A stretch of DNA of 64,000 bases, taken from contig JAADYX010000094.1 in the NCBI GenBank assembly GCA_010092885.1, forward strand, positions 32,710 through 96,709, written 5' to 3'. A program made the position numbers and the translations under genes. Position 1 is the stretch's first letter. The number at the start of each line of letters is the position of its first letter. The DNA is from Chloroflexota bacterium. Lineage in GTDB: Bacteria > Chloroflexota > Anaerolineae > Aggregatilineales > UBA3940. This document shows, one piece after another, positions 1 to 64,000 of the stretch. The notes under the pieces were generated by a model. It had not been told where the DNA came from, did not search any database, and saw only the letters and a list, made by a program, of their open reading frames with translations.

Positions 1-1
1 G

Positions 2-619
2 ATGATGGCCGCCGGCGCAATCCTCGTCGTACGCAGCGAACTCCTGCCGGAGCTAGGCCAGACGGGCGTGGTGCTCACCCTGCTGCTAATGGTGCTGCCG
101 TTAGGGCTGCTTGTCTTGTTTTGGAGCGGCTACCGGCCCTTTACACCGCTCATCGGATTACTGCCCGAGAGCATCCGGCAGGCAGCCGTTTTCGAGCAGG
201 CAGCCGCTGCTGTTCTCAATGCAGAGGATGAGATCATCGCGTTTTGCCAGCAGCGGCGCGGGGCCTTGATCCTTGCCAGCCTTGTCACCATTGCGAGTTG
301 GGTGCTGTTCGTCGTGGAGTATGGTTTCGCCCTCTCCCTTTTCGGGCTGCGCCTGCCACTGGGGCAGGTCGTGGCACTGGTCGTTGCCGCCCGCCTCGCT
401 TTTTTGGTCCCGGCACCCGGTGGCCTGGGCGCTGTGGAAGCCAGTCAGGTGTTTGTCATGCAGGCCCTCGGCTATGATCCGGCCATCGGGTTGAGCCTGA
501 GTCTGCTCATCCGTGTGCGCGATCTGTTATTTGGCCTGGCCGGATTGGCACTCGGCTGGGCCATGGGAGCACAGCATCTGCTCCGACCTACCGACCGTTA
601 TTTTGTTGAAGAAGAGTAA
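2..619 (+). CDS. Flippase-like / lysylphosphatidylglycerol synthase TM-region family membrane protein (5' truncated by window edge)
   Basis: Multi-TM ORF with 'LVPAPGGLGAVEASQVFVMQALGYD' typical of the UPF0104/LPG synthase TM family. Confidence 0.75.
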   Translation: MMAAGAILVVRSELLPELGQTGVVLTLLLMVLPLGLLVLFWSGYRPFTPLIGLLPESIRQAAVFEQAAAAVLNAEDEIIAFCQQRRGALILASLVTIASWVLFVVEYGFALSLFGLRLPLGQVVALVVAARLAFLVPAPGGLGAVEASQVFVMQALGYDPAIGLSLSLLIRVRDLLFGLAGLALGWAMGAQHLLRPTDRYFVEEE

Positions 620-622
620 CCT

Positions 623-1228
623 ATGTCGATCAAACGTTTGACCAAAACACGCATCCCGACTGCCTCTGGTGAATTCTATCTGTGTTTGTATGACAGCGGT
701 GATGGGGAAGAACACATGGCCCTTTTGATGGGCGACCTTGAAGAGAAGACTGACGTCCTTGCCCGTGTCCATTCGGAGTGCTTTACGGGTGATGTGCTCG
801 GTTCACGGCGCTGCGACTGCGGCGAGCAACTCGCCATGGCCATGCAGCGCGTAGCGATGGCCGGGGAGGGCATCATCCTCTATTTGCGGCAGGAGGGGCG
901 CGGCATCGGACTGCTGAGCAAACTCAAAGCCTATGACCTTCAGGACGAAGGCTACGATACCGTTGAAGCTAACATCGCTCTGGGGCACGGTGCCGATGAA
1001 CGCGACTATTCTATCGCTGCGGCGATCTTCCACGATCTGGGCGTGACCTCCGTCCGGCTGATGACCAACAACCCGGCCAAAATCGAGGCGCTGGAAGCCC
1101 TCGGCATTGAGGTCACTGAGCACATCGCGCTGCAGGCGGAGCCCAACGCCGACAATCTGGACTATCTGCGCACCAAGATGCTGCGCATGGGGCATACTAT
1201 CTCCTTGAACGGTGCCAATGGCGATTGA
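623..1228 (+). CDS. ribA: GTP cyclohydrolase II
   Basis: HSECFTGDVLGSRRCDCGEQL zinc-binding motif, LRQEGRGIGL and RLMTNNPAKIEAL signatures of RibA. Confidence 0.95.
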   Translation: MSIKRLTKTRIPTASGEFYLCLYDSGDGEEHMALLMGDLEEKTDVLARVHSECFTGDVLGSRRCDCGEQLAMAMQRVAMAGEGIILYLRQEGRGIGLLSKLKAYDLQDEGYDTVEANIALGHGADERDYSIAAAIFHDLGVTSVRLMTNNPAKIEALEALGIEVTEHIALQAEPNADNLDYLRTKMLRMGHTISLNGANGD

Positions 1229-1862
1229 GCCATTTGTCACTCTGAGTTTTGCCCAAAGTCTGGATGGCCGCATTGCGGCGCGCCCTGGCGAGCAGACTGT
1301 GCTCAGTGGCGCGGCATCCATGCACCTGACTCACCGGCTGCGTGCCACGCACGATGCCATCCTGGTGGGCATCGGCACCGTGCTGGCCGACGATCCACAG
1401 CTGACTGTCCGCCATGTGGAAGGCCCCAATCCGCAGCCTGTTGTTGTTGACAGCACGTTACGCATGCCACCCGATGCCCGCCTGCTTGACCATCCCACCC
1501 ACGCACTGTGGGTTGCCACCACGCACCAGGCCCCGGCAGAAAAACGGCACACAATGACAGCGAACAGAGCCGAGCTCCTGTTGGTGCCGCAGACCACGTC
1601 CGGGCACGTTGACCTTGTCGCCCTATTCACCGAACTGGGACGGCGCGGCATCCGCAGTGTGATGGTTGAGGGAGGGGCGGGCATCATTACCAGCATACTC
1701 GCTGGCAGACTGGCTCACTTCGCCGTGATCACGGTGGCACCGGTGTGGCTTGGCTCGGAGGGATTGGCCGCGGCGGGCCAGCTGCACGTATCTGTATCCC
1801 TGCGCAGCGCGCACAGCCTCCAGCTTGGGGAAGACACCATCATCTGGGGGTGGCTGGTATGA
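1212..1862 (+). CDS. RibD C-terminal domain (pyrimidine reductase)-like protein
   Basis: TLSFAQSLDGRIA...DAILVGIGTVLADDPQLTVR and VMVEGGAGIITS motifs of RibD_C/dihydrofolate reductase-like family; overlaps ribA 3' end. Confidence 0.85.
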   Translation: MPMAIEPFVTLSFAQSLDGRIAARPGEQTVLSGAASMHLTHRLRATHDAILVGIGTVLADDPQLTVRHVEGPNPQPVVVDSTLRMPPDARLLDHPTHALWVATTHQAPAEKRHTMTANRAELLLVPQTTSGHVDLVALFTELGRRGIRSVMVEGGAGIITSILAGRLAHFAVITVAPVWLGSEGLAAAGQLHVSVSLRSAHSLQLGEDTIIWGWLV

Positions 1863-2839
1863 AAGCAGTATGGTTCACCGGCCCACAGCAGGTGACGATC
1901 CGTGAGGCAGAGACCCCCCAACCCGATCCGGAGCAGGTGCTGGTACGAACCCTTGCCAGCGCGATCAGCCCCGGCACAGAGATGCTCATCTACCGGGGGG
2001 ACGCCCCTGCCGATATGGCTGCCGACTCAAGCATCGAAGCCTTGGGCGGGTCACTTGCCTTCCCATTGAAGTACGGGTATGCCTGTGTGGGTGAAGTGAT
2101 CGCCTGTGGTGAGGGCATCGCCCCGGAGTGGCTTGGCAGACAGGTCTTTGCCTTCACCCCCCATGAGACGCTTTTCGCAGCACGCCCCTCTGATCTGCTC
2201 CCCATCCCGGATGGCGTGAGCCTGGAACAGGCACTCTTCCTCCCCAACATGGAAACAGCCGTCAACCTGCTGCACGATGGCGCACCGCGCCTTGGCGAAA
2301 GAGTGCTCGTTTTCGGGCAGGGGGTAGTTGGCCTGCTGACTGCGGCCTTGTTGGCTCACATGCCGCTTGAAGTGCTGGCCACTGTCGACCGGCACCCCCT
2401 GCGGCGCGATCTCTCCCGTGCGTTGGGTGCCGGGCAGAGCTTCTCGCCTGGAGACGACCTGCCTGCTGATATGGACCTCACCTACGAAGTGTCGGGCGCG
2501 CCTGCCGCCCTGGACGCTGCTATCGCCGCCACAGGCTTTGCCGGGCGCATCGTGATCGGCTCGTGGTATGGACGCAAGACCGTCTCCTTGGATCTGGGTG
2601 GCCACTTTCATCGCAGCCGTATTCGCCTGCTCAGCTCACAGGTGAGCAGCATTGACCCCACCCAGGCCGGACGCTGGACAAAATCCCGGCGATTCGAGAC
2701 CGCATGGGCTATGATCAGAGCGGTCGGGCCGGAGCGTCTGATCACGCATAGGTTTCCGTTCGTGCAGGCCGCCGATGCATATAGGCTGCTCGACGAACAC
2801 CCCGACCAGACCGTACAGATAGTACTCACGTATAGCTAG
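1859..2839 (+). CDS. Zinc-type alcohol dehydrogenase-like oxidoreductase (MDR family)
   Basis: MKAVWFTGPQQVTIRE start, MDR fold motif VLVFGQGVVGLLTAALL; ATGA overlap with upstream gene supports start at 1859 rather than 1745. Confidence 0.8.
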   Translation: MKAVWFTGPQQVTIREAETPQPDPEQVLVRTLASAISPGTEMLIYRGDAPADMAADSSIEALGGSLAFPLKYGYACVGEVIACGEGIAPEWLGRQVFAFTPHETLFAARPSDLLPIPDGVSLEQALFLPNMETAVNLLHDGAPRLGERVLVFGQGVVGLLTAALLAHMPLEVLATVDRHPLRRDLSRALGAGQSFSPGDDLPADMDLTYEVSGAPAALDAAIAATGFAGRIVIGSWYGRKTVSLDLGGHFHRSRIRLLSSQVSSIDPTQAGRWTKSRRFETAWAMIRAVGPERLITHRFPFVQAADAYRLLDEHPDQTVQIVLTYS

Positions 2840-2856
2840 CACAGGATGACAACCCC

Positions 2857-4152
2857 ATGCGCCCCATTGTTTTCGCCCTGATCGCCGGGCTGATCCTTGG
2901 TGCATGCAGCACCGCAACCATTGAGGAGGACCCGACTCCTGCTGCCGGGGAAACCGCAGCGCCTGTCACTGAGCCAGCCACACAGACCGCGCCCCCCACA
3001 GCGACAGCCATGCCAACGGACGCGCCCGAGCCTACCGCGCAGCCAGCCGCAACGGATGAACCCACCGCACCACCGGCACCGGTCGGTCCTGAGGCCGTGG
3101 CTGTGGTACCGGCTGTCTACGCCGAAGGATTCACACGCCCGACCTCCATCACCCACGCGGGGGATGGCAGTGGCAGGCTCTTCGTTACTGAGCAGGCCGG
3201 GCTGATCCGCGTCATCCAACCGGATGGATCTATCGCAGGTTTTCTCGATATCCGTGAGCGCGTCGGTGACTCAGGCAATGAGCAGGGATTGTTAGGTCTG
3301 GCTTTCCACCCGGACTTTGCTGCCAACGGACGGTTCTATATTAACTACACGGATACCAGCGGTGATACAGTGATCGCCCGCTACACATCGGATGGCACCA
3401 CTGCTGATCCCGCCAGCGAAACCGTGCTCCTCTCTGTGGCACAGCCCGCGAGCAACCACAATGGCGGCCAGTTGGCCTTCGGGCCGGAGGGCTACCTCTA
3501 TATCGGCCTTGGCGATGGCGGCGCTCAGGATGACCAGTTCGACAACGGGCAGAATCCGAATACGCTGCTTGGCACCGTGCTGCGCATTGATGTCGACAGC
3601 GGCGAACCCTACGGCATTCCACCTGACAATCCCTTTGTGGACGATCCCGATGCACGCCCGGAAGTCTGGGCATTTGGCCTGCGCAACCCGTGGCGCTTCA
3701 GCTTTGACCGCGCTACCGATGAGCTGTACATCGCCGATGTGGGCCAGAATCGCTACGAGGAAGTCAACCGGCAGCCAGCCGCCAGCGAGGGCGGGACCAA
3801 CTACGGCTGGCCGATCATGGAAGGCGTCGAGTGCTACCTGGGTGAGTGCGATCCGGCCAACTACCAGCTGCCGATCGTCGCCTACTCGCACTCGGAAGGC
3901 TGCTCTGTGACGGGCGGCTATGTCTACCGTGGGCAGACGGTACCCGGCCTGGATGGGCTTTATGTCTATGGCGACTTCTGTTCTGGCACTGTATGGATCG
4001 CCTGGAACGCCGAAGGCCGTTGGAATACCCGCGAGCTCACGCGGATCGATACAGTGAGCACGTTTGGTGAGGATGAGAACGGTGAGCTTTACGCGGCCAG
4101 CCTGAGTCTGGGAACCATCTACCGGCTCAGCCCGCCGACAGGTGGCAGGTGA
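2857..4152 (+). CDS. PQQ-dependent glucose/sorbosone dehydrogenase-like lipoprotein
   Basis: Lipobox LILGACS, T/P/A-rich linker, then beta-propeller motifs 'HNGGQLAFGPEGYLYIGLGDGG' and 'ADVGQNRYEEVNRQPASEGGTNYGWPIMEG'. Confidence 0.88.
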   Translation: MRPIVFALIAGLILGACSTATIEEDPTPAAGETAAPVTEPATQTAPPTATAMPTDAPEPTAQPAATDEPTAPPAPVGPEAVAVVPAVYAEGFTRPTSITHAGDGSGRLFVTEQAGLIRVIQPDGSIAGFLDIRERVGDSGNEQGLLGLAFHPDFAANGRFYINYTDTSGDTVIARYTSDGTTADPASETVLLSVAQPASNHNGGQLAFGPEGYLYIGLGDGGAQDDQFDNGQNPNTLLGTVLRIDVDSGEPYGIPPDNPFVDDPDARPEVWAFGLRNPWRFSFDRATDELYIADVGQNRYEEVNRQPAASEGGTNYGWPIMEGVECYLGECDPANYQLPIVAYSHSEGCSVTGGYVYRGQTVPGLDGLYVYGDFCSGTVWIAWNAEGRWNTRELTRIDTVSTFGEDENGELYAASLSLGTIYRLSPPTGGR

Positions 4153-4205
4153 GCTGGGGACCGGGCACAATAGGGTAATCCACTGCAACAAGGACGCTCA
4201 ACCGT

Positions 4206-5132
4206 ATGCATTTCCTGAAAGTCCGCGATATTCCCGCCGGTGATCTCCACCATATCATCGAACGGGGGATCGCGATCAAACAGCACCCTGAAACCGTCAG
4301 CGACGCACTCGCGGGTCGCACGCTGGCCATGCTCTTCCAGAAGACATCGACCCGCACCCGTTTTTCGTTTGAGGTCGGCATGACCCAGTTGGGCGGTCAT
4401 GCGATCTTCGCGGAGACCCGTCTGACCAATCTCGGCATCGCGGATGTCCGGGATGAGGGCAAGGTTATCTCCCGCTACGTCGACCTGATCATGGCCCGCA
4501 TGCGGCGCAACACGGACCTGATGCTGCTGGCCGAAGGCTCCGAGGTGCCCGTCATCAACGGGCTGGACGAGAAATACCATCCGGCACAGGCCCTCACCGA
4601 TGTGATGACTATCCACGAGAAGCTGGGCAGCGTAGAGGGCCAGAAGGTCGTGTATGTCGGCATCGCCAATAATGTCAGCAACTCGCTGGCTATGGCGACG
4701 ATCATGCTCGGTGGGCGGTTCGTGCTGTGTGTGCCGGAACACGATCCGGAAGCGCGGGACGACGAGCACGCAGCCTTTCTGCGCGACCACGACACCTACG
4801 CCGAAACCGCCGATATCGACGAGGCAATGAACGGGGCCGATGTGGTGTATACCGATACCTGGGTCAACCTGGAATACTTCTCGGACCCGGATTTCGCCGA
4901 AGAGAAGGAACGCCGCATCGCGACCTTTATGCCCTACCAGGTCAATGAAGACCTGCTGGCGCGTTCCGGCAAAGACACCACTCTGGTGATGCATTGCTTG
5001 CCTGCCCACAAGGGATATGAGGTCAATGACACCGTACTCTACCATCCGAATTCAGTGGTATTCGACCAGGCGGAAAACCGCCTGCACGCTCAAAAAGCTC
5101 TGATGCTCTATTTGCTCGACAAACTCGATTGA
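4206..5132 (+). CDS. argF: Ornithine carbamoyltransferase
   Basis: STRTR carbamoyl phosphate motif and HCLPAHKGYEV ornithine-site motif. Confidence 0.92.
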   Translation: MHFLKVRDIPAGDLHHIIERGIAIKQHPETVSDALAGRTLAMLFQKTSTRTRFSFEVGMTQLGGHAIFAETRLTNLGIADVRDEGKVISRYVDLIMARMRRNTDLMLLAEGSEVPVINGLDEKYHPAQALTDVMTIHEKLGSVEGQKVVYVGIANNVSNSLAMATIMLGGRFVLCVPEHDPEARDDEHAAFLRDHDTYAETADIDEAMNGADVVYTDTWVNLEYFSDPDFAEEKERRIATFMPYQVNEDLLARSGKDTTLVMHCLPAHKGYEVNDTVLYHPNSVVFDQAENRLHAQKALMLYLLDKLD

Positions 5133-5140
5133 GGATGACT

Positions 5141-6367
5141 ATGGATGCACAAAAGACGTACACAGCAGATGAACTGATCGAACTGGAAGAAACGTACGGC
5201 GCACATAACTACGCACCGCTTGATGTGGTCTGCACCCGTGGCGAGGGCGTCTGGCTCTACGATGTGGAAGGCAACCGCTATCTCGACTGTTTGAGCGCCT
5301 ACTCGGCCGTGAACCAGGGACACCGCCACCCGCGCATCATCGAAGCGCTGGTGGAGCAGGCAGGCCGTCTCACGCTGACCTCGCGCGCCTTCCGCAATGA
5401 CCAACTGCCCCTGTTCTACAAGAAGGTCGCTGAGCTCACCGGTATGGAGATGGTCCTACCGATGAACACCGGTGCGGAAGCCGTGGAGACTTCGCTTAAA
5501 GTGGCCCGCAAGTGGGGCTACAAAGTCAAAGGCATACCCGACAACCAGGCCGAGATCCTGACCGTATCTGGCAACTTCCACGGGCGGACCATCAGCATCA
5601 TCTCGTTTTCCGATGAACCACAGTACCGCGATGGCTTCGGGCCGTTTACGCCCGGCTTCAAGGTGCTGCCCTATGGTGATGCCGATGCCGTTGAAGCCGC
5701 CATCACCCCAAACACCGCCGCGATCTCTGTGGAGCCCATTCAGGGCGAGGCGGGCGTAGTTGTGCCCCCGGAGGGTTACCTGCGGCGCATCCGTGAGCTG
5801 TGCGACGAGCACAATGTGCTGTTCATCGCTGACGAGATCCAGACGGGGTTGGGCCGCACCGGGCGCATGTTTGCCTGCGAGCATGAGGACGTGCAGCCGG
5901 ATATGTACGTGCTCGGCAAGGCACTGGGCGGCGGCGTATACCCGGTGTCTGCCGTTGCCGCATCCGGGGAGATTCTGGGTGTGCTGAACCCCGGTGACCA
6001 CGGCTCAACGTTCGGCGGCAATCCGTTGGGGGCTGCGGTTGCTGCAGCCTCCCTTGATGTACTGGTCGAGGAAAATCTCGTTGAGAACGCCCATGAGATG
6101 GGCCAGTATCTGCGCGATCATCTCGCGGAAATCAACAGCCCCCACATCGATCACATCCGTGGCAAGGGCCTGATGATCGGCATCGTGCTCAAGCCGGAGG
6201 CAGGCGGTGCACGGTGGTTCGCCAAGCAGATGGCAAAACGCGGCGTCCTGTGCAAGGATACACATCGCGATGTGCTCCGGCTGGCCCCGCCGCTGGTGAT
6301 CACCAAGGACGAGCTCGACTTCGCCCTGCCGATCATCCGCGACGTGCTCATGAGCGATCCGCACTGA
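5141..6367 (+). CDS. rocD: Ornithine aminotransferase (ornithine-oxo-acid transaminase)
   Basis: Class III aminotransferase: NTGAEAVETSLKVARKWGY, LFIADEIQTGLGRTG, PLP-lysine region VLGKALGGGVYPVSAV; adjacent to argF. Confidence 0.9.
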   Translation: MDAQKTYTADELIELEETYGAHNYAPLDVVCTRGEGVWLYDVEGNRYLDCLSAYSAVNQGHRHPRIIEALVEQAGRLTLTSRAFRNDQLPLFYKKVAELTGMEMVLPMNTGAEAVETSLKVARKWGYKVKGIPDNQAEILTVSGNFHGRTISIISFSDEPQYRDGFGPFTPGFKVLPYGDADAVEAAITPNTAAISVEPIQGEAGVVVPPEGYLRRIRELCDEHNVLFIADEIQTGLGRTGRMFACEHEDVQPDMYVLGKALGGGVYPVSAVAASGEILGVLNPGDHGSTFGGNPLGAAVAAASLDVLVEENLVENAHEMGQYLRDHLAEINSPHIDHIRGKGLMIGIVLKPEAGGARWFAKQMAKRGVLCKDTHRDVLRLAPPLVITKDELDFALPIIRDVLMSDPH

Positions 6368-6516
6368 GACACAATTGTTAGGCTTTGCAATTGACGTAGG
6401 CTTGTTTTCCGTTATAGCATCAAGACAGCGGGTGAGCGATCGCCCGTTGTCCTTTACAGGTTTACAGGCGAGGCCGGTTGTCGGGACCGGCCTTTGCCGT
6501 GCAAAGGAGCGGGTTG

Positions 6517-7263
6517 ATGATCCGTGCCGCGATATTCGATCTAGATGGTACCCTGGTGCAAACGGAACGGTTGAAAGCACTCAGTTATGCACGTGCCGCT
6601 GTTGACCTGTGCCCGTACACGCTGGCGGAAGCAACCGTCATCGATGCTTTTAAGGATGTGGTCGGCCTGTCACGGCGTGAGGTGGCCACGCATCTCGTTG
6701 AGCGCTTTGATCTGCAGGAAAAGGCCGCCGCCTTGATGGACCAGTTTGGGGTTTCCACCCCGTGGCAGGCCTATGTTCAGGTGCGGCTCAGGCACTACCA
6801 TGCGCTTATCGCTGATCCGGATGTGCTGCGCAGCAACCAATGGCCGCATAACGTCGCCGTGTTGGAGGCTGCCCGCGCTGATGGCTGCCAGACCGCTCTC
6901 GCCACCATGTCGCGCTGCGAACAGGCCACGCGGGTGCTCGATATCCTCGGTTGGGCGGATCGTTTCAACTTCATTGCGACCCGCGACGACGTTACCCACA
7001 GCAAGCCCGATCCTGAGATCTACCTTCTTGTCCTCTCCGAACTGGCGGTTGATCCTCAGGACGCCTTTGTGCTGGAGGACTCCCCTTCCGGTGTGCAGGC
7101 GGCTCTTGCAGCAGAAATCGCGCACGTTTTCGCGGTGACGACGCCCTTCACCCGTGATCGCATCCGCAGCGCGGGCCTGCTGCCCGAAGACCACATCGTT
7201 GATGACCCCGACAGACTCCCCGGCATCCTTGCGGCACTGCTTGATCGCGCGAAGAATTCGTAA
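6517..7263 (+). CDS. HAD-superfamily hydrolase (beta-phosphoglucomutase-like)
   Basis: IFDLDGTLVQTE motif I, SKPDPEIYL and EDSPSGVQAAL motifs; internal ATG with good RBS (aaaggagc). Confidence 0.88.
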   Translation: MIRAAIFDLDGTLVQTERLKALSYARAAVDLCPYTLAEATVIDAFKDVVGLSRREVATHLVERFDLQEKAAALMDQFGVSTPWQAYVQVRLRHYHALIADPDVLRSNQWPHNVAVLEAARADGCQTALATMSRCEQATRVLDILGWADRFNFIATRDDVTHSKPDPEIYLLVLSELAVDPQDAFVLEDSPSGVQAALAAEIAHVFAVTTPFTRDRIRSAGLLPEDHIVDDPDRLPGILAALLDRAKNS

Positions 7264-7333
7264 GTTTTTCATAACCTGTCTGTACCTTTTTGCGTATGAT
7301 AGGTCTGGTAACCCACAAAAATAGGAGTCACAC

Positions 7334-9520
7334 ATGGTCCGACGCTGGATTGTATGGGTTGTGCTGGCCGGTATCGCTCTGAACGCTGTACCCTCCGCTT
7401 CCGCCTCCCCATCTGTCGTGTTCACCAGAACAGGCATCATCGTTTCTGGTGGGCCTTTTGCGTCTATTGAATTCGGCCCTGACGGCCGGCTGTATGCTGT
7501 CACGCTGGGTGGACTTATCAACACATGGGAGGTCAGCCCCTCCGGCGCGCTGGTCAACAAAACCACCATCGCGCTACCTGCCCTGGCTGGCAGAGCCATC
7601 ATCGGCATTGCGTTCGATCCGGCTTCAACGGCTGAGGAGCCCATCATGTGGATCTCGCATAACCTGCCGCCAAACGACGGCCTGCACTTCACCGGGGAGA
7701 TCGCCCGCCTGACCGGCACCAACCCCGGCCAGCCTGATGAAGCCTGGCAGATCGAGCCTGTTGTGGTCGGCTTGCCTCGCTCTGTGGACAACCATCTGAC
7801 CAACAGCGTGCGCTTCGGGCCGGATGGCGCGCTGTATGTGTCTCAGGGCAGCATCAACGCCATGGGGGCCCCTGACGGCTTTTGGGGGTTTGAGCCAGAA
7901 ACCCTGCTCAGCGCGGCCATCCTCCGCGTGGATGTTGAGAGCCTGTTGGCTTCAGACGACCTGCCCCTGGATGTGGCCACGGGCTATCCGGGGCCCGGCA
8001 ACAACCTGGCTCCTGAGGACAACTTCGGGTTTGGCGCACCGGAGTTGGCTGATCTCTACGATCCACAAGCCCCGGATGCCTTGCTGACCGTACATGCCAG
8101 CGGGATCCGCAACGCCTACGATCTGGTGTGGCACACCAATGGCGAGCTCTACGTGCCCACCAACGGATCGGCGCCCGGGGGCAACACGCCGGGCACACCG
8201 GGCGAACTGCCCATTCAATGCGACAACCGCCTTGATGGCGTCTACACAGGTGGGCCGGTCCCCGGTCTTATATCAGTCAGTGAGCGGCAGGCGGACTTCC
8301 TCTACCGGATCGAGCCCAACGGTTACTACGGCCATCCCAATCCGACCCGCTGCGAGTGGGTCCTCAACGGCGGCAACCCCTCACGCGCCAAGGATGATAT
8401 TGAGGTCGGTGACTATCCGGTGGGCGTCGAGGTCGATCCAAACTTCCGCGGCTATGCGTACAACTTCGGAATCAGCGCCTCGCCCAATGGCAGCATTGAA
8501 TACCGCAGCAACAACTTTGATAGTGCCCTGCGCGGTGCGCTGTTGGTGACGCGCTTCAGCATTCCGGATGACATCATTGTGCTGTATCCCGGCGGTCCGG
8601 ACAACGACATCGTTGCCGCTGACGAGAATGTGCCGGGCCTCACTTTCTTCGGCAACCCACTGGATATCGCCGAGGATCTGCGCACAGGCAATCTCTATGT
8701 GCTGGAGTACGCGACCGTGATCCGGTTGGTGACCGCCAACGATCCGGGCACCCCTGAGATCGGCACCCCCACCGACTTCACGTTGGGCGCAGTCGAAGGG
8801 CAAACGGGCAGCGGCCAGCTCATTGTGCGCAATGTCGGCACGCAGCCGCTGACCATCACAGCCGCTGTGGTCAACAGCGGGCCGTTCATGGTGGATGACA
8901 GTGGTCTGCCCCTGGTGATCGAACCACAGGAAGCGGCAGGTCTGCCGGTCATATTCACCGCTCCGCCCGAGACACTCACCACAACTGTCCCGGGCACCCT
9001 GACCATCACAAGCAGCGACCCCAACCAGCCGAGCGTTGAGGTGCCGCTGAACGGCGTTGTCCTCACCAACCTGGTGGAAAACGGCAGCTTTGAAGATCCG
9101 CTTGACGGTATATGGACGCTCACCGGTGAGAGGGACGGTGCCATCAGCCATCCGGAAGCCCATAACGGCAGCCGCCTGATGCTCTTCCGTCCTGACAACA
9201 ACGTTGAATACATTACGCAGACCGTCAACACGACCGGAACCAGCGGCGAGGAGATCAGCGCAACGGCCACCGTCGCGGGGCAAGCACTGCCCGCTGGCGG
9301 TGCGGTCGGCATAAGGGTTGGGTTGTATGCGGCCGGGCTGGAAGTTCAGAGGGCGGAGTGTGTCCTGTCAGACCGTGGCACGTTTACATGGCAGCCGCTC
9401 AGCTGCACACTCATGGCAGAAACCACCTACGACCAGATCACGCTCAGCATCGGATGGGCCGGTTTTAACAGCGGCCTGCTCGGCATCGACAGCGTCACTA
9501 TCGGCCAGTTCACACCCTGA
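7334..9520 (+). CDS. Exported glucose/sorbosone dehydrogenase-like beta-propeller protein with C-terminal Ig-like (choice-of-anchor D type) domain
   Basis: Signal peptide, propeller motifs 'SVRFGPDGALYVSQGSINAMG', later 'LTITSSDPNQPSVEVPLNG' repeat typical of choice-of-anchor/HYDIN-like domains. Confidence 0.78.
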   Translation: MVRRWIVWVVLAGIALNAVPSASASPSVVFTRTGIIVSGGPFASIEFGPDGRLYAVTLGGLINTWEVSPSGALVNKTTIALPALAGRAIIGIAFDPASTAEEPIMWISHNLPPNDGLHFTGEIARLTGTNPGQPDEAWQIEPVVVGLPRSVDNHLTNSVRFGPDGALYVSQGSINAMGAPDGFWGFEPETLLSAAILRVDVESLLASDDLPLDVATGYPGPGNNLAPEDNFGFGAPELADLYDPQAPDALLTVHASGIRNAYDLVWHTNGELYVPTNGSAPGGNTPGTPGELPIQCDNRLDGVYTGGPVPGLISVSERQADFLYRIEPNGYYGHPNPTRCEWVLNGGNPSRAKDDIEVGDYPVGVEVDPNFRGYAYNFGISASPNGSIEYRSNNFDSALRGALLVTRFSIPDDIIVLYPGGPDNDIVAADENVPGLTFFGNPLDIAEDLRTGNLYVLEYATVIRLVTANDPGTPEIGTPTDFTLGAVEGQTGSGQLIVRNVGTQPLTITAAVVNSGPFMVDDSGLPLVIEPQEAAGLPVIFTAPPETLTTTVPGTLTITSSDPNQPSVEVPLNGVVLTNLVENGSFEDPLDGIWTLTGERDGAISHPEAHNGSRLMLFRPDNNVEYITQTVNTTGTSGEEISATATVAGQALPAGGAVGIRVGLYAAGLEVQRAECVLSDRGTFTWQPLSCTLMAETTYDQITLSIGWAGFNSGLLGIDSVTIGQFTP

Positions 9521-9526
9521 TCGCAA

Positions 9527-9559
9527 AAGGGCCATGGTCTGTACCATGGCCCTTGCTTT
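9527..9559. terminator. Bidirectional rho-independent terminator between convergent genes
   Basis: Perfect 12-bp stem AAGGGCCATGGT-CTGT-ACCATGGCCCTT (9527-9538/9543-9554) followed by GCTTTTT; A-tract on the other side serves the minus strand. Confidence 0.88.
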
Positions 9560-9576
9560 TTGCGTGTAGTGATCGC

Positions 9577-10194
9577 TCAATCAAGCATCTCACGGCGACC
9601 TTCAAGCGCACCCAACAGCGTGATCGTGTCCGCGTATTCCAAATCCCCACCAACCGGCAGGCCGCGCGCCAGCCGCGTAACGCGAACCTTATCGCTCACC
9701 GTCTTGATCCGCTGGCGGATGTAGCTGGCTGTCGCATCGCCTTCCAGGCTTACGTTGGTCGCCACGATGATCTCTTCGGTTGGGTGCCCCGCCCCGACAC
9801 GCTGTGCCAGCTCCTCGATCTTTAATTCTGTCGGCCCAATGCCCTCCATCGGATTGATCGCGCCGTGCAGCACATGGTACAGGCCCTGATAGGTCGCTGT
9901 GCGCTCGATGGCGATCACATCCAGCGGCTCTTCCACCACGCAGATCACCCGGCGGTTGCGCCGGTCATCGGTACACACCGAACAGGGATCGCTTTCCGTG
10001 ATGTTGCAGCACACCGAACAGGTGCGCGTGTTTTCCACCAGCTCCGTCAGAGCAGCCGCCAGCGCCAGCGACTGCTCGCTGCTGGTTCGCAGCAAATAGT
10101 ACGTCAGCCGGGCGGCGGTCTTGGGACCAATGCCCGGCAGACGTGAGAACTCATCAACCAGCCGGGTTACCGACTGTGGGACTGCGCTGCTCAC
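9577..10194 (-). CDS. recR: Recombination protein RecR
   Basis: LPGIGPKTAARLTYYLL helix-hairpin-helix, C4 zinc finger CSVCCNITESDPCSVC, TOPRIM VVEEPLDVIAIE. Confidence 0.95.
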   Translation of the reverse strand: MSSAVPQSVTRLVDEFSRLPGIGPKTAARLTYYLLRTSSEQSLALAAALTELVENTRTCSVCCNITESDPCSVCTDDRRNRRVICVVEEPLDVIAIERTATYQGLYHVLHGAINPMEGIGPTELKIEELAQRVGAGHPTEEIIVATNVSLEGDATASYIRQRIKTVSDKVRVTRLARGLPVGGDLEYADTITLLGALEGRREMLD

Positions 10195-10196
10195 CC

Positions 10197-10568
10197 CTAC
10201 AGACCTGGGATGTCCATCCCACCGGTGATCGGCTCAAGGCGGTCAGCGGCCATCTTCTGGGACTCTTCGATGGCCTGGTTAACTGCGGCCACCAGCAGAT
10301 CTTCGAGCATGTCCACATCATCCGGGTCGACCACGTCCGGGTCCAGCTTGACCGACTGCACCCGCTGGTGACCGGTGATCGTGATGGTGATCGCACCGCC
10401 GCCAGCTGTCACATCGATGGTTTCGGTTTCAAGTTCTTCCTGGGCCTTTTTGATCTCCTCCTGCATCTTCTGCAGGCGGGACATCATACCGCCAGCGCCA
10501 CCGCTGGCACCACCGCCCACGCCGCCGCTGCGGCCCCTGTTGCGTAAACGCCTGCTGCTCTTCGACAT
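10197..10568 (-). CDS. YbaB/EbfC family nucleoid-associated protein
   Basis: MMSRLQKMQEEIKKAQEELETETIDVTAGGGAITITITGHQRVQSVKLDPDVV; between recR and dnaX. Confidence 0.9.
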   Translation of the reverse strand: MSKSSRRLRNRGRSGGVGGGASGGAGGMMSRLQKMQEEIKKAQEELETETIDVTAGGGAITITITGHQRVQSVKLDPDVVDPDDVDMLEDLLVAAVNQAIEESQKMAADRLEPITGGMDIPGL

Positions 10569-10573
10569 ATACC

Positions 10574-12160
10574 TCACTCCTCTGTATCTTCTATGCGGAT
10601 GACTTTGCCACCCAGTTCATTAACCACGTAATTGACCAGACTATCATCGGCAGCGGGGTTGCTGCCACCGCCCTGTGCACTCACCTGGCAGCTGATAGCG
10701 AATTCGAACCCTGTTATGCGGACGATCACATCCCGAATTATCTGCCGGGTCTCTTCTGTTTCGATCTTACCCCGGTGGAAGTCGCTGGGCACACTGAGTA
10801 TCAGACGCCGGCCTTCAATGCGCAGCGGGGCGGCATCGGTCAGCAGGGCTGATGCACGTAAATCCGCCCGTTTGATCGCTTCACGGATGACGTCCCATTT
10901 TTTCACCACATCACTGAGGGCGGGTGCGCCCGCAGGCTGTGGCTCCGGTTCTGCCACGGCGGGAGGGGGCGGTTCAGGTGACCGCGGCGCCTCCGCTTGG
11001 GCGGGCTGCGGCGCGGCCTGCGCTGCTGGCCGTTGGGCCGGGGCAGCCGCTTCGACCTGGGCCTCGTGCAACGCTTCCACACTCTCGATAAACGCCATCT
11101 CCAAGGGGAGTTGGGGCTGCCATCCGCCGGCCGCCTGATCAGCAGCCTCACTGAACGCACGCAGCGCAGCCAGCAGAGCCCGGCGTGGCAAATCCTGCGC
11201 CTGTTGGGCCGCCGCCTCGACAGCAGCAGGCATGGCCATCATCTCGACAATGTCCGCGCCGCCCGTTTGGATCAACATGACCATCCGTAGATACTCGATC
11301 ATATCCCGGGCGAACTGCTGTGCGTCCGCACCTTCGTCAAGCACCCTGTTGATCAACGTGATGCCGTGCCCGGTATCCCCCGTGATGACCGCCTCTGTCA
11401 GCGCGTAGACGTCATCGACAGCCACCGTGCCCAGGATCGCCCGGGCCAGTTCCAGGCTCACGACCTTGTCGGGTTCAGCCAACAGCTGATCCAGCAGGCT
11501 GATCGAATCACGCATGGAGCCAGTCGCCTGCCGGGCCACCAGCTCGAGTGCGTCTTCCTCGGCTTCGATCCCCTCATGATCGACGATCAGTCGCAGCCGC
11601 TCCACGATCTGATGCAGCGGAATCCGCTTGAAATCAAAGCGCTGGCAGCGCGATAGAATCGTGCGCGGCACCTTGTGGATCTCCGTGGTCGCCAGGATAA
11701 ATATGGCGTGATCCGGTGGCTCCTCGATGGTCTTCAACAGCGCATCAAATGCCGCGCCGGAAAACCGGTGCACTTCATCGATGATATAGACTTTGTACTT
11801 TCCCTCGTTGGGGGCAAAGGCGACCCGCTCACGCAGTTCACGCACATCATCCACGCTGGTGTGTGAGGCGGCGTCGATCTCGATAAGGTCGAGGTAGCGT
11901 CCTTCCCGCACGGCCTGGCAGACATGGCAGCCGCTGCCCGGGCAGACGTCGCCTTCCCCTACCTCCGGGCAGTTGACAGCCTTGGCCAGCAGCCGTGCCA
12001 TCGAGGTTTTGCCCGTTCCACGCAGCCCGGCGAACAGATACGCATGCGCGATACGCCCGCTGGCCAGCGCGTTCCTCAGTGTGTGTACAACGTGTTCCTG
12101 CCCCACTACTTCATCGAAGTTCATGGGGCGCCACCGCAGATATAGGGCCTGTGACGCCAT
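10574..12160 (-). CDS. dnaX: DNA polymerase III subunit gamma/tau
   Basis: ALYLRWRPMNFDEVVGQEHVVHTL, Walker A FAGLRGTGKTSMARLLAKAVNC, zinc-binding cysteines, YIIDEVHRFSGAAFDALLKTIEEPP; start chosen at MASQALY (12160). Confidence 0.95.
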   Translation of the reverse strand: MASQALYLRWRPMNFDEVVGQEHVVHTLRNALASGRIAHAYLFAGLRGTGKTSMARLLAKAVNCPEVGEGDVCPGSGCHVCQAVREGRYLDLIEIDAASHTSVDDVRELRERVAFAPNEGKYKVYIIDEVHRFSGAAFDALLKTIEEPPDHAIFILATTEIHKVPRTILSRCQRFDFKRIPLHQIVERLRLIVDHEGIEAEEDALELVARQATGSMRDSISLLDQLLAEPDKVVSLELARAILGTVAVDDVYALTEAVITGDTGHGITLINRVLDEGADAQQFARDMIEYLRMVMLIQTGGADIVEMMAMPAAVEAAAQQAQDLPRRALLAALRAFSEAADQAAGGWQPQLPLEMAFIESVEALHEAQVEAAAPAQRPAAQAAPQPAQAEAPRSPEPPPPAVAEPEPQPAGAPALSDVVKKWDVIREAIKRADLRASALLTDAAPLRIEGRRLILSVPSDFHRGKIETEETRQIIRDVIVRITGFEFAISCQVSAQGGGSNPAADDSLVNYVVNELGGKVIRIEDTEE

Positions 12161-12257
12161 TCGGGGTGCTCCTGTTTTTCTGTGCCTGTCGAGTCTAGCA
12201 CCGGGCTGATCGACCCGCAATGATCGTACCACACCGCGGTGACATCGACAGTCACCA

Positions 12258-12287
12258 TTGACTCGTGCCTCCGGACTGTGCTACACT
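12258..12287 (+). promoter_or_regulatory. Putative sigma-70-type promoter of the valS T-box leader
   Basis: TTGACT (12258-12263), 18-nt spacer, TACACT (12282-12287). Confidence 0.65.
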
Positions 12288-12299
12288 TCAATCGCATAG

Positions 12300-12556
12300 C
12301 GAACAAAGCTGTGACCGGGAGGAGTAAGCGGTCCCCGGTTCGCCACTTCAGAGAGCGCAGGCCACCGGTTGAAAGCCTGCCAACGGCAGCCACCCGCTGA
12401 AGGTCGCCCGGAAAGCTGGCATCCTGAACCGCAAGTAGGGATGTTCGGGAGCGCCCGTTACAGCGCAGGCTGAGTGCAGTGAACCCCATGGTTCGCTGAA
12501 CTAAGGTGGTACCGCGTGGCATGTCGCCCCGTCCTTAGCCAAGGAGGGGCGTTTTT
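12300..12556 (+). ncRNA. T-box leader (valS), specifier GUC
   Basis: AGTA-containing 5' internal loop, specifier loop ctGAAGGTCgccc with GTC at 12403-12405, T-box AAGGTGGTACCGCG (12503-12516) with UGGU bulge, then terminator hairpin CGCCCCgTCCTT/AAGGAGGGGCG + TTTTT. Confidence 0.92.
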
Positions 12557-12583
12557 GTTTTGTATCAGCAGTGGAGGGGGACA

Positions 12584-15247
12584 ATGGATAAACCACGTGA
12601 GATGGACAAGACCTTCGACTTTATCGGGACAGAGGCCCGGCTTTATGCCTGGTGGGAAAACAACGGCTGGTTCAAACCTGAGAATGCACCAGAAGGGGTC
12701 GATACTTATGTGATTAGCATGCCGCCGCCCAACGTGACCGGTGCGCTGCATCAGGGCCATGCGCTGTTTGTGGCGCTGGAAGATCTGATGATCCGCCATG
12801 CCCGCATGCAGGGCAAAGCGGCCCTGTGGGTCCCCGGCACGGACCATGCCGGGATTGCAACCCAGCTTCAGGTGGAAAAGATGCTGCTCGCCGAAGGCAC
12901 CAGCCGCGAAGAGATCGGTCGTGAGGAGTTCCTGCGTCGCACCTGGGAGTGGAAGGAGACCTACGGCGGGCGCATCACCGAGCAGCTGCGCCGCCTGGGA
13001 GCGAGCTGTGACTGGGACCGCGAGCGCTTTACGCTAGATGAGGGGCTGAACCGCGCTGTGGTGGAGGCCTTCGTGCGCTGGTGGGAAGAAGGCCTGATCT
13101 ACCGCGGCGACTACATGATCAACTGGTCACCGAACCTGCAAACCGCCGTCAGCGATCTCGAGGTGGAAAACGTTGAACGGCAGGGCAAGCTGTACTTCTT
13201 TAAGTACCAGCTGGCCGATGGCAGCGGGTATATCCCGGTGGCGACCACCCGCCCGGAAACCATCCTGGGTGACACAGCCGTGGCTGTTCATCCGGAGGAC
13301 GAGCGCTTCACCGATTACATCGGTAAGACAGTGCTCGTGCCCATACTCGACCGCGAGATCCCGGTGATCGCCGACGAGTACGTCAAGATGGAGTTCGGCA
13401 CAGGGGCGCTGAAGATCACGCCTGCCCACGACCCGAACGACTACGTGATCGGCAAACGCCATGCTCTGCCCCTGATCAACATCATGAACAAGGACGCCAC
13501 GCTCAACACGAACGCCGGTCCGTATGCCGGTATGGAGCGCTTCGCGGCGCGCAAGCAGCTGTGGTCCGACATGGAAGAAGCGGATCTCACACTCAGAGTG
13601 GAAGACTACCTTCACACCGTGCCCATCGCGCAGCGCGGCGGCGAGGTGATCGAGCCGATGGTCAGCACCCAGTGGTTCGTGCGCCTCAGCGATCCGGAAA
13701 CCGGCGAGCCGACCGGCCCGGCCAAACGCGCGCTGGAAGCTGTCCGCACGGGCTATATCGAGATCGTGCCGGAGCGCTTTACCAAGATCTGGGAGCACTG
13801 GCTGACCAACATCCGCGACTGGTGCATCAGCCGCCAGCTGTGGTGGGGGCATCGCATCCCGGCGTGGCACTGTCACGACTGCGGCGAGGTTACGGTAGCG
13901 CGCGAAGAACCGAATGCCTGCACCTCCTGCGGCTCGGAGAACATCACACAGGATCCGGACGTGCTCGATACATGGTTCAGCTCCGGGCTGTGGCCGTTCA
14001 GCACGCTCGGCTGGCCGGAACCAACCGCCGATATGGCGCGCTTCTACCCGACCACAATGATGGAAACCGGCTACGACATCCTGTTCTTCTGGGTGGCACG
14101 CATGGTGATGATGGGCCTGGCCTTCACCGATGAGCGTCCATTTGCAACGATCTACCTGCACGGTCTTGTCCGTGACGAGAGCGGCAAAAAGATGTCCAAG
14201 ACAACCGGCAACGTGATCGATCCGATTGAGGTCATGGAGCAGTACGGCACAGATGCGCTGCGCTTCACCCTGTTAACGGGGTCCACACCAGGCAACGACA
14301 TGAACTTGGCTGTCTCCCGCATTGAGGCAAACCGCAACTTCGCCAACAAAATTTGGAATGCAGCCCGGTTCATCGTCAGCAACCTGCAGGGTGAAGTTCC
14401 GACGGGGGCACCACCCGCCCAGACGCTGCCCGACCGCTGGATCCTCAGCCGCCTGCACACCCTGATCGCGGATGTGAACCGGCTGTTCGGCACTCACCTG
14501 TACAGCGAAGCGGGCCAGCAGATCTACGACTTCTTCTGGAGCGAGTTCGCTGACTGGTATATCGAGGCCAGCAAAGTTGCGCTTTATGGTGAGGATGAAG
14601 CGGCTAAAGCACGCACCCGGCAGGTGCTCGTCTATGTGCTTGACCAGTGCCTGCGGCTGCTGCACCCTTATATGCCCTTCGTTACGGAAGAGATCTGGCA
14701 GCACATTCCGCATGAGGGCGAGGCTTTGATCATCGCAGGGTGGCCTGAAGCTGACAACAGCTATATCGATCATGAGGCGGAAGACCAGATGCGCCTCCTC
14801 ATCGAGCTCATCCGTGGGCTGCGCAATGTGCGCTCGGAGTACAATGTGCCGCCGTCGGAACGCATCACCACGCAGGTGAGTGCCGGCGCACACCGGGATC
14901 TGCTCGATGCACAGCGGGAGTTGTTCGTCCGCCTGTGCAACACGGATCTTGACCTGCATGAGCACATCACGGATGCTCCGGAGATGGCCGCTACGGTCGC
15001 TGCCGCTGAGGTGACCGCCTACCTGCCGCTGGCCGATCTGATCGATATTGAGGCTGAGATCGCCCGCTTGGAAGATGAACTCGCCGAGACCCGCGATCTC
15101 ATCGCCAACCGGGAGGGCCGCCTCGCCAACGAAGGGTTCATCAACAATGCACCGGAGGATGTGGTTCAGGGTATCCGCGACTCCCTGGCCGAACTGCAAG
15201 CCCGCCGCGATGCACTCCAACAGCGGTTGGAAACCCTCAAAACGTAA
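12584..15247 (+). CDS. valS: Valyl-tRNA synthetase
   Basis: Class I signatures: PPPNVTGALHQGHAL (HIGH-type), GKKMSKTTGNVIDP (KMSKS), VAHT-type region, C-terminal coiled-coil; ATG after GGAGGGGG RBS. Confidence 0.96.
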   Translation: MDKPREMDKTFDFIGTEARLYAWWENNGWFKPENAPEGVDTYVISMPPPNVTGALHQGHALFVALEDLMIRHARMQGKAALWVPGTDHAGIATQLQVEKMLLAEGTSREEIGREEFLRRTWEWKETYGGRITEQLRRLGASCDWDRERFTLDEGLNRAVVEAFVRWWEEGLIYRGDYMINWSPNLQTAVSDLEVENVERQGKLYFFKYQLADGSGYIPVATTRPETILGDTAVAVHPEDERFTDYIGKTVLVPILDREIPVIADEYVKMEFGTGALKITPAHDPNDYVIGKRHALPLINIMNKDATLNTNAGPYAGMERFAARKQLWSDMEEADLTLRVEDYLHTVPIAQRGGEVIEPMVSTQWFVRLSDPETGEPTGPAKRALEAVRTGYIEIVPERFTKIWEHWLTNIRDWCISRQLWWGHRIPAWHCHDCGEVTVAREEPNACTSCGSENITQDPDVLDTWFSSGLWPFSTLGWPEPTADMARFYPTTMMETGYDILFFWVARMVMMGLAFTDERPFATIYLHGLVRDESGKKMSKTTGNVIDPIEVMEQYGTDALRFTLLTGSTPGNDMNLAVSRIEANRNFANKIWNAARFIVSNLQGEVPTGAPPAQTLPDRWILSRLHTLIADVNRLFGTHLYSEAGQQIYDFFWSEFADWYIEASKVALYGEDEAAKARTRQVLVYVLDQCLRLLHPYMPFVTEEIWQHIPHEGEALIIAGWPEADNSYIDHEAEDQMRLLIELIRGLRNVRSEYNVPPSERITTQVSAGAHRDLLDAQRELFVRLCNTDLDLHEHITDAPEMAATVAAAEVTAYLPLADLIDIEAEIARLEDELAETRDLIANREGRLANEGFINNAPEDVVQGIRDSLAELQARRDALQQRLETLKT

Positions 15248-15257
15248 GGACTGCTGT

Positions 15258-15290
15258 ACTGCCCCCCTCCAACCTGACGAGGGGGGCAGT
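15258..15290. other. Strong hairpin downstream of valS (possible terminator/processing stem)
   Basis: Perfect 12-bp arms ACTGCCCCCCTC (15258-15269) / GAGGGGGGCAGT (15279-15290), no T-tract. Confidence 0.7.
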
Positions 15291-15318
15291 TGGCTTGAGA
15301 TATCCCCTCGACTATAAT
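15290..15318 (+). promoter_or_regulatory. Putative promoter of lepB
   Basis: TTGGCT (15290-15295), 17-nt spacer, TATAAT (15313-15318). Confidence 0.55.
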
Positions 15319-15350
15319 CGCTTAGACGAAGACGAGGTGGATTGGATTCT

Positions 15351-15953
15351 ATGGAAGAGCTCACCGAACAGCCGCTTACTGAAGCCGCGGATCCGGTAGA
15401 ACCTGAACAGAAACAGGCGCTCAGGCAGTTCAAATCGATTGCGCTGGAAGTGCTTGAGACCGCGGCACTTGCGGTTCTTATCTGGCTGGTGTTGAATACA
15501 GCTACAGCCCGTTACGTCGTTGAGGGCGTCAGCATGCAGCCCAACCTGCAAACCGGACAATACTTTATCGTCAGCCGGGTGGCTTACTGGTTTAATGACC
15601 CGCAGCGCGGCGATGTGATTGTTTTTGATTACCCCAACAACCCGGACGACGATTATGTCAAGCGCATCATCGGTCTACCGGGTGAGACAGTCCGTATTGA
15701 TGTCAACGGGCAGGTGTTCATTGACGAGGCCCCATTAAATGAAGAATACATCAACGGCGGGCGCGCCGGGCGGGCGGGCAGTTGGACTGTGCCCCCGGGC
15801 AGCTACTTCGTGATGGGGGATAACCGCGGCAGTTCAAGCGACTCACGCAGTTGGGGAGCTCTTGAAGAGTCCTACATCATAGGCAAAGCCTGGTTGTCGT
15901 ACTGGCCAGTCGATATGTGGGGGACTGCTCCACATCACACCTTCAGCGACTAG
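15351..15953 (+). CDS. lepB: Signal peptidase I
   Basis: VVEGVSMQPNLQTGQYFIVSRV catalytic Ser, GDVIVFDYPNNPDDDYVKRIIGLPGE catalytic Lys, YFVMGDNRGSSSDSRSWG. Confidence 0.95.
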   Translation: MEELTEQPLTEAADPVEPEQKQALRQFKSIALEVLETAALAVLIWLVLNTATARYVVEGVSMQPNLQTGQYFIVSRVAYWFNDPQRGDVIVFDYPNNPDDDYVKRIIGLPGETVRIDVNGQVFIDEAPLNEEYINGGRAGRAGSWTVPPGSYFVMGDNRGSSSDSRSWGALEESYIIGKAWLSYWPVDMWGTAPHHTFSD

Positions 15954-15996
15954 CGTTCGTCAGTTTTCGGGTGGGCCAACCACGAGGGGGGCAAAG

Positions 15997-18900
15997 ATGA
16001 GTGGGCAGTTTGACCTCGATCAGGTGCTGGCAGATATTCTCAACCATGTGTACCAATCGCTGCCCTGCCACCACGCAACGATTGCCCTGCTCAATGAGGA
16101 GGGCACCGGCCTTTATGCTTACCGTTCGATTGGTGGTGGCCTGCCGCAAGGCACCCCGATGATCAGCATCGATGAAGGGATTATCGGCTGGGTGGCCCGT
16201 ACGGGGGATCTGGTCATCGTCCCAGATGTGCGGCTTGACGACCGTTATTACAGCTTCGATGAGGCCGTCAGGTCAGAGTTGGCCGCACCGATGTACGTGC
16301 ACGGTGACCTGATCGGCGTGTTCAACGTGGAAAGTGACCAGGCCAACGCCTATGATGAACACCATGCCAGCATGCTCGCTGCGCTTGCCGGGCAGGCGGC
16401 GTTGACCATCCGGCTGGCTCGCCTCCACACGGAACTGTTGGCGGGCTTTGATGCGCTCAGCCATTCAAACGCCGAGCTGTCACTGCGCAGCAGCATCGGC
16501 CAGTTGACCGCCGACACCCTCGAACTCGACAAATCCGTACCGACCATCATGCGCAGCCTGCTTCAGTTGGTCAGCGCGGAGCGCAGCATTCTGGTGCAGC
16601 TGGATCCACAGAGCACCCAGATCACACACATCACCATTGTTGATCCGGCGGCCACCACCCGTATCGACAGCCCCGAACCCGACAACATGCTTGTAGCGGA
16701 ACTGGTCTCAGCCGGTGAGCCGCGTGCGGTTACTGACCTTTCCGGGCTGGACCTGGTCACAGACGGCGCACAAACGGGCTGTGCTCTACCGTTGACAGCA
16801 CGCGGCCGGCCGCTTGGTGTGATCTTTCTGATGCGCGATGGCGACCCGTTTACTCCCAGGGATCTGGACCGCCTGCAGGCCACGGCCAACCACCTGGCAC
16901 TCGCGCTGGACAACAGCCTCCTGCTCAGCGACATACAGACCAGACTCACTGAAACCGGCCTCCTGCAGACAATCTCCCTACGGATCAGCGCAGCACTCGA
17001 TATCGATGGCCTGCTGACGAACGTTACCCAGTTGATCAGCAGCTACCTGCACACTGAGCTGGTTCTCGTCTGGCAGATCGATCCGCTCAGTGACGATCTG
17101 GTGCTCCATGAGCAATCGGCGGTCGGGCTGCCTGCCGGGCTTGATATCCCGGTGTGGAACATCGACGACGAGGGCATTCTGCCCGGTGTCTGCCGGGTGA
17201 ACACATCTTTCCTTACTACCTCATTGGCGGAGGAGGAGCGGCTTGTCTGGCATGAGTTCATGCTGGATGAGCTGGGCATCACGGATATGATCGCCGTGCC
17301 AATCTATGCGCGGCGGCGCGCGCAGGGTGTGCTGCTGGCCGCCAATCGGGTGGGCCCTGCGCTGGATGAAAGCCACCAGACCATGTTGGTCACCATCGGC
17401 AGCCAGCTCGGGGTTGCGTTCGCCAACGCAAGCCTGAACGCCAGCGAACACAAACGCGCCAGCCTGATGCAGCACATTAACCGCATCGGGGCGGCGCTCT
17501 CCGGCATTCTGGAGCGTGAAGAGCTTTACAAGCGCGTGGTCTTTTCCATCCAACGGCTGCTCGGCTACGAAGCCGTCTATCTGCTGGAGGCCGCGGATTC
17601 TCACCTGGAGATCGTCGCGCAGGCCATCGGCGACGACATGGCCGAACTGCTCAGCGAGCCGCCCACTCTGCCACTAAAGGGCAGCAGCCCGGGGCGTGCT
17701 GCCCGCACGCTGCGCTCATTCCTCATCCGGGATATCGACCTTGATCCGGATGCCGAACCGCCTGCCGACCTGCCCTTCACCGCCCGCTCGGAGCTGATCG
17801 TGCCTATCCGCTCGGGCGAGTCGATCATCGGGGTTCTGGATGTCTACAGCAGTGAGCGCGGCGCTTTCGACGAAAGCGACCGTGAAGCCCTCGAGGCCTT
17901 AGCCACACAGATCGCCATCGCGTTGGAAAACACCGCCCTGCACATCGAAACACAGCGGCGGCTTAAAGAACAGCAGATCGTGCACCAGATCAGCGGGGAC
18001 CTTAATGCCATCCTGGATATCCCCCGCCTGGCAGATGCGACCGTTTACCAGATGGCGCATGCGTTGGATACTACGGGTTGTCTGTTCGCCCTGTACGATG
18101 CTGAGAAAGACGTGATCACCGTCCGCTCGATGTATGTATCACCGACCGCAACCCGGCAGGAAGCGCTCAATGAACTGCCATGGCGTCAGGCCCTCAGCGA
18201 ACTTCCGGCATCGTTCCGGACCATGCTCTTGATGGGCAGTCCGCTCCTTGTGAACCTGGATGCCGCCGAGGGTGACGATCTCGCCTTTATGCAGGCCTAC
18301 GAACAGCAGGGCCTCCTGCTGATGCCGATGGTCGCGGGCAGCCGTCCGCTGGGGCTGATCATGTGGGCCGACGATCGCTACCCACGCCACTTCGACAGCG
18401 GAGAGGTCCGGCTGGCGCAGACACTGGCCAATCATGCCTCTGTTTCACTGGAGCGTGCCCGCCTACATGAAGCCACGCAGCGCCAGCTCAAACGCGAGAG
18501 CCTGCTCCGCCGTTTGGCCGAAACGGCCAACAACTGGGTTGAGCTGGACGAGATGCTCGACCGCTTCAGCCGTGAGGTGTGTACCGCGCTGCAAGCCACC
18601 GCCTGCACACTTTACGCCTTTGAAGAGGACCATCTGACGGTCCGGGCACAATACAGCGCGCCGGGGGCGCTGCCAGCGCCCGCTGGCAGCCTTAAGCTGG
18701 AGGACTATCCGGCATTGGCTGTTTCTCTGGACCGTGGCAAGGTGCTGCGTGTGTCCTTTACCACGCCGGGGGAGGATATCACCGGCTTCGAACACCTGAA
18801 GGAAGAGGGGTTCACTAACGTGATGGTCGCGCCGTTAGTCAGCCGCAGCCGGTTGCTGGGCGCCATGCGCGTCCTTGATGATCGCGCTTCACGCTGGTTC

Positions 18901-19719
18901 AGTGCCGCGGATGCTGACCTGATGGAAGCGCTGGCCACACAGGTTTCCATCGCGCTGGACAATGCCAACCTCTTTGCCGAATTAGAAGAACGTGCCGACG
19001 AATTGGCTGTGGCCAACCAGCTCAAAACGGAGTTCCTGGCGAACATCAGCCACGAACTGCGCACCCCGATGAACAGCATCATTGGCTTCACTGATGCACT
19101 TGTTGCCGGCACCTACGGCGAACTGAATGACAAACAGCAGGATCGCATCGTAAAGGTCCGCAAGAATGCCGGCCACCTGCTGACTTTGATCAACGATCTG
19201 CTCGATCTGTCGCGTATTGAGGCCGGACGGCTCAGTCTCGAATTCGAATCCGTAGACGTCCCTTCTGTGATCGATATGATATGCGCCACCATCGAACCTC
19301 AGATCGCGGCTAAAGGGCTTGATCTCATCCGCGACTACGCCCCTGATGTACCAGCAGCTTCCCTCGACGAACAGCGTTTCAAGCAGATCCTGATTAACTT
19401 GCTGTCCAATGCCATCAAATTCACTGAAGAGGGATCCATTACGGTCAGGGTGCAGCCTGCCGGTGAAGATGTCCTTCAGGTGAACGTAATCGATACCGGC
19501 ATTGGCATCTCACCGGAAGACAAGGCGATCATCTTCGACGAATTCCGTCAGGTGGATGGCTCCTCGACGCGGCAGTATGAGGGCACCGGCCTTGGTCTGG
19601 CGATCTCCCGCAAGCTCATTGAGATGATGGGCGGACGCATTTGGGTGGAAAGCGCATTGGGTGAGGGCAGCAGCTTTTATCTACTCATCCCAACCCTGAA
19701 AGGAGAGTCTTATGAGTGA
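15997..19719 (+). CDS. Multi-GAF sensor histidine kinase (six GAF-like units + HisKA + HATPase)
   Basis: Repeated GAF-like units; FLANISHELRTPMNSIIGFTDAL H-box; LINLLSNAIKFTEEGSI N-box; DTGIGISPEDK, GTGLGLAISRKLIEMMGG. Confidence 0.92.
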   Translation: MSGQFDLDQVLADILNHVYQSLPCHHATIALLNEEGTGLYAYRSIGGGLPQGTPMISIDEGIIGWVARTGDLVIVPDVRLDDRYYSFDEAVRSELAAPMYVHGDLIGVFNVESDQANAYDEHHASMLAALAGQAALTIRLARLHTELLAGFDALSHSNAELSLRSSIGQLTADTLELDKSVPTIMRSLLQLVSAERSILVQLDPQSTQITHITIVDPAATTRIDSPEPDNMLVAELVSAGEPRAVTDLSGLDLVTDGAQTGCALPLTARGRPLGVIFLMRDGDPFTPRDLDRLQATANHLALALDNSLLLSDIQTRLTETGLLQTISLRISAALDIDGLLTNVTQLISSYLHTELVLVWQIDPLSDDLVLHEQSAVGLPAGLDIPVWNIDDEGILPGVCRVNTSFLTTSLAEEERLVWHEFMLDELGITDMIAVPIYARRRAQGVLLAANRVGPALDESHQTMLVTIGSQLGVAFANASLNASEHKRASLMQHINRIGAALSGILEREELYKRVVFSIQRLLGYEAVYLLEAADSHLEIVAQAIGDDMAELLSEPPTLPLKGSSPGRAARTLRSFLIRDIDLDPDAEPPADLPFTARSELIVPIRSGESIIGVLDVYSSERGAFDESDREALEALATQIAIALENTALHIETQRRLKEQQIVHQISGDLNAILDIPRLADATVYQMAHALDTTGCLFALYDAEKDVITVRSMYVSPTATRQEALNELPWRQALSELPASFRTMLLMGSPLLVNLDAAEGDDLAFMQAYEQQGLLLMPMVAGSRPLGLIMWADDRYPRHFDSGEVRLAQTLANHASVSLERARLHEATQRQLKRESLLRRLAETANNWVELDEMLDRFSREVCTALQATACTLYAFEEDHLTVRAQYSAPGALPAPAGSLKLEDYPALAVSLDRGKVLRVSFTTPGEDITGFEHLKEEGFTNVMVAPLVSRSRLLGAMRVLDDRASRWFSAADADLMEALATQVSIALDNANLFAELEERADELAVANQLKTEFLANISHELRTPMNSIIGFTDALVAGTYGELNDKQQDRIVKVRKNAGHLLTLINDLLDLSRIEAGRLSLEFESVDVPSVIDMICATIEPQIAAKGLDLIRDYAPDVPAASLDEQRFKQILINLLSNAIKFTEEGSITVRVQPAGEDVLQVNVIDTGIGISPEDKAIIFDEFRQVDGSSTRQYEGTGLGLAISRKLIEMMGGRIWVESALGEGSSFYLLIPTLKGESYE

Positions 19720-20092
19720 GGACCGCCTCGTTATTCTGGTGGTGGAGGACAACCCCGACAACCGCACCCTGATCACAGATGTGCTCGGTGCCATGGACTA
19801 TGCCATCCTGGAAGCCGTGAACGGCGTGGAGGGCGTAGAAAAGGCATTCAGTTCCAAGCCTGACCTCATTCTGATGGACCTCTCCCTGCCGCAGAAGGAT
19901 GGATGGACGGCCACACAGGAGATCAAGGCCAACCCAGATACCGCCGACATCCCCATTGTGGCTCTGACCGCACACGCGATGGTCGGTGACCGGGAGCGCG
20001 CACTTGAGGCGGGCTGCGATGATTACCTCAGCAAGCCTATCGACTTTGCCAAACTCACACAGGTGTTAAACAAGTTCCTCAACCGCCATTAG
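19712..20092 (+). CDS. CheY-like response regulator
   Basis: VVEDNPDNRTLITDVL, phosphoacceptor LILMDLSLPQKDG, DDYLSKPIDFAKL; overlaps the kinase stop. Confidence 0.93.
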   Translation: MSEDRLVILVVEDNPDNRTLITDVLGAMDYAILEAVNGVEGVEKAFSSKPDLILMDLSLPQKDGWTATQEIKANPDTADIPIVALTAHAMVGDRERALEAGCDDYLSKPIDFAKLTQVLNKFLNRH

Positions 20093-20093
20093 A

Positions 20094-21146
20094 ATGCGCT
20101 TTGCGATCGGTGTGGTATGTGTGTTCGCGGTTGGGTTGGTAGGCTGCCAGCCTGCCGCACCGCCAACCGCAGCCCCGGCAGCAGTCCCGCAACCAACCCC
20201 ACCCCCTGCCGATCCGCTCTCCCTGGCTGAAGCATTCGCGCAGGGCCGGAACGAATTTGACGCGACCCTACGTTTTCTGCAGGCAGCCGATCCCACGCTG
20301 GACGATGCCGACCTGATCCGAGCCGCCAATGCAGCTGCCTTCGACGACCCTGACCGTACCCCACTGGAAGGCGGCCTGCTGCTGACTCGCGCCGATGAGC
20401 GCGCGGTGGTCGCCTACCCAAATGGCAGGGGGCTGGTTCTCTTTGACGACGGGGCACCGCCCGTGCAGCTTACACGCTGGGCATTGGATGTGATCGCCGT
20501 ACAGGCTGTCTGGCTGCCTGATGAGGCAGGGATCAGCTATGTCACCCTGCGCGCCGATGGGGGCACAACCATCCACTACATCCTCGCGGCCCGGTCCGGA
20601 TCTGGGTGGGAGGTCCGCTGGCACAGTGATGACAACCCGGACTGGTGGTTTAATGCCCGGGATGCACGTATCGCTGTTGCCCCTGATCTTTCCCGGCTGA
20701 TCGTCACAGGGCAGGCCACCAACACCACCAACACCTTTGCCGAGTCGTTTAGCGATGTGACGCGGGATTTCACCCTACTGTGGGAGCGTGACGAGGACAG
20801 CCGCTACCAGCCTGCGCTCACTGCCAGTGCCTTTGCCAGCCGCCAGGAATGGCTGTGGCGGGTCGCCGAACCTTCGGCCTATACCACACTGGTTGAATTT
20901 ATCGAACGGCTGCGTCTCAGCGAGGTGGAAGAGGCCGCCGGGTTCACAGCCGACCCGAGTGTACTGGAGGATGCTTTGGACTTCGGGCTCGCGCTGCCGG
21001 AAAGACAGTTCATTGTGACGGCTGCTACCGAAACGCGCATTGAATTCCGGGACACACGCGGCGCATTCGTGGCAACATTCATCACGCCGCGGCGTTCCGG
21101 CGGGCCATGGCTGTTGACGGGTGTTCGCCCCTTGGGGGCCCAATGA
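20094..21146 (+). CDS. Hypothetical lipoprotein
   Basis: Lipobox FAVGLVGCQPA followed by A/P-rich linker; no family recognised. Confidence 0.7.
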   Translation: MRFAIGVVCVFAVGLVGCQPAAPPTAAPAAVPQPTPPPADPLSLAEAFAQGRNEFDATLRFLQAADPTLDDADLIRAANAAAFDDPDRTPLEGGLLLTRADERAVVAYPNGRGLVLFDDGAPPVQLTRWALDVIAVQAVWLPDEAGISYVTLRADGGTTIHYILAARSGSGWEVRWHSDDNPDWWFNARDARIAVAPDLSRLIVTGQATNTTNTFAESFSDVTRDFTLLWERDEDSRYQPALTASAFASRQEWLWRVAEPSAYTTLVEFIERLRLSEVEEAAGFTADPSVLEDALDFGLALPERQFIVTAATETRIEFRDTRGAFVATFITPRRSGGPWLLTGVRPLGAQ

Positions 21147-21814
21147 GGATCATCACCGCGGGCCAGGTGGACTATCAGCAGGCGTGGGCCTGGCAAAAGG
21201 ACCTCGCCGCGCAGCGCGCCGCCAACACGATTCAGGATACGCTGCTTGTGTTGGCGCATCCACACACCTATACCATTGGGCGCTCAGGCTCACGCGATAA
21301 CCTGCTTCTCGATAAAGCGGTCTGCCGTGAACGCGGCATCACTGTGCTGGACGTCGACCGAGGCGGCGATATCACCTACCATGGCCCGGGCCAGCTGGTG
21401 GCCTATCCTATTCTCGATTTGGGCCAGCCACAGGCGGATGGGCGTCTGCTCAAAGCCGACTATGTGGGCTATCTGCGCCGTTTGGAAGACGTACTGATCG
21501 CCACTATTGCCGCGTTTGGGCTGCATGGCTTCCGCGAGGAAGGTTACACTGGTGTGTGGACGGGCAGCCCACCGGCCAAGATCGCGGCCATTGGGGTGCG
21601 CGTCAATGCGAAAGGCATCAGTACGCACGGCATCGCCCTGAATATCGATCCGGATCTGAGCTACTTTGCCGGGATTATCCCGTGCGGCATCACCGATCGT
21701 CCTGTAACATCTATGGGGCGCCTGTTGGGGGCCGACTGCCCACCGTGGGAGGCCGTCCAGGATGTGTTCATAGAGACCTTTATCAGCATGTTTCAGCATA
21801 AGGAGCAAGGATGA
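21143..21814 (+). CDS. lipB: Lipoyl(octanoyl) transferase
   Basis: LAHPHTYTIGRSGSRDNLLL, DRGGDITYHGPGQLVAYPILDL, TGVWTGSPPAKIAAIGVRVNAKGISTHGIALNI; ATGA overlap supports start 21143. Confidence 0.95.
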   Translation: MRIITAGQVDYQQAWAWQKDLAAQRAANTIQDTLLVLAHPHTYTIGRSGSRDNLLLDKAVCRERGITVLDVDRGGDITYHGPGQLVAYPILDLGQPQADGRLLKADYVGYLRRLEDVLIATIAAFGLHGFREEGYTGVWTGSPPAKIAAIGVRVNAKGISTHGIALNIDPDLSYFAGIIPCGITDRPVTSMGRLLGADCPPWEAVQDVFIETFISMFQHKEQG

Positions 21815-22428
21815 CCGTACTGGTCCTCGTCCGCCATGGGGAAACGGATTGGAATGTCAACAGGTTGTTCCAGGGGCAGACCGATATTCCGCTCAACCAA
21901 CGCGGAAAGCAGCAGGTCTTGCGCCTGCCCGAACGGCTGGCCGAATACGATATCGACGTTGCTTTCACAAGTGATCTGATGCGCGCGGCAGATACCGCCA
22001 CCGCCGCCGTCGCTGAGATGAATGGGCTTGATCTGCATCTGGAAACGCGCCTGCGCGAGGCCCACTTCGGCATCTTTGAGGGCCTTTCCTGGGAGGAGAT
22101 CCAGCAGCGCTACCCGGAGGAGATCGAGCTGTGGATGCGCGACCGCAACAACGCGCCGCACGGGGCCGAACGCCGGGATGACTTTGCGGCGCGGGTCGAG
22201 AACTTCATGAACGAAGTGCGCTCCGAACGCCCGGAGCAAACTGTGCTGTGTGTGGCCCACGGCGGCTCATTGGGGATGATGGCCTGTATCGCTTTAGGCG
22301 TGAATACACAGTACCGGTGGCAGTTCCAGCTCAACAACGCATCCGTCTCAGAGATCACCCTCTTTGAGCACGGCGCGCTGCTAAATCTCTGGAACGATAC
22401 CCGTCACATCCGTGACCTGATCGACTGA
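21811..22428 (+). CDS. Histidine phosphatase family protein
   Basis: LVLVRHGETDWNVNRLFQGQTDIPLNQRGKQQ RHG motif; LCVAHGGSLGMM. Confidence 0.92.
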   Translation: MTVLVLVRHGETDWNVNRLFQGQTDIPLNQRGKQQVLRLPERLAEYDIDVAFTSDLMRAADTATAAVAEMNGLDLHLETRLREAHFGIFEGLSWEEIQQRYPEEIELWMRDRNNAPHGAERRDDFAARVENFMNEVRSERPEQTVLCVAHGGSLGMMACIALGVNTQYRWQFQLNNASVSEITLFEHGALLNLWNDTRHIRDLID

Positions 22429-22440
22429 GCCCAAGGCCCT

Positions 22441-23628
22441 TTACACCAACCAGAGTGATTCTTGTGGAGTGGAAAGCCACTCCGCGCCTTTTTCCGTGAC
22501 AAGTACGTTCTCTTCCAGGCCGATGTAGCCGTAGTTCTCAACAAAGACACCCAGCTCAATGGCAAAGACATTTCCGGCTTCGATTACGCCGTAGGGGGTT
22601 TGGCCGTAGCGCTCCCAGCGCGGGCCGAGTACGGTGGCTCCATCGTGAGCCATGCGCCCCACATGGTGACCAAAGGCAAACTCGTAAGCCGGATAGCCCG
22701 TATCGATCAGAGTCTGCCGGGCTGCTTCATCAATCTGCCAGCCGTGCACACCCGGCTTAAGCGCATCAAAGCCAGTCGTCAGCGCCAGTCGGGCCGCGTT
22801 GAACGCCGCGCGCACTTCTTCAGGCGCGTCATCCTCGCCTTCACGCCGGATGTACCATACGCGCTGCAAGTCCGCGCAGAAGCCGTTCTCTTTCACGCCA
22901 AAATCCATGTGGACCAGTGTGCCAGGAGTGACAGCGTAGTCGGGTGAAGGGCCCGCATGCCCTACCGGTGAGTCCGGCCCACAGGAAACGGTCGGACAGT
23001 AGTCATAGTCCCACGCGGTGCCCAACCGCTTCTCATTGATCAGGTCGTGCACAAAGGCACCGATCGCCGCTTCCGTCTGGCCAGGCTTGATCTGCGCGCC
23101 GACCTGTTCAAAGATGCCCTCGGTGGTCTTCACCGCCTGTCTGATGCGTTCCAGCTCCTGCGGGGACTTGCGACCACGAAGCGCCGAAATGATCGCCTCA
23201 GCCGAGACAAAACGTTCATCCAGTCCGGTATCCTGTAGGTAGCGGCTCAGCAGCTTCATCAGACCGTGGCTCAGACCGTCAGCGGCCACATCGTTTTCTG
23301 AGTAGTTGAGGGCAATAGTCTGCGGGTTGAGCGCCATCAGCACACGCACCAACTCATTGCGGATGCCCTCCACATAGCCGGTCACTTCCCTATAAGCGCC
23401 GAGCCGTTCAATATTCTCCCGGTCGTGCTTGCCGACTATCGCGTAATGGCTGCCTTCTCTCGTCACGATGAACGCTGACTGCCAGACCATTTCCATGCCC
23501 GCAATAAGGTCGAGGGCAGGGTCCGGGGTCAGCACGGTTTCACGCACAAATGTGAGCCACACATCGACGTTATGCTCGTCGAGGATGGCCGCCGCCTGGT
23601 CAAGCTTTTCCTGTATGATGCTGGGCAT
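22441..23628 (-). CDS. M24-family metallopeptidase (Xaa-Pro aminopeptidase-like)
   Basis: Creatinase/aminopeptidase fold: VHMDFGVKENGFCADLQR, FGHHVGRMAHDG, FAIELGVFVENYGYIGLEENVLVTEKG. Confidence 0.88.
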   Translation of the reverse strand: MPSIIQEKLDQAAAILDEHNVDVWLTFVRETVLTPDPALDLIAGMEMVWQSAFIVTREGSHYAIVGKHDRENIERLGAYREVTGYVEGIRNELVRVLMALNPQTIALNYSENDVAADGLSHGLMKLLSRYLQDTGLDERFVSAEAIISALRGRKSPQELERIRQAVKTTEGIFEQVGAQIKPGQTEAAIGAFVHDLINEKRLGTAWDYDYCPTVSCGPDSPVGHAGPSPDYAVTPGTLVHMDFGVKENGFCADLQRVWYIRREGEDDAPEEVRAAFNAARLALTTGFDALKPGVHGWQIDEAARQTLIDTGYPAYEFAFGHHVGRMAHDGATVLGPRWERYGQTPYGVIEAGNVFAIELGVFVENYGYIGLEENVLVTEKGAEWLSTPQESLWLV

Positions 23629-23637
23629 CCGGGTACC

Positions 23638-24507
23638 TCACACGTTGGGGATGATGGTCACGCGCCGCTTGTTGCCCGAGCCCACGCTCTCCGTGGAAAC
23701 CTCGTTGTGGTTGCGCAGCGCCATGTGGATAATGCGCCGTTCGTTGGGCGGCATCGGCTCCAGCGTGACGGTCCGGCCCATGCGGGTTGCCTGCCGTGCC
23801 ATCCGCTCGGCGAGTTTGCGCAGGCTGGCCTCACGACGCGCCTTGTAGCCCTCTACATCAATGATGATATCAACGCGCCGCTGCAGCTGGCGGCTGACAA
23901 TCAGCCGGGCCAAGTATTGAAGCGCCTCCAGCGTCTCACCCTTTTTTCCGATCAACGAGCCCAGATCCGCCCCGCGTACATCCAGCACCCACGGGCTCTC
24001 CGGGTCGTCGATGTTCTCAGCATCGATATGCACGTTTGCCCGGTAGCCCATGCGATCCACGATGCCGCCGATCACCTCCCGCGCGATCATGGCTTCCTCA
24101 TCGATCACACCGGTTGGCTCGGAGGCGAACGTTGCCGGGGCGGGCGATGGCATAGGGACGCCCTCCTCGACTGGTTCTTCCTCGGGTTCGGGAAGCTCAT
24201 CGAGGTCTTCTTCCTCGATCACTTCCTGATAAGCCTCAGCCGGTTCGCCGGGCTCCGGCATGTCGACCTGTTCGGGCTGCGCGGCAGGGGGTTCTGGCTC
24301 AGGGGGAGGTGTGGGCTGTCGCCGTGGTGGCCTGAGCGGCGTCAGCCGGACTTCTGCCCGGCGGCTCCCCATACCAAGAATGCCAGGGCTTCCCTCATCG
24401 ACGATTTCAACGATCACGTCGGTTCGGGAGAGCCCTAGTTGATTCAGGCCCGTCTGGATGGCCTCTTCCACACTTGGGCCACTCGCATCAATGGGTGTCA
24501 TATCCAT
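23638..24507 (-). CDS. jag: Jag/KhpB-type RNA-binding protein (Jag_N, KH, R3H)
   Basis: N-terminal SVEEAIQTGLNQLGLSRTDVIVEIVDEGSPGILGMGSR; KH 'GADLGSLIGKKGETLEALQYL'; R3H 'MPPNERRIIHMALRNHNEVSTESVGSGNKRRVTI'; next to yidC. Confidence 0.92.
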   Translation of the reverse strand: MDMTPIDASGPSVEEAIQTGLNQLGLSRTDVIVEIVDEGSPGILGMGSRRAEVRLTPLRPPRRQPTPPPEPEPPAAQPEQVDMPEPGEPAEAYQEVIEEEDLDELPEPEEEPVEEGVPMPSPAPATFASEPTGVIDEEAMIAREVIGGIVDRMGYRANVHIDAENIDDPESPWVLDVRGADLGSLIGKKGETLEALQYLARLIVSRQLQRRVDIIIDVEGYKARREASLRKLAERMARQATRMGRTVTLEPMPPNERRIIHMALRNHNEVSTESVGSGNKRRVTIIPNV

Positions 24508-24523
24508 TGGGGGTGTCCTTCAG

Positions 24524-25393
24524 TTACTTGCTCCGCGACCGGCTCTTACTCTTGCTTTTGCTCTTACTCCGGCTCCTCGATCGGCTGCTGCCCCGCCCAC
24601 GCTGTGGCTGTTCTTCTTCCTGTTGTGGTAGGCCTAAAAAGCCCGCCAAACTGAAACTGCCATCCTCCGTACCAAAGAGGTTCTGCAAACTGGCTCGCCC
24701 CAATACCGCATATTGTGCGATACCGATCACGTTGGATGTGACCCAGTAGATCGACAGACCCGCTGGGAACACCGTTGAATAGAAGCCAATCAGCAGGGGC
24801 ATCATCAGCTGGAGCGAGCGCGTCATCGCTGCCTGCTGAGGATCCGTGGAGGGCGGCGTCAGCAGCCGCTGTGAGAGGAATGTGGTCGCCACAACCAGGA
24901 TGGGCAGGATCAGCCGGTTCGGGGCAGAGAGATCCAACCCCAACACGCGGCTTTCAAGCGGCAGCAGCGAAATCGGATCCGGCAGGAAGGCCGGTACATT
25001 ATAATAAATATGCTGCGACAGATCGATGATCTGCAGCGGTGTGGCTGCCAACGACCGCGTGATCGCCTGGTACAACCCGATCAGGATGGGCAGCTGTACC
25101 AGGGTCGGCAGGCAGCCTCCCAACGGGTTGATGCCGTGCTCGCGGTACAGTTCCATGACTTGCGCCTGCATTGTTTCCGGGTCGTCTTTGTACTTCTCCC
25201 GGATTTTCTGCATCTTCGGCTGGATTTCCTGCATGCCCGTGGTGGACTTCACCTGCCGTGCGGTCAGCGGGAACAGCGCCATACGAATGAGCACCGTCAA
25301 GATGACGAGAGCGATCAGGTAGTTGTTGCCAAAGATACCGTACAGCCATATCAGAAGGTTGACCAGAGGGTCAAGGATGAGCAGGTTCCACAT
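24524..25393 (-). CDS. yidC: YidC/Oxa1 membrane protein insertase
   Basis: ALVILTVLIRMALFPLTARQVKSTTGMQEIQPKMQKIREKY, YREHGINPLGGCLPTLVQLPILIGLYQAI; RS/KS-rich C-terminal tail. Confidence 0.95.
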   Translation of the reverse strand: MWNLLILDPLVNLLIWLYGIFGNNYLIALVILTVLIRMALFPLTARQVKSTTGMQEIQPKMQKIREKYKDDPETMQAQVMELYREHGINPLGGCLPTLVQLPILIGLYQAITRSLAATPLQIIDLSQHIYYNVPAFLPDPISLLPLESRVLGLDLSAPNRLILPILVVATTFLSQRLLTPPSTDPQQAAMTRSLQLMMPLLIGFYSTVFPAGLSIYWVTSNVIGIAQYAVLGRASLQNLFGTEDGSFSLAGFLGLPQQEEEQPQRGRGSSRSRSRSKSKSKSKSRSRSK

Positions 25394-25423
25394 GAGATCT
25401 ACCTGTTTCTCTCCATAGGTGCT

Positions 25424-26629
25424 TTAACGCGGCTCAAATGCCCAGTCTTCGAGCATGGACTCGCGGTCGTAGGCGACTAGTAAATTGCTGCCCTGCTGCT
25501 GATGAGACCCAACAACGATGTTGCCAGCAAACAACACAGGCGATGTATACACAGGCATAGGCCGCACCTCTTCACCAGTTTGGAAGAACAGGAAACGCAG
25601 CTCATACACATTCTCGATGGTGGTCGGTTGGGTAACCAGATCGCCGGATGATACCTCCAGCTGGTACAGCCGGGTATCCTCTGAGGCGATGTAGATCACA
25701 CTCCCCTCCACTGTGTCACCATTCTCCTCTTCGGAAGCTAGCGCATCAACCAAAAGCGGCTGCCCCACAACCGGCCCGTCGGTCGGGAAGGTCCAGACCT
25801 CCTCCCCGGTTGTCAGGTTCAGCGCGAACACAGTGCCATCCAGATCCGCGCCGATCACCAAGTTGGCCTCTTCAGCGATGATCGGGCTGCTGAAGATCCA
25901 GTTGTCTGTTGGATATTCCCACAGGACCTCCTGCGTCTCAACATCCAGAGCATACATCAAAGTGTTAAGGCTGCCGAAGTACAGCACACCGTTATGCAGC
26001 GTGGGCGTGTTGACAATTGCTGCGATGCGGTCGGCGGAAGGTACATCTACATCCGGGAAGCGCCACAGTTCGGAGCCATCCTCGGCATCAACCGCATACA
26101 CATGCCGGTCCAGTGACGTGATGTAGAGTGTGCCGTTATCCAGAACAGGAGTGGACCAGATGCTGCGGTCAGCCGAAAAGCGCCAGACTTCCTCGCCGCT
26201 TGCCTTGTCGATGGCATAGAGCACACCGTTTACAGCCGCAGCGAATACATAGTCCTCACCGATGGTCGCGCCACCAATGAAGCGTGCGTTGTTCGTCATG
26301 AAGCTCCACAGTTCAGTACCGCGCTCCGGATCAAGCGCAAAAATGGCATTGCTGTAGTCTGTGATGACAAGCAGCCCCTCTTCAACTGCGGGGGCCGCGA
26401 AAAAGTTCTGGTTGTTACTGGGGGACTCTGGGAAGGACCACAGCTGGCGGCCCTGATCATCAACCGCATGCACCTGGCCGCGGTTGGCGACATACAGAAT
26501 CTCGTTGTGAACCGTCATGCCGGGCCAACTTCCACCCGAAAGCAGAGTCTGGCGATCACCGCCGCCGCCCAGGCAGCCCGTCAACAGGGTCAGGGCGAGT
26601 ACCAGCAGCGCGCCTTTATACAGTCGCAT
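25424..26629 (-). CDS. PQQ-binding-like beta-propeller lipoprotein (BamB-like)
   Basis: Lipobox LLTGCLGGG; repeated 'GTLYITSLDRHVYAVDAEDGSELWRFP'-type propeller repeats. Confidence 0.88.
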   Translation of the reverse strand: MRLYKGALLVLALTLLTGCLGGGGDRQTLLSGGSWPGMTVHNEILYVANRGQVHAVDDQGRQLWSFPESPSNNQNFFAAPAVEEGLLVITDYSNAIFALDPERGTELWSFMTNNARFIGGATIGEDYVFAAAVNGVLYAIDKASGEEVWRFSADRSIWSTPVLDNGTLYITSLDRHVYAVDAEDGSELWRFPDVDVPSADRIAAIVNTPTLHNGVLYFGSLNTLMYALDVETQEVLWEYPTDNWIFSSPIIAEEANLVIGADLDGTVFALNLTTGEEVWTFPTDGPVVGQPLLVDALASEEENGDTVEGSVIYIASEDTRLYQLEVSSGDLVTQPTTIENVYELRFLFFQTGEEVRPMPVYTSPVLFAGNIVVGSHQQQGSNLLVAYDRESMLEDWAFEPR

Positions 26630-26853
26630 TAGAAATGAAACTCCTCAGGGACAGGGTCGTGACCGCCCGGGTGGAGAGGATGGCAGCGCGAGATGCGCTT
26701 GACCGCCAGCCATCCGCCGCGAAGAACGCCAAAACGCTCAATCGCCTCATAGCCGTAGCGCGAACAGGTCGGGTAGAACCGGCAGGAGGGCGGCAGGGCG
26801 GGCGATATGAATTTCTGATAGAAGCGAATAATACCAAGGATAACAACCTTCAT
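26629..26853 (-). CDS. yidD: Membrane protein insertion efficiency factor YidD
   Basis: [56 protein letters not shown]. Confidence 0.95.
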
Positions 26854-27188
26854 AACAATCCTGCTTGAGCTAACAGGTGATCGATCTCTTTTTCCAGTTC
26901 CCGGTGTGCGGCACCTACCGCACCCTGATAGCCGATCAGCACGGCGTCTGCGCTTGCAGCCTGCATCAATGGTAGACGCAGACGGATGATCGCGCGCATG
27001 CGCCGTCGCATCCGGTTGCGTGTGACGGCATTGCCGACTTTGCGCGTTACGATGAAACCAAAACGAACACGGCCCAACTGCGTTGGGGCGATTGAAAGGG
27101 TGAGCAGTCTGCCCCGCCAGCGTTTCCCTTCCCGACGCAGCCGGTCGAATGCCTCTCGGCTGCGCAGTCTATTCTCGCGGGGCAGCAT
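26850..27188 (-). CDS. rnpA: Ribonuclease P protein component
   Basis: [21 protein letters not shown]..., [25 protein letters not shown] signature. Confidence 0.95.
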
Positions 27189-27195
27189 CAGATTC

Positions 27196-27369
27196 TCACG
27201 AATTCCAGTTCGTCTTCTTCACGTGGTTGCGCTTGGGCGTCAGGTTGTGACGACCCTTGGCACGGCGGCGCTTGAGAACCTTTCGGCCCCCTTTTGACTT
27301 CATGCGCTTGCGGAAGCCATGCACGCGTGCACGACGACGCTTCTTAGGTTGATACGTACGCTTGGGCAT
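27196..27369 (-). CDS. rpmH: 50S ribosomal protein L34
   Basis: Translated by hand (not in ORF track, 57 aa): [57 protein letters not shown]; upstream of rnpA. Confidence 0.96.
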
Positions 27370-27448
27370 TTTGGTTTCACCTCGCTAACACAAGTGATGC
27401 CGCCCCGTAAGTGCGGGGCGGTAAGGAGTGTACAACTTGCGTTGAGAG

Positions 27449-27477
27449 ATTATAGCGCGCGCCCGGACCACGGTCAA
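27449..27477 (-). promoter_or_regulatory. Putative sigma-70-type promoter of rpmH operon
   Basis: Minus strand TTGACC (27477-27472), 17-nt spacer, consensus TATAAT (27454-27449). Confidence 0.75.
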
Positions 27478-28010
27478 AGCACGGGCCGCGCGGATACGGC
27501 CTTAAAGGTCCACACATCCCGGTTGAGCAGCAGATCGATCAGCGCTGACCGGCTGTATACTTCCGGGATGAGATCCAGGGCTGTGGCAATGTGCTTGCAG
27601 ATCAGCCGGTGGCGCGCGGCGAACGTGTAGTATCGGCAGTCACAGGCCAGAGCCTGCCGGCCCAAATCGATGATCACATCATGGCCGCGCATCGTGTAGG
27701 CCCAGCGCCGGGGTGTGCCTTCCAGCAGAACCGCCCGCTGCCGGTCGATATGATCCAGCCGGGGTTTGCCTGCCGAAAGGCGGTCATAGGCCGGATCGTG
27801 CAGCAGCAGCTCAAGCAGATCGGCGGTTGTGTAGCTGCCATACTTGGCGGCAACCAGGCCATCAAACAGGGCACGTGCGGGGACATGCCGCTTCAAGCGC
27901 CCGACCAGCTGTTTTCGGCTGAGCCCTGGCACGCGCTTCAGACCATGCCGGTCCGCGATGTAAACTAACGCTGCAATGTCAGCTTCCGTTAAGAGTCTGT
28001 CTATTATCAT
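27474..28010 (-). CDS. SWIM zinc-finger-containing hypothetical protein
   Basis: 178-aa ORF with ACDCRYYTFAARHRLICKHIATAL, matching the CxCx(n)CxH SWIM pattern; no other domain recognised. Confidence 0.7.
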   Translation of the reverse strand: MIIDRLLTEADIAALVYIADRHGLKRVPGLSRKQLVGRLKRHVPARALFDGLVAAKYGSYTTADLLELLLHDPAYDRLSAGKPRLDHIDRQRAVLLEGTPRRWAYTMRGHDVIIDLGRQALACDCRYYTFAARHRLICKHIATALDLIPEVYSRSALIDLLLNRDVWTFKAVSARPVL

Positions 28011-28074
28011 ACCATCACCTCACACATAGTATATCATAGTCTTGTGGCACGTTCTGTCACAGATTGCCCATGGG

Positions 28075-28103
28075 TTGAGTCAATACAACAACTGTTGTAT
28101 ACT
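28075..28103 (+). promoter_or_regulatory. Putative dnaN promoter with palindromic operator-like spacer
   Basis: TTGAGT (28075-28080), 17-nt spacer, TATACT (28098-28103); inverted repeat ATACAACA-AC-TGTTGTAT at 28083-28100. Confidence 0.65.
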
Positions 28104-28143
28104 CGCATCAAATTTGACCTATCTACCTAGAAAGAGTTGACCT

Positions 28144-29286
28144 ATGGGTATGCGCGTATCCTGCCTGCAGGATAATCTCGCACGGGGCCTGAACATTGTC
28201 AGCGCCGCCGTGGGCAAGCGAACATCCCTGCCCGTTCTAGAAAACATCCTTTTGACCACAGACAATGGCAGGCTTCAGCTTGCCGCGACGGATACCAGCA
28301 TGGGCATCCGGGCTTGGATCGGGGCTTCCGTCGAGGAAGACGGTGCCATAACCGTCAGTGCCCGCACCCTGCGTGACCTGGTAAACACCCTTTCCGTAGG
28401 CCGCGTGGATATGGAAGTCTCCGTGCGAACCCAATCCCTGCACCTCTCCAGCGGGGCCAGCAAAGCACAGATCAAGGGCATCGATGCGGCGGAGTTTCCG
28501 CTCATGCCGGAACCTGCTGAAGAGGACGACACCATCGCTATCCCGGCCAGCATCCTCAAAGAGTCCATCAAGATGGTGGCCTTTGCTGCGGCCCGCGACG
28601 ATACACGCCCCATCCTGACCGGCGTGCTGCTCGCCTACGAAGATGACATCCTCACGTTAGCCGCCGCCGACGGCTTCCGCCTCTCCGTGCGTGAGATACC
28701 GATCGAGACCGAGTATGGGAAGTCCTTCTCGCTTGTGGTGCCCGCCCGCGCCCTGCAGGAAGTCGAACGCGTCATCGATCCCGAGCAGGATGAGTTCGCC
28801 TACCTGTCCATTCCTGCCGACCGCCAGCAGGTCATCTTCAGCCTGACCAGTGTGGACATCGACTCACGTACCATTGACGGCGAATTCCCCGACTTCCACG
28901 CCATCATCCCGCGTGAGACGCCCACACGCACCGTGTTGGATACCGCTGACTTCCTGCGGGCCGTGACCCGCGCGGATATCTTCGCCCGCGAGGCCAACAA
29001 CATGGTCAGGCTCAGTGTAGAACCGCAGGACGGCATGGCGGGTGTAATCCGCGTGACGGCCAGTGACCAGGAGATCGGCGAGAACGAGGGCATCGTGGAT
29101 GCCTCCATTGAGGGTGACGGCATGGAGGTTGCCTTCAACGCCCGCTACCTGATGGATGTGCTGAAGGTCATCCGCCATGACAACATTCAGCTGGGCACCT
29201 CCCAGCAGGATAAGCCAGGCCTGATCAGCCCGGTGGGCGACGAGACCTACTCCCATGTCATCATGCCGATGCACATCAACCGCTGA
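28144..29286 (+). CDS. dnaN: DNA polymerase III beta sliding clamp
   Basis: NLARGLNIVSAAVGKRTSLPVLENILLTT, RPILTGVLLAYEDDILTLAAADGFRLSVRE, C-terminal YSHVIMPMHINR. Confidence 0.96.
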   Translation: MGMRVSCLQDNLARGLNIVSAAVGKRTSLPVLENILLTTDNGRLQLAATDTSMGIRAWIGASVEEDGAITVSARTLRDLVNTLSVGRVDMEVSVRTQSLHLSSGASKAQIKGIDAAEFPLMPEPAEEDDTIAIPASILKESIKMVAFAAARDDTRPILTGVLLAYEDDILTLAAADGFRLSVREIPIETEYGKSFSLVVPARALQEVERVIDPEQDEFAYLSIPADRQQVIFSLTSVDIDSRTIDGEFPDFHAIIPRETPTRTVLDTADFLRAVTRADIFAREANNMVRLSVEPQDGMAGVIRVTASDQEIGENEGIVDASIEGDGMEVAFNARYLMDVLKVIRHDNIQLGTSQQDKPGLISPVGDETYSHVIMPMHINR

Positions 29287-29294
29287 GCGGTATG

Positions 29295-29303
29295 TGGTAT
29301 AAT
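29295..29303 (+). promoter_or_regulatory. Extended -10 promoter element downstream of dnaN
   Basis: TGG-TATAAT, matching TGn-TATAAT. Confidence 0.5.
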
Positions 29304-29324
29304 CGCCGCGACACAGCAGATACG

Positions 29325-29354
29325 AGGAGCATCCGAAAGGGGTGCTCCTTTTTG
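29325..29354 (+). terminator. Rho-independent terminator/attenuator between dnaN and pgi-like gene
   Basis: AGGAGCATCC-GAAAG-GGGTGCTCCT stem (29325-29334/29340-29349) followed by T-run. Confidence 0.85.
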
Positions 29355-29404
29355 CTACAATCAAAGGGCAAGATTCATCCACCACGCAAAGGAGACCTTC
29401 CCTC

Positions 29405-31033
29405 ATGACATACGCTGCCTCCCTTGGAAACCACGCTGAAGCTGTTGAAGAAGCCCTCGAGACCTATAAGAAAGACAATATTACGGCCCGCATCTGGGAT
29501 GGAGACCATACCGTCTGGCAGTCCGAGCCTGATGAGATCAGCAACCGCCTCGGCTGGCTGACCATCGCTGACCGCATGGATCTCGACACGATCAACGATC
29601 TGGTGGAGGCTGTGCATTCAGCCGGCTACACGGACATTCTGCTGCTTGGCATGGGTGGGTCAAGCCTGGCGCCGGAGGTATTCAGCCGCACATTTGGCTC
29701 CGCAGAAGGCCATCCGGACCTCCACGTGCTCGACAGCACCGATCCCGGAGCCGTACGCGCCTACGATGAAACGCTTGACCTGGCAAACACATTGTTCATT
29801 GTGGCGAGCAAATCGGGCGGCACCGCGGAAACCCTGTCGTTCTTCAAGTATTTCTACAACCGGTGCGTTGACGAACTTGGCGAGGCGGAAGCTGGTGAGC
29901 ACTTCATCGCCATCACAGATCCGGGCAGCAAGCTCGAAAAGCTCGGCAAGGAGCTGGAATTCCGCCATGTGTTCCTTAACGATCCGAACATCGGGGGACG
30001 ATACTCCGCGCTGTCCTTCTTCGGGCTGGTCCCGGCGGCCCTGTTAGGCATCAATGTGCCCAAGCTGCTTGAGCGCGCCAACGCCGCAGCCGAAGCCGCC
30101 AAAGCCGCCAGCAGTGATGCGGCCAAACTCGGCGTGACCATCGGGGAACTGGCCAATCAGGGCCGGGATAAGCTCACGCTCATCACTGACCCGCAGATTG
30201 AAAGCTTCGGGGATTGGGTCGAGCAGCTCATCGCGGAAAGCACAGGCAAGGCCGGCAAGGGCATCCTGCCGGTGGTTGGCGAGGATCTCGGTGAGCCGGA
30301 GGTCTACGGTGACGACCGCGTTTTCGTTCTGATGCAGATAGGCAAAACGTCGGACTACGCCATCCTCCTCAACGGTCTGGAGAGTGCCGGGCATCCCGTC
30401 ATCACACTGACGCTTGACGACACCTATGATCTCGGGGCCATGTTCTTCCTGTGGGCGATGGCAACAGCAGTGGCCGGATGGCGGCTTGGTATCCACCCGT
30501 TCAACCAGCCGAACGTCGAATCGGCGAAAGTTCAGGCACGCGCCATGATCAACGAATACACGGAGAAGGGCGAGCTGCCTGCTGGTGAGATCATTGACCC
30601 CGATCCGGGCGCCCTGACGCGCTTCCTCGACAGCGCTTCCCCCGGTGACTACGTCACGCTGCAGGCGTTCATCACGCCCAATGAAGCAGCAACCACCGCA
30701 CTGCATGCGCTGCGGATGGCCATCCGCGACAATCGCAAGCTGGCAACCACCATGGGCTACGGGCCGCGCTATCTGCATTCAACCGGGCAGCTGCATAAGG
30801 GCGACGGGGGCAGCGGCCTCTTTGTGCAATTCACCAGTGATGTTGAAGACGATGTCGACATTCCGGACGAGGCGGGCAGCAGTGAGTCCGCGATGACCTT
30901 TGGCGTGCTGCGCGATGCACAGGCCCTCGGCGATGCGCAGGCCCTGCGCGGGGAAGGCCGCCGCATCCTACGCTTCCGGTTGAGTGAGGACGTTCTTGAG
31001 GATCTCGCCGGGCTGAGTGCCGGTTCAGTCTGA
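29405..31033 (+). CDS. Glucose-6-phosphate isomerase-family protein (PGI domain as in TAL-PGI fusions)
   Basis: DILLLGMGGSSLAPEVF, LFIVASKSGGTAETLSFFKYF, RYSALSFFGLVPAALLGI, WRLGIHPFNQPNVESAK. Confidence 0.88.
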   Translation: MTYAASLGNHAEAVEEALETYKKDNITARIWDGDHTVWQSEPDEISNRLGWLTIADRMDLDTINDLVEAVHSAGYTDILLLGMGGSSLAPEVFSRTFGSAEGHPDLHVLDSTDPGAVRAYDETLDLANTLFIVASKSGGTAETLSFFKYFYNRCVDELGEAEAGEHFIAITDPGSKLEKLGKELEFRHVFLNDPNIGGRYSALSFFGLVPAALLGINVPKLLERANAAAEAAKAASSDAAKLGVTIGELANQGRDKLTLITDPQIESFGDWVEQLIAESTGKAGKGILPVVGEDLGEPEVYGDDRVFVLMQIGKTSDYAILLNGLESAGHPVITLTLDDTYDLGAMFFLWAMATAVAGWRLGIHPFNQPNVESAKVQARAMINEYTEKGELPAGEIIDPDPGALTRFLDSASPGDYVTLQAFITPNEAATTALHALRMAIRDNRKLATTMGYGPRYLHSTGQLHKGDGGSGLFVQFTSDVEDDVDIPDEAGSSESAMTFGVLRDAQALGDAQALRGEGRRILRFRLSEDVLEDLAGLSAGSV

Positions 31034-31120
31034 TACCCTCCAATTGTTGGGGTGAAACGATTGGCTGGTTTTCTCGTAGTATGTAAAAAGGCTGTAAAAC
31101 CTGTTAATTTCTCCCTTGTA

Positions 31121-31160
31121 ACGGACCCATAGACCGATCACTAGGTTATAATGGGTCCGT
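31121..31160. promoter_or_regulatory. Perfect inverted repeat overlapping a TATAAT box upstream of the ABC locus
   Basis: ACGGACCCAT (31121-31130) N20 ATGGGTCCGT (31151-31160); TATAAT at 31147-31152. Confidence 0.6.
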
Positions 31161-31181
31161 GCACCCTGTTACGGAGGATCT

Positions 31182-31949
31182 ATGGACGACACGCTGAAAG
31201 CCTTAAGCCAGCCCCAGAGCGAAACCGAAGCGGAAGCACTCGTTGAAGCCCAGCCGGTCGAAAGGCTATCCCCCCCGCAGGCCTTTCTGGGCGTGCTCCT
31301 GCGCCCGAAGGCCACCTTCGAGACCATGCGCGACGTGCCCACCGCCCATTGGTGGGTAGTGGCTGTCGTCGCAGTTCTCGGTCTCGTTTTGAGCAGGGTT
31401 GGTGACACTCTCGCCCAGCGCAACGTCATCAATGCAACGCTTGAAGCCGGTGGCGTCACAGCGGGGGGGGGCGGAACGGCACTGTTGGTCTTTGGCCTTG
31501 TCGTCAGTATTGTGATCGGCCTCATCGGCCTGGCGATCGGCTACTTGATCCGCGGCGGCCTGACCTTTGGTCTCAGCCTGGCATTGGGCGGGAAAACAAA
31601 CTTCAAGCAGGCTTTCCGCATGGCCGTCTGGACCGCCCTGCCGGAAGCGATCGGGGGCCTGCTCATTGGCATCGCATCGCTGCTCACCGGCAGATCGCCC
31701 GCCCAGGGCCTCAGTGCCGCACTCAGCGCGCAGGAAGCCCTTGAGATGCCAATTGTCAACGCGGTGCTCTCCCAGGTTGATATCTTCCTGATCTGGGGAT
31801 TTGTCCTGCTCGCTATCGGCGCAGCGGTGACCGCTCGTGTGAACAACATCAAAGGCCTGATCATTGCAGCGGCGTTCTATGTGTTGGCCATGCTTGTTCC
31901 CATCCTGGCCGCACTGGTTGGCAGTCTGTTTGTGAACGGCTTTGCCTGA
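31182..31949 (+). CDS. Yip1-family-like integral membrane protein
   Basis: Multi-TM; 'FLGVLLRPKATFETMRDVPTAHWWVVAVVAVLG' typical of Yip1-domain proteins. Confidence 0.72.
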   Translation: MDDTLKALSQPQSETEAEALVEAQPVERLSPPQAFLGVLLRPKATFETMRDVPTAHWWVVAVVAVLGLVLSRVGDTLAQRNVINATLEAGGVTAGGGGTALLVFGLVVSIVIGLIGLAIGYLIRGGLTFGLSLALGGKTNFKQAFRMAVWTALPEAIGGLLIGIASLLTGRSPAQGLSAALSAQEALEMPIVNAVLSQVDIFLIWGFVLLAIGAAVTARVNNIKGLIIAAAFYVLAMLVPILAALVGSLFVNGFA

Positions 31950-32623
31950 TGGCGTTCATTGAGGTGACGGACATCTCCCGTCGCTTTGTGATGGGGGATA
32001 CAGTCGTTAAGGCCCTCGATGGGGTCGACCTTCAGGTGGAGCGCGGTGAGTTTCTCTGCCTGATGGGTCCCAGTGGATCGGGCAAGTCCACCCTGCTGAA
32101 TCTTCTCGGCGGCCTGGATACACCGACCAGTGGTCTGATCCGCGTGGGTGGCGACAACATCGCCGAGCTGGACGAGAACGGTCTGGCCGACTATCGGCGC
32201 AAGCGGGTGGGGTTCATCTTCCAATCCTTCAATCTGCTGCCCACCATGACCGCCCTGCAGAATGTCGAATACCCGATGATCTTTGCGGGGCTGCCGCCCG
32301 CCGAAAGGCAGCAGCGCGCCGCACAGCTTCTCACAGCGGTTGGCCTGGGTGACCGCCTGGACCACAAACCGACTGAGCTGTCCGGTGGCCAGCAGCAGCG
32401 CGTGGCTGTGGCCCGCTCGCTGGTCAACCAGCCGGATATCCTTTTGGGCGACGAACCCACTGGCAACCTGGACACCAAAACCGGCGAGGAGATCCTCACC
32501 ATGCTCACCAGCCTGAATCAGGGTGGACAAACCATTATCCTGGTCACGCACGATCCGCGTGTGACCAAACACGCTTCACGCACCGTCCACATGCTGGACG
32601 GGCACATTGTAGGGGAGGAATAA
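31949..32623 (+). CDS. ABC transporter ATP-binding protein (MacB/LolD type)
   Basis: Walker A GPSGSGKSTLLNLLGGLD, LSGGQQQRVAVARSLVNQP, LLGDEPTGNLD. Confidence 0.96.
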   Translation: MAFIEVTDISRRFVMGDTVVKALDGVDLQVERGEFLCLMGPSGSGKSTLLNLLGGLDTPTSGLIRVGGDNIAELDENGLADYRRKRVGFIFQSFNLLPTMTALQNVEYPMIFAGLPPAERQQRAAQLLTAVGLGDRLDHKPTELSGGQQQRVAVARSLVNQPDILLGDEPTGNLDTKTGEEILTMLTSLNQGGQTIILVTHDPRVTKHASRTVHMLDGHIVGEE

Positions 32624-32626
32624 ACG

Positions 32627-34282
32627 ATGCGCAGACTATTGATCCTGGCCGTTGTGGTGGCTGCCGCTGCCCTGATGCCCCCTGCCGCTCGCGCACAGGA
32701 TGGCCTGGGCTACCCGGCCTTCAACATTGACAGTTGGACCATTGACCGTGAATCGCTAAGCCGCGGCGATACCTTCACCCTAACCATGACCTTTTCCAAC
32801 GTCGGCACATTTGGCGCTGACGAGGTGCTGGTTGAAATCCAGGATGATGGCAACTTTGTCGGGTTGGGCACAAGCCCGCGCTTCGGGCATATGGGCATCG
32901 GCGCGCAGGCCGTCACAACGTTGGAAATCGGCATTTCCAACACGATTGAGACCGGCTTCTACGGCGTGCCGATCAAGTTCAGCTACCATCACTCCGCGCT
33001 TGGCGGGTCCCGCTTGGAGGATATCCGCACTATCGGCGTGAATGTGACCGGTCTGTCTCCCTTCCGCAACGAGGCAGACACCGGCGCGCCCAAACTCGTG
33101 ATCGAGGACTCGGCGCTCGGCGGCTCAACCGACGATATCCTGATGGTCACCCTCTCCCTGATCAACACGGGCAACCGCACCGCGACCAATATCGTTGTCA
33201 ATCTGGCCGACACCGAGGTATTCGTACCGGCGGAAGGAACCAGCACCGCTTTCGCACTCGGCACAGATATCAACCCGGAGGAGCGCGCCCAGATCACAGT
33301 GCCGCTGACGCTGGTAGCCAGCCCGGACGGGCGCATCAACCAGCTCTTCCGCCTTGAATACGCCAGTTACAGCGGCGGATCCTATGCCGATGAGCAGAGC
33401 GTGCCCATCCTGCTGAGCGATATCACGGCAGATGTCCCCCGCCTGCTGCTGGAAGGCTACATGACCGATCCGGACCCGATCAATGCCGGGGAACCGGTCC
33501 GCCTCACCCTCACGTTGGCCAATGTGGGCAATGGCAATGCTGAGCAGATCTTCATACGACTAGGGCAGGATGCCAGCTCACTTGGCCCCTTGGCCCCGGT
33601 TGGCAGCAGCAATGTGCTGTTTGTGGAAGAGGTGCCCGCCTCCTCCCGGGTGACGGTGGGCTATGATCTGGCGGCGGACGCCAGCGCTGAGTCGGGCCTG
33701 ATTCCGTTGGATGTGGTCGTCACGTACGAGGATGCATTCAGCGTGGAACGTGAGGAGACCTTTACCATCAGCCTCCGGTTGGATGCGGTGCCCAGCCTTG
33801 CGGTCAATCTGTTTGAACCGCTGCCTGACTCGGTGGTTACCGGCCAGGTGATCGACCTGCCGCTGGAGATCATCAACCAGGGCACCAGCTCTCTGAACGT
33901 GAGCACGGTGACCGTTGAGAGCGATATCCTACTGATCACAGAGGGAGGCAGTCAATACATCGGTCCGCTGGAGGGAGGTACCGCGCAGACACTCATCGCC
34001 ACAGCGGAGGCTGTCCAGTCCGGTACTGCAACGATCATCATCACCGTCAACTACCTGGATAGTTTCGCCCAACAGCAGCAGATCACACAGCGGTTGACGT
34101 TGGATGTGACCGGGGAACCCGCCCCGCCCGAAGACGAAGGTGTTACACCCGGGCAGCCGAGCACGAGCTCCGGTGAACAAACCGAGCTGACACCCGGGCA
34201 GCGTATTGTACGCGCCGTGTTGGGCTTCTTCGGGTTGGGCACCCGTGAACCTGTCGCCACCATTCCGGTTCCCCAGGAGTAA
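32627..34282 (+). CDS. Exported CARDB-like domain protein
   Basis: Signal peptide; repeated 'LSRGDTFTLTMTFSNVGTFGADEVLVEI', 'INAGEPVRLTLTLANVGNGNAEQIFI' CARDB-like modules. Confidence 0.75.
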   Translation: MRRLLILAVVVAAAALMPPAARAQDGLGYPAFNIDSWTIDRESLSRGDTFTLTMTFSNVGTFGADEVLVEIQDDGNFVGLGTSPRFGHMGIGAQAVTTLEIGISNTIETGFYGVPIKFSYHHSALGGSRLEDIRTIGVNVTGLSPFRNEADTGAPKLVIEDSALGGSTDDILMVTLSLINTGNRTATNIVVNLADTEVFVPAEGTSTAFALGTDINPEERAQITVPLTLVASPDGRINQLFRLEYASYSGGSYADEQSVPILLSDITADVPRLLLEGYMTDPDPINAGEPVRLTLTLANVGNGNAEQIFIRLGQDASSLGPLAPVGSSNVLFVEEVPASSRVTVGYDLAADASAESGLIPLDVVVTYEDAFSVEREETFTISLRLDAVPSLAVNLFEPLPDSVVTGQVIDLPLEIINQGTSSLNVSTVTVESDILLITEGGSQYIGPLEGGTAQTLIATAEAVQSGTATIIITVNYLDSFAQQQQITQRLTLDVTGEPAPPEDEGVTPGQPSTSSGEQTELTPGQRIVRAVLGFFGLGTREPVATIPVPQE

Positions 34283-34288
34283 CCGCCC

Positions 34289-35575
34289 ATGCGCTTTACG
34301 GATCTGATGCAGCTGGTGATCTCCAATCTGCGCCGCATGGTGGGCCGTGTGGTCTTCACCGCCCTGGGTGTTGTGATTGGTACCGGTGCCATCGTTATCC
34401 TGATCTCGCTGGGCGCCGGGCTGCAATCGAGCCTGACCTCCAGCCTGGAAAGCTTCGGTGCGATCAACCAGATCACGGTGTTCTCGGGCGGTGGCGGCCC
34501 GCAGGGCGGCAGTGACCAGGCCCTCGATGCCCGTGCCATCCGCGAGTTCCAGAGCATTCCAGGGGTGGAGGCCGTAACACCCCGCGTCTCGATCGGTGGT
34601 ACCTATCAGCTAAACCGCCTGCAGGGCGGAGCCACAACCTACGGTATCGCTCCACTGGCTGCCGATGATCTCGGCCTGGCCGTTGAGCGCGGCACCAACC
34701 GGCTTTCCCGCGGGACAATCGTTGTGGGGCCGAAGGTAGCCGAACAGTTCTTCGACCCACGCCGTCCGCAAACTGAGATCGAACCGCCCGACCTGTTCGG
34801 CCAGACCCTGCTGCTCCAGCTGAGCCGCTTCGATCCGGAGACAGGTGCACAGGAGGATCGCACCGTCAGGCTGCGCGTGGGCGGCGTGCTGGAGGAGACC
34901 GGCGGTGAAACGGATTTCAACGTGTACATGGCCTTAGACGACGTCGAAGAACTGACGGCCTGGCAGCAAAATGGCGTTTCCCCACGTTGGGAGCAGGAAG
35001 GCTATCCAACGCTCATCGTGATCACCCAGCTCGATCCGGCCATTGTCCAATCCGTGGAAGGGCAGATCGCCGACCAGGGCTACTTCGCGTTCTCGATTGG
35101 CTCCAGCCTGCAAGGGCTGAACACCTTCTTCCTGATCGTACAGGCTGCTCTCGGCGGTATTGGCGCGATCGCCCTGCTGGTTGCAGCCATTGGTATCGGC
35201 AACACGATGGTGATGTCCGTCATGGAGCGCACCCGCGAGATCGGCCTGATGAAGGCTGTCGGTGCCCACAACCGCGATGTACTGACGGTCTTTGTCGTGG
35301 AGGCCGGAATCATCGGTGTGTTGGGCGGCATTGTCGGTGTGATTGCCGGCTGGCTGCTCTCGCTGATCATCAATGTGGTGGCACTGGCCTATATCAGCGC
35401 ACAGACCGCAGCGCAGGGCGGTGCCGATCCGGGTATTGATCGCATTGCTTATACACCGCTCTGGCTGGTGTTCTTCGCCATCGGTTTCGCCTTTCTGATC
35501 GGCCTCATCGCTGGCATCTTCCCGGCGCTGCGAGCCGTTCAGCTCGACCCTGTGAGGGCCCTCAAGTATGAGTAA
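34289..35575 (+). CDS. ABC transporter permease (MacB/FtsX family)
   Basis: LRRMVGRVVFTALGVVIGTGAIVILISLGAGLQ; C-terminal GIGNTMVMSVMERTREIGLMKAVGAHNRDVLTVFVVEAGIIGVLGG; PALRAVQLDPVRALKYE. Confidence 0.94.
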   Translation: MRFTDLMQLVISNLRRMVGRVVFTALGVVIGTGAIVILISLGAGLQSSLTSSLESFGAINQITVFSGGGGPQGGSDQALDARAIREFQSIPGVEAVTPRVSIGGTYQLNRLQGGATTYGIAPLAADDLGLAVERGTNRLSRGTIVVGPKVAEQFFDPRRPQTEIEPPDLFGQTLLLQLSRFDPETGAQEDRTVRLRVGGVLEETGGETDFNVYMALDDVEELTAWQQNGVSPRWEQEGYPTLIVITQLDPAIVQSVEGQIADQGYFAFSIGSSLQGLNTFFLIVQAALGGIGAIALLVAAIGIGNTMVMSVMERTREIGLMKAVGAHNRDVLTVFVVEAGIIGVLGGIVGVIAGWLLSLIINVVALAYISAQTAAQGGADPGIDRIAYTPLWLVFFAIGFAFLIGLIAGIFPALRAVQLDPVRALKYE

Positions 35576-36638
35576 ACATCTCATCGCGCTGGCAGCACTT
35601 CTTCTGTTGGTTGGCTGCGGTACGCCGCAGGTCGGAACGGCACCGCCATCAAACAACACCACCGGGGCCGTGCGCCCTTCCGGCACACTGGCGACCTTTA
35701 CCCCGCTGCCCGAGGATTCAACAGCCGCTGTGCAGCCAGGCGAGGCCACACCTGGGGTCGGCACACCGTCCGGGCCAACGCCCATCGCCGATCAGGCCGT
35801 TGTTGGCGGCGGGCAGGGCGGTCCAACCGCGACTTTGCTCCCTCCCGATACGACACCCGATGCTGCAACCCCAACACCTACGCCCACGCAAACCCCCTCG
35901 CGCCCTGCAATTTTCGCGTTTGCCACCCGTCCTACGGAGATCGAGGCCGGTGGGCAGGTCCTGCTCGCTTGGGATGCCCTCGGCGACAGCGCCTTCATCT
36001 GCCCGAATACTTACCTCGGCCTGATCGACTATCTGTGCTTCGATGTGCCATTGAGCGGTGAGCAGTACGTCACCATCAACGCCGATGAGCGCGCATGGGA
36101 CTACCGAGGCTTTACGCTGCATGTCAGTGCGGATGGCGAGCAGATCACAGAGTTCACGCCGATCAGCGTCCTGTGCCAGGGCGAATATGAGTGGTGGTTC
36201 TACAGTTCGGATCCGTTTGCCACCAACCTGCCGGAGGCCTGCCCTGTCACCCGCCCGATCCAGTCGGATGGGGCGTCTCAGCAATTTGAACGCGGCAGCA
36301 TGCTGTGGATCGAAGGCAGTGCGCGTGTGGTCGTCCTGTTCGATGATGGCACCTATCGCATCTACACGGATCTGACCCAGGTGGCGACGCCTGCGCCGCC
36401 ACCGGCAGGCGTAGCACCGCCGGTCGGCGCTTTTGGCATCCTGTGGCGGGGTGAGGCACCCGGCAGCGCAGATGTGCGTGCCCGGATCGGAAACCCAACG
36501 GAACCGGAGACAGCACTCGATGCCGCCTACCAATGTTACGCCGAGCAGGGTGCGTTGACCTGCTTCACCCGTGGACCGAAGTCGCAGATCATCCGGCTGC
36601 TGCCCGATTCCACGTGGGATCTCTGGCCTGCCGGGTAG
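35568..36638 (+). CDS. Hypothetical lipoprotein
   Basis: Lipobox LLLLVGCGTPQ; long T/P-rich linker; overlaps permease stop. Confidence 0.72.
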   Translation: MSKHLIALAALLLLVGCGTPQVGTAPPSNNTTGAVRPSGTLATFTPLPEDSTAAVQPGEATPGVGTPSGPTPIADQAVVGGGQGGPTATLLPPDTTPDAATPTPTPTQTPSRPAIFAFATRPTEIEAGGQVLLAWDALGDSAFICPNTYLGLIDYLCFDVPLSGEQYVTINADERAWDYRGFTLHVSADGEQITEFTPISVLCQGEYEWWFYSSDPFATNLPEACPVTRPIQSDGASQQFERGSMLWIEGSARVVVLFDDGTYRIYTDLTQVATPAPPPAGVAPPVGAFGILWRGEAPGSADVRARIGNPTEPETALDAAYQCYAEQGALTCFTRGPKSQIIRLLPDSTWDLWPAG

Positions 36639-36642
36639 TTGT

Positions 36643-36671
36643 TTGAGAAAACACGACGAGAGGCTTAAAAT
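36643..36671 (+). promoter_or_regulatory. Putative promoter of desaturase gene
   Basis: TTGAGA (36643-36648), 17-nt spacer, TAAAAT (36666-36671). Confidence 0.55.
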
Positions 36672-36706
36672 CCACACCAGCGCCAATGTAAACTCTTGGA
36701 GATGCT

Positions 36707-37771
36707 ATGGCTACGCAAGACACCATTATGATCGGGGGCATGCCCTACCGCTCCCTCAAGAAAGACTATGTTGAACTCAAAAAGAAGATCCAGGCGGCTG
36801 GCATCATGGACCGGCAGCCGGTCTATTACGCGGTCAAGTTCACAGAAGTCATTCTGTTGTACGCCGCCTCGATTGCGATCCTTTTCCTGGTAGACAACAT
36901 CTGGGTTCAGATGCTTAACGCGATCCTGCTGGGTTTTGCCTCAACCCAGGCGGGCTTCATCCTGCATGACGCCGGGCACCGTCAGATTACCAACAGCACC
37001 AAGGCCGACAATCTGATCGGCCTGATCTTTGGCAACCTGTTTATGGGTGCTTCAAGCGGATGGTGGATCGAGTATCACAACGAGCACCACGCTTTTACCA
37101 ACGAAGTCCATGTGGACCCTGCTATTGATCACCCGTTCTGGGCGTTCGACGACCAAACCGCGCTGGAAGCCTCCGGTTTTTGGCGGTTCATGGTTCGGTG
37201 GCAGGCCTATCTGTACGTACCGCTGATGATGTTCCAAGCGGCCTTTCTGCGGATTTTCACCTTCCAGCGGCTGTTGGGCCCGGGCAAGGTCAAAAACCGG
37301 GGCGTTGAACTGGTTCTGGTTGTGGTGCATCTCGCGCTGTACCTCGGCCTCATCTTCATCGCACTGCCGCCCCTGGCTGCGGTGGCCTTCATCGCGATCC
37401 ACCATGCGTTCACCGGGGTGTATACCGGCATGGTCTTTGCGCCGAACCACAAAGGCATGCCAACCATTGAAGACGGCAAGAAGGTCGACTTCATGCTCCA
37501 GCAGACGATCACCACCCGCAACGTGGCTCCTCATCCGCTGGTGGACTACCTGTTCGGCGGCCTGAATTACCAGATTGAACACCATCTGTTTCCGGGGACA
37601 CCGCGCAACAGACTGGGCGACTCGCGCCGGATCATCAAAGCGTTCTGTGAAGACCGCGGCATTCCCTATCATGAACTGGGTATGCTCGCTTCCTACCGTG
37701 AGATGTTCGCTGAGATGGATGAAACCGGCAAGCAGACCCTGCGTACGGTGGCACCGGCCAGCGGCGACTGA
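36707..37771 (+). CDS. Fatty acid desaturase
   Basis: Histidine boxes HDAGHR, HNEHH, and QIEHHLFPG. Confidence 0.92.
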   Translation: MATQDTIMIGGMPYRSLKKDYVELKKKIQAAGIMDRQPVYYAVKFTEVILLYAASIAILFLVDNIWVQMLNAILLGFASTQAGFILHDAGHRQITNSTKADNLIGLIFGNLFMGASSGWWIEYHNEHHAFTNEVHVDPAIDHPFWAFDDQTALEASGFWRFMVRWQAYLYVPLMMFQAAFLRIFTFQRLLGPGKVKNRGVELVLVVVHLALYLGLIFIALPPLAAVAFIAIHHAFTGVYTGMVFAPNHKGMPTIEDGKKVDFMLQQTITTRNVAPHPLVDYLFGGLNYQIEHHLFPGTPRNRLGDSRRIIKAFCEDRGIPYHELGMLASYREMFAEMDETGKQTLRTVAPASGD

Positions 37772-37779
37772 CAAAGGGG

Positions 37780-37808
37780 TTGACAAAAAACTCGGATCCC
37801 TGTACCAT
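37780..37808 (+). promoter_or_regulatory. Promoter of trp operon leader
   Basis: Consensus TTGACA (37780-37785), 17-nt spacer, TACCAT (37803-37808). Confidence 0.7.
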
Positions 37809-37814
37809 GCAGGG

Positions 37815-38085
37815 CATCAATACATAAACAACTCAGAACCGGAAGAGTACGCCCTGAAGCGGGCTTCAGAGAGCCGCCGTTAGCTGGGAAAGCGGCAGCA
37901 GCGCAAGGGGAGAATGGGCCGGGGAGTTGCCCGGGCGAACACAGTAGCCCGTGCCGGAAAGCGCACCGTTATCAGAGCGCAGGGTATAGAACACTGTACC
38001 TGTTTGAGTGAGAGATCAGCCGATCTCTAACCAAGGTGGCACCACGGGAGCGCCTCTCGTCCTTGAGACAAGAGGCGCTTTTTGA
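37815..38085 (+). ncRNA. T-box leader (trp operon), specifier UGG
   Basis: AGTA-containing 5' region, specifier loop gaGAATGGgcc with TGG at 37915-37917, T-box AAGGTGGCACCACGG (38033-38047) with UGGC bulge, terminator AGCGCCTCT/AGAGGCGCT + TTTTT (38049-38083). Confidence 0.93.
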
Positions 38086-38102
38086 TTCCACAAGGGGGAA
38101 CA

Positions 38103-39596
38103 ATGCAGCAGACCCAGCACCGTGAGGATATTCAACCTGGACCGCAGCAGATACACACGCTTTTCGAGCAGGGCGATCTGGTGCCCGTATACAAAACCAT
38201 GCTCGCTGACCTCGAAACGCCTGTCTCCGTGTACCTCAAGCTCACGCAGCTCGGCGTGACGGCCTTTCTTCTGGAAAGCGTTGAAGGGGGCGAACAGGTA
38301 GGCCGCTACTCGTTTTTGGGCGTCAACCCACGCAAGGTGTTGACCTTTCAGGGCGGGGATGTGAGTGATGGCGAAACGACCACACCCCTGCCGGCGGGGC
38401 GTGACCCGCTGCACGTCATCCGAGATGAACTCGCACGGTTCAGCGCCGTTAAGGTCGAGGGACTGCCGCGTTTCGTCGGCGGGGCGGTCGGCTTCATCGG
38501 GTATGATGTGGTGCGCTTCTTCGAACAGCTGCCCGAATCCGCGCCAGGCGACCTCGATGTGCCGGATGCTGTCATGATGTTTCCGGATACGCTGGTCATC
38601 TTTGACCATGCCCAACATCGCCTCATCATCCTGGCCAACGCACACAACACCGGGGACCCGCAAGCTGCTTACGCCGATGCGGTACACCGGATCGACAGCA
38701 TTGCTGCGGTGCTGGCCAAACCGATGCCTCAGCCGCCGCAGGCCACTGCTCCGCTGGACGAGCCGGTTGAGTCGAACATCACGCAGGAGCGCTTCGAAGC
38801 CATCGTTGGGCAAGCGCGTGAGTACATCGCCGCGGGTGATGCCTTTCAGATTGTGCTTTCACAGCGCTTTACACGGCGCACCAGTACGGATCCGCTGACT
38901 CTATACCGCTCGCTGCGCGCACTGAACCCCTCACCTTATATGTTCCTGCTGCGCTTCACTGACGATCTCAGCCTGATCGGGGCCTCGCCAGAGACAATGG
39001 TCCGCCTGGAGGATGGTGTCGCCATGGTGCGGCCCATTGCGGGGACTCGTCCGCGCGGCACAACTGAGGCGCAGGACCAGGCACTCGCTGAGGAACTGCT
39101 CGCTGATCCGAAAGAGCGCGCCGAGCACGTCATGCTCGTTGATCTCGGCCGCAATGATCTGGGGCGGGTCTGCGAATACGGCAGTGTGAAGGTCGACCAG
39201 ATGATGGTCATCGAACGCTACTCGCACGTGATGCATATCGTCAGCGAGGTGACCGGCACGATCCGCCCGGATCTGGATGCGTTTGATCTCTTCCGCGCAA
39301 CCTTTCCGGCGGGCACGCTTTCCGGTGCACCCAAGATCCGCGCCATGCAGATCATCGAAGAGCTGGAACCCACACGGCGTGGGCCGTACGGCGGCGCGGT
39401 CGGGTACTTCAGTTACGATGGCTCCATGGATACCTGCATCACGATCCGGGCTGTGCTGCAGCAAGGGGATCGGCTCTATATCCAATCCGGCGCGGGCATT
39501 GTCGCGGACAGTGACCCCACACGTGAATTTCAGGAAACGGTGAACAAAGCCCGCGCTCTCGATGTGGCCGTACGCCGCGCAGAGCAGGGCCTGTAG
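38103..39596 (+). CDS. trpE: Anthranilate synthase component I
   Basis: AGDAFQIVLSQRF, PSPYMFLLRF, GASPETMVRLEDG, RPIAGTRPRG, FPAGTLSGAPKIRAMQIIEELEP. Confidence 0.96.
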   Translation: MQQTQHREDIQPGPQQIHTLFEQGDLVPVYKTMLADLETPVSVYLKLTQLGVTAFLLESVEGGEQVGRYSFLGVNPRKVLTFQGGDVSDGETTTPLPAGRDPLHVIRDELARFSAVKVEGLPRFVGGAVGFIGYDVVRFFEQLPESAPGDLDVPDAVMMFPDTLVIFDHAQHRLIILANAHNTGDPQAAYADAVHRIDSIAAVLAKPMPQPPQATAPLDEPVESNITQERFEAIVGQAREYIAAGDAFQIVLSQRFTRRTSTDPLTLYRSLRALNPSPYMFLLRFTDDLSLIGASPETMVRLEDGVAMVRPIAGTRPRGTTEAQDQALAEELLADPKERAEHVMLVDLGRNDLGRVCEYGSVKVDQMMVIERYSHVMHIVSEVTGTIRPDLDAFDLFRATFPAGTLSGAPKIRAMQIIEELEPTRRGPYGGAVGYFSYDGSMDTCITIRAVLQQGDRLYIQSGAGIVADSDPTREFQETVNKARALDVAVRRAEQGL

Positions 39597-39606
39597 GAGA
39601 TATGCC

Positions 39607-40173
39607 ATGATCCTCGTCATCGACAACTACGACAGCTTTACTTATAACCTCGTCCAGCAGATGGGGGAACTCGGCGCGGACCTGTGCGTGCTGCGCAATG
39701 ACGCCACGTCACTGGAAGAGATCAAGGCACTGGCCCCCACGCATATCGTGATCTCCCCCGGACCGGGCACTCCAGATGACAGCGGCATCTCGCTGGCGGT
39801 GATCGAACACCTCGGCCCGTCGATCCCTGTGCTGGGTGTGTGTCTCGGTCACCAGGCGATTGGTCAGGTGTACGGCGGGGCGGTCATCCGCGCCCCACGC
39901 CTGATGCACGGCAAGACCAGCATGGTCTACCACAAGGGCGATACCCTTTTCACCGGCATCCCCAGCCCTTTCCAGGCAACCCGCTACCACAGCCTGATCG
40001 TAGAAGAACCGCTGCCCAAATCCCTGCGCGTGACCGGCTTCACGCAGGAAGGTGAGGTCATGGCGCTGCGCCACAGTGAACACCCCGTGCTGGGTGTGCA
40101 GTTCCATCCGGAAAGCATCCTGACGACCTTCGGCCCACGCATCCTGAAGAACTTCCTTGAGAACCGTTTTTAA
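39607..40173 (+). CDS. trpG: Anthranilate synthase glutamine amidotransferase component
   Basis: MILVIDNYDSFTYNLVQ, SPGPGTPDDSGIS, VLGVCLGHQAIGQVYGG, GVQFHPESILT. Confidence 0.96.
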   Translation: MILVIDNYDSFTYNLVQQMGELGADLCVLRNDATSLEEIKALAPTHIVISPGPGTPDDSGISLAVIEHLGPSIPVLGVCLGHQAIGQVYGGAVIRAPRLMHGKTSMVYHKGDTLFTGIPSPFQATRYHSLIVEEPLPKSLRVTGFTQEGEVMALRHSEHPVLGVQFHPESILTTFGPRILKNFLENRF

Positions 40174-40189
40174 GCGAGAGGAGAACCAT

Positions 40190-41230
40190 ATGACCATCGA
40201 CATCAAACGCGCCATCGATATCACCAGCCGCTTCGGGCATCTTCAATCCCATGAGGCGGAAGTCGTCATGAACCAGATCATGGCAGGCGACACCACAGAT
40301 GCACAGATCGGTGCTTATCTGATGGCCTTGCGCATGAAGGGCGAAACCCGCGCTGAGATCACTGGCTCCGCCCGCGCCATGCGCAGCAACGCGACCCGCA
40401 TCCCCACACAGACGCCAGTCGCCAATCTGTTGGATACCTGCGGCACCGGCGGTGACCGCTCCGGAACGTTCAACATCAGCACGACGGTGGCATTTGTCGC
40501 GGCGGGGGCGGGCGTGCCTGTTGCCAAACATGGCAACCGCGCTTCAACCAGCCGATGCGGCAGCGCCGACGTGCTTGAAGAACTGGGCGTGAACCTGGAT
40601 CTCTCACCGGAGCAGGTCGGCCACTGCATCGATGAACTCGGCATTGGGTTTTTGTACGCGCGCAGCCTGCATCCCGCCATGCGCTACGTGGCCAATGCCC
40701 GTAAGGCCATGGGCATCCGTACGATGTTCAACATCCTGGGGCCTCTGACCAATCCAGCCGGGGCCAAACGCCAGCTGATGGGCGTCTTCGCCAGCGATCT
40801 AGTGCCCTTCATTGCTAACGTACTCGGTGACCTCGGCACTGAGTCGGCCATTGTGGTCAACGGCTACGGCGGCGTTGATGAGCTGACGACCACGGGACCG
40901 AATCAAGTCAGCCATTTTTCGGATGGCCGGGTGGATACCTACGAGCTCGATCCGACGGACTACGGATTCACCGGGGCATCGATCAAGGAACTGATAGGTG
41001 GTGACCGCCCGACCAACGCCGCCATTCTGCGCGGTGTGCTGGATGGGTCCATCACCGATGCCAAGCGCGATGTGGTGCTGCTCAACACCGGGGCGGCGCT
41101 GCTGGCCGCGGGTGCTGTGGAGAACATGGTGGAGGGCATTGAGCGCGCCCGCGACACGATTGACAGTGGCGCTGCCCTTGACAAGTTGGACGCCCTGATC
41201 GCTTACAGCCGCGAGCTTGTCACCTCATGA
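40190..41230 (+). CDS. trpD: Anthranilate phosphoribosyltransferase
   Basis: LLDTCGTGGDRSGTFNISTTVAFVAAGAGVPVAKHGNRASTSRCGSADVLEELG. Confidence 0.96.
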   Translation: MTIDIKRAIDITSRFGHLQSHEAEVVMNQIMAGDTTDAQIGAYLMALRMKGETRAEITGSARAMRSNATRIPTQTPVANLLDTCGTGGDRSGTFNISTTVAFVAAGAGVPVAKHGNRASTSRCGSADVLEELGVNLDLSPEQVGHCIDELGIGFLYARSLHPAMRYVANARKAMGIRTMFNILGPLTNPAGAKRQLMGVFASDLVPFIANVLGDLGTESAIVVNGYGGVDELTTTGPNQVSHFSDGRVDTYELDPTDYGFTGASIKELIGGDRPTNAAILRGVLDGSITDAKRDVVLLNTGAALLAAGAVENMVEGIERARDTIDSGAALDKLDALIAYSRELVTS

Positions 41231-42018
41231 CCCTGACTACTGGCACTATCCTCGACAAGATTGTGGCCAACACCGCTGCAGAGGTCGCCCGACGCAGGAA
41301 GGCCAGGCCACTGGCGGATCTCCGGCGCGAGGTGGGCCCGTTACCCGCCCCCCGGGATGCCATCGCCCCGCTGCGCCAACCGGCGCATGTGGCGCTCATT
41401 GCCGAGTGCAAACATGCCTCTCCCAGCGCGGGCGTGCTCATCGCGGACTACGAGCCAGCCCGGTTGGCCGCCCACTACGTGGCCAACGGTGCCGCCGCGA
41501 TCAGCGTGCTCACCGATGAGGCGTTCTTTCAGGGCCACCTTGATCACCTGCGCGCGGTGCGTGGCACGGTTGAGGTGCCGGTCCTGCGCAAGGACTTCAT
41601 CATCGATCCGTACCAGGTCGTTGAAGCACGCGCCGCCGGGGCCGATATCGTGCTGTTGATCGCTGCCGCTCTGGAAGACGATCTGCTGGCAGACCTCAAG
41701 GCTCAGATCGAGGCGTTGGGCATGACGGCACTGATCGAGGTGCACAACCAGGCAGAATTGGATCGTGTCCTCCGCCTGGAACCCACCCTGCTGGGCGTCA
41801 ACAACCGCGATCTGAAGACCTTCACTGTCGATCTGCAGACCACCGCCCGCCTGATCGCACAGGTGCCCGGTGATGTGACGTTTGTTGCGGAGTCGGGCAT
41901 CAAATCAGCGGGGGATGTGCGGCGCATGGGCGAACTCGGCGCGCATGCCGTGCTCGTTGGGGAAGCACTGGTTCGCGGTGGTGATGTTCGCGCGTTTGCC
42001 CAGCAGGGGCGTCCATGA
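41227..42018 (+). CDS. trpC: Indole-3-glycerol phosphate synthase
   Basis: LIAECKHASPSAGVL, LRKDFIIDPYQVVEARAAGADIVLLI, LGVNNRDLKTFTVDL, VAESGI. Confidence 0.95.
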   Translation: MTLTTGTILDKIVANTAAEVARRRKARPLADLRREVGPLPAPRDAIAPLRQPAHVALIAECKHASPSAGVLIADYEPARLAAHYVANGAAAISVLTDEAFFQGHLDHLRAVRGTVEVPVLRKDFIIDPYQVVEARAAGADIVLLIAAALEDDLLADLKAQIEALGMTALIEVHNQAELDRVLRLEPTLLGVNNRDLKTFTVDLQTTARLIAQVPGDVTFVAESGIKSAGDVRRMGELGAHAVLVGEALVRGGDVRAFAQQGRP

Positions 42019-42662
42019 CTGTCGTCAAGATCTGCGGTGTCACTACACCTGAGGATGCGCTGGCAGCCGCCCAACTGGGCGCGGATATGCTCGGCCTGAA
42101 CTTTTACCCGCCGAGCCCGCGGTATGTTGATACAGCGCGCGCCCGCGAGATCGCACAGGCTGTCCGCGCTGAGTACCCGACGATCCTCGTTGGTGTGTTT
42201 GTCAATACGGATCGGCGCACCATTGATCGCATTATGGATGAAGCGGGCTTGGATTTGGCGCAGCTCAGCGGCGATGAGCCACCCTCGCAGACTGCCGCTG
42301 TGGCTGGCCGCGCGGTGAAGGCCATCCGGCCCCGGTCACTCGCGGAAGCCACTGCCCTGGCGGAAGCATTTCTGCCCCATGCCCCCAGCGATGGTCGGTT
42401 CCCAGCGCTGCTGGTGGATGCCTATCACCCCGCGCTGTACGGTGGCACCGGCGAGATGGCCAGCACGACGGTGGCCAACGCGCTGCGCGACCTCACCGCG
42501 CGGTTGATGCTCGCGGGTGGCCTGACGCCCGACAACGTACGCCAGCGGGTGGAAGCAGTCAGGCCGTGGGGTGTGGATGTGGCCAGCGGCGTGGAGTACC
42601 CTGATGACAAAACCCGCAAAGATCCGGACCGGATGGCAGCCTTTATCAGGGCCGCGCGATGA
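42015..42662 (+). CDS. trpF: Phosphoribosylanthranilate isomerase
   Basis: VVKICGVTTPEDALAAAQLGADMLGLNFYPPSPRYV; VDVASGVEYPDDKTRKDPDRMAAFI. Confidence 0.94.
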   Translation: MTVVKICGVTTPEDALAAAQLGADMLGLNFYPPSPRYVDTARAREIAQAVRAEYPTILVGVFVNTDRRTIDRIMDEAGLDLAQLSGDEPPSQTAAVAGRAVKAIRPRSLAEATALAEAFLPHAPSDGRFPALLVDAYHPALYGGTGEMASTTVANALRDLTARLMLAGGLTPDNVRQRVEAVRPWGVDVASGVEYPDDKTRKDPDRMAAFIRAAR

Positions 42663-42738
42663 ATCAGGACTTTTTTCACCCTTTACCATGTACAAAACGC
42701 GCGCACTTTTCTTTTACAATATAGAAAAGGAGGTTGGT

Positions 42739-43020
42739 ATGTTGAAGAGAATGTTCATCCATAAACCTGTGATCGAGTGTGTTGGCAGTCCAAACCTGCG
42801 GAAGCATATCATCTGCCCGGTGTGCCGTCAGATGCATGACGTGATGTTCGATGTGTCTATCATCGATCTCAGTGACGCGCAGTGGGAGCCTGTTGCTCAC
42901 GGCGTTCACGATCGGGATGTCACGCTGCGCTGCCCCTCTGAGGGCAAAGCATTCCACGTTACGCTGCGCGCGCGCAGCCCATACTTCATCCAGAACGTCA
43001 ACCATGTTGACATCGCTTGA
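42739..43020 (+). CDS. Small Cys-containing hypothetical protein within trp operon
   Basis: 93 aa from ATG at 42739 after AGGAGG RBS; HIICPVCRQMHDVMF ... VTLRCPSEGKAFHVTL. Confidence 0.65.
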   Translation: MLKRMFIHKPVIECVGSPNLRKHIICPVCRQMHDVMFDVSIIDLSDAQWEPVAHGVHDRDVTLRCPSEGKAFHVTLRARSPYFIQNVNHVDIA

Positions 43021-43024
43021 GTGA

Positions 43025-43054
43025 CAGCCGCTGCATGCATGCGTGCAGCGGCTG
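43025..43054. other. Strong intergenic hairpin upstream of trpB
   Basis: Perfect 11-bp arms CAGCCGCTGCA / TGCAGCGGCTG with 8-nt loop; no T-tract. Confidence 0.7.
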
Positions 43055-43094
43055 CTTGCCCACACGAAAGCTGACATAGTCGATAGGACTTCTC

Positions 43095-44309
43095 ATGTAT
43101 ATACAGACCAACACCTCCAACGTGCCCGATGAACGCGGCTACTTCGGTGCCTATGGGGGGCGCTTCGTGCCGGAAACCCTGATGCCCGCCCTTGAGGACC
43201 TAACCACTGCCTACCGAGAGGCCATGGCTGATGAGGAATTCCACAAGCGGCTGGCCCACCTACAGACGACGTACACCGGGCGCCCAACGCCGGTCAGCTA
43301 TGCCACCCGCCTGACCGAACATCTCGGCGGGGCGCAGATCTACCTCAAGCGGGAGGACCTGGCTCACACCGGCGCTCACAAGATCAATAACGCATTGGGG
43401 CAGGCTCTGCTTGCCCAGCGCATGGGCAAAAAGCGCGTCATCGCTGAGACGGGAGCCGGTCAGCATGGGGTGGCCAGCGCGACAGCTGCTGCCCTGCTCG
43501 GGTTGGAATGCCACGTCTACATGGGCAGCGTGGATATCGAACGGCAGAAGCCCAATGTATTCCGCATGCAGCTTCTCGGGGCGAACGTGATCCCGGTCGA
43601 ATCCGGGACCAAAACCTTGAAGGATGCCATCAATGAGGCCATCCGTGACTGGGTGACCAACGTGCGCACGACCTTCTATCTGCTCGGGTCCGCGCTTGGA
43701 CCGCACCCCTATCCGATGATGGTCCGCGATTTCCAGAGTGTGATCGGTGTAGAAGCCCGCCAGCAAATGCTCGATCAGGTTGGCCGCCTGCCGGATCTCT
43801 GCCTGGCATGTGTGGGCGGGGGCAGCAATGCCATTGGGCTGTTCCATGCCTTCCGTGATGACGAAACCGTCGACCTGATCGGTGTGGAAGCGGGCGGGCG
43901 CGGCATTGCCAGCGGGGAACACGCCGCGCGCTTCTCCGACCCGGATGTGAGCCGCCCGGGCGTGCTGCAGGGCACCCGCTCTTTTGTGATGCAAAACGAG
44001 GACGGGCAGATCCTCAACACGCACAGTGTATCCGCCGGGTTGGATTACGCCTCGGTTGGGCCGGAGCACGCGTATCTGCGCGACCTCGAACGCGCCTTTT
44101 ACACTTACGCCACCGACGAGGAAGCGCTGCATGCCTTCCAACTGTTGAGCGAACTGGAGGGCATCATCCCTGCGCTGGAAAGTGCCCACGCGGTCGCGGA
44201 AGCCATCAAGCGCGCGCCGACCATGCCCGCCGACTCGATCATCCTGATCAATATGTCGGGCCGGGGGGACAAAGACCTCGACACAGCAATGAAGGAGCTG
44301 AACCGGTGA
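43095..44309 (+). CDS. trpB: Tryptophan synthase beta subunit
   Basis: [24 protein letters not shown] site; [35 protein letters not shown]. Confidence 0.97.
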
Positions 44310-45076
44310 GCAGCCTGCAAGCGATGTTCGACAACGCGCGTGCCGAGGGGCGGCCCGCGTTTTTGCCGTATTTCCCCATCGGCTATCCTACCTATGATGA
44401 GTCGCTCGATGCCATCCACGCCATGGCGCAAGCCGGAGTCGACGGCTTCGAGATAGGGATCCCGTTCAGCGATCCGCTGGCCGATGGGCCAACCATTCAG
44501 GCCGCCACACAGCAGTCCTTGGAAAATGGCACCACCGTGCGTGCCTGCCTGCAAGCCGTCCGTGACCTGCGTGAGCGGGGCGTCACGCAGCCTATGATGA
44601 TGATGAGCTACATCAACCCGCTGCTGGCCTACGGGGCGGACCGGTTCGCTGTCGATGCCAGCGCCGCCGGAGCCAACGGCCTGATTGTCCCCGACCTGCC
44701 GCCGGAAGAGGCCGGCCTGTTTGCTGAAGCCTGCCAGCACGCAGGCCTGGACCTTATCTTCTTCCTCGCGCCGACCAGCAGCCCGGAGCGTATCCGGCTT
44801 GTGGCGGACCGGGCTACAGGCTTTATCTACGTTGTCTCACTGACGGGGGTTACAGGCGCGCGCAGCCAACTGCCCACCGACCTGACCGAATTCATCGGGC
44901 GGGTGCGGCAGATCGCAGAGCAGCCCCTGGTGCTAGGGTTTGGCATCAGCCAGCCGGACCATGTACGGCAGATCGCGCCGCTGGTGGATGGCTACATCGT
45001 CGGCAGTGCGTTGGTGCGCGCCCGCACCGTTGACCAAATCCGTCACTTGGCTCGCTCGCTGCGTGCCGCCGTATAG
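44306..45076 (+). CDS. trpA: Tryptophan synthase alpha subunit
   Basis: [23 protein letters not shown]-like motif, [26 protein letters not shown]; overlaps trpB stop. Confidence 0.97.
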
Positions 45077-45091
45077 GGCAGGAGGTAGACC

Positions 45092-46108
45092 ATGCTCGTC
45101 ATCATGAAGCCAGCCGCCACCACCAAAGAGATCTCACAGGTCATTGCCCGGCTGACCGGCGACGGCTACGAAACCCAGCTTTCCGAACATGATGGTCGCA
45201 CCCTGATCGGGGTAGTCGGCCACGACATGCCCGAGCCAACTCGTGAGAACTACGCTATGCTGGCCGGGGTGGATCAGGTAATGGATGTCTCCGTACCGTA
45301 CAAACGTGCCTCACGAGAATTCCACCCCACCGATACTGTCGTGCCGCTGGGCGGGCAGCTGGTGGGGAGCGGGCGCATCGCTGTGATTGCCGGACCGTGC
45401 TCGGTGGAAAGCCGCGACCAGATCATCGAGACGGCCCACGCCGTGAAGGAGGCCGGAGCCATCGCCCTGCGGGGTGGGGCGTTCAAGCCGCGCACGTCGC
45501 CTTACAGCTTCCAGGGGTTCGGTGAACAGGCACTTCAATGGCTGGCGGAGGCCCGCGAGCAGACCGGCCTGCCGGTGGTTACAGAGATCATGGATCCGGG
45601 GTTAGTCCCGCTGGTGGCCCAGTACGCCGATGTGTTCCAGATCGGGGCGCGCAACATGCAGAACTTCACACTGCTGCACGCCGTGGGTGAAAGCCAACAC
45701 CCGATCCTGCTGAAGCGCGGCATGAGCAGCACCATCAAAGAACTGCTCATGGCCGCTGAATACGTGCTTTCCCACGGCAACACACGCATCATGCTGTGTG
45801 AGCGCGGCATCCGCACGTTTGAGACGTTTACGCGCAACACATTTGATATCAATGCGGTACCCGTGCTCAAACACCTGACCCACCTGCCGGTGATCGCCGA
45901 TCCAAGCCATGCTGTTGGCAAACGCGAATACGTCGCAGCGGTAGCCCGTGCGGGCATCGCTGCCGGGGCAGATGGCCTGCTGGTTGAGGTACACCCCTGC
46001 CCGGAAGAAGCCGTTTCTGATGGCAGACAGTCGCTGACGCCGGAGCAGTTCGCCCAGCTGATCGAGGAGACCCGTGCCATCGCAGCTGCGGTGGGGCGCT
46101 CCGCATGA
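45092..46108 (+). CDS. aroF: 3-deoxy-7-phosphoheptulonate (DAHP) synthase, AroF/type I-beta
   Basis: [21 protein letters not shown] regulatory N-terminus, [43 protein letters not shown]. Confidence 0.95.
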
Positions 46109-46112
46109 TACT

Positions 46113-46141
46113 TTGCGACCGTCTGACCGGGTGTGTACAAT
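46113..46141 (+). promoter_or_regulatory. Putative promoter of sortase-substrate gene
   Basis: TTGCGA (46113-46118), 17-nt spacer, TACAAT (46136-46141). Confidence 0.5.
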
Positions 46142-46166
46142 CGCCCCAGCTTAGGAGGTTCGACCC

Positions 46167-46697
46167 ATGAAGAAAACTATTGCAGTCTGTGTCCTGCTGC
46201 TGTCCATTCTGCTGGTTGCTCAGCCAGCTGCTGCACAAAGTGAAGGCACTATTGCGGGCATTGTCTATCTGGATGAGAACGGCAATGGCTCACGCGATGA
46301 GGGGGAAGAAGGCCTGCTCGATATCGAGGTGAACTTCGCCACCAGCGGCTGGAACACCACCATCAACACGGATGGGGCAGGGGCCTTCACCATCGACCTC
46401 AACCCGGCCACGTGGACGGTCTCTGTGTTGGTGCCGGAAGAGCAGTATCAGGCCACAACTGATACCAGTGTTGAAGTGCTGCTTGAGGCACCGGGTGACG
46501 CCGTCACCGATGTCGCGTTCGGACTGACGCCTGTCATCGCCGCCGATGGCGATGGTGATGGCGTTGAGGGCGGAGGCGAAATCCTCCCGGAATCGGGCGG
46601 CCCGCTGCCGGAAACGACCCTGATCGCCGGGCTGGTCGGCCTGATGGCGTTTGGCGGGGTGCTGGTCTTTGTGGGCCAACGCCGGAGCCGCGCCTGA
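46167..46697 (+). CDS. Exported SdrD_B/carboxypeptidase-regulatory-like protein with LPESG-type sorting signal
   Basis: Signal peptide MKKTIAVCVLLLSILLVAQPAAAQ; GIVYLDENGNGSRDEGEEGLLDIEV module; C-terminal LPESGG + hydrophobic segment + RRSRA. Confidence 0.82.
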   Translation: MKKTIAVCVLLLSILLVAQPAAAQSEGTIAGIVYLDENGNGSRDEGEEGLLDIEVNFATSGWNTTINTDGAGAFTIDLNPATWTVSVLVPEEQYQATTDTSVEVLLEAPGDAVTDVAFGLTPVIAADGDGDGVEGGGEILPESGGPLPETTLIAGLVGLMAFGGVLVFVGQRRSRA

Positions 46698-46704
46698 TCA
46701 ACTG

Positions 46705-47583
46705 ATGCGCAAACAACTCACCAGCCGCCGGATCGATCCGCTCACTGCGGCTGGTGCGCTTTTTATCATTATCGGTGGCACAGCGCTCACGACCTACCTC
46801 GCCCTCATTGTGCCAGGCCGCCTCGCCGCCCAACAGGGCCCACCGGAAGCCTTCCTTCTCGCTGCTACGGAACAGGCGCGTTCTGTACCACCGGGCACGC
46901 CATCCGCAGATGATGCCACAACCGCGCCCGGAGGCGTCCGCCCCACACCGACGTTTGCACCGACTCCCTCGCCTATCCCGAACCGCACGCTCAACCCGAC
47001 CTACGTCGCCCGTACGACGGGTGTGGCCCCCGGCTCAGGCGAGCAGCCTGCTGCTCAAGAGGAAGGCGGCGGGATCACCTTCCCCCTGCCAGATGACAAC
47101 GAGTTCGGCGACTGGCCGCTGCCCGACTATGTAGAGGTCCGCTACTGGCTCTCGATCACCAGCATTGGCCTGGAAGCACCCATCATCACGCTGACACCGC
47201 GTGAACGCGAGATCAACGGACGCACCGTTCTGCGGCTGCCGGTGCCCAACTCGTATTCCGTAGGGTGGGACGGCACCTCAGCCGAACCCGGTCTGGCGGG
47301 CAATACAGTGCTGACGGGGCACAACAACTTCTATGGCGGCGTGTTCCAAGACCTGCAGAATATTGCCTATGGCACACAAATCGCCGTGTGGAGCGAGCGG
47401 GGCGTGTTCAACTACACCGTGTCCACCATTGAGTACATCGAGGAGACAGGCCAATCGCTGGAAGTACGGCTGAACAATGCGCACTGGCTCAATGAGACTG
47501 CCGACGACCGCGTGACCATCATCACCTGTTGGCCGAATGACAGTTCCATCTCCCACCGTCTGATCGTCGTTGCGACACGCTGA
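46705..47583 (+). CDS. Sortase
   Basis: N-terminal TM, catalytic NTVLTGHNN histidine and VTIITCWP cysteine motifs, terminal Arg region HRLIVVATR. Confidence 0.9.
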   Translation: MRKQLTSRRIDPLTAAGALFIIIGGTALTTYLALIVPGRLAAQQGPPEAFLLAATEQARSVPPGTPSADDATTAPGGVRPTPTFAPTPSPIPNRTLNPTYVARTTGVAPGSGEQPAAQEEGGGITFPLPDDNEFGDWPLPDYVEVRYWLSITSIGLEAPIITLTPREREINGRTVLRLPVPNSYSVGWDGTSAEPGLAGNTVLTGHNNFYGGVFQDLQNIAYGTQIAVWSERGVFNYTVSTIEYIEETGQSLEVRLNNAHWLNETADDRVTIITCWPNDSSISHRLIVVATR

Positions 47584-47960
47584 GAGCAAGATCGCCCTAA
47601 GGACGGGTCATAGAGCGCTTTTGCCACCAGCACTGCACCGAGTTCCGCAATGGTGACCACCACCCACAGCCAGCCCGGCACAAAGATCACATCGCCAAGC
47701 ACCGTATTGATGATCGCCGCCAAACCTGTACCCACCAGCAGCGTGGCCAGAATGTAGGTGAATGCTCCGGCATGCCACCCAGGCTGAAGGTCCTGAAAGA
47801 TAGCGCCGCCCAGCAGAACCAGACCGGGCAGAAACAGCAGCAGCCCCCTCAGCGGCCCACGCCATACCACCGCAAAGGTCCCCGCCGCGGTGATCAGAAA
47901 AATGCCCGTGATAAGAAGTTCGAAGCGCTTCTCCTGTCCTGACTTATTCGTCCCCAACAT
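47412..47960 (-). CDS. Hypothetical membrane protein (C-terminus doubtful, antisense to sortase)
   Basis: Four hydrophobic segments in first ~120 aa; predicted ORF extends ~172 nt into the sortase gene on the opposite strand. Confidence 0.5.
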   Translation of the reverse strand: MLGTNKSGQEKRFELLITGIFLITAAGTFAVVWRGPLRGLLLFLPGLVLLGGAIFQDLQPGWHAGAFTYILATLLVGTGLAAIINTVLGDVIFVPGWLWVVVTIAELGAVLVAKALYDPSLGRSCSQRVATTIRRWEMELSFGQQVMMVTRSSAVSLSQCALFSRTSSDWPVSSMYSMVDTV

Positions 47961-48099
47961 AGTACCTCCTCATTGACCGGTTTGGTCTCTCATTATAGCG
48001 GGTTTCGGGGTTTGTAAGAACTCTCTCTGAAAGCCTGCCCTCACCTTGAGCCGATTCGTGCTCCGGAGTACACTTGGGAAAACAAGGTCGGGAGTTGTT

Positions 48100-48441
48100 A
48101 TGTTTAGCGGAGACCGGCAGTACATCGTACCCCAATACAAGCTGATCCTCTCGTATGATATCCAGCCCGGCAGTCGGGAGCGCTACTACCAGTATGTCAT
48201 GAGTGAGCTTGTGCCTGCCCTACAGGAAGAGGGTCTGTACATGACCGAGGCCTGGCATACCGCCTTTGGAGAGTACCCCATCCGCCTGATCATCTTCGCT
48301 GCTGAGGATTACGACACCATTGAGATGGTGCTCGCCAGCGAGAAATGGCAGATGATGGAGGACGAGTTCCAGCGGTTCATCCGCAACTACACCAAACTCG
48401 TTGTGCCATACCGGCAGGGATTCCAGTTCATCACAGGCTGA
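48100..48441 (+). CDS. Small hypothetical protein (dimeric alpha-beta barrel/NIPSNAP-like)
   Basis: ATG at 48100; 'YDIQPGSRERYYQYVMSELVPALQEEGLYMTEAWHTAFGEYPIRLIIFAAEDYDTI'. Confidence 0.65.
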   Translation: MFSGDRQYIVPQYKLILSYDIQPGSRERYYQYVMSELVPALQEEGLYMTEAWHTAFGEYPIRLIIFAAEDYDTIEMVLASEKWQMMEDEFQRFIRNYTKLVVPYRQGFQFITG

Positions 48442-48448
48442 GCACCCC

Positions 48449-49372
48449 ATGCGCATACTTGTTACCGGCGGAGCTGGCTTCATTGGCTCCGCTTTGTGCA
48501 ACCAGCTCATTGAGGCGGATCACGAAGTCCGCGTGATCGATGACCTGAGTGCCGGCGAGAAAGACCGGCTCGATCCCCGGGTGCAGCTCACCCGCGGTGA
48601 TGTAGCCGATATCCCTAAGCTGTGGCGCCTGCTGCTCGACGTCGACTGCGTCTATCATCTCGCCGCACGGGTCTCCGTGCCTGAATCGATCAAATATCCG
48701 CGTGACTACAATCACGTCAATGTGGGCGGCACCGTCAGCGTGATGGAAGCCATGCGTGACGCGGGCGTAAGGCGTGTTGTGTTGGCCTCGTCCGGTGCCG
48801 TGTACGGTCAACAGGCGCAAAGCACCCTTCACGAGGACCTCATACCCGACCCCGATTCGCCGTATGCGGTGAGCAAACTTGCCGCCGAGACCTACGTGCG
48901 AACTATTGGCACCTTATGGGGTATTGAAACCGTCGCCCTACGCATCTTCAACGCTTATGGACCCCACCAGCAGCTGCCACCCTCTCACCCGCCGGTGATA
49001 CCCCGTTTTCTGCGCTCCGCGCTGACCGGTGCGTCCGTCGTGATCTACGGCGACGGCCACCAAACGCGCGATTTTGTCTACCTTGATGACATCGTCGATG
49101 CGTTGGTCTCCGCCTCGACAGCACCTGATGTCGACCGGCAGGTGATCAATGTGGGCAGTGGGCAGCCAACCAGCCTGCTGGAATTGATCGATACGATCGG
49201 GGCGATCAGCGGTCGGGAGATCGAACCGATCCACAACATGCAGCAGTCGGCGGGTGTACGCAGCATGTGCGCCGATCTGAACCGGGCCCACGAGCTGCTT
49301 AACTTCACACCCAAGATCGGCCTGCGCGAGGGGCTCGAACGCACCATCCAGCTGGATGAGCGCTTTCACTAA
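48449..49372 (+). CDS. NAD-dependent epimerase/dehydratase (UDP-glucose 4-epimerase-like)
   Basis: MRILVTGGAGFIGSALCNQL Rossmann, SSGAVYG, PYAVSKLAAE YxxxK motif. Confidence 0.93.
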   Translation: MRILVTGGAGFIGSALCNQLIEADHEVRVIDDLSAGEKDRLDPRVQLTRGDVADIPKLWRLLLDVDCVYHLAARVSVPESIKYPRDYNHVNVGGTVSVMEAMRDAGVRRVVLASSGAVYGQQAQSTLHEDLIPDPDSPYAVSKLAAETYVRTIGTLWGIETVALRIFNAYGPHQQLPPSHPPVIPRFLRSALTGASVVIYGDGHQTRDFVYLDDIVDALVSASTAPDVDRQVINVGSGQPTSLLELIDTIGAISGREIEPIHNMQQSAGVRSMCADLNRAHELLNFTPKIGLREGLERTIQLDERFH

Positions 49373-49424
49373 GCCAGATCAAAACCGGGAAGAATGATCT
49401 CCCCGGTCTGCTGGCAGTGTGGAG

Positions 49425-50831
49425 CTAATCGCCGACCGGCGCCCCCTTGCGTTCCGCGATAGCGGCCAGCATGTCCGGCACCCGGCTGAACTTCACCCGG
49501 GGACGGCCTTCTGCTTCGCCGCGCTCCTGCTCTATCTGGTCCAGCACGAGCCAGTCTTCATAGGTCAGGTAGGGGATGGCCCGTTCCTTGAGCATGGACA
49601 CGATCTCGCCCGGATGTGAGGGCTGCAGGTGCTTGCCCGCCAGAATATCTTCCACGAGCAGTTGGGCGGTTTCTTCAGAGTCCGGCTTGTTGGTGCCGAT
49701 CACACCGGAGGGCCCGCGCTTGATCCACCCGACCACATAATCACCGGTGCGCTGCTCGCCTTCCATGTCGGTCAGCACGCGGCCCCTGTCATTGGGTATG
49801 ATGCCCCAGCGCTCGTAGAAGGGCACATCGGGCAGTGGCAGGCCGTTATATCCAACGGAGCGGAAGACCAACCCCACCGGGATGACCTCGGTTTCTTCTG
49901 TGTGGCGCGGGCGAATGCGTCCGTCTTCCGCCTGGTAGAGCTCATTGCGCACCACCTTGATCGCTTCAACCCGATCCTCACCGAGGATCTCCACGGGAGA
50001 GGTCAAAAAGCGGAAGATGATACGGCGGCCACGGCCGCGCTTACCCTGGTCGGCAAAGCGCTGCATATGCTCAAAGTTGCGCAGCACGTTGCGATCGGCG
50101 GCCTCATCCAGTTCGGTCTGGCTGAACTCATCCAGCTTGAGCTGGTCCGGCGTCAGGATGACATCGACGTCCTCCATCTCGCCGAGCTCTTTGAGCTCGG
50201 TGGGCGTGAACTTCGCCTGCACCGGTCCGCGCCGCCCGAACACATACACATTCTTAACGGCGCTTTCAGCCAATGCATCCAGTGCGTAGTCAGCGATATC
50301 CGTCTGCTTGAGTTCGTTGACGGTCCGAGTCAGGATCCGCACCACGTCCACCGCCACGTTGCCCACGCCGATCACTGCCACATTCTCGACGTCGAGGTCG
50401 AATTCCAGATCGCGGAAGTCCGGGTGGGCGTTGTACCATCCGACGAACTCCGTGGCGGGGTAGCTGCCCAGGAGGTCCTCGCCGGGGATATTCAGCCGCC
50501 TGTCGCTCTGGGCACCCACCGCAAAGATGATCGCGTGGTAATACGCCTGCAAATCCGCATGCGTCACCACTGTACCGAACTCGACATTGCCAAAGAACCG
50601 GAAGCTCTCCTGGCTGGCGATGCGGTCGTAGACTTTTGTCACGGATTTGATCTTCTGATGGTCGGGTGCCACGCCGCCGCGCACCAACCCAAAGGGAGTG
50701 GGCAGGCGTTCGAACATGTCGATCTCAACGGCGATGTCTTTCTGCTTTTGCAGGTACTGTGCGGCATAAAAACCGGATGGACCGGATCCGATAATAGCGA
50801 CGCGTGCCGGGTTACTTTCAGAACCAACCAT
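49425..50831 (-). CDS. FAD-dependent ferredoxin/adrenodoxin-NADP+ reductase-like protein (FprA type)
   Basis: RVAIIGSGPSGFYAAQYLQKQ, LPTPFGLVRGGVAPDHQKIKSV, VENVAVIGVGNVAVDVVRIL. Confidence 0.92.
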   Translation of the reverse strand: MVGSESNPARVAIIGSGPSGFYAAQYLQKQKDIAVEIDMFERLPTPFGLVRGGVAPDHQKIKSVTKVYDRIASQESFRFFGNVEFGTVVTHADLQAYYHAIIFAVGAQSDRRLNIPGEDLLGSYPATEFVGWYNAHPDFRDLEFDLDVENVAVIGVGNVAVDVVRILTRTVNELKQTDIADYALDALAESAVKNVYVFGRRGPVQAKFTPTELKELGEMEDVDVILTPDQLKLDEFSQTELDEAADRNVLRNFEHMQRFADQGKRGRGRRIIFRFLTSPVEILGEDRVEAIKVVRNELYQAEDGRIRPRHTEETEVIPVGLVFRSVGYNGLPLPDVPFYERWGIIPNDRGRVLTDMEGEQRTGDYVVGWIKRGPSGVIGTNKPDSEETAQLLVEDILAGKHLQPSHPGEIVSMLKERAIPYLTYEDWLVLDQIEQERGEAEGRPRVKFSRVPDMLAAIAERKGAPVGD

Positions 50832-50888
50832 GCGCTGTTTTTTCCCTGTTTGTCTGATTTTTCACATTATGACTCGGCGCCCACTCGG

Positions 50889-51959
50889 CTACAACTGGCG
50901 ACCCCTGAGATCGTCCTGAGTCACTAAATCGACATTCAGCGTGCGCAGCACCGTATCAAGAGGATGCATCACAGAGACATACGCCGAACCGGAAAACAGC
51001 AGGCCTACCCCTTTGCGGAACTGGTCCATCACCAGCGATCCTGAGTCGCCGCGCCTGCTCATAGGGCTCAGCATGACCTGGTTGGTGAAGCGTGCGGGCG
51101 TTCCTTCATAATTGACGTCAACCGTGACATCGATCTGGGTGATCATGCCGGCGGTCAGGCCCGTGGTCCGCCCACTCTTGATGACGCGCGAGCCGAGCTC
51201 CGGCACACCCACCCCGGCCGGTGCATTGCCAACATCGATGATGCGCGGATCAAGCCCTACACTCGAAAGGGGGCGTACCAGCGCCACATCAACCTCATTG
51301 GTGAGCGGCTGGATGATCGGTATTAACGAATCAGGAGGTGTTTCACGCCGCGGGCGAAATTGGGCCAGAATGGCGGCACATCCCGATGGCGCTTCCGACT
51401 GTGCGTCAAGCGGTGTGGTGGTGGTTTCCGAACTGGGCAAAAAGCGCAGCGGCACAAACTCCGCCAGTTCACCGATGATGTTTTCCAGCGAGCCGCCATC
51501 GGTGGGGCCCGGCTGCAGAATGGGATCGCCGGGAGAAGCCTCGTTCAGCAGGGCCAGCACATGGTTGTTGCTCAGGATGAACCACTCACCACCGCGCCGT
51601 ACAATGCAGCCTGCCGTCCCGGCTGTGCCATCGCGATGGCCTATCGAAGAACCGGGGCGCACCGGGCGCGTCACAGCCAACCGGTTGAAGCCCAGCGGCT
51701 CGATCTCACCCACTTCAATAACATCGGTGTCCACATCGTCAATCCGGGGCGGGATGAGGTCGTCGTCACCCACGGAGTCAGGGCGTTCTTTGCGGCGTAC
51801 TGAGACGATAATGCTGGGCTGGTCGGTTACCTCGCCGGAGCGAGTCTTCAGGCCGACTCCACAGGCGATCACGTTCTTGCGGCCTAAGAGAGCATCGGCG
51901 ACTTTATCACGGATCTGGATAATCCGGCGCAGTTGGTCAAAAGGTATTCGGCTTATCAT
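50889..51959 (-). CDS. Trypsin-like serine protease-fold protein
   Basis: FILSNNHVLAL (His), VDVALVRPL (Asp), RRGDSGSLVMD (Ser) order consistent with chymotrypsin-like triad. Confidence 0.75.
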   Translation of the reverse strand: MISRIPFDQLRRIIQIRDKVADALLGRKNVIACGVGLKTRSGEVTDQPSIIVSVRRKERPDSVGDDDLIPPRIDDVDTDVIEVGEIEPLGFNRLAVTRPVRPGSSIGHRDGTAGTAGCIVRRGGEWFILSNNHVLALLNEASPGDPILQPGPTDGGSLENIIGELAEFVPLRFLPSSETTTTPLDAQSEAPSGCAAILAQFRPRRETPPDSLIPIIQPLTNEVDVALVRPLSSVGLDPRIIDVGNAPAGVGVPELGSRVIKSGRTTGLTAGMITQIDVTVDVNYEGTPARFTNQVMLSPMSRRGDSGSLVMDQFRKGVGLLFSGSAYVSVMHPLDTVLRTLNVDLVTQDDLRGRQL

Positions 51960-52036
51960 GAGGGCACTCCAAAAGTCCCGGAGCAGGGTTAATATTTTCT
52001 AACACAGTATACACAACGAGCACGTAATATGGCCAA

Positions 52037-52966
52037 TTACTGCTGGGCTTCCCACTCTTCGATCACGCTGCGGATGAAGGCCTGCACCTCATAGTCCAAT
52101 ATATCACCCACACCTTGGTAGAACTGCCCGTCCACCTCAATGCGCACACCGCCCGGACCCCCCTCATGAATATGGATCGACCGGTGTGAGAGCTCCGGCG
52201 TGTTGAACAGACGCCGCTGCAGCACCACTTCGATTTGTTGGGCCATGCTCAGCGATCCATCAGTGATGGATGATGTGGCACTGCTGGATCCCGTTGACTG
52301 CCAACCGGCGTCATCCGCAACGGGGGCAGCGGGCGCGGACGGTGCCGGCGGCGGCGGCACCGGTGCAGGCTCCGGCGGAACCTCCGGCACCTCAATACCC
52401 TCCAAATCGGCAAAATCGGCCAAGGCCCGCGCATTGCCGACAAAACGACGCAGGACCTGTGGATCGGTCATCTGGCTGATATCGGTGAAACGCCGCCCGT
52501 TGATCTCCACCACCAGCGAACCATCGGAGAGATCGCGCAGCAGTCGCATTACTTCGACGGCACCGCTGTATGCCTGTGCGGGTTGCGCAGGAGCAGGCGG
52601 CGACACGGCAGGAAGGGCCCCTGAGGATGCGGGGGATGGGATGCCGGTGGGCACCGCGGATACGGGGTCGGCAGCGGCTCGCTCTTCTTTGGCTGCCCGT
52701 TGGGCCTCCCGGCTTTCACGCAGACTGCTGAACATCCCGGACAGGGCCTCGCGCACATCATCGACGACCTGGCCGACCGTCAGGTCATCACCTGAGGCAG
52801 CGGAATCCTCAGCGGGTCGTTGCCCTTCAATTGAGGCCATATCAAAGCGATCGTCGCCCTGCAGGGCGGTGTCATCACCGGAGGTCCACCACAGGTACAG
52901 CAGGATCACCCCAATGGCGGCGACCAGGATCGCAAGAACAGGTAGTAGAATTCCGAGACCTTCCAT
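52037..52966 (-). CDS. Hypothetical single-TM protein with P/A-rich linker
   Basis: N-terminal TM ILLPVLAILVAAIGVILLYLWW; low-complexity proline/alanine region; C-terminal 'EVDGQFYQGVGDILDYEVQAFIRSVIEEWEAQQ'. Confidence 0.7.
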   Translation of the reverse strand: MEGLGILLPVLAILVAAIGVILLYLWWTSGDDTALQGDDRFDMASIEGQRPAEDSAASGDDLTVGQVVDDVREALSGMFSSLRESREAQRAAKEERAAADPVSAVPTGIPSPASSGALPAVSPPAPAQPAQAYSGAVEVMRLLRDLSDGSLVVEINGRRFTDISQMTDPQVLRRFVGNARALADFADLEGIEVPEVPPEPAPVPPPPAPSAPAAPVADDAGWQSTGSSSATSSITDGSLSMAQQIEVVLQRRLFNTPELSHRSIHIHEGGPGGVRIEVDGQFYQGVGDILDYEVQAFIRSVIEEWEAQQ

Positions 52967-52978
52967 GGCTGATACCTC

Positions 52979-53794
52979 CTAAGTCTGGCAGGTTGGGCAG
53001 TAATGGGTGCCCCGCTGACCGATACGCGTCTTAACAATGGGATTGCCGCAGCGGGCACAGGTTTTCTCTTCACCGCGTTTGTAGATGTAGGCGTTGAACC
53101 GGTCTTGTGCCTCGCCGCGGGAGCCGTCCGGCTTGCGATACCAGCCAATGCTCGCCCCCTCCCATGCGATTCCCTCATGCAGCACAGCCCGGATGGATTC
53201 ATACAGGCAGTCGATCTCGTCAGAAGTCAGGGTATCGGCGGTACGGTGTGGATCGATGCGTGCGCGCCACAGGGCTTCATCGGCGTAGATGTTGCCTACC
53301 CCCGCGATGAAAGTCTGGTTGAGCAGCAGCGCCTTGATCACACCGGAGCGCGGTGCAATCCGCTCACGGAAACTCTCGACAGTAAGGGCGTCACCGAGGG
53401 GTTCAGGGCCGAGGTCACCGGTCACCTCCTGCTGATCAGAGGTGAGGTAAATGCGCCCGAACTTGCGTGAGTCGGAAAAGAACAAGGTGCGCCCATCGTC
53501 CAGCGGAAACGTCGCCCGGACCCATCGGTCGGCGTCATCCGGTTCGGCGAGCACGTACAGGCGACCGGTCATCTTTAGGTGAACGATGAGCCAGTCGTGC
53601 TGCAGCTCAAACAGGATGTACTTGCCCCGCCGCCCCAACGTCTCAATGCGCTGGCCCGTTATACGGTCCGCGAGGGCGGATGCAGGCATGTTCAGCTGGT
53701 TCTCCCATGTGGAGGTAAAGCTCATGACGCGCCGCCCGACCACATCAGGCCGCAGGGCACGTACCACGGTTTCAACTTCTGGCAGTTCCGGCAT
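52979..53794 (-). CDS. mutM: Formamidopyrimidine-DNA glycosylase
   Basis: MPELPEVETVVRAL, KYILFELQHDWLIVHLKMTGRL, NQTFIAGVGNIYADEALWRARI, C-terminal zinc finger CARCGNPIVKTRIGQRGTHYCPTC. Confidence 0.96.
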   Translation of the reverse strand: MPELPEVETVVRALRPDVVGRRVMSFTSTWENQLNMPASALADRITGQRIETLGRRGKYILFELQHDWLIVHLKMTGRLYVLAEPDDADRWVRATFPLDDGRTLFFSDSRKFGRIYLTSDQQEVTGDLGPEPLGDALTVESFRERIAPRSGVIKALLLNQTFIAGVGNIYADEALWRARIDPHRTADTLTSDEIDCLYESIRAVLHEGIAWEGASIGWYRKPDGSRGEAQDRFNAYIYKRGEEKTCARCGNPIVKTRIGQRGTHYCPTCQT

Positions 53795-53799
53795 ACAGC

Positions 53800-54495
53800 T
53801 TAATCCAAAATCGGTTGAAAATCGCGCCACTCGACGGTCCAACAGCAGTCGGCAGGCGCTTCATTATCGTATACAGAAAACTCCGCGTAGACCGGGTGGC
53901 CGAACGCCTCGTTGAACTCGATTCGCAGCGAGTCGATGCCAGGCCTGAAGTCACCGATGACCGCGTTGAGCCACTCGAACGCTCCATTGACTGTCAGGTC
54001 GGCAAGACGCGCATCGCACACGCTTTCCGGGAACCAGGTCAGGTCGTCAGCCGCAGGCGGATCCACGATCCGGCCCGCATCAACCTCAAGGGTTACGGGG
54101 CCGCACACCGCTTCCTGTGTCCGGTAGGTGACCGTTATCGTGTAATGCTCAATACCCAGACTCTGCCAGCGCTCCCTATGCTCGGGAAGCGCCCGGTCCG
54201 CCCGGATGGAAGCCGTTACGTCCTGGTAGGTCTGCCATGGATAGGGCCTGCCAATCACGAGGATGACGGCCATACCGATGCCACAGGCAAACACCCCTAA
54301 CCCTACAAACACCAGCATTCGCGTCGCCACCAACCGGCGATGCTGCCAACGGCGCTGGCGAGCCAGTTGTTTCTGGCGGCGCCGTTCTTCCCGCTGTTGG
54401 CGGCGCTGTTCGATGCGCTCACGGCGGCGCTTGAGCCACTTGCCCCAGGGGGTCCATGGTTCGCGCTCTTTACGGGGCTTCTTGTCACGTGGCAT
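53800..54495 (-). CDS. Membrane-anchored hypothetical protein (DUF6174-like)
   Basis: Highly basic N-terminus, one TM, 'YTITVTYRTQEAVCGPVTLEVDAGRIVDP'. Confidence 0.65.
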   Translation of the reverse strand: MPRDKKPRKEREPWTPWGKWLKRRRERIEQRRQQREERRRQKQLARQRRWQHRRLVATRMLVFVGLGVFACGIGMAVILVIGRPYPWQTYQDVTASIRADRALPEHRERWQSLGIEHYTITVTYRTQEAVCGPVTLEVDAGRIVDPPAADDLTWFPESVCDARLADLTVNGAFEWLNAVIGDFRPGIDSLRIEFNEAFGHPVYAEFSVYDNEAPADCCWTVEWRDFQPILD

Positions 54496-54654
54496 CTCAG
54501 GCAGAGTATGCCGTACTCGGAGACGCATTGCTAAAGACAGGAAGTCAGCCGGACTCGATTTGAGAAGAAAGTACCGTCACTGTGAATCACTTTCGGGGGG
54601 TGCACCGGGTGGGTTAAACTATGGAGACAACGTTTGCTGCTCCCGGAGAAAATC

Positions 54655-57600
54655 ATGCCGCCATTTGCCCATCTTCACGTCCATACTGAGTACTCTCTGC
54701 TTGACGGCATGAGTCGCATTGATGACCTTGTTGCATACACCAAAGAGCTGGGCATGTCTCACCTGGCGATCACCGATCACGGTGCAATGTATGGCGTCAT
54801 GCAGTTCTATCGTGCCTGCAAGAAGAACGATATCCATCCGATCATCGGGCTGGAAGCCTATCTGGCGCCGCGCGGGATGACCGACCGCGATCCGCAGTTG
54901 GACAAGCGCTACACGCATCTGCTGCTGCTGGCCCAAAATCAGACCGGTTACCTGAATCTGCTGAAGATCGCGAGTGCCGCCCAGTTGGAAGGCTATTACT
55001 ATAAGCCTCGCATCGACAAGCCGTTCCTAGCTGAGCACAGCGAGGGCATTATCTGCACATCTGGCTGCCTGGCTGCTGAGATCCCGCAGATGCTGGTGCA
55101 AGGTCGCATTGATGAAGCCAAGCGCACACTCGGCTGGTATGCCGATGTGTTCGGGCGTGACCGCTTCTTCATCGAGCTTCAAGAACACGACATCCCGGAC
55201 CTGCACGCTGTCAACGAACAGCTTTATGAACTCGGCCCCTACGCCGACCTTCAGTTCCTGGCAACCAATGACGTGCATTACGTGCGTGAATCCGATGCGG
55301 AAACGCATGATCTTCTGCTGTGCATCCAGACGGGGGCGCTTCACTCCGACGAGAACCGCATGCGCTTCAGTGATCAGGGGTATTACGTCAAGTCCCCCGC
55401 GGAAATGTGGGACATCTTTGGTGATATCCCCGAGTCGCTGGAAAACACCGTCCGTATCGCCGAGAGATGTGAAATCAACCTGGACGACGAGAGCTACAAG
55501 CTCCCCTTGTTCCCCGTTCCCGATGGGTATGATGCGCAGAGTTATCTCCATGACCTGGTTCAACAAGGCGTTCAGTGGCGGTACGGTGAGTATGCCGACT
55601 CCGCGGAAGTACAGGAGCGCGTGGCCCACGAGCTGCGCATTATCCACGACATGGGGTTTGACACCTACTTCCTGATTGTCTGGGACCTTTGCGAGTTCGC
55701 ACAGGACAGGGGCATCTGGTGGAATGTGCGTGGGTCTGGCGCCGGTTCAGTTGTGGCCTATGCGCTGGGGATCACCGGTATTGACCCGTTGGAGAACGGC
55801 CTCATCTTCGAGCGCTTCCTCAACCCGGGGCGCAATACCATGCCCGATATCGACATCGACTACCCGGATGACCGTCGTGCTGAGATGATCCAATACTGCG
55901 TGGACCGCTACGGCGAAGACAAGGTCGCGCAGATCATTACCTTCGGAACATTGGGGGCGCGTGCCGCCGTCCGTGATGTAGGCCGTGCGCTGGATATCCC
56001 CCTGGGGGAAGTCAACCAGCTGGCCAGCACGATCCCGGCTGTGCCAGGCAAACCGGTCACTTTGAAGCAGATGCTTGATGACCCGGACAATCCCGAGTTC
56101 CGTGATTTTCACGGCCTGTACACTGAAACAGGCCGCTCCTACCTGCGTCGGGTGGTGGATACCGCTGTCAAGTTGGAAGGCATCGCGCGGCATGCCAGCA
56201 CCCATGCTGCGGGTGTACTCGTCGCGGACCGGCCGTTGGTGGAATACACACCGCTCAACCGGCCCACCAGCTCTTCGAACGAAGGGCTGGGCACCGTTTC
56301 CCAGTGGCCTATGGAAATCGTTGAGTCAATCGGCCTGCTGAAGGTAGACTTCCTCGGCCTGCGCACCCTGACCGTCATGCGCAAGGCCTGCGCATTGATC
56401 GAGGAACGGCACGGCATCTCGTTCGACCTGAACAACATCCCCTACCGGCACTATCTGCCACCACAGACCTCGGAAGAGGAAGCACACAATGCCCAGCTGG
56501 ATGCCGCCTTCCGGCTGCTGTCGGCAGGCAATACCGGCGGCGTGTTCCAGGTGGAAGGCCAAGGCATGACCCGCACCCTGATCGACATGCAGCCCAGCCG
56601 CTTTGAGCATATTATCGCCGCGATCTCGCTCTTCCGCCCGGGGCCCATCGAGTACATTCCGCAGTACATCCGGCGTATGCATGGTGAGGAGGAGGTCACC
56701 TACAAGCATGAGAAGCTGCAGGACATCCTGGCCGAGACGTATGGCATCATCGTCTACCAAGAGCAGATCATGCAGATCGCCAGCAGCCTGTTCGGCTACG
56801 ATCTGGGCGAGGCAGACCTGATGCGCCGCGCCGTGGCGAAGAAAAAAGCCAAAGAACTTGCCAAACACAAACAGACCTTTATGGAGAGTGGCCCTCAGTA
56901 CGGGGTCAATACCGAAACAGCGGAGTTGATCTTTGACGATATCGAGTACTTCGCGCGCTATGGTTTCAACAAGTGCGTGACTGCTGATACCCTCGTGCTG
57001 GATGCGTCAACCGGACGCCAGATCCGCATCGGAGATCTGGCCAGCGGTGCAGCGGCGATCGGGCACACACTCTCCCTGAACACGGACAACCTCAAGCTGG
57101 CTCAGGCCGCCGTCTCCGCGATCCACTACAACGGCACCAAACCTGTCTACCGGTTGACCACCCGCCTGGGCCGCCAGATCGAGGCGACGACCAACCACCC
57201 TCTCTACACATTTGACGGCTGGACCCTCCTCGGCGATCTACAGCCTGGCGACCAGATCGCGCTGCCGCGCCGCATTCCGGTTGAGGGACAGCGCACCTGG
57301 CCACGCCACAAGCTGATCGTGCTCGGGCATCTGCTGGCGGAAGGCAACGAATGCCGCACGCATGGCGTGTATTACTTCACCGATGATCCAGAGCATCTGA
57401 GTGACTATGTAACCCACATGGAGCAGTTCCCAAACGTGCGCGCGTCTATCTCAAGGCGCAGGCGGCGGATCGCGGTGTACAGCAAGCGCATCAACCCGCA
57501 GGAACCCCAGCACCTCGTTGAGTGGGTGCGCGGCCTCGGCCCATGGGGTGAGGATGCATCCGACAAGTTTATACCTGATGAGGTCTTCGAGCTGACGAAT

Positions 57601-59685
57601 GCCAGTATCGCGCTGCTGTTGGGGCGCATGTGGGAGGGCACAGGCCGCATCAATGCCAGTTCGCGCACCCTGGTCTATGTGACAGCCTCCGAGCGGCTGG
57701 CCCGCCAGCTCCAACATCTGCTGCTGCGCTTTGGTATCATCAGCCGTCTTCGTGTAGAAACGGACAAGTACCGCACAGGACGATCCGGCTACCAGCTGTT
57801 CATCAGCGGCAACGCAAATTTGGCCCGCTTTAGTGAGACTATTGCCGCCCATTTCGTCTCACGCCGCAGCAAGCAGGCCATCAGCAATCTCGTTCTCAAA
57901 CGGACCACAGCCAGCACCCGCGATGTGATCCCCGTGGCAGTTAAGAACACGGTTCGCGAGGAAAAGGCCCGCACCGGCCTCACCTGGCAGCAGATCGGTG
58001 TTGCACCGCGGGAGTTCTACCCCTCAACAGCCGCGGGCAAGTCCGGCTACAACCGGCAGGTGATCGAGCGGGTCGCCGAATCGCTGAACTCCGATGATCT
58101 CAGGGCCTATGCGCGCAGCGATATCTACTGGGATGAGATTGTGTCCATCGAATACGCCGGGCACAAACCAACCTACGATCTGACTGTGCCCGGGCCGCAC
58201 AACTTCATCGCCAACGATATCATCGTGCACAACTCCCACGCGGCGGACTACGCTGTGCTCACTGTACAGACAGCGTATCTGAAGGCACATTATCCACACG
58301 AGTATATGGCCGCCCTGCTGACCACCGAGCATGCGGACAGCGCCAAGGTGTCGCGGTACATCAACGAGTGCCGCCGCATGGAAATCGACGTTCTGCAGCC
58401 GCAGATCAACACTAGTGCATACGACTTCACCATTGAACCACAGCAAGGTGGGCGCGACGCGCTGCGGTTTGGCATGGCAGCCATCAAGAATGTGGGGGAT
58501 GCATCCATTGAGTCCGTCCTTGAGGCGCGTGCTGACCGGCCCTTCACCTCTATGGATGAGTTCTGCGAGCGCGTCGACCTGCGCGATGTAGGCAAGAAGG
58601 CCCTCGAATGCATGATCAAGGTGGGCATGTTTGACCGGTTCGCTGACCGGCCTCGCCTGCTCGAGTCGCTCGACCGCATGATGGGCCGCAGCTCACAGCA
58701 CCATAAGGCAGCCGACATCGGGCAGATGTCGCTGTTCGGCGGGGGCGCGGACTCACCCCCAGAGATCGGCGGGGTGCTCGTTGACCGCCCACGCTTTGAA
58801 GTACCGCATCGTGAACAGCTGCAGTGGGAGCGTGAGCTCGTCGGCGTGTACGTCTCCGAGCACCCACTCGACAAGATCGGCGACCAGATCGACACAGCGG
58901 TAACCGCCTACAGCTACGACCTCACTGAAAACGATCATGACCGGCAGGTCACCATGGCCGGGGTGGTGACCGAAGTCCGCACGCACATCACCCGCAGTGG
59001 CAAGCAGATGGCCTTCGCAGAGGTGGAGGATCGCTACGGCAGCATCTCCGTACTGGTATGGCCTGGCACTTGGGAGCGCACCCGCGAGCTGTGGCAGGTG
59101 GACAACATCCTGTTCCTGCGCGGCCGCATCGATGCGGAAGGCCGGGCGCCCAAACTCCTGTGTGACGAGGCCACCACGCGCCTGGAGATCATGCATGAGG
59201 TCCCGGCACCGGAGGAAGAACCGCCTCCCTACGAGCCGCCACCTCCGCCCGAGCTGCCAGCGGATCTCTTCCCGCCGGAGGAGTTCATGCCGGAGGAGGA
59301 GCTCCCCCACGAGCCCGACGAACCTGTACCAGACGATGAACCGGTTGAACCACTTGCCGAAGAGATCGAGCCCCACGATGCTTATGTGGCTCATGCAAAT
59401 GGGCATGATGATGAGGACACCGCACCCGCCGATCAGGAGGGCATTCATGTGGTGATCCGGCTGATGCGCAGCCCAAGCGAGGCACAGGACATGCGGCGCA
59501 TTCAGCGGATCCACGGGCAGCTGATCGCGCGCCCCGGCCATGACACCTTCTCCATTGAGCTGGTCGGCGACCAACGCCGTGTCCAATTCGCATTTGATGA
59601 GGCGATCTGCTACGAGGAAGTGCGGGATTGGTTGGACAGGCATTTGCACGCGGAAGAAGGGGTGAGCGTTGACGAGCAGCTGTGA
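54655..59685 (+). CDS. dnaE: DNA polymerase III alpha subunit interrupted by an intein
   Basis: PHP domain FAHLHVHTEYSLLDGMSRI, active site NTMPDIDIDYPDDRR, RGSGAGSVVAYALGIT; host sequence ...FARYGFNK | SHAADYAVLTVQTAYLKAHYPHEY...; start taken at ATG 54655. Confidence 0.97.
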   Translation: MPPFAHLHVHTEYSLLDGMSRIDDLVAYTKELGMSHLAITDHGAMYGVMQFYRACKKNDIHPIIGLEAYLAPRGMTDRDPQLDKRYTHLLLLAQNQTGYLNLLKIASAAQLEGYYYKPRIDKPFLAEHSEGIICTSGCLAAEIPQMLVQGRIDEAKRTLGWYADVFGRDRFFIELQEHDIPDLHAVNEQLYELGPYADLQFLATNDVHYVRESDAETHDLLLCIQTGALHSDENRMRFSDQGYYVKSPAEMWDIFGDIPESLENTVRIAERCEINLDDESYKLPLFPVPDGYDAQSYLHDLVQQGVQWRYGEYADSAEVQERVAHELRIIHDMGFDTYFLIVWDLCEFAQDRGIWWNVRGSGAGSVVAYALGITGIDPLENGLIFERFLNPGRNTMPDIDIDYPDDRRAEMIQYCVDRYGEDKVAQIITFGTLGARAAVRDVGRALDIPLGEVNQLASTIPAVPGKPVTLKQMLDDPDNPEFRDFHGLYTETGRSYLRRVVDTAVKLEGIARHASTHAAGVLVADRPLVEYTPLNRPTSSSNEGLGTVSQWPMEIVESIGLLKVDFLGLRTLTVMRKACALIEERHGISFDLNNIPYRHYLPPQTSEEEAHNAQLDAAFRLLSAGNTGGVFQVEGQGMTRTLIDMQPSRFEHIIAAISLFRPGPIEYIPQYIRRMHGEEEVTYKHEKLQDILAETYGIIVYQEQIMQIASSLFGYDLGEADLMRRAVAKKKAKELAKHKQTFMESGPQYGVNTETAELIFDDIEYFARYGFNKCVTADTLVLDASTGRQIRIGDLASGAAAIGHTLSLNTDNLKLAQAAVSAIHYNGTKPVYRLTTRLGRQIEATTNHPLYTFDGWTLLGDLQPGDQIALPRRIPVEGQRTWPRHKLIVLGHLLAEGNECRTHGVYYFTDDPEHLSDYVTHMEQFPNVRASISRRRRRIAVYSKRINPQEPQHLVEWVRGLGPWGEDASDKFIPDEVFELTNASIALLLGRMWEGTGRINASSRTLVYVTASERLARQLQHLLLRFGIISRLRVETDKYRTGRSGYQLFISGNANLARFSETIAAHFVSRRSKQAISNLVLKRTTASTRDVIPVAVKNTVREEKARTGLTWQQIGVAPREFYPSTAAGKSGYNRQVIERVAESLNSDDLRAYARSDIYWDEIVSIEYAGHKPTYDLTVPGPHNFIANDIIVHNSHAADYAVLTVQTAYLKAHYPHEYMAALLTTEHADSAKVSRYINECRRMEIDVLQPQINTSAYDFTIEPQQGGRDALRFGMAAIKNVGDASIESVLEARADRPFTSMDEFCERVDLRDVGKKALECMIKVGMFDRFADRPRLLESLDRMMGRSSQHHKAADIGQMSLFGGGADSPPEIGGVLVDRPRFEVPHREQLQWERELVGVYVSEHPLDKIGDQIDTAVTAYSYDLTENDHDRQVTMAGVVTEVRTHITRSGKQMAFAEVEDRYGSISVLVWPGTWERTRELWQVDNILFLRGRIDAEGRAPKLLCDEATTRLEIMHEVPAPEEEPPPYEPPPPPELPADLFPPEEFMPEEELPHEPDEPVPDDEPVEPLAEEIEPHDAYVAHANGHDDEDTAPADQEGIHVVIRLMRSPSEAQDMRRIQRIHGQLIARPGHDTFSIELVGDQRRVQFAFDEAICYEEVRDWLDRHLHAEEGVSVDEQL
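56974..58233 (+). mobile_element. In-frame DnaE intein (420 aa) with LAGLIDADG-like homing endonuclease domain
   Basis: Cys1 (CVTADTLVLD), block B TTNHPLY, block F/G YDLTVPGPHNFIANDIIVHN, +1 Ser; DOD-like motifs LIVLGHLLAEG (57313-57345) and IALLLGRMWEG (57607-57639). Confidence 0.95.
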
Positions 59686-59762
59686 TCCGCGTTGTTATGC
59701 AAACCGCACACATATGAAGCATAATACGCGGCAGAGCACCTTATCAGTGAAGAGGTTTCCCC

Positions 59763-60740
59763 ATGCCTGACCAAATCAAGCGTATCGCGGTCATGACCAG
59801 CGGAGGTGACTCGCCCGGCATGAACGCGGCTATTCGTGCAGCGGTACGCACCGGGCTGCATCATGGGTTGGAAGTCTATGGTATTCAACAGGCCTACGCG
59901 GGGTTGATCGAGGGCGATATTCGCCGGATGACCTCGCGCAGCGTGAGTGGCATTCTCAAATCGGGTGGCACGATTTTGCAAACGGCTCGCCTGCCCCAGT
60001 TCAAGGAACTCGGCTACCAGCGCAAGGCGCTGCGCCGTCTGAACGAGTACGACATTGATTCGCTGATTGTCATCGGCGGGGACGGCAGCCTGACCGGCGC
60101 GTTGGCGCTGCATAAGCTCGGCGTGCGGGTTGTGGGCATCCCGGCCAGCATTGATAACGACATCGCGGGCACATCGACCTCCATCGGGGTCGATACGGCT
60201 GTAAATACCATCGTGGAAGCTGTGGACCGCCTGCGTGATACCGCTTCCTCCCATGAACGCGTGTTCCTGGTTGAGGTGATGGGGCGCAACTGCGGCTACC
60301 TGGCTCTGGTCTCAGGCCTGATCACGGGTGCCGAGATCGTGCTCATCCCTGAGCGAGCGATGTCCCTCGACGAGCTGGGTGATGTGGTTGTCCGCGCCTA
60401 CAATCAGGGCAAGACCCACGCGCTGGGCATTATCGCTGAAGGGGCCAATCTCAAATGCAGTGACATCAGCGAGTATCTGCTGCGCCACGACATCGGCTTT
60501 GAAGTGCGCATCACCATCCTGGGGCATATTCAGCGGGGCGGCAGCCCCAGCGCTTTCGACCGGCTCCTGGCCACCCGGATGGGCGTGGCCGCAGTGGACT
60601 ATCTGCTAAAGGGGGAAACGGGGGTGATGGTCGCCTTGGAGGGGCGCGGCATCATCACCAAGAAGCTGGAAGACGTGATCGGCAAACAGCGGCCGCTCAG
60701 CCCGCAGTATGATGAACTGGCCGACATCCTGATCCGCTGA
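59763..60740 (+). CDS. pfkA: 6-phosphofructokinase
   Basis: IAVMTSGGDSPGMNAAIRAAV, IGGDGSLTGA, GIPASIDNDIAGTSTSIGVDTAVN, VEVMGRNCGYLAL, LGHIQRGGSPSAFDR. Confidence 0.95.
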   Translation: MPDQIKRIAVMTSGGDSPGMNAAIRAAVRTGLHHGLEVYGIQQAYAGLIEGDIRRMTSRSVSGILKSGGTILQTARLPQFKELGYQRKALRRLNEYDIDSLIVIGGDGSLTGALALHKLGVRVVGIPASIDNDIAGTSTSIGVDTAVNTIVEAVDRLRDTASSHERVFLVEVMGRNCGYLALVSGLITGAEIVLIPERAMSLDELGDVVVRAYNQGKTHALGIIAEGANLKCSDISEYLLRHDIGFEVRITILGHIQRGGSPSAFDRLLATRMGVAAVDYLLKGETGVMVALEGRGIITKKLEDVIGKQRPLSPQYDELADILIR

Positions 60741-60751
60741 AAGGCCCGTGG

Positions 60752-60760
60752 TGCTATAAT
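60752..60760 (+). promoter_or_regulatory. Extended -10 promoter element upstream of sbcC-like gene
   Basis: TGC-TATAAT, matching TGn-TATAAT. Confidence 0.5.
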
Positions 60761-60786
60761 GGAACGGTCCTATCGACGGAGCATCT

Positions 60787-63336
60787 ATGATCCCTGTTAA
60801 ACTCGAACTACGAAACTTCCTCGCCTACAGCAGCCCGGAACCCTTAGACTTTTCCGGGCTGCATGTGGCCTGTCTGGTAGGGTCCAATGGGGCGGGCAAG
60901 TCCTCCCTGTTGGACGCCATAACCTGGGCCATCTGGGGCAAAGCCCGCACCCGACGCGATGATGAACTGATCCACTTGGGGGAGAGCGAGATGCAGGTCC
61001 GCCTGACGTTCTCCTTTAATGATGACATGTACCGCATCACGCGCTTTCGATCCAAGGCGGGGCGAGGCTCCAGCGACCTGTATCTGGAGATCCTTGACGA
61101 CGAACGCTGGCGCAACCTGACGGAGCCGACCATCCGAGGCACCCAGCGCAAGATCGATACCATCCTGCGGCTGGATTACGACACGTTCATCAACTCGGCG
61201 TTTTTGGCACAGGGCCGCGCGGATGAGTTCACACAGAAACGCCCTTCGGAACGCAAGGACATCCTGGCAGAGATCCTCAGTTTGGGGACCTGGTCAGTCT
61301 ATGAAGAGCGAGCCAAACAGGCCGCCAAGCAGATCGTCACGGATATTGAGCGCACCAACGCTGAGATCGAGTCCATTGACGCCGAGCTTCAGCGCGAAGC
61401 AGAGTACCAGCGTGAACTCAATGAAAAGCGCCGCCACCTCGACGACGTGAGCCAGGAGCTGCGTGCGGTTGAGATCGCCTATCACCAGCTGGAAGCGCTG
61501 CGCCGTGAGTGGAGCACACAGAACGCACACCTTGAGTCGATTGACCGGCGCATTGAAGATCACGAGCGCGAGGTGGAACGGCTGCAAACCGACCGCGCCA
61601 AACAGGCCGCCCGCCTGCAAACCTTCGAAGAGCTGAGTCTCCAGCGTGAAACCATTGAAGCCGGGTACTCGCGTCTGGTTCATGCCCGGCAGGCAGAACA
61701 GTCATTTAGCGCGGGCCTTTTGGAATACGGCAGCCTGCGCGAGCGCATCGTTGAGCTCCGGCAGCATGTGGATGCAGCCCGCAGCGAGCTTGAGTCCGAG
61801 CGGCGGGTGTTGGCCAGCCGCGTAACTACGCTGCAGGAACAGGTGGAAAACGCCCCCACCCCTGAGGAATTGGACCAGGTTGAAGCGGAGATCGAGGATC
61901 TCGCGATCCTGGAAAGCGATCTAAGTGAATGGCAGGAGGCCAATACCCGTCTGGATGCCGAGGGCAGCGGTCTCAAGCAGACCAACGACACCCTCTTCGT
62001 TGAGATGAACGAGCTCAAGGATCAGAAAACCACACTGGAAGCAGCCACTGAACCCCACTGTCCGCTGTGCGGGCAGGACCTGAGTCCGGACCACCGGCAG
62101 GCTGTGATCGACGACCTGCAGCAGCACGGTGAGGCCAAGCGTGACACTTACCTGGCCAACAAGGAGCGCATCGCAGCGATACAACAGGAACGCAAAGAGC
62201 TTGAAACCGCCATCCGCGAGGCACAACCGGAGGTGAAACGCCTTAATCCGCTGCGTGAACGGCGCGCCACGCTGCGCGAGCAGGTCGCTAACTGCCGCGA
62301 AGCACAGGCCCAGCTGGAGGCCACCGCGCATGACCTCGCCTACCTGGAAGAGACCTTGGCCGAAAACCACTATGCATTGGAACAGCAAGCTGCACTCTCA
62401 GAGCTTTACGCTCAATTGGAGGCCATCGGTTACGATGAGTCGGCGCATCGCAGCATCCGCAGCGAGGTAGAAGCCTACGCCGAATATGAGCGGCAGAAGC
62501 ACGAACTCGACCGGGCGTTAGAAGCCATCCCGGAACTGCAAGCCGCCGTCACCCGGCTCGATGAGCAGATCCACAGCGCACAGCAGCGCCTGCGCGCAGC
62601 CAACCAGGAGCGCGCCGAACTGATCCACAAAATGGCACAGTTGGAAGAACAGCTCGTTGACTTCGAGACGATTGAACAGCGGTTGAACGATCTACGCGAT
62701 GAAGAGGGCAACGCGCGCTACGCCGTAGGGGCCGCCGAGCAGAAAGTCAACGCATTGGATGCCAGCCGCTCACGCCGGGCGGAACTGGTACAGCGGCGTG
62801 AAGGACTCGCAGAGGAGCAGGGCATCTACGAGGATCTGCGCAAGGCGTTTGGGCGCAACGGGGTGCCTGCCATGATTATCGAGACCGCCATCCCGGAGAT
62901 CGAGAGCGAAGCCAACCAGATCCTCGCCCGCATGACGGATGGCCGCATGAACGTACGCTTCGAGACCCAGCGCGAGAAGGTCACTGGGGGCATCCGCGAA
63001 ACACTCGACATTCAGATCGCCGACGAGCTTGGCTCCCGTGACTACAACACCTTCAGCGGAGGCGAGGCCTTCCGGGTAAACTTCGCCATCCGGCTGGCCC
63101 TGTCGCGCCTGCTGGCACGCCGGGCGGGGGCCCAGCTGCGCACCCTTATCATCGATGAAGGCTTCGGGACCCAGGACGCACAAGGCCGTGAGCGGCTTGT
63201 CCAGGCGATCAACACGGTGCAGAATGAGTTCGACCTGCTGCTGGTCATTACCCACATCGATGAGCTGAAGGATGCCTTCCCAGCACGCATCGAGATCACG
63301 AAGACCCCGGCGGGGTCCATCGCTGAGATCGTGTGA
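60787..63336 (+). CDS. SbcC/Rad50-like SMC-family ATPase with zinc-hook motif
   Basis: LVGSNGAGKSSLLDAITWAIWGKAR Walker A, long coiled coils, CPLCGQDL hook, C-terminal FSGGEAFRVNFAIRLALS signature and TLIIDEGFGTQD Walker B. Confidence 0.93.
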   Translation: MIPVKLELRNFLAYSSPEPLDFSGLHVACLVGSNGAGKSSLLDAITWAIWGKARTRRDDELIHLGESEMQVRLTFSFNDDMYRITRFRSKAGRGSSDLYLEILDDERWRNLTEPTIRGTQRKIDTILRLDYDTFINSAFLAQGRADEFTQKRPSERKDILAEILSLGTWSVYEERAKQAAKQIVTDIERTNAEIESIDAELQREAEYQRELNEKRRHLDDVSQELRAVEIAYHQLEALRREWSTQNAHLESIDRRIEDHEREVERLQTDRAKQAARLQTFEELSLQRETIEAGYSRLVHARQAEQSFSAGLLEYGSLRERIVELRQHVDAARSELESERRVLASRVTTLQEQVENAPTPEELDQVEAEIEDLAILESDLSEWQEANTRLDAEGSGLKQTNDTLFVEMNELKDQKTTLEAATEPHCPLCGQDLSPDHRQAVIDDLQQHGEAKRDTYLANKERIAAIQQERKELETAIREAQPEVKRLNPLRERRATLREQVANCREAQAQLEATAHDLAYLEETLAENHYALEQQAALSELYAQLEAIGYDESAHRSIRSEVEAYAEYERQKHELDRALEAIPELQAAVTRLDEQIHSAQQRLRAANQERAELIHKMAQLEEQLVDFETIEQRLNDLRDEEGNARYAVGAAEQKVNALDASRSRRAELVQRREGLAEEQGIYEDLRKAFGRNGVPAMIIETAIPEIESEANQILARMTDGRMNVRFETQREKVTGGIRETLDIQIADELGSRDYNTFSGGEAFRVNFAIRLALSRLLARRAGAQLRTLIIDEGFGTQDAQGRERLVQAINTVQNEFDLLLVITHIDELKDAFPARIEITKTPAGSIAEIV

Positions 63337-64000
63337 TGAGCGGGCTGGCTGTCCTCCCCCTGACGGGTAATGCCTATACTGAGGAAGATCGCTGGCTGGG
63401 TGCCGCCATGGCTCACCTGCTGGCCCGCTACCTGACGGCTGCTGGGCTGACGATCATCGACCCGAACACGGCTGCCCGGCATCTCATCCGGAGCCGCACA
63501 CCGCTCCCACTTGAACCGGATGAGGTCAACACGATCCGGACTGCACTCAAAGCTGACGCCGTGCTCTACGGGACCTACTCGCTGGATGAGGGTCAGACCC
63601 TAGGCTTGACCTTGCGCATCCACGGTCCGGACCTGCCGCGGACACCGCTGGAAGCCGCCGCCCCGCCTTCAACCTTCCATACCTTTTTCCAGCGGATCAC
63701 GTTGGCCCTGGCTGAACGCATGCGCGCGCCCATCACTGCCGAAACGCGTGCACGGGTAGCCGGGATCATTACCACGGAGAACTTCGATGCCTTCCGGCAG
63801 CTGGCACGCGCACGGCTGGCATGGAGCCGGGGCGAGAACGAGCTCGCCTTGGCTGCCGTTGAGGCTGCCCTTATGCTCGATGTCGCCTATGAAGAAGCGG
63901 GCGGTGTTCGTATAGCAATCGCCCGGGATGCAAAAGACACCGTCTCCACCCAGGAGGCTTTCAAACAGTGGATAGCCTTAGCCCGCCAGCGCGGCGAAGC
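63336..64000 (+). CDS. Hypothetical protein, 3' truncated by window edge
   Basis: Hand-translated from ATGA overlap with SbcC stop: MSGLAVLPLTGNAYTEEDRWLGAAMAHLLARYLTAAG... open to window end; absent from ORF track. Confidence 0.75.
   Translation, partial: MSGLAVLPLTGNAYTEEDRWLGAAMAHLLARYLTAAGLTIIDPNTAARHLIRSRTPLPLEPDEVNTIRTALKADAVLYGTYSLDEGQTLGLTLRIHGPDLPRTPLEAAAPPSTFHTFFQRITLALAERMRAPITAETRARVAGIITTENFDAFRQLARARLAWSRGENELALAAVEAALMLDVAYEEAGGVRIAIARDAKDTVSTQEAFKQWIALARQRGE

Follow-up and report, generated by a model that had tools for sequence, protein, structure and literature searches.

The dnaE gene in the stretch of DNA analyzed here, 64,000 nucleotides from a Chloroflexota bacterium (the window), is interrupted by a class 1 intein which, with a probability of about 0.85, belongs to a horizontally spread family specific for a single site, is competent for splicing and carries a homing endonuclease in an early stage of decay. 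We propose that the inteins of this family, inserted at YGFN[KR]|SH, would pass from endonuclease-driven homing through erosion to loss, and that the window copy would have preserved splicing, its LAGLIDADG endonuclease starting to decay with the substitution D223T. The window intein itself is ordinary in kind. In its host order, closely related species have the same site empty, occupied, or filled by a catalytically damaged, a half-eroded or a mini intein, and the homing cycle of gain, fixation, endonuclease decay and loss, together with a co-conversion footprint, is directly testable in this order.

The dnaE open reading frame at 54634-59685 contains no stop codon, and its translation reads from DnaE through the insert and back into DnaE. 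The ATG at 54655 is the likely start codon. The host gene encodes the alpha subunit of DNA polymerase III, with the PHP, polymerase, fingers, HHH and OB domains found by Pfam. The earlier note had placed a 420-residue in-frame intein at 56974-58233 between FNK and SHAADYA, and translation, profiles and empty relatives confirm this assignment to the base: the segment encodes exactly 420 residues in frame, from Cys1 to H419 and N420, followed by Ser+1. The intein-free alleles that were to be looked for in relatives are present, as the aligned dnaE genes of six other members of the host family read YGFNKSHAADYA without a gap; therefore, the borders of the intein are exact. A search with the PF14890 profile found no other intein in the window's own genome. 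The coordinates of the features are listed in Table 1.

Table 1. Features of the dnaE gene and its intein, in window coordinates.
Feature	Position	Strand	Evidence
N-extein, DnaE to ...YFARYGFNK	54655..56973	+	Pfam PHP, DNA_pol3_alpha, DNA_pol3_finger; alignment to intein-free DnaE of relatives
Class 1 intein, 420 aa, at YGFNK|SHAADYA	56974..58233	+	Translation, profiles, empty-site alignment
Hint N-terminal part, intein residues 1-100, Cys1	56974..57273	+	Profiles, alignment, model
Block B TTNH (Hint N-terminal part)	57187-57198	+	Intein residues 72-75
Homing endonuclease domain with linkers and accessory segment, residues 101-380, probably inactive	57274..58113	+	LAGLIDADG_3; 5/39 conserved columns broken
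LAGLIDADG motif 1 (block C) LGHLLAEG, acid E123 conserved	57322..57345	+	Alignment; model helix 111-121 ends here
LAGLIDADG motif 2 (block E) RMWEGTG	57625..57645	+	Alignment; model helix 209-223
Thr223 codon ACA, replacing the catalytic Asp	57640-57642	+	Alignment
Hint C-terminal part, residues 381-420, terminal HN	58114..58233	+	TIGR01443, alignment
C-extein of DnaE from Ser+1 (codon TCC)	58234..59685	+	Translation, Pfam

The Pfam search for Hint and LAGLIDADG domains that the earlier note had suggested returned Intein_splicing (PF14890, E = 3.4e-26) and LAGLIDADG_3 (PF14528, E = 2.3e-14), and the NCBIfam models of the intein termini, TIGR01445 and TIGR01443, both score above their cut-offs. 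The residues of class 1 splicing, namely Cys1, TTNH at residues 72-75, H419-N420 and Ser+1, had been described as intact, in agreement with our translation and alignment. None of the 39 conserved Hint columns, a conserved column being at least 95% identical among the other inteins of the order, is broken in the window intein. The AlphaFold model of the intein has a pLDDT of 89.9 and a pTM of 0.90, and its best match in the PDB is the TliVMA intein endonuclease with a TM-score of 0.76; the top solved folds comprise TliVMA, PI-PfuI and PI-SceI, with DnaB mini-inteins for the Hint part. Judged from its sequence, the window intein looks splicing-competent, and in the cell splicing would start with an acyl shift at Cys1, proceed by transesterification to Ser+1 and end with the cyclization of Asn420 and a final acyl shift, leaving a continuous DnaE of about 1256 residues. 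The unbroken splicing residues would also suit an intein retained for the benefit of its host, for instance through conditional splicing of DnaE, and conditional splicing has been reported for the mycobacterial DnaB intein (PMC7360933). We consider such a benefit very improbable, as an essential gene requires splicing whether or not the intein helps, and six members of the host family as well as most of the order do without the intein.

The endonuclease reading frame in the window is open and full length, and the two LAGLIDADG helices, residues 111-121 and 209-223, are present according to the model and the PF14528 match. Double-strand cutting by LAGLIDADG enzymes needs both catalytic acids, as is established for the class with PI-SceI and I-DmoI. 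In the window intein an acid closes only one of the two helices. Motif 1 (LGHLLAEG) has Glu at the catalytic position (E123), as in all relatives, whereas position 223 in motif 2 (RMWEGTG) is Thr in place of the Asp found in all 23 other aligned full-length inteins, which read RMWEGDG, RMWDGDG, RLWEGDG, KMWQGDG or KMFQGDG. Among the aligned full-length inteins at this site, a catalytic residue is lost in the window copy only. The Thr223 codon ACA is at least two base changes away from either Asp codon (GAC, GAT), and D223T is thus unlikely to stem from a single read error. The nearby E221 is replaced by Gln in all six Patescibacteria-type sequences, indicating that it is not the conserved catalytic acid. 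The claim that both LAGLIDADG motifs keep an acid thus stands for motif 1 and fails for motif 2, in which the remaining glutamate is not at the conserved position. In addition, 5 of the 39 conserved endonuclease columns are broken in the window intein (L126E, Y135F, D223T, A236V and F264D), a contrast with the 0/39 of the Hint part that is marginal when taken alone, and the accessory segment is short by four residues in the alignment. The deep-branching full-length intein of genome G016 has 8 of 42 conserved columns broken and keeps its catalytic acids.

The open frame, the retained E123 and the confidently predicted fold could be taken to mean that the endonuclease is active and the intein homes, with Thr223 or another residue such as E221 supporting metal binding. 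This is improbable in view of the invariance of Asp223 in the other full-length inteins and of the Gln at position 221 in the Patescibacteria-type sequences. The PhoVMA intein, like the window intein, is large, has an intact splicing domain and has lost the catalytic acid of block E; it did not cut, and cutting was restored by grafted active sites (PMC8966425). However, PhoVMA occupies an archaeal VMA site, lacks both acids and has a truncated block E, whereas the window intein carries a single substitution at the catalytic position. A plausible reading is corrected here, since an endonuclease frame of full length that has acidic letters close to the motif is no evidence of activity. Returning to an endonuclease in decay, the window copy is probably past active homing. 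The earlier note had called the intein still mobile, which becomes doubtful with the loss of the second catalytic acid; other conserved endonuclease residues are changed as well, whereas the conserved Hint residues are all kept. The intein is unlikely to be mobile at present through its own enzyme. It could yet move by ordinary recombination or with the enzyme of a relative, and a LAGLIDADG enzyme with a single acid might still nick DNA.

The position of the insertion was compared with that of the cyanobacterial split DnaE intein (Npu/Ssp), which has the host gene and the conserved stretch in common with the window intein. In two cyanobacterial genomes the N-part ends with ...FAEY|CLSYDTE and the C-part begins with ...ASN|CFNKSH, placing the YGFNK|SH site four residues downstream, as the earlier note had stated. 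The split intein differs in its position (Y|CFNK, four residues ahead of K|SH), in its Cys+1 and in being encoded by two genes; it is not known to have an endonuclease. The window intein is thus not of the split type located before CFNKSH, and the split DnaE intein 7qil gives a weak sequence match to it (E = 0.015). The best relatives outside DnaE are DnaB inteins (PRK07773 of NCBIfam, 314 bits over residues 1-420; 1mi8 and 4o1r). Similar to the DnaB inteins at SIEQDAD (Ssp/Npu and mycobacterial), the window intein is of class 1 with C1, Ser+1 and the same order of Hint and DOD-type endonuclease parts, but it has another host gene and target and falls in a separate, fully supported clade. Several genomes of the order (L158-L162) also carry DnaB inteins at SIEQDAD/SLEQD (C1...HN|S), and these form a clade of their own.

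In a search of 85,462 species genomes, the top matches were inteins at exactly this dnaE site. The closest were found in a genome from the same Chloroflexota order (55% identity) and in Candidatus Aquidulcis (48%), and site inteins at 33-39% identity were found in Moranbacteria, Nealsonbacteria, Yonathbacteria, Taylorbacteria and unnamed relatives. The window insertion lies exactly between K/R and Ser of YGFN[KR]SH. The earlier note had inferred an independently acquired intein; the site proved to be common to a family across the order, another Chloroflexota lineage, several Patescibacteria and a viral contig. With the Chloroflexota and Patescibacteria inteins at YGFN[KR]|SH and the viral one at AFNK|SH, the window intein shares site, architecture and 33-61% identity, and it differs from them in that the full-length ones keep Asp223 and many in the order are shortened. 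The viral representative (L215, an IMG/VR contig) is a full-length intein in DnaE with an intact GDG motif, and phages may spread the family with such copies, in which the LAGLIDADG acids are intact. No published description of the YGFN[KR]|SH family was found in the literature searched, although one may exist. For Desulfonema ishimotonii, a 415-residue DnaE intein has been reported (PMC6390638).

Within the order, the dnaE stretch was matched in 151 of 154 genomes, and an intein lies exactly at the site in at least 37 of these 151. These comprise the window, 33 genomes whose intein was read completely and three for which the N-terminal junction was read. The 34 complete inteins comprise 17 of full length (420-427 residues) and 17 shortened ones (141-341 residues). 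In one host genus with very similar DnaE, two genomes are empty (G015 and G026), one has an eroded intein of 244 residues (G040) and one a full intein of 423 residues (G021). About eleven shortened inteins (L115, L116, L119, L121, L122, L125, L200, L206, L207, L209 and L210) are devoid of the first LAGLIDADG half and retain a recognizable second half (HQLQHLLLRLGI) without catalytic residues. These remnants may reflect either common descent or a structural role, and the half-endonuclease minis as a single clade gave an AU p value of 0.51, with long branches.

In the intein tree, the inteins of the site family form one clade apart from the DnaB inteins with support of 100/100. On the DnaE tree of 79 rows, occupied and empty alleles are scattered and the presence of the intein changes 19 times, and a single clade of the inteins from the host family f2 was rejected (AU p = 0.008; 0.003 without G016). 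A clade of the order's inteins without that of Candidatus Aquidulcis was borderline (AU p = 0.052), and we therefore propose no transfer to or from this lineage. The endonuclease was lost several times: at least six changes between full and shortened forms are forced by well supported branches, and 11 occur on the best Hint tree. The patchy distribution and the tree conflict argue for horizontal spread of the family, in support of the acquisition that the earlier note had inferred.

GC3 of the intein is 75.5, compared with 73-75 for the host gene and a mean of 74.4 (sd 3.1) for other genes. As it equals that of the host gene, the intein did not arrive recently from a genome that differs in composition, which is in keeping with long residence. 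The same GC3 would suit a vertical relic, in which an intein of the host family's ancestor was lost from the other sampled members and not gained separately in the line leading to the window, and so would the deep, unresolved branch of the window intein among the order's inteins and the TCN codon at Ser+1 in all empty alleles of the family, as in occupied alleles. Such descent requires several precise losses among six relatives, and the trees favour neither gain nor loss on the window branch; we regard it as possible but somewhat doubtful. It concerns history only and is compatible with a decayed intein of the site family.

The codon of Ser+1 was compared between occupied (L112-L128 and L198-L214) and empty (L003-L031) dnaE loci of the same order. 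It is TCN in 33 of the 34 occupied alleles of the order, and the empty ones have TCN in 19, AGY in 14, Ala in 11 and Pro in one. The first base of this codon gave the strongest signal (p = 1.3e-7) of 6834 base tests over about 770 codons around the site in 34 occupied and 45 empty alleles, in part owing to Ala and Pro, which are impossible at +1 of a splicing allele. When only Ser alleles were used, p was 9e-5, and other serine columns reached at best about 0.03. Among 17 pairs that are phylogenetically independent, an average of 9.0 show the codon changing together with the intein and 0.1 show the contrary, with p between 0.0005 and 0.07 and a median of 0.004; the codon-footprint hypothesis was formed on the same data that gave all these p values. 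Since TCN and AGY are more than one substitution apart, the codon probably travels with the intein or is needed by the endonuclease. Long co-conversion tracts were rejected, as the drop in identity of the flanks is confined to about 10-25 codons and absent from some pairs. For haloarchaeal MCM inteins, the co-conversion of a flanking codon has been described, as has Pro at +1 as an invasion-hindering allele (PMC10643990). A wider reading, with every stage of homing represented at one site, a TCN footprint from short co-conversion or an endonuclease requirement, and phage DnaE as a vehicle, is tentative, its chances falling a little short of even.

Twelve empty alleles (L015, L018, L021, L023, L024, L026, L029, L030, L130, L183, L196 and L197) read YGFNK|AH or PH, eleven with Ala and one with Pro at +1, residues unable to splice. 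Empty alleles of this kind are possibly resistant to invasion.

This DnaE stretch is a hot spot of intein insertion. In a further viral contig (L278), the DnaE intein lies before SWGFNKSH, a third position in this stretch, and by eye it looks HNH-like rather than LAGLIDADG. Another dnaE intein site, TYG[IV]|C.YQEQ, is occupied by a different intein lineage in L129, L130 and L131, and the dnaE of L129 holds inteins at both this site and YGFN[KR]|SH.
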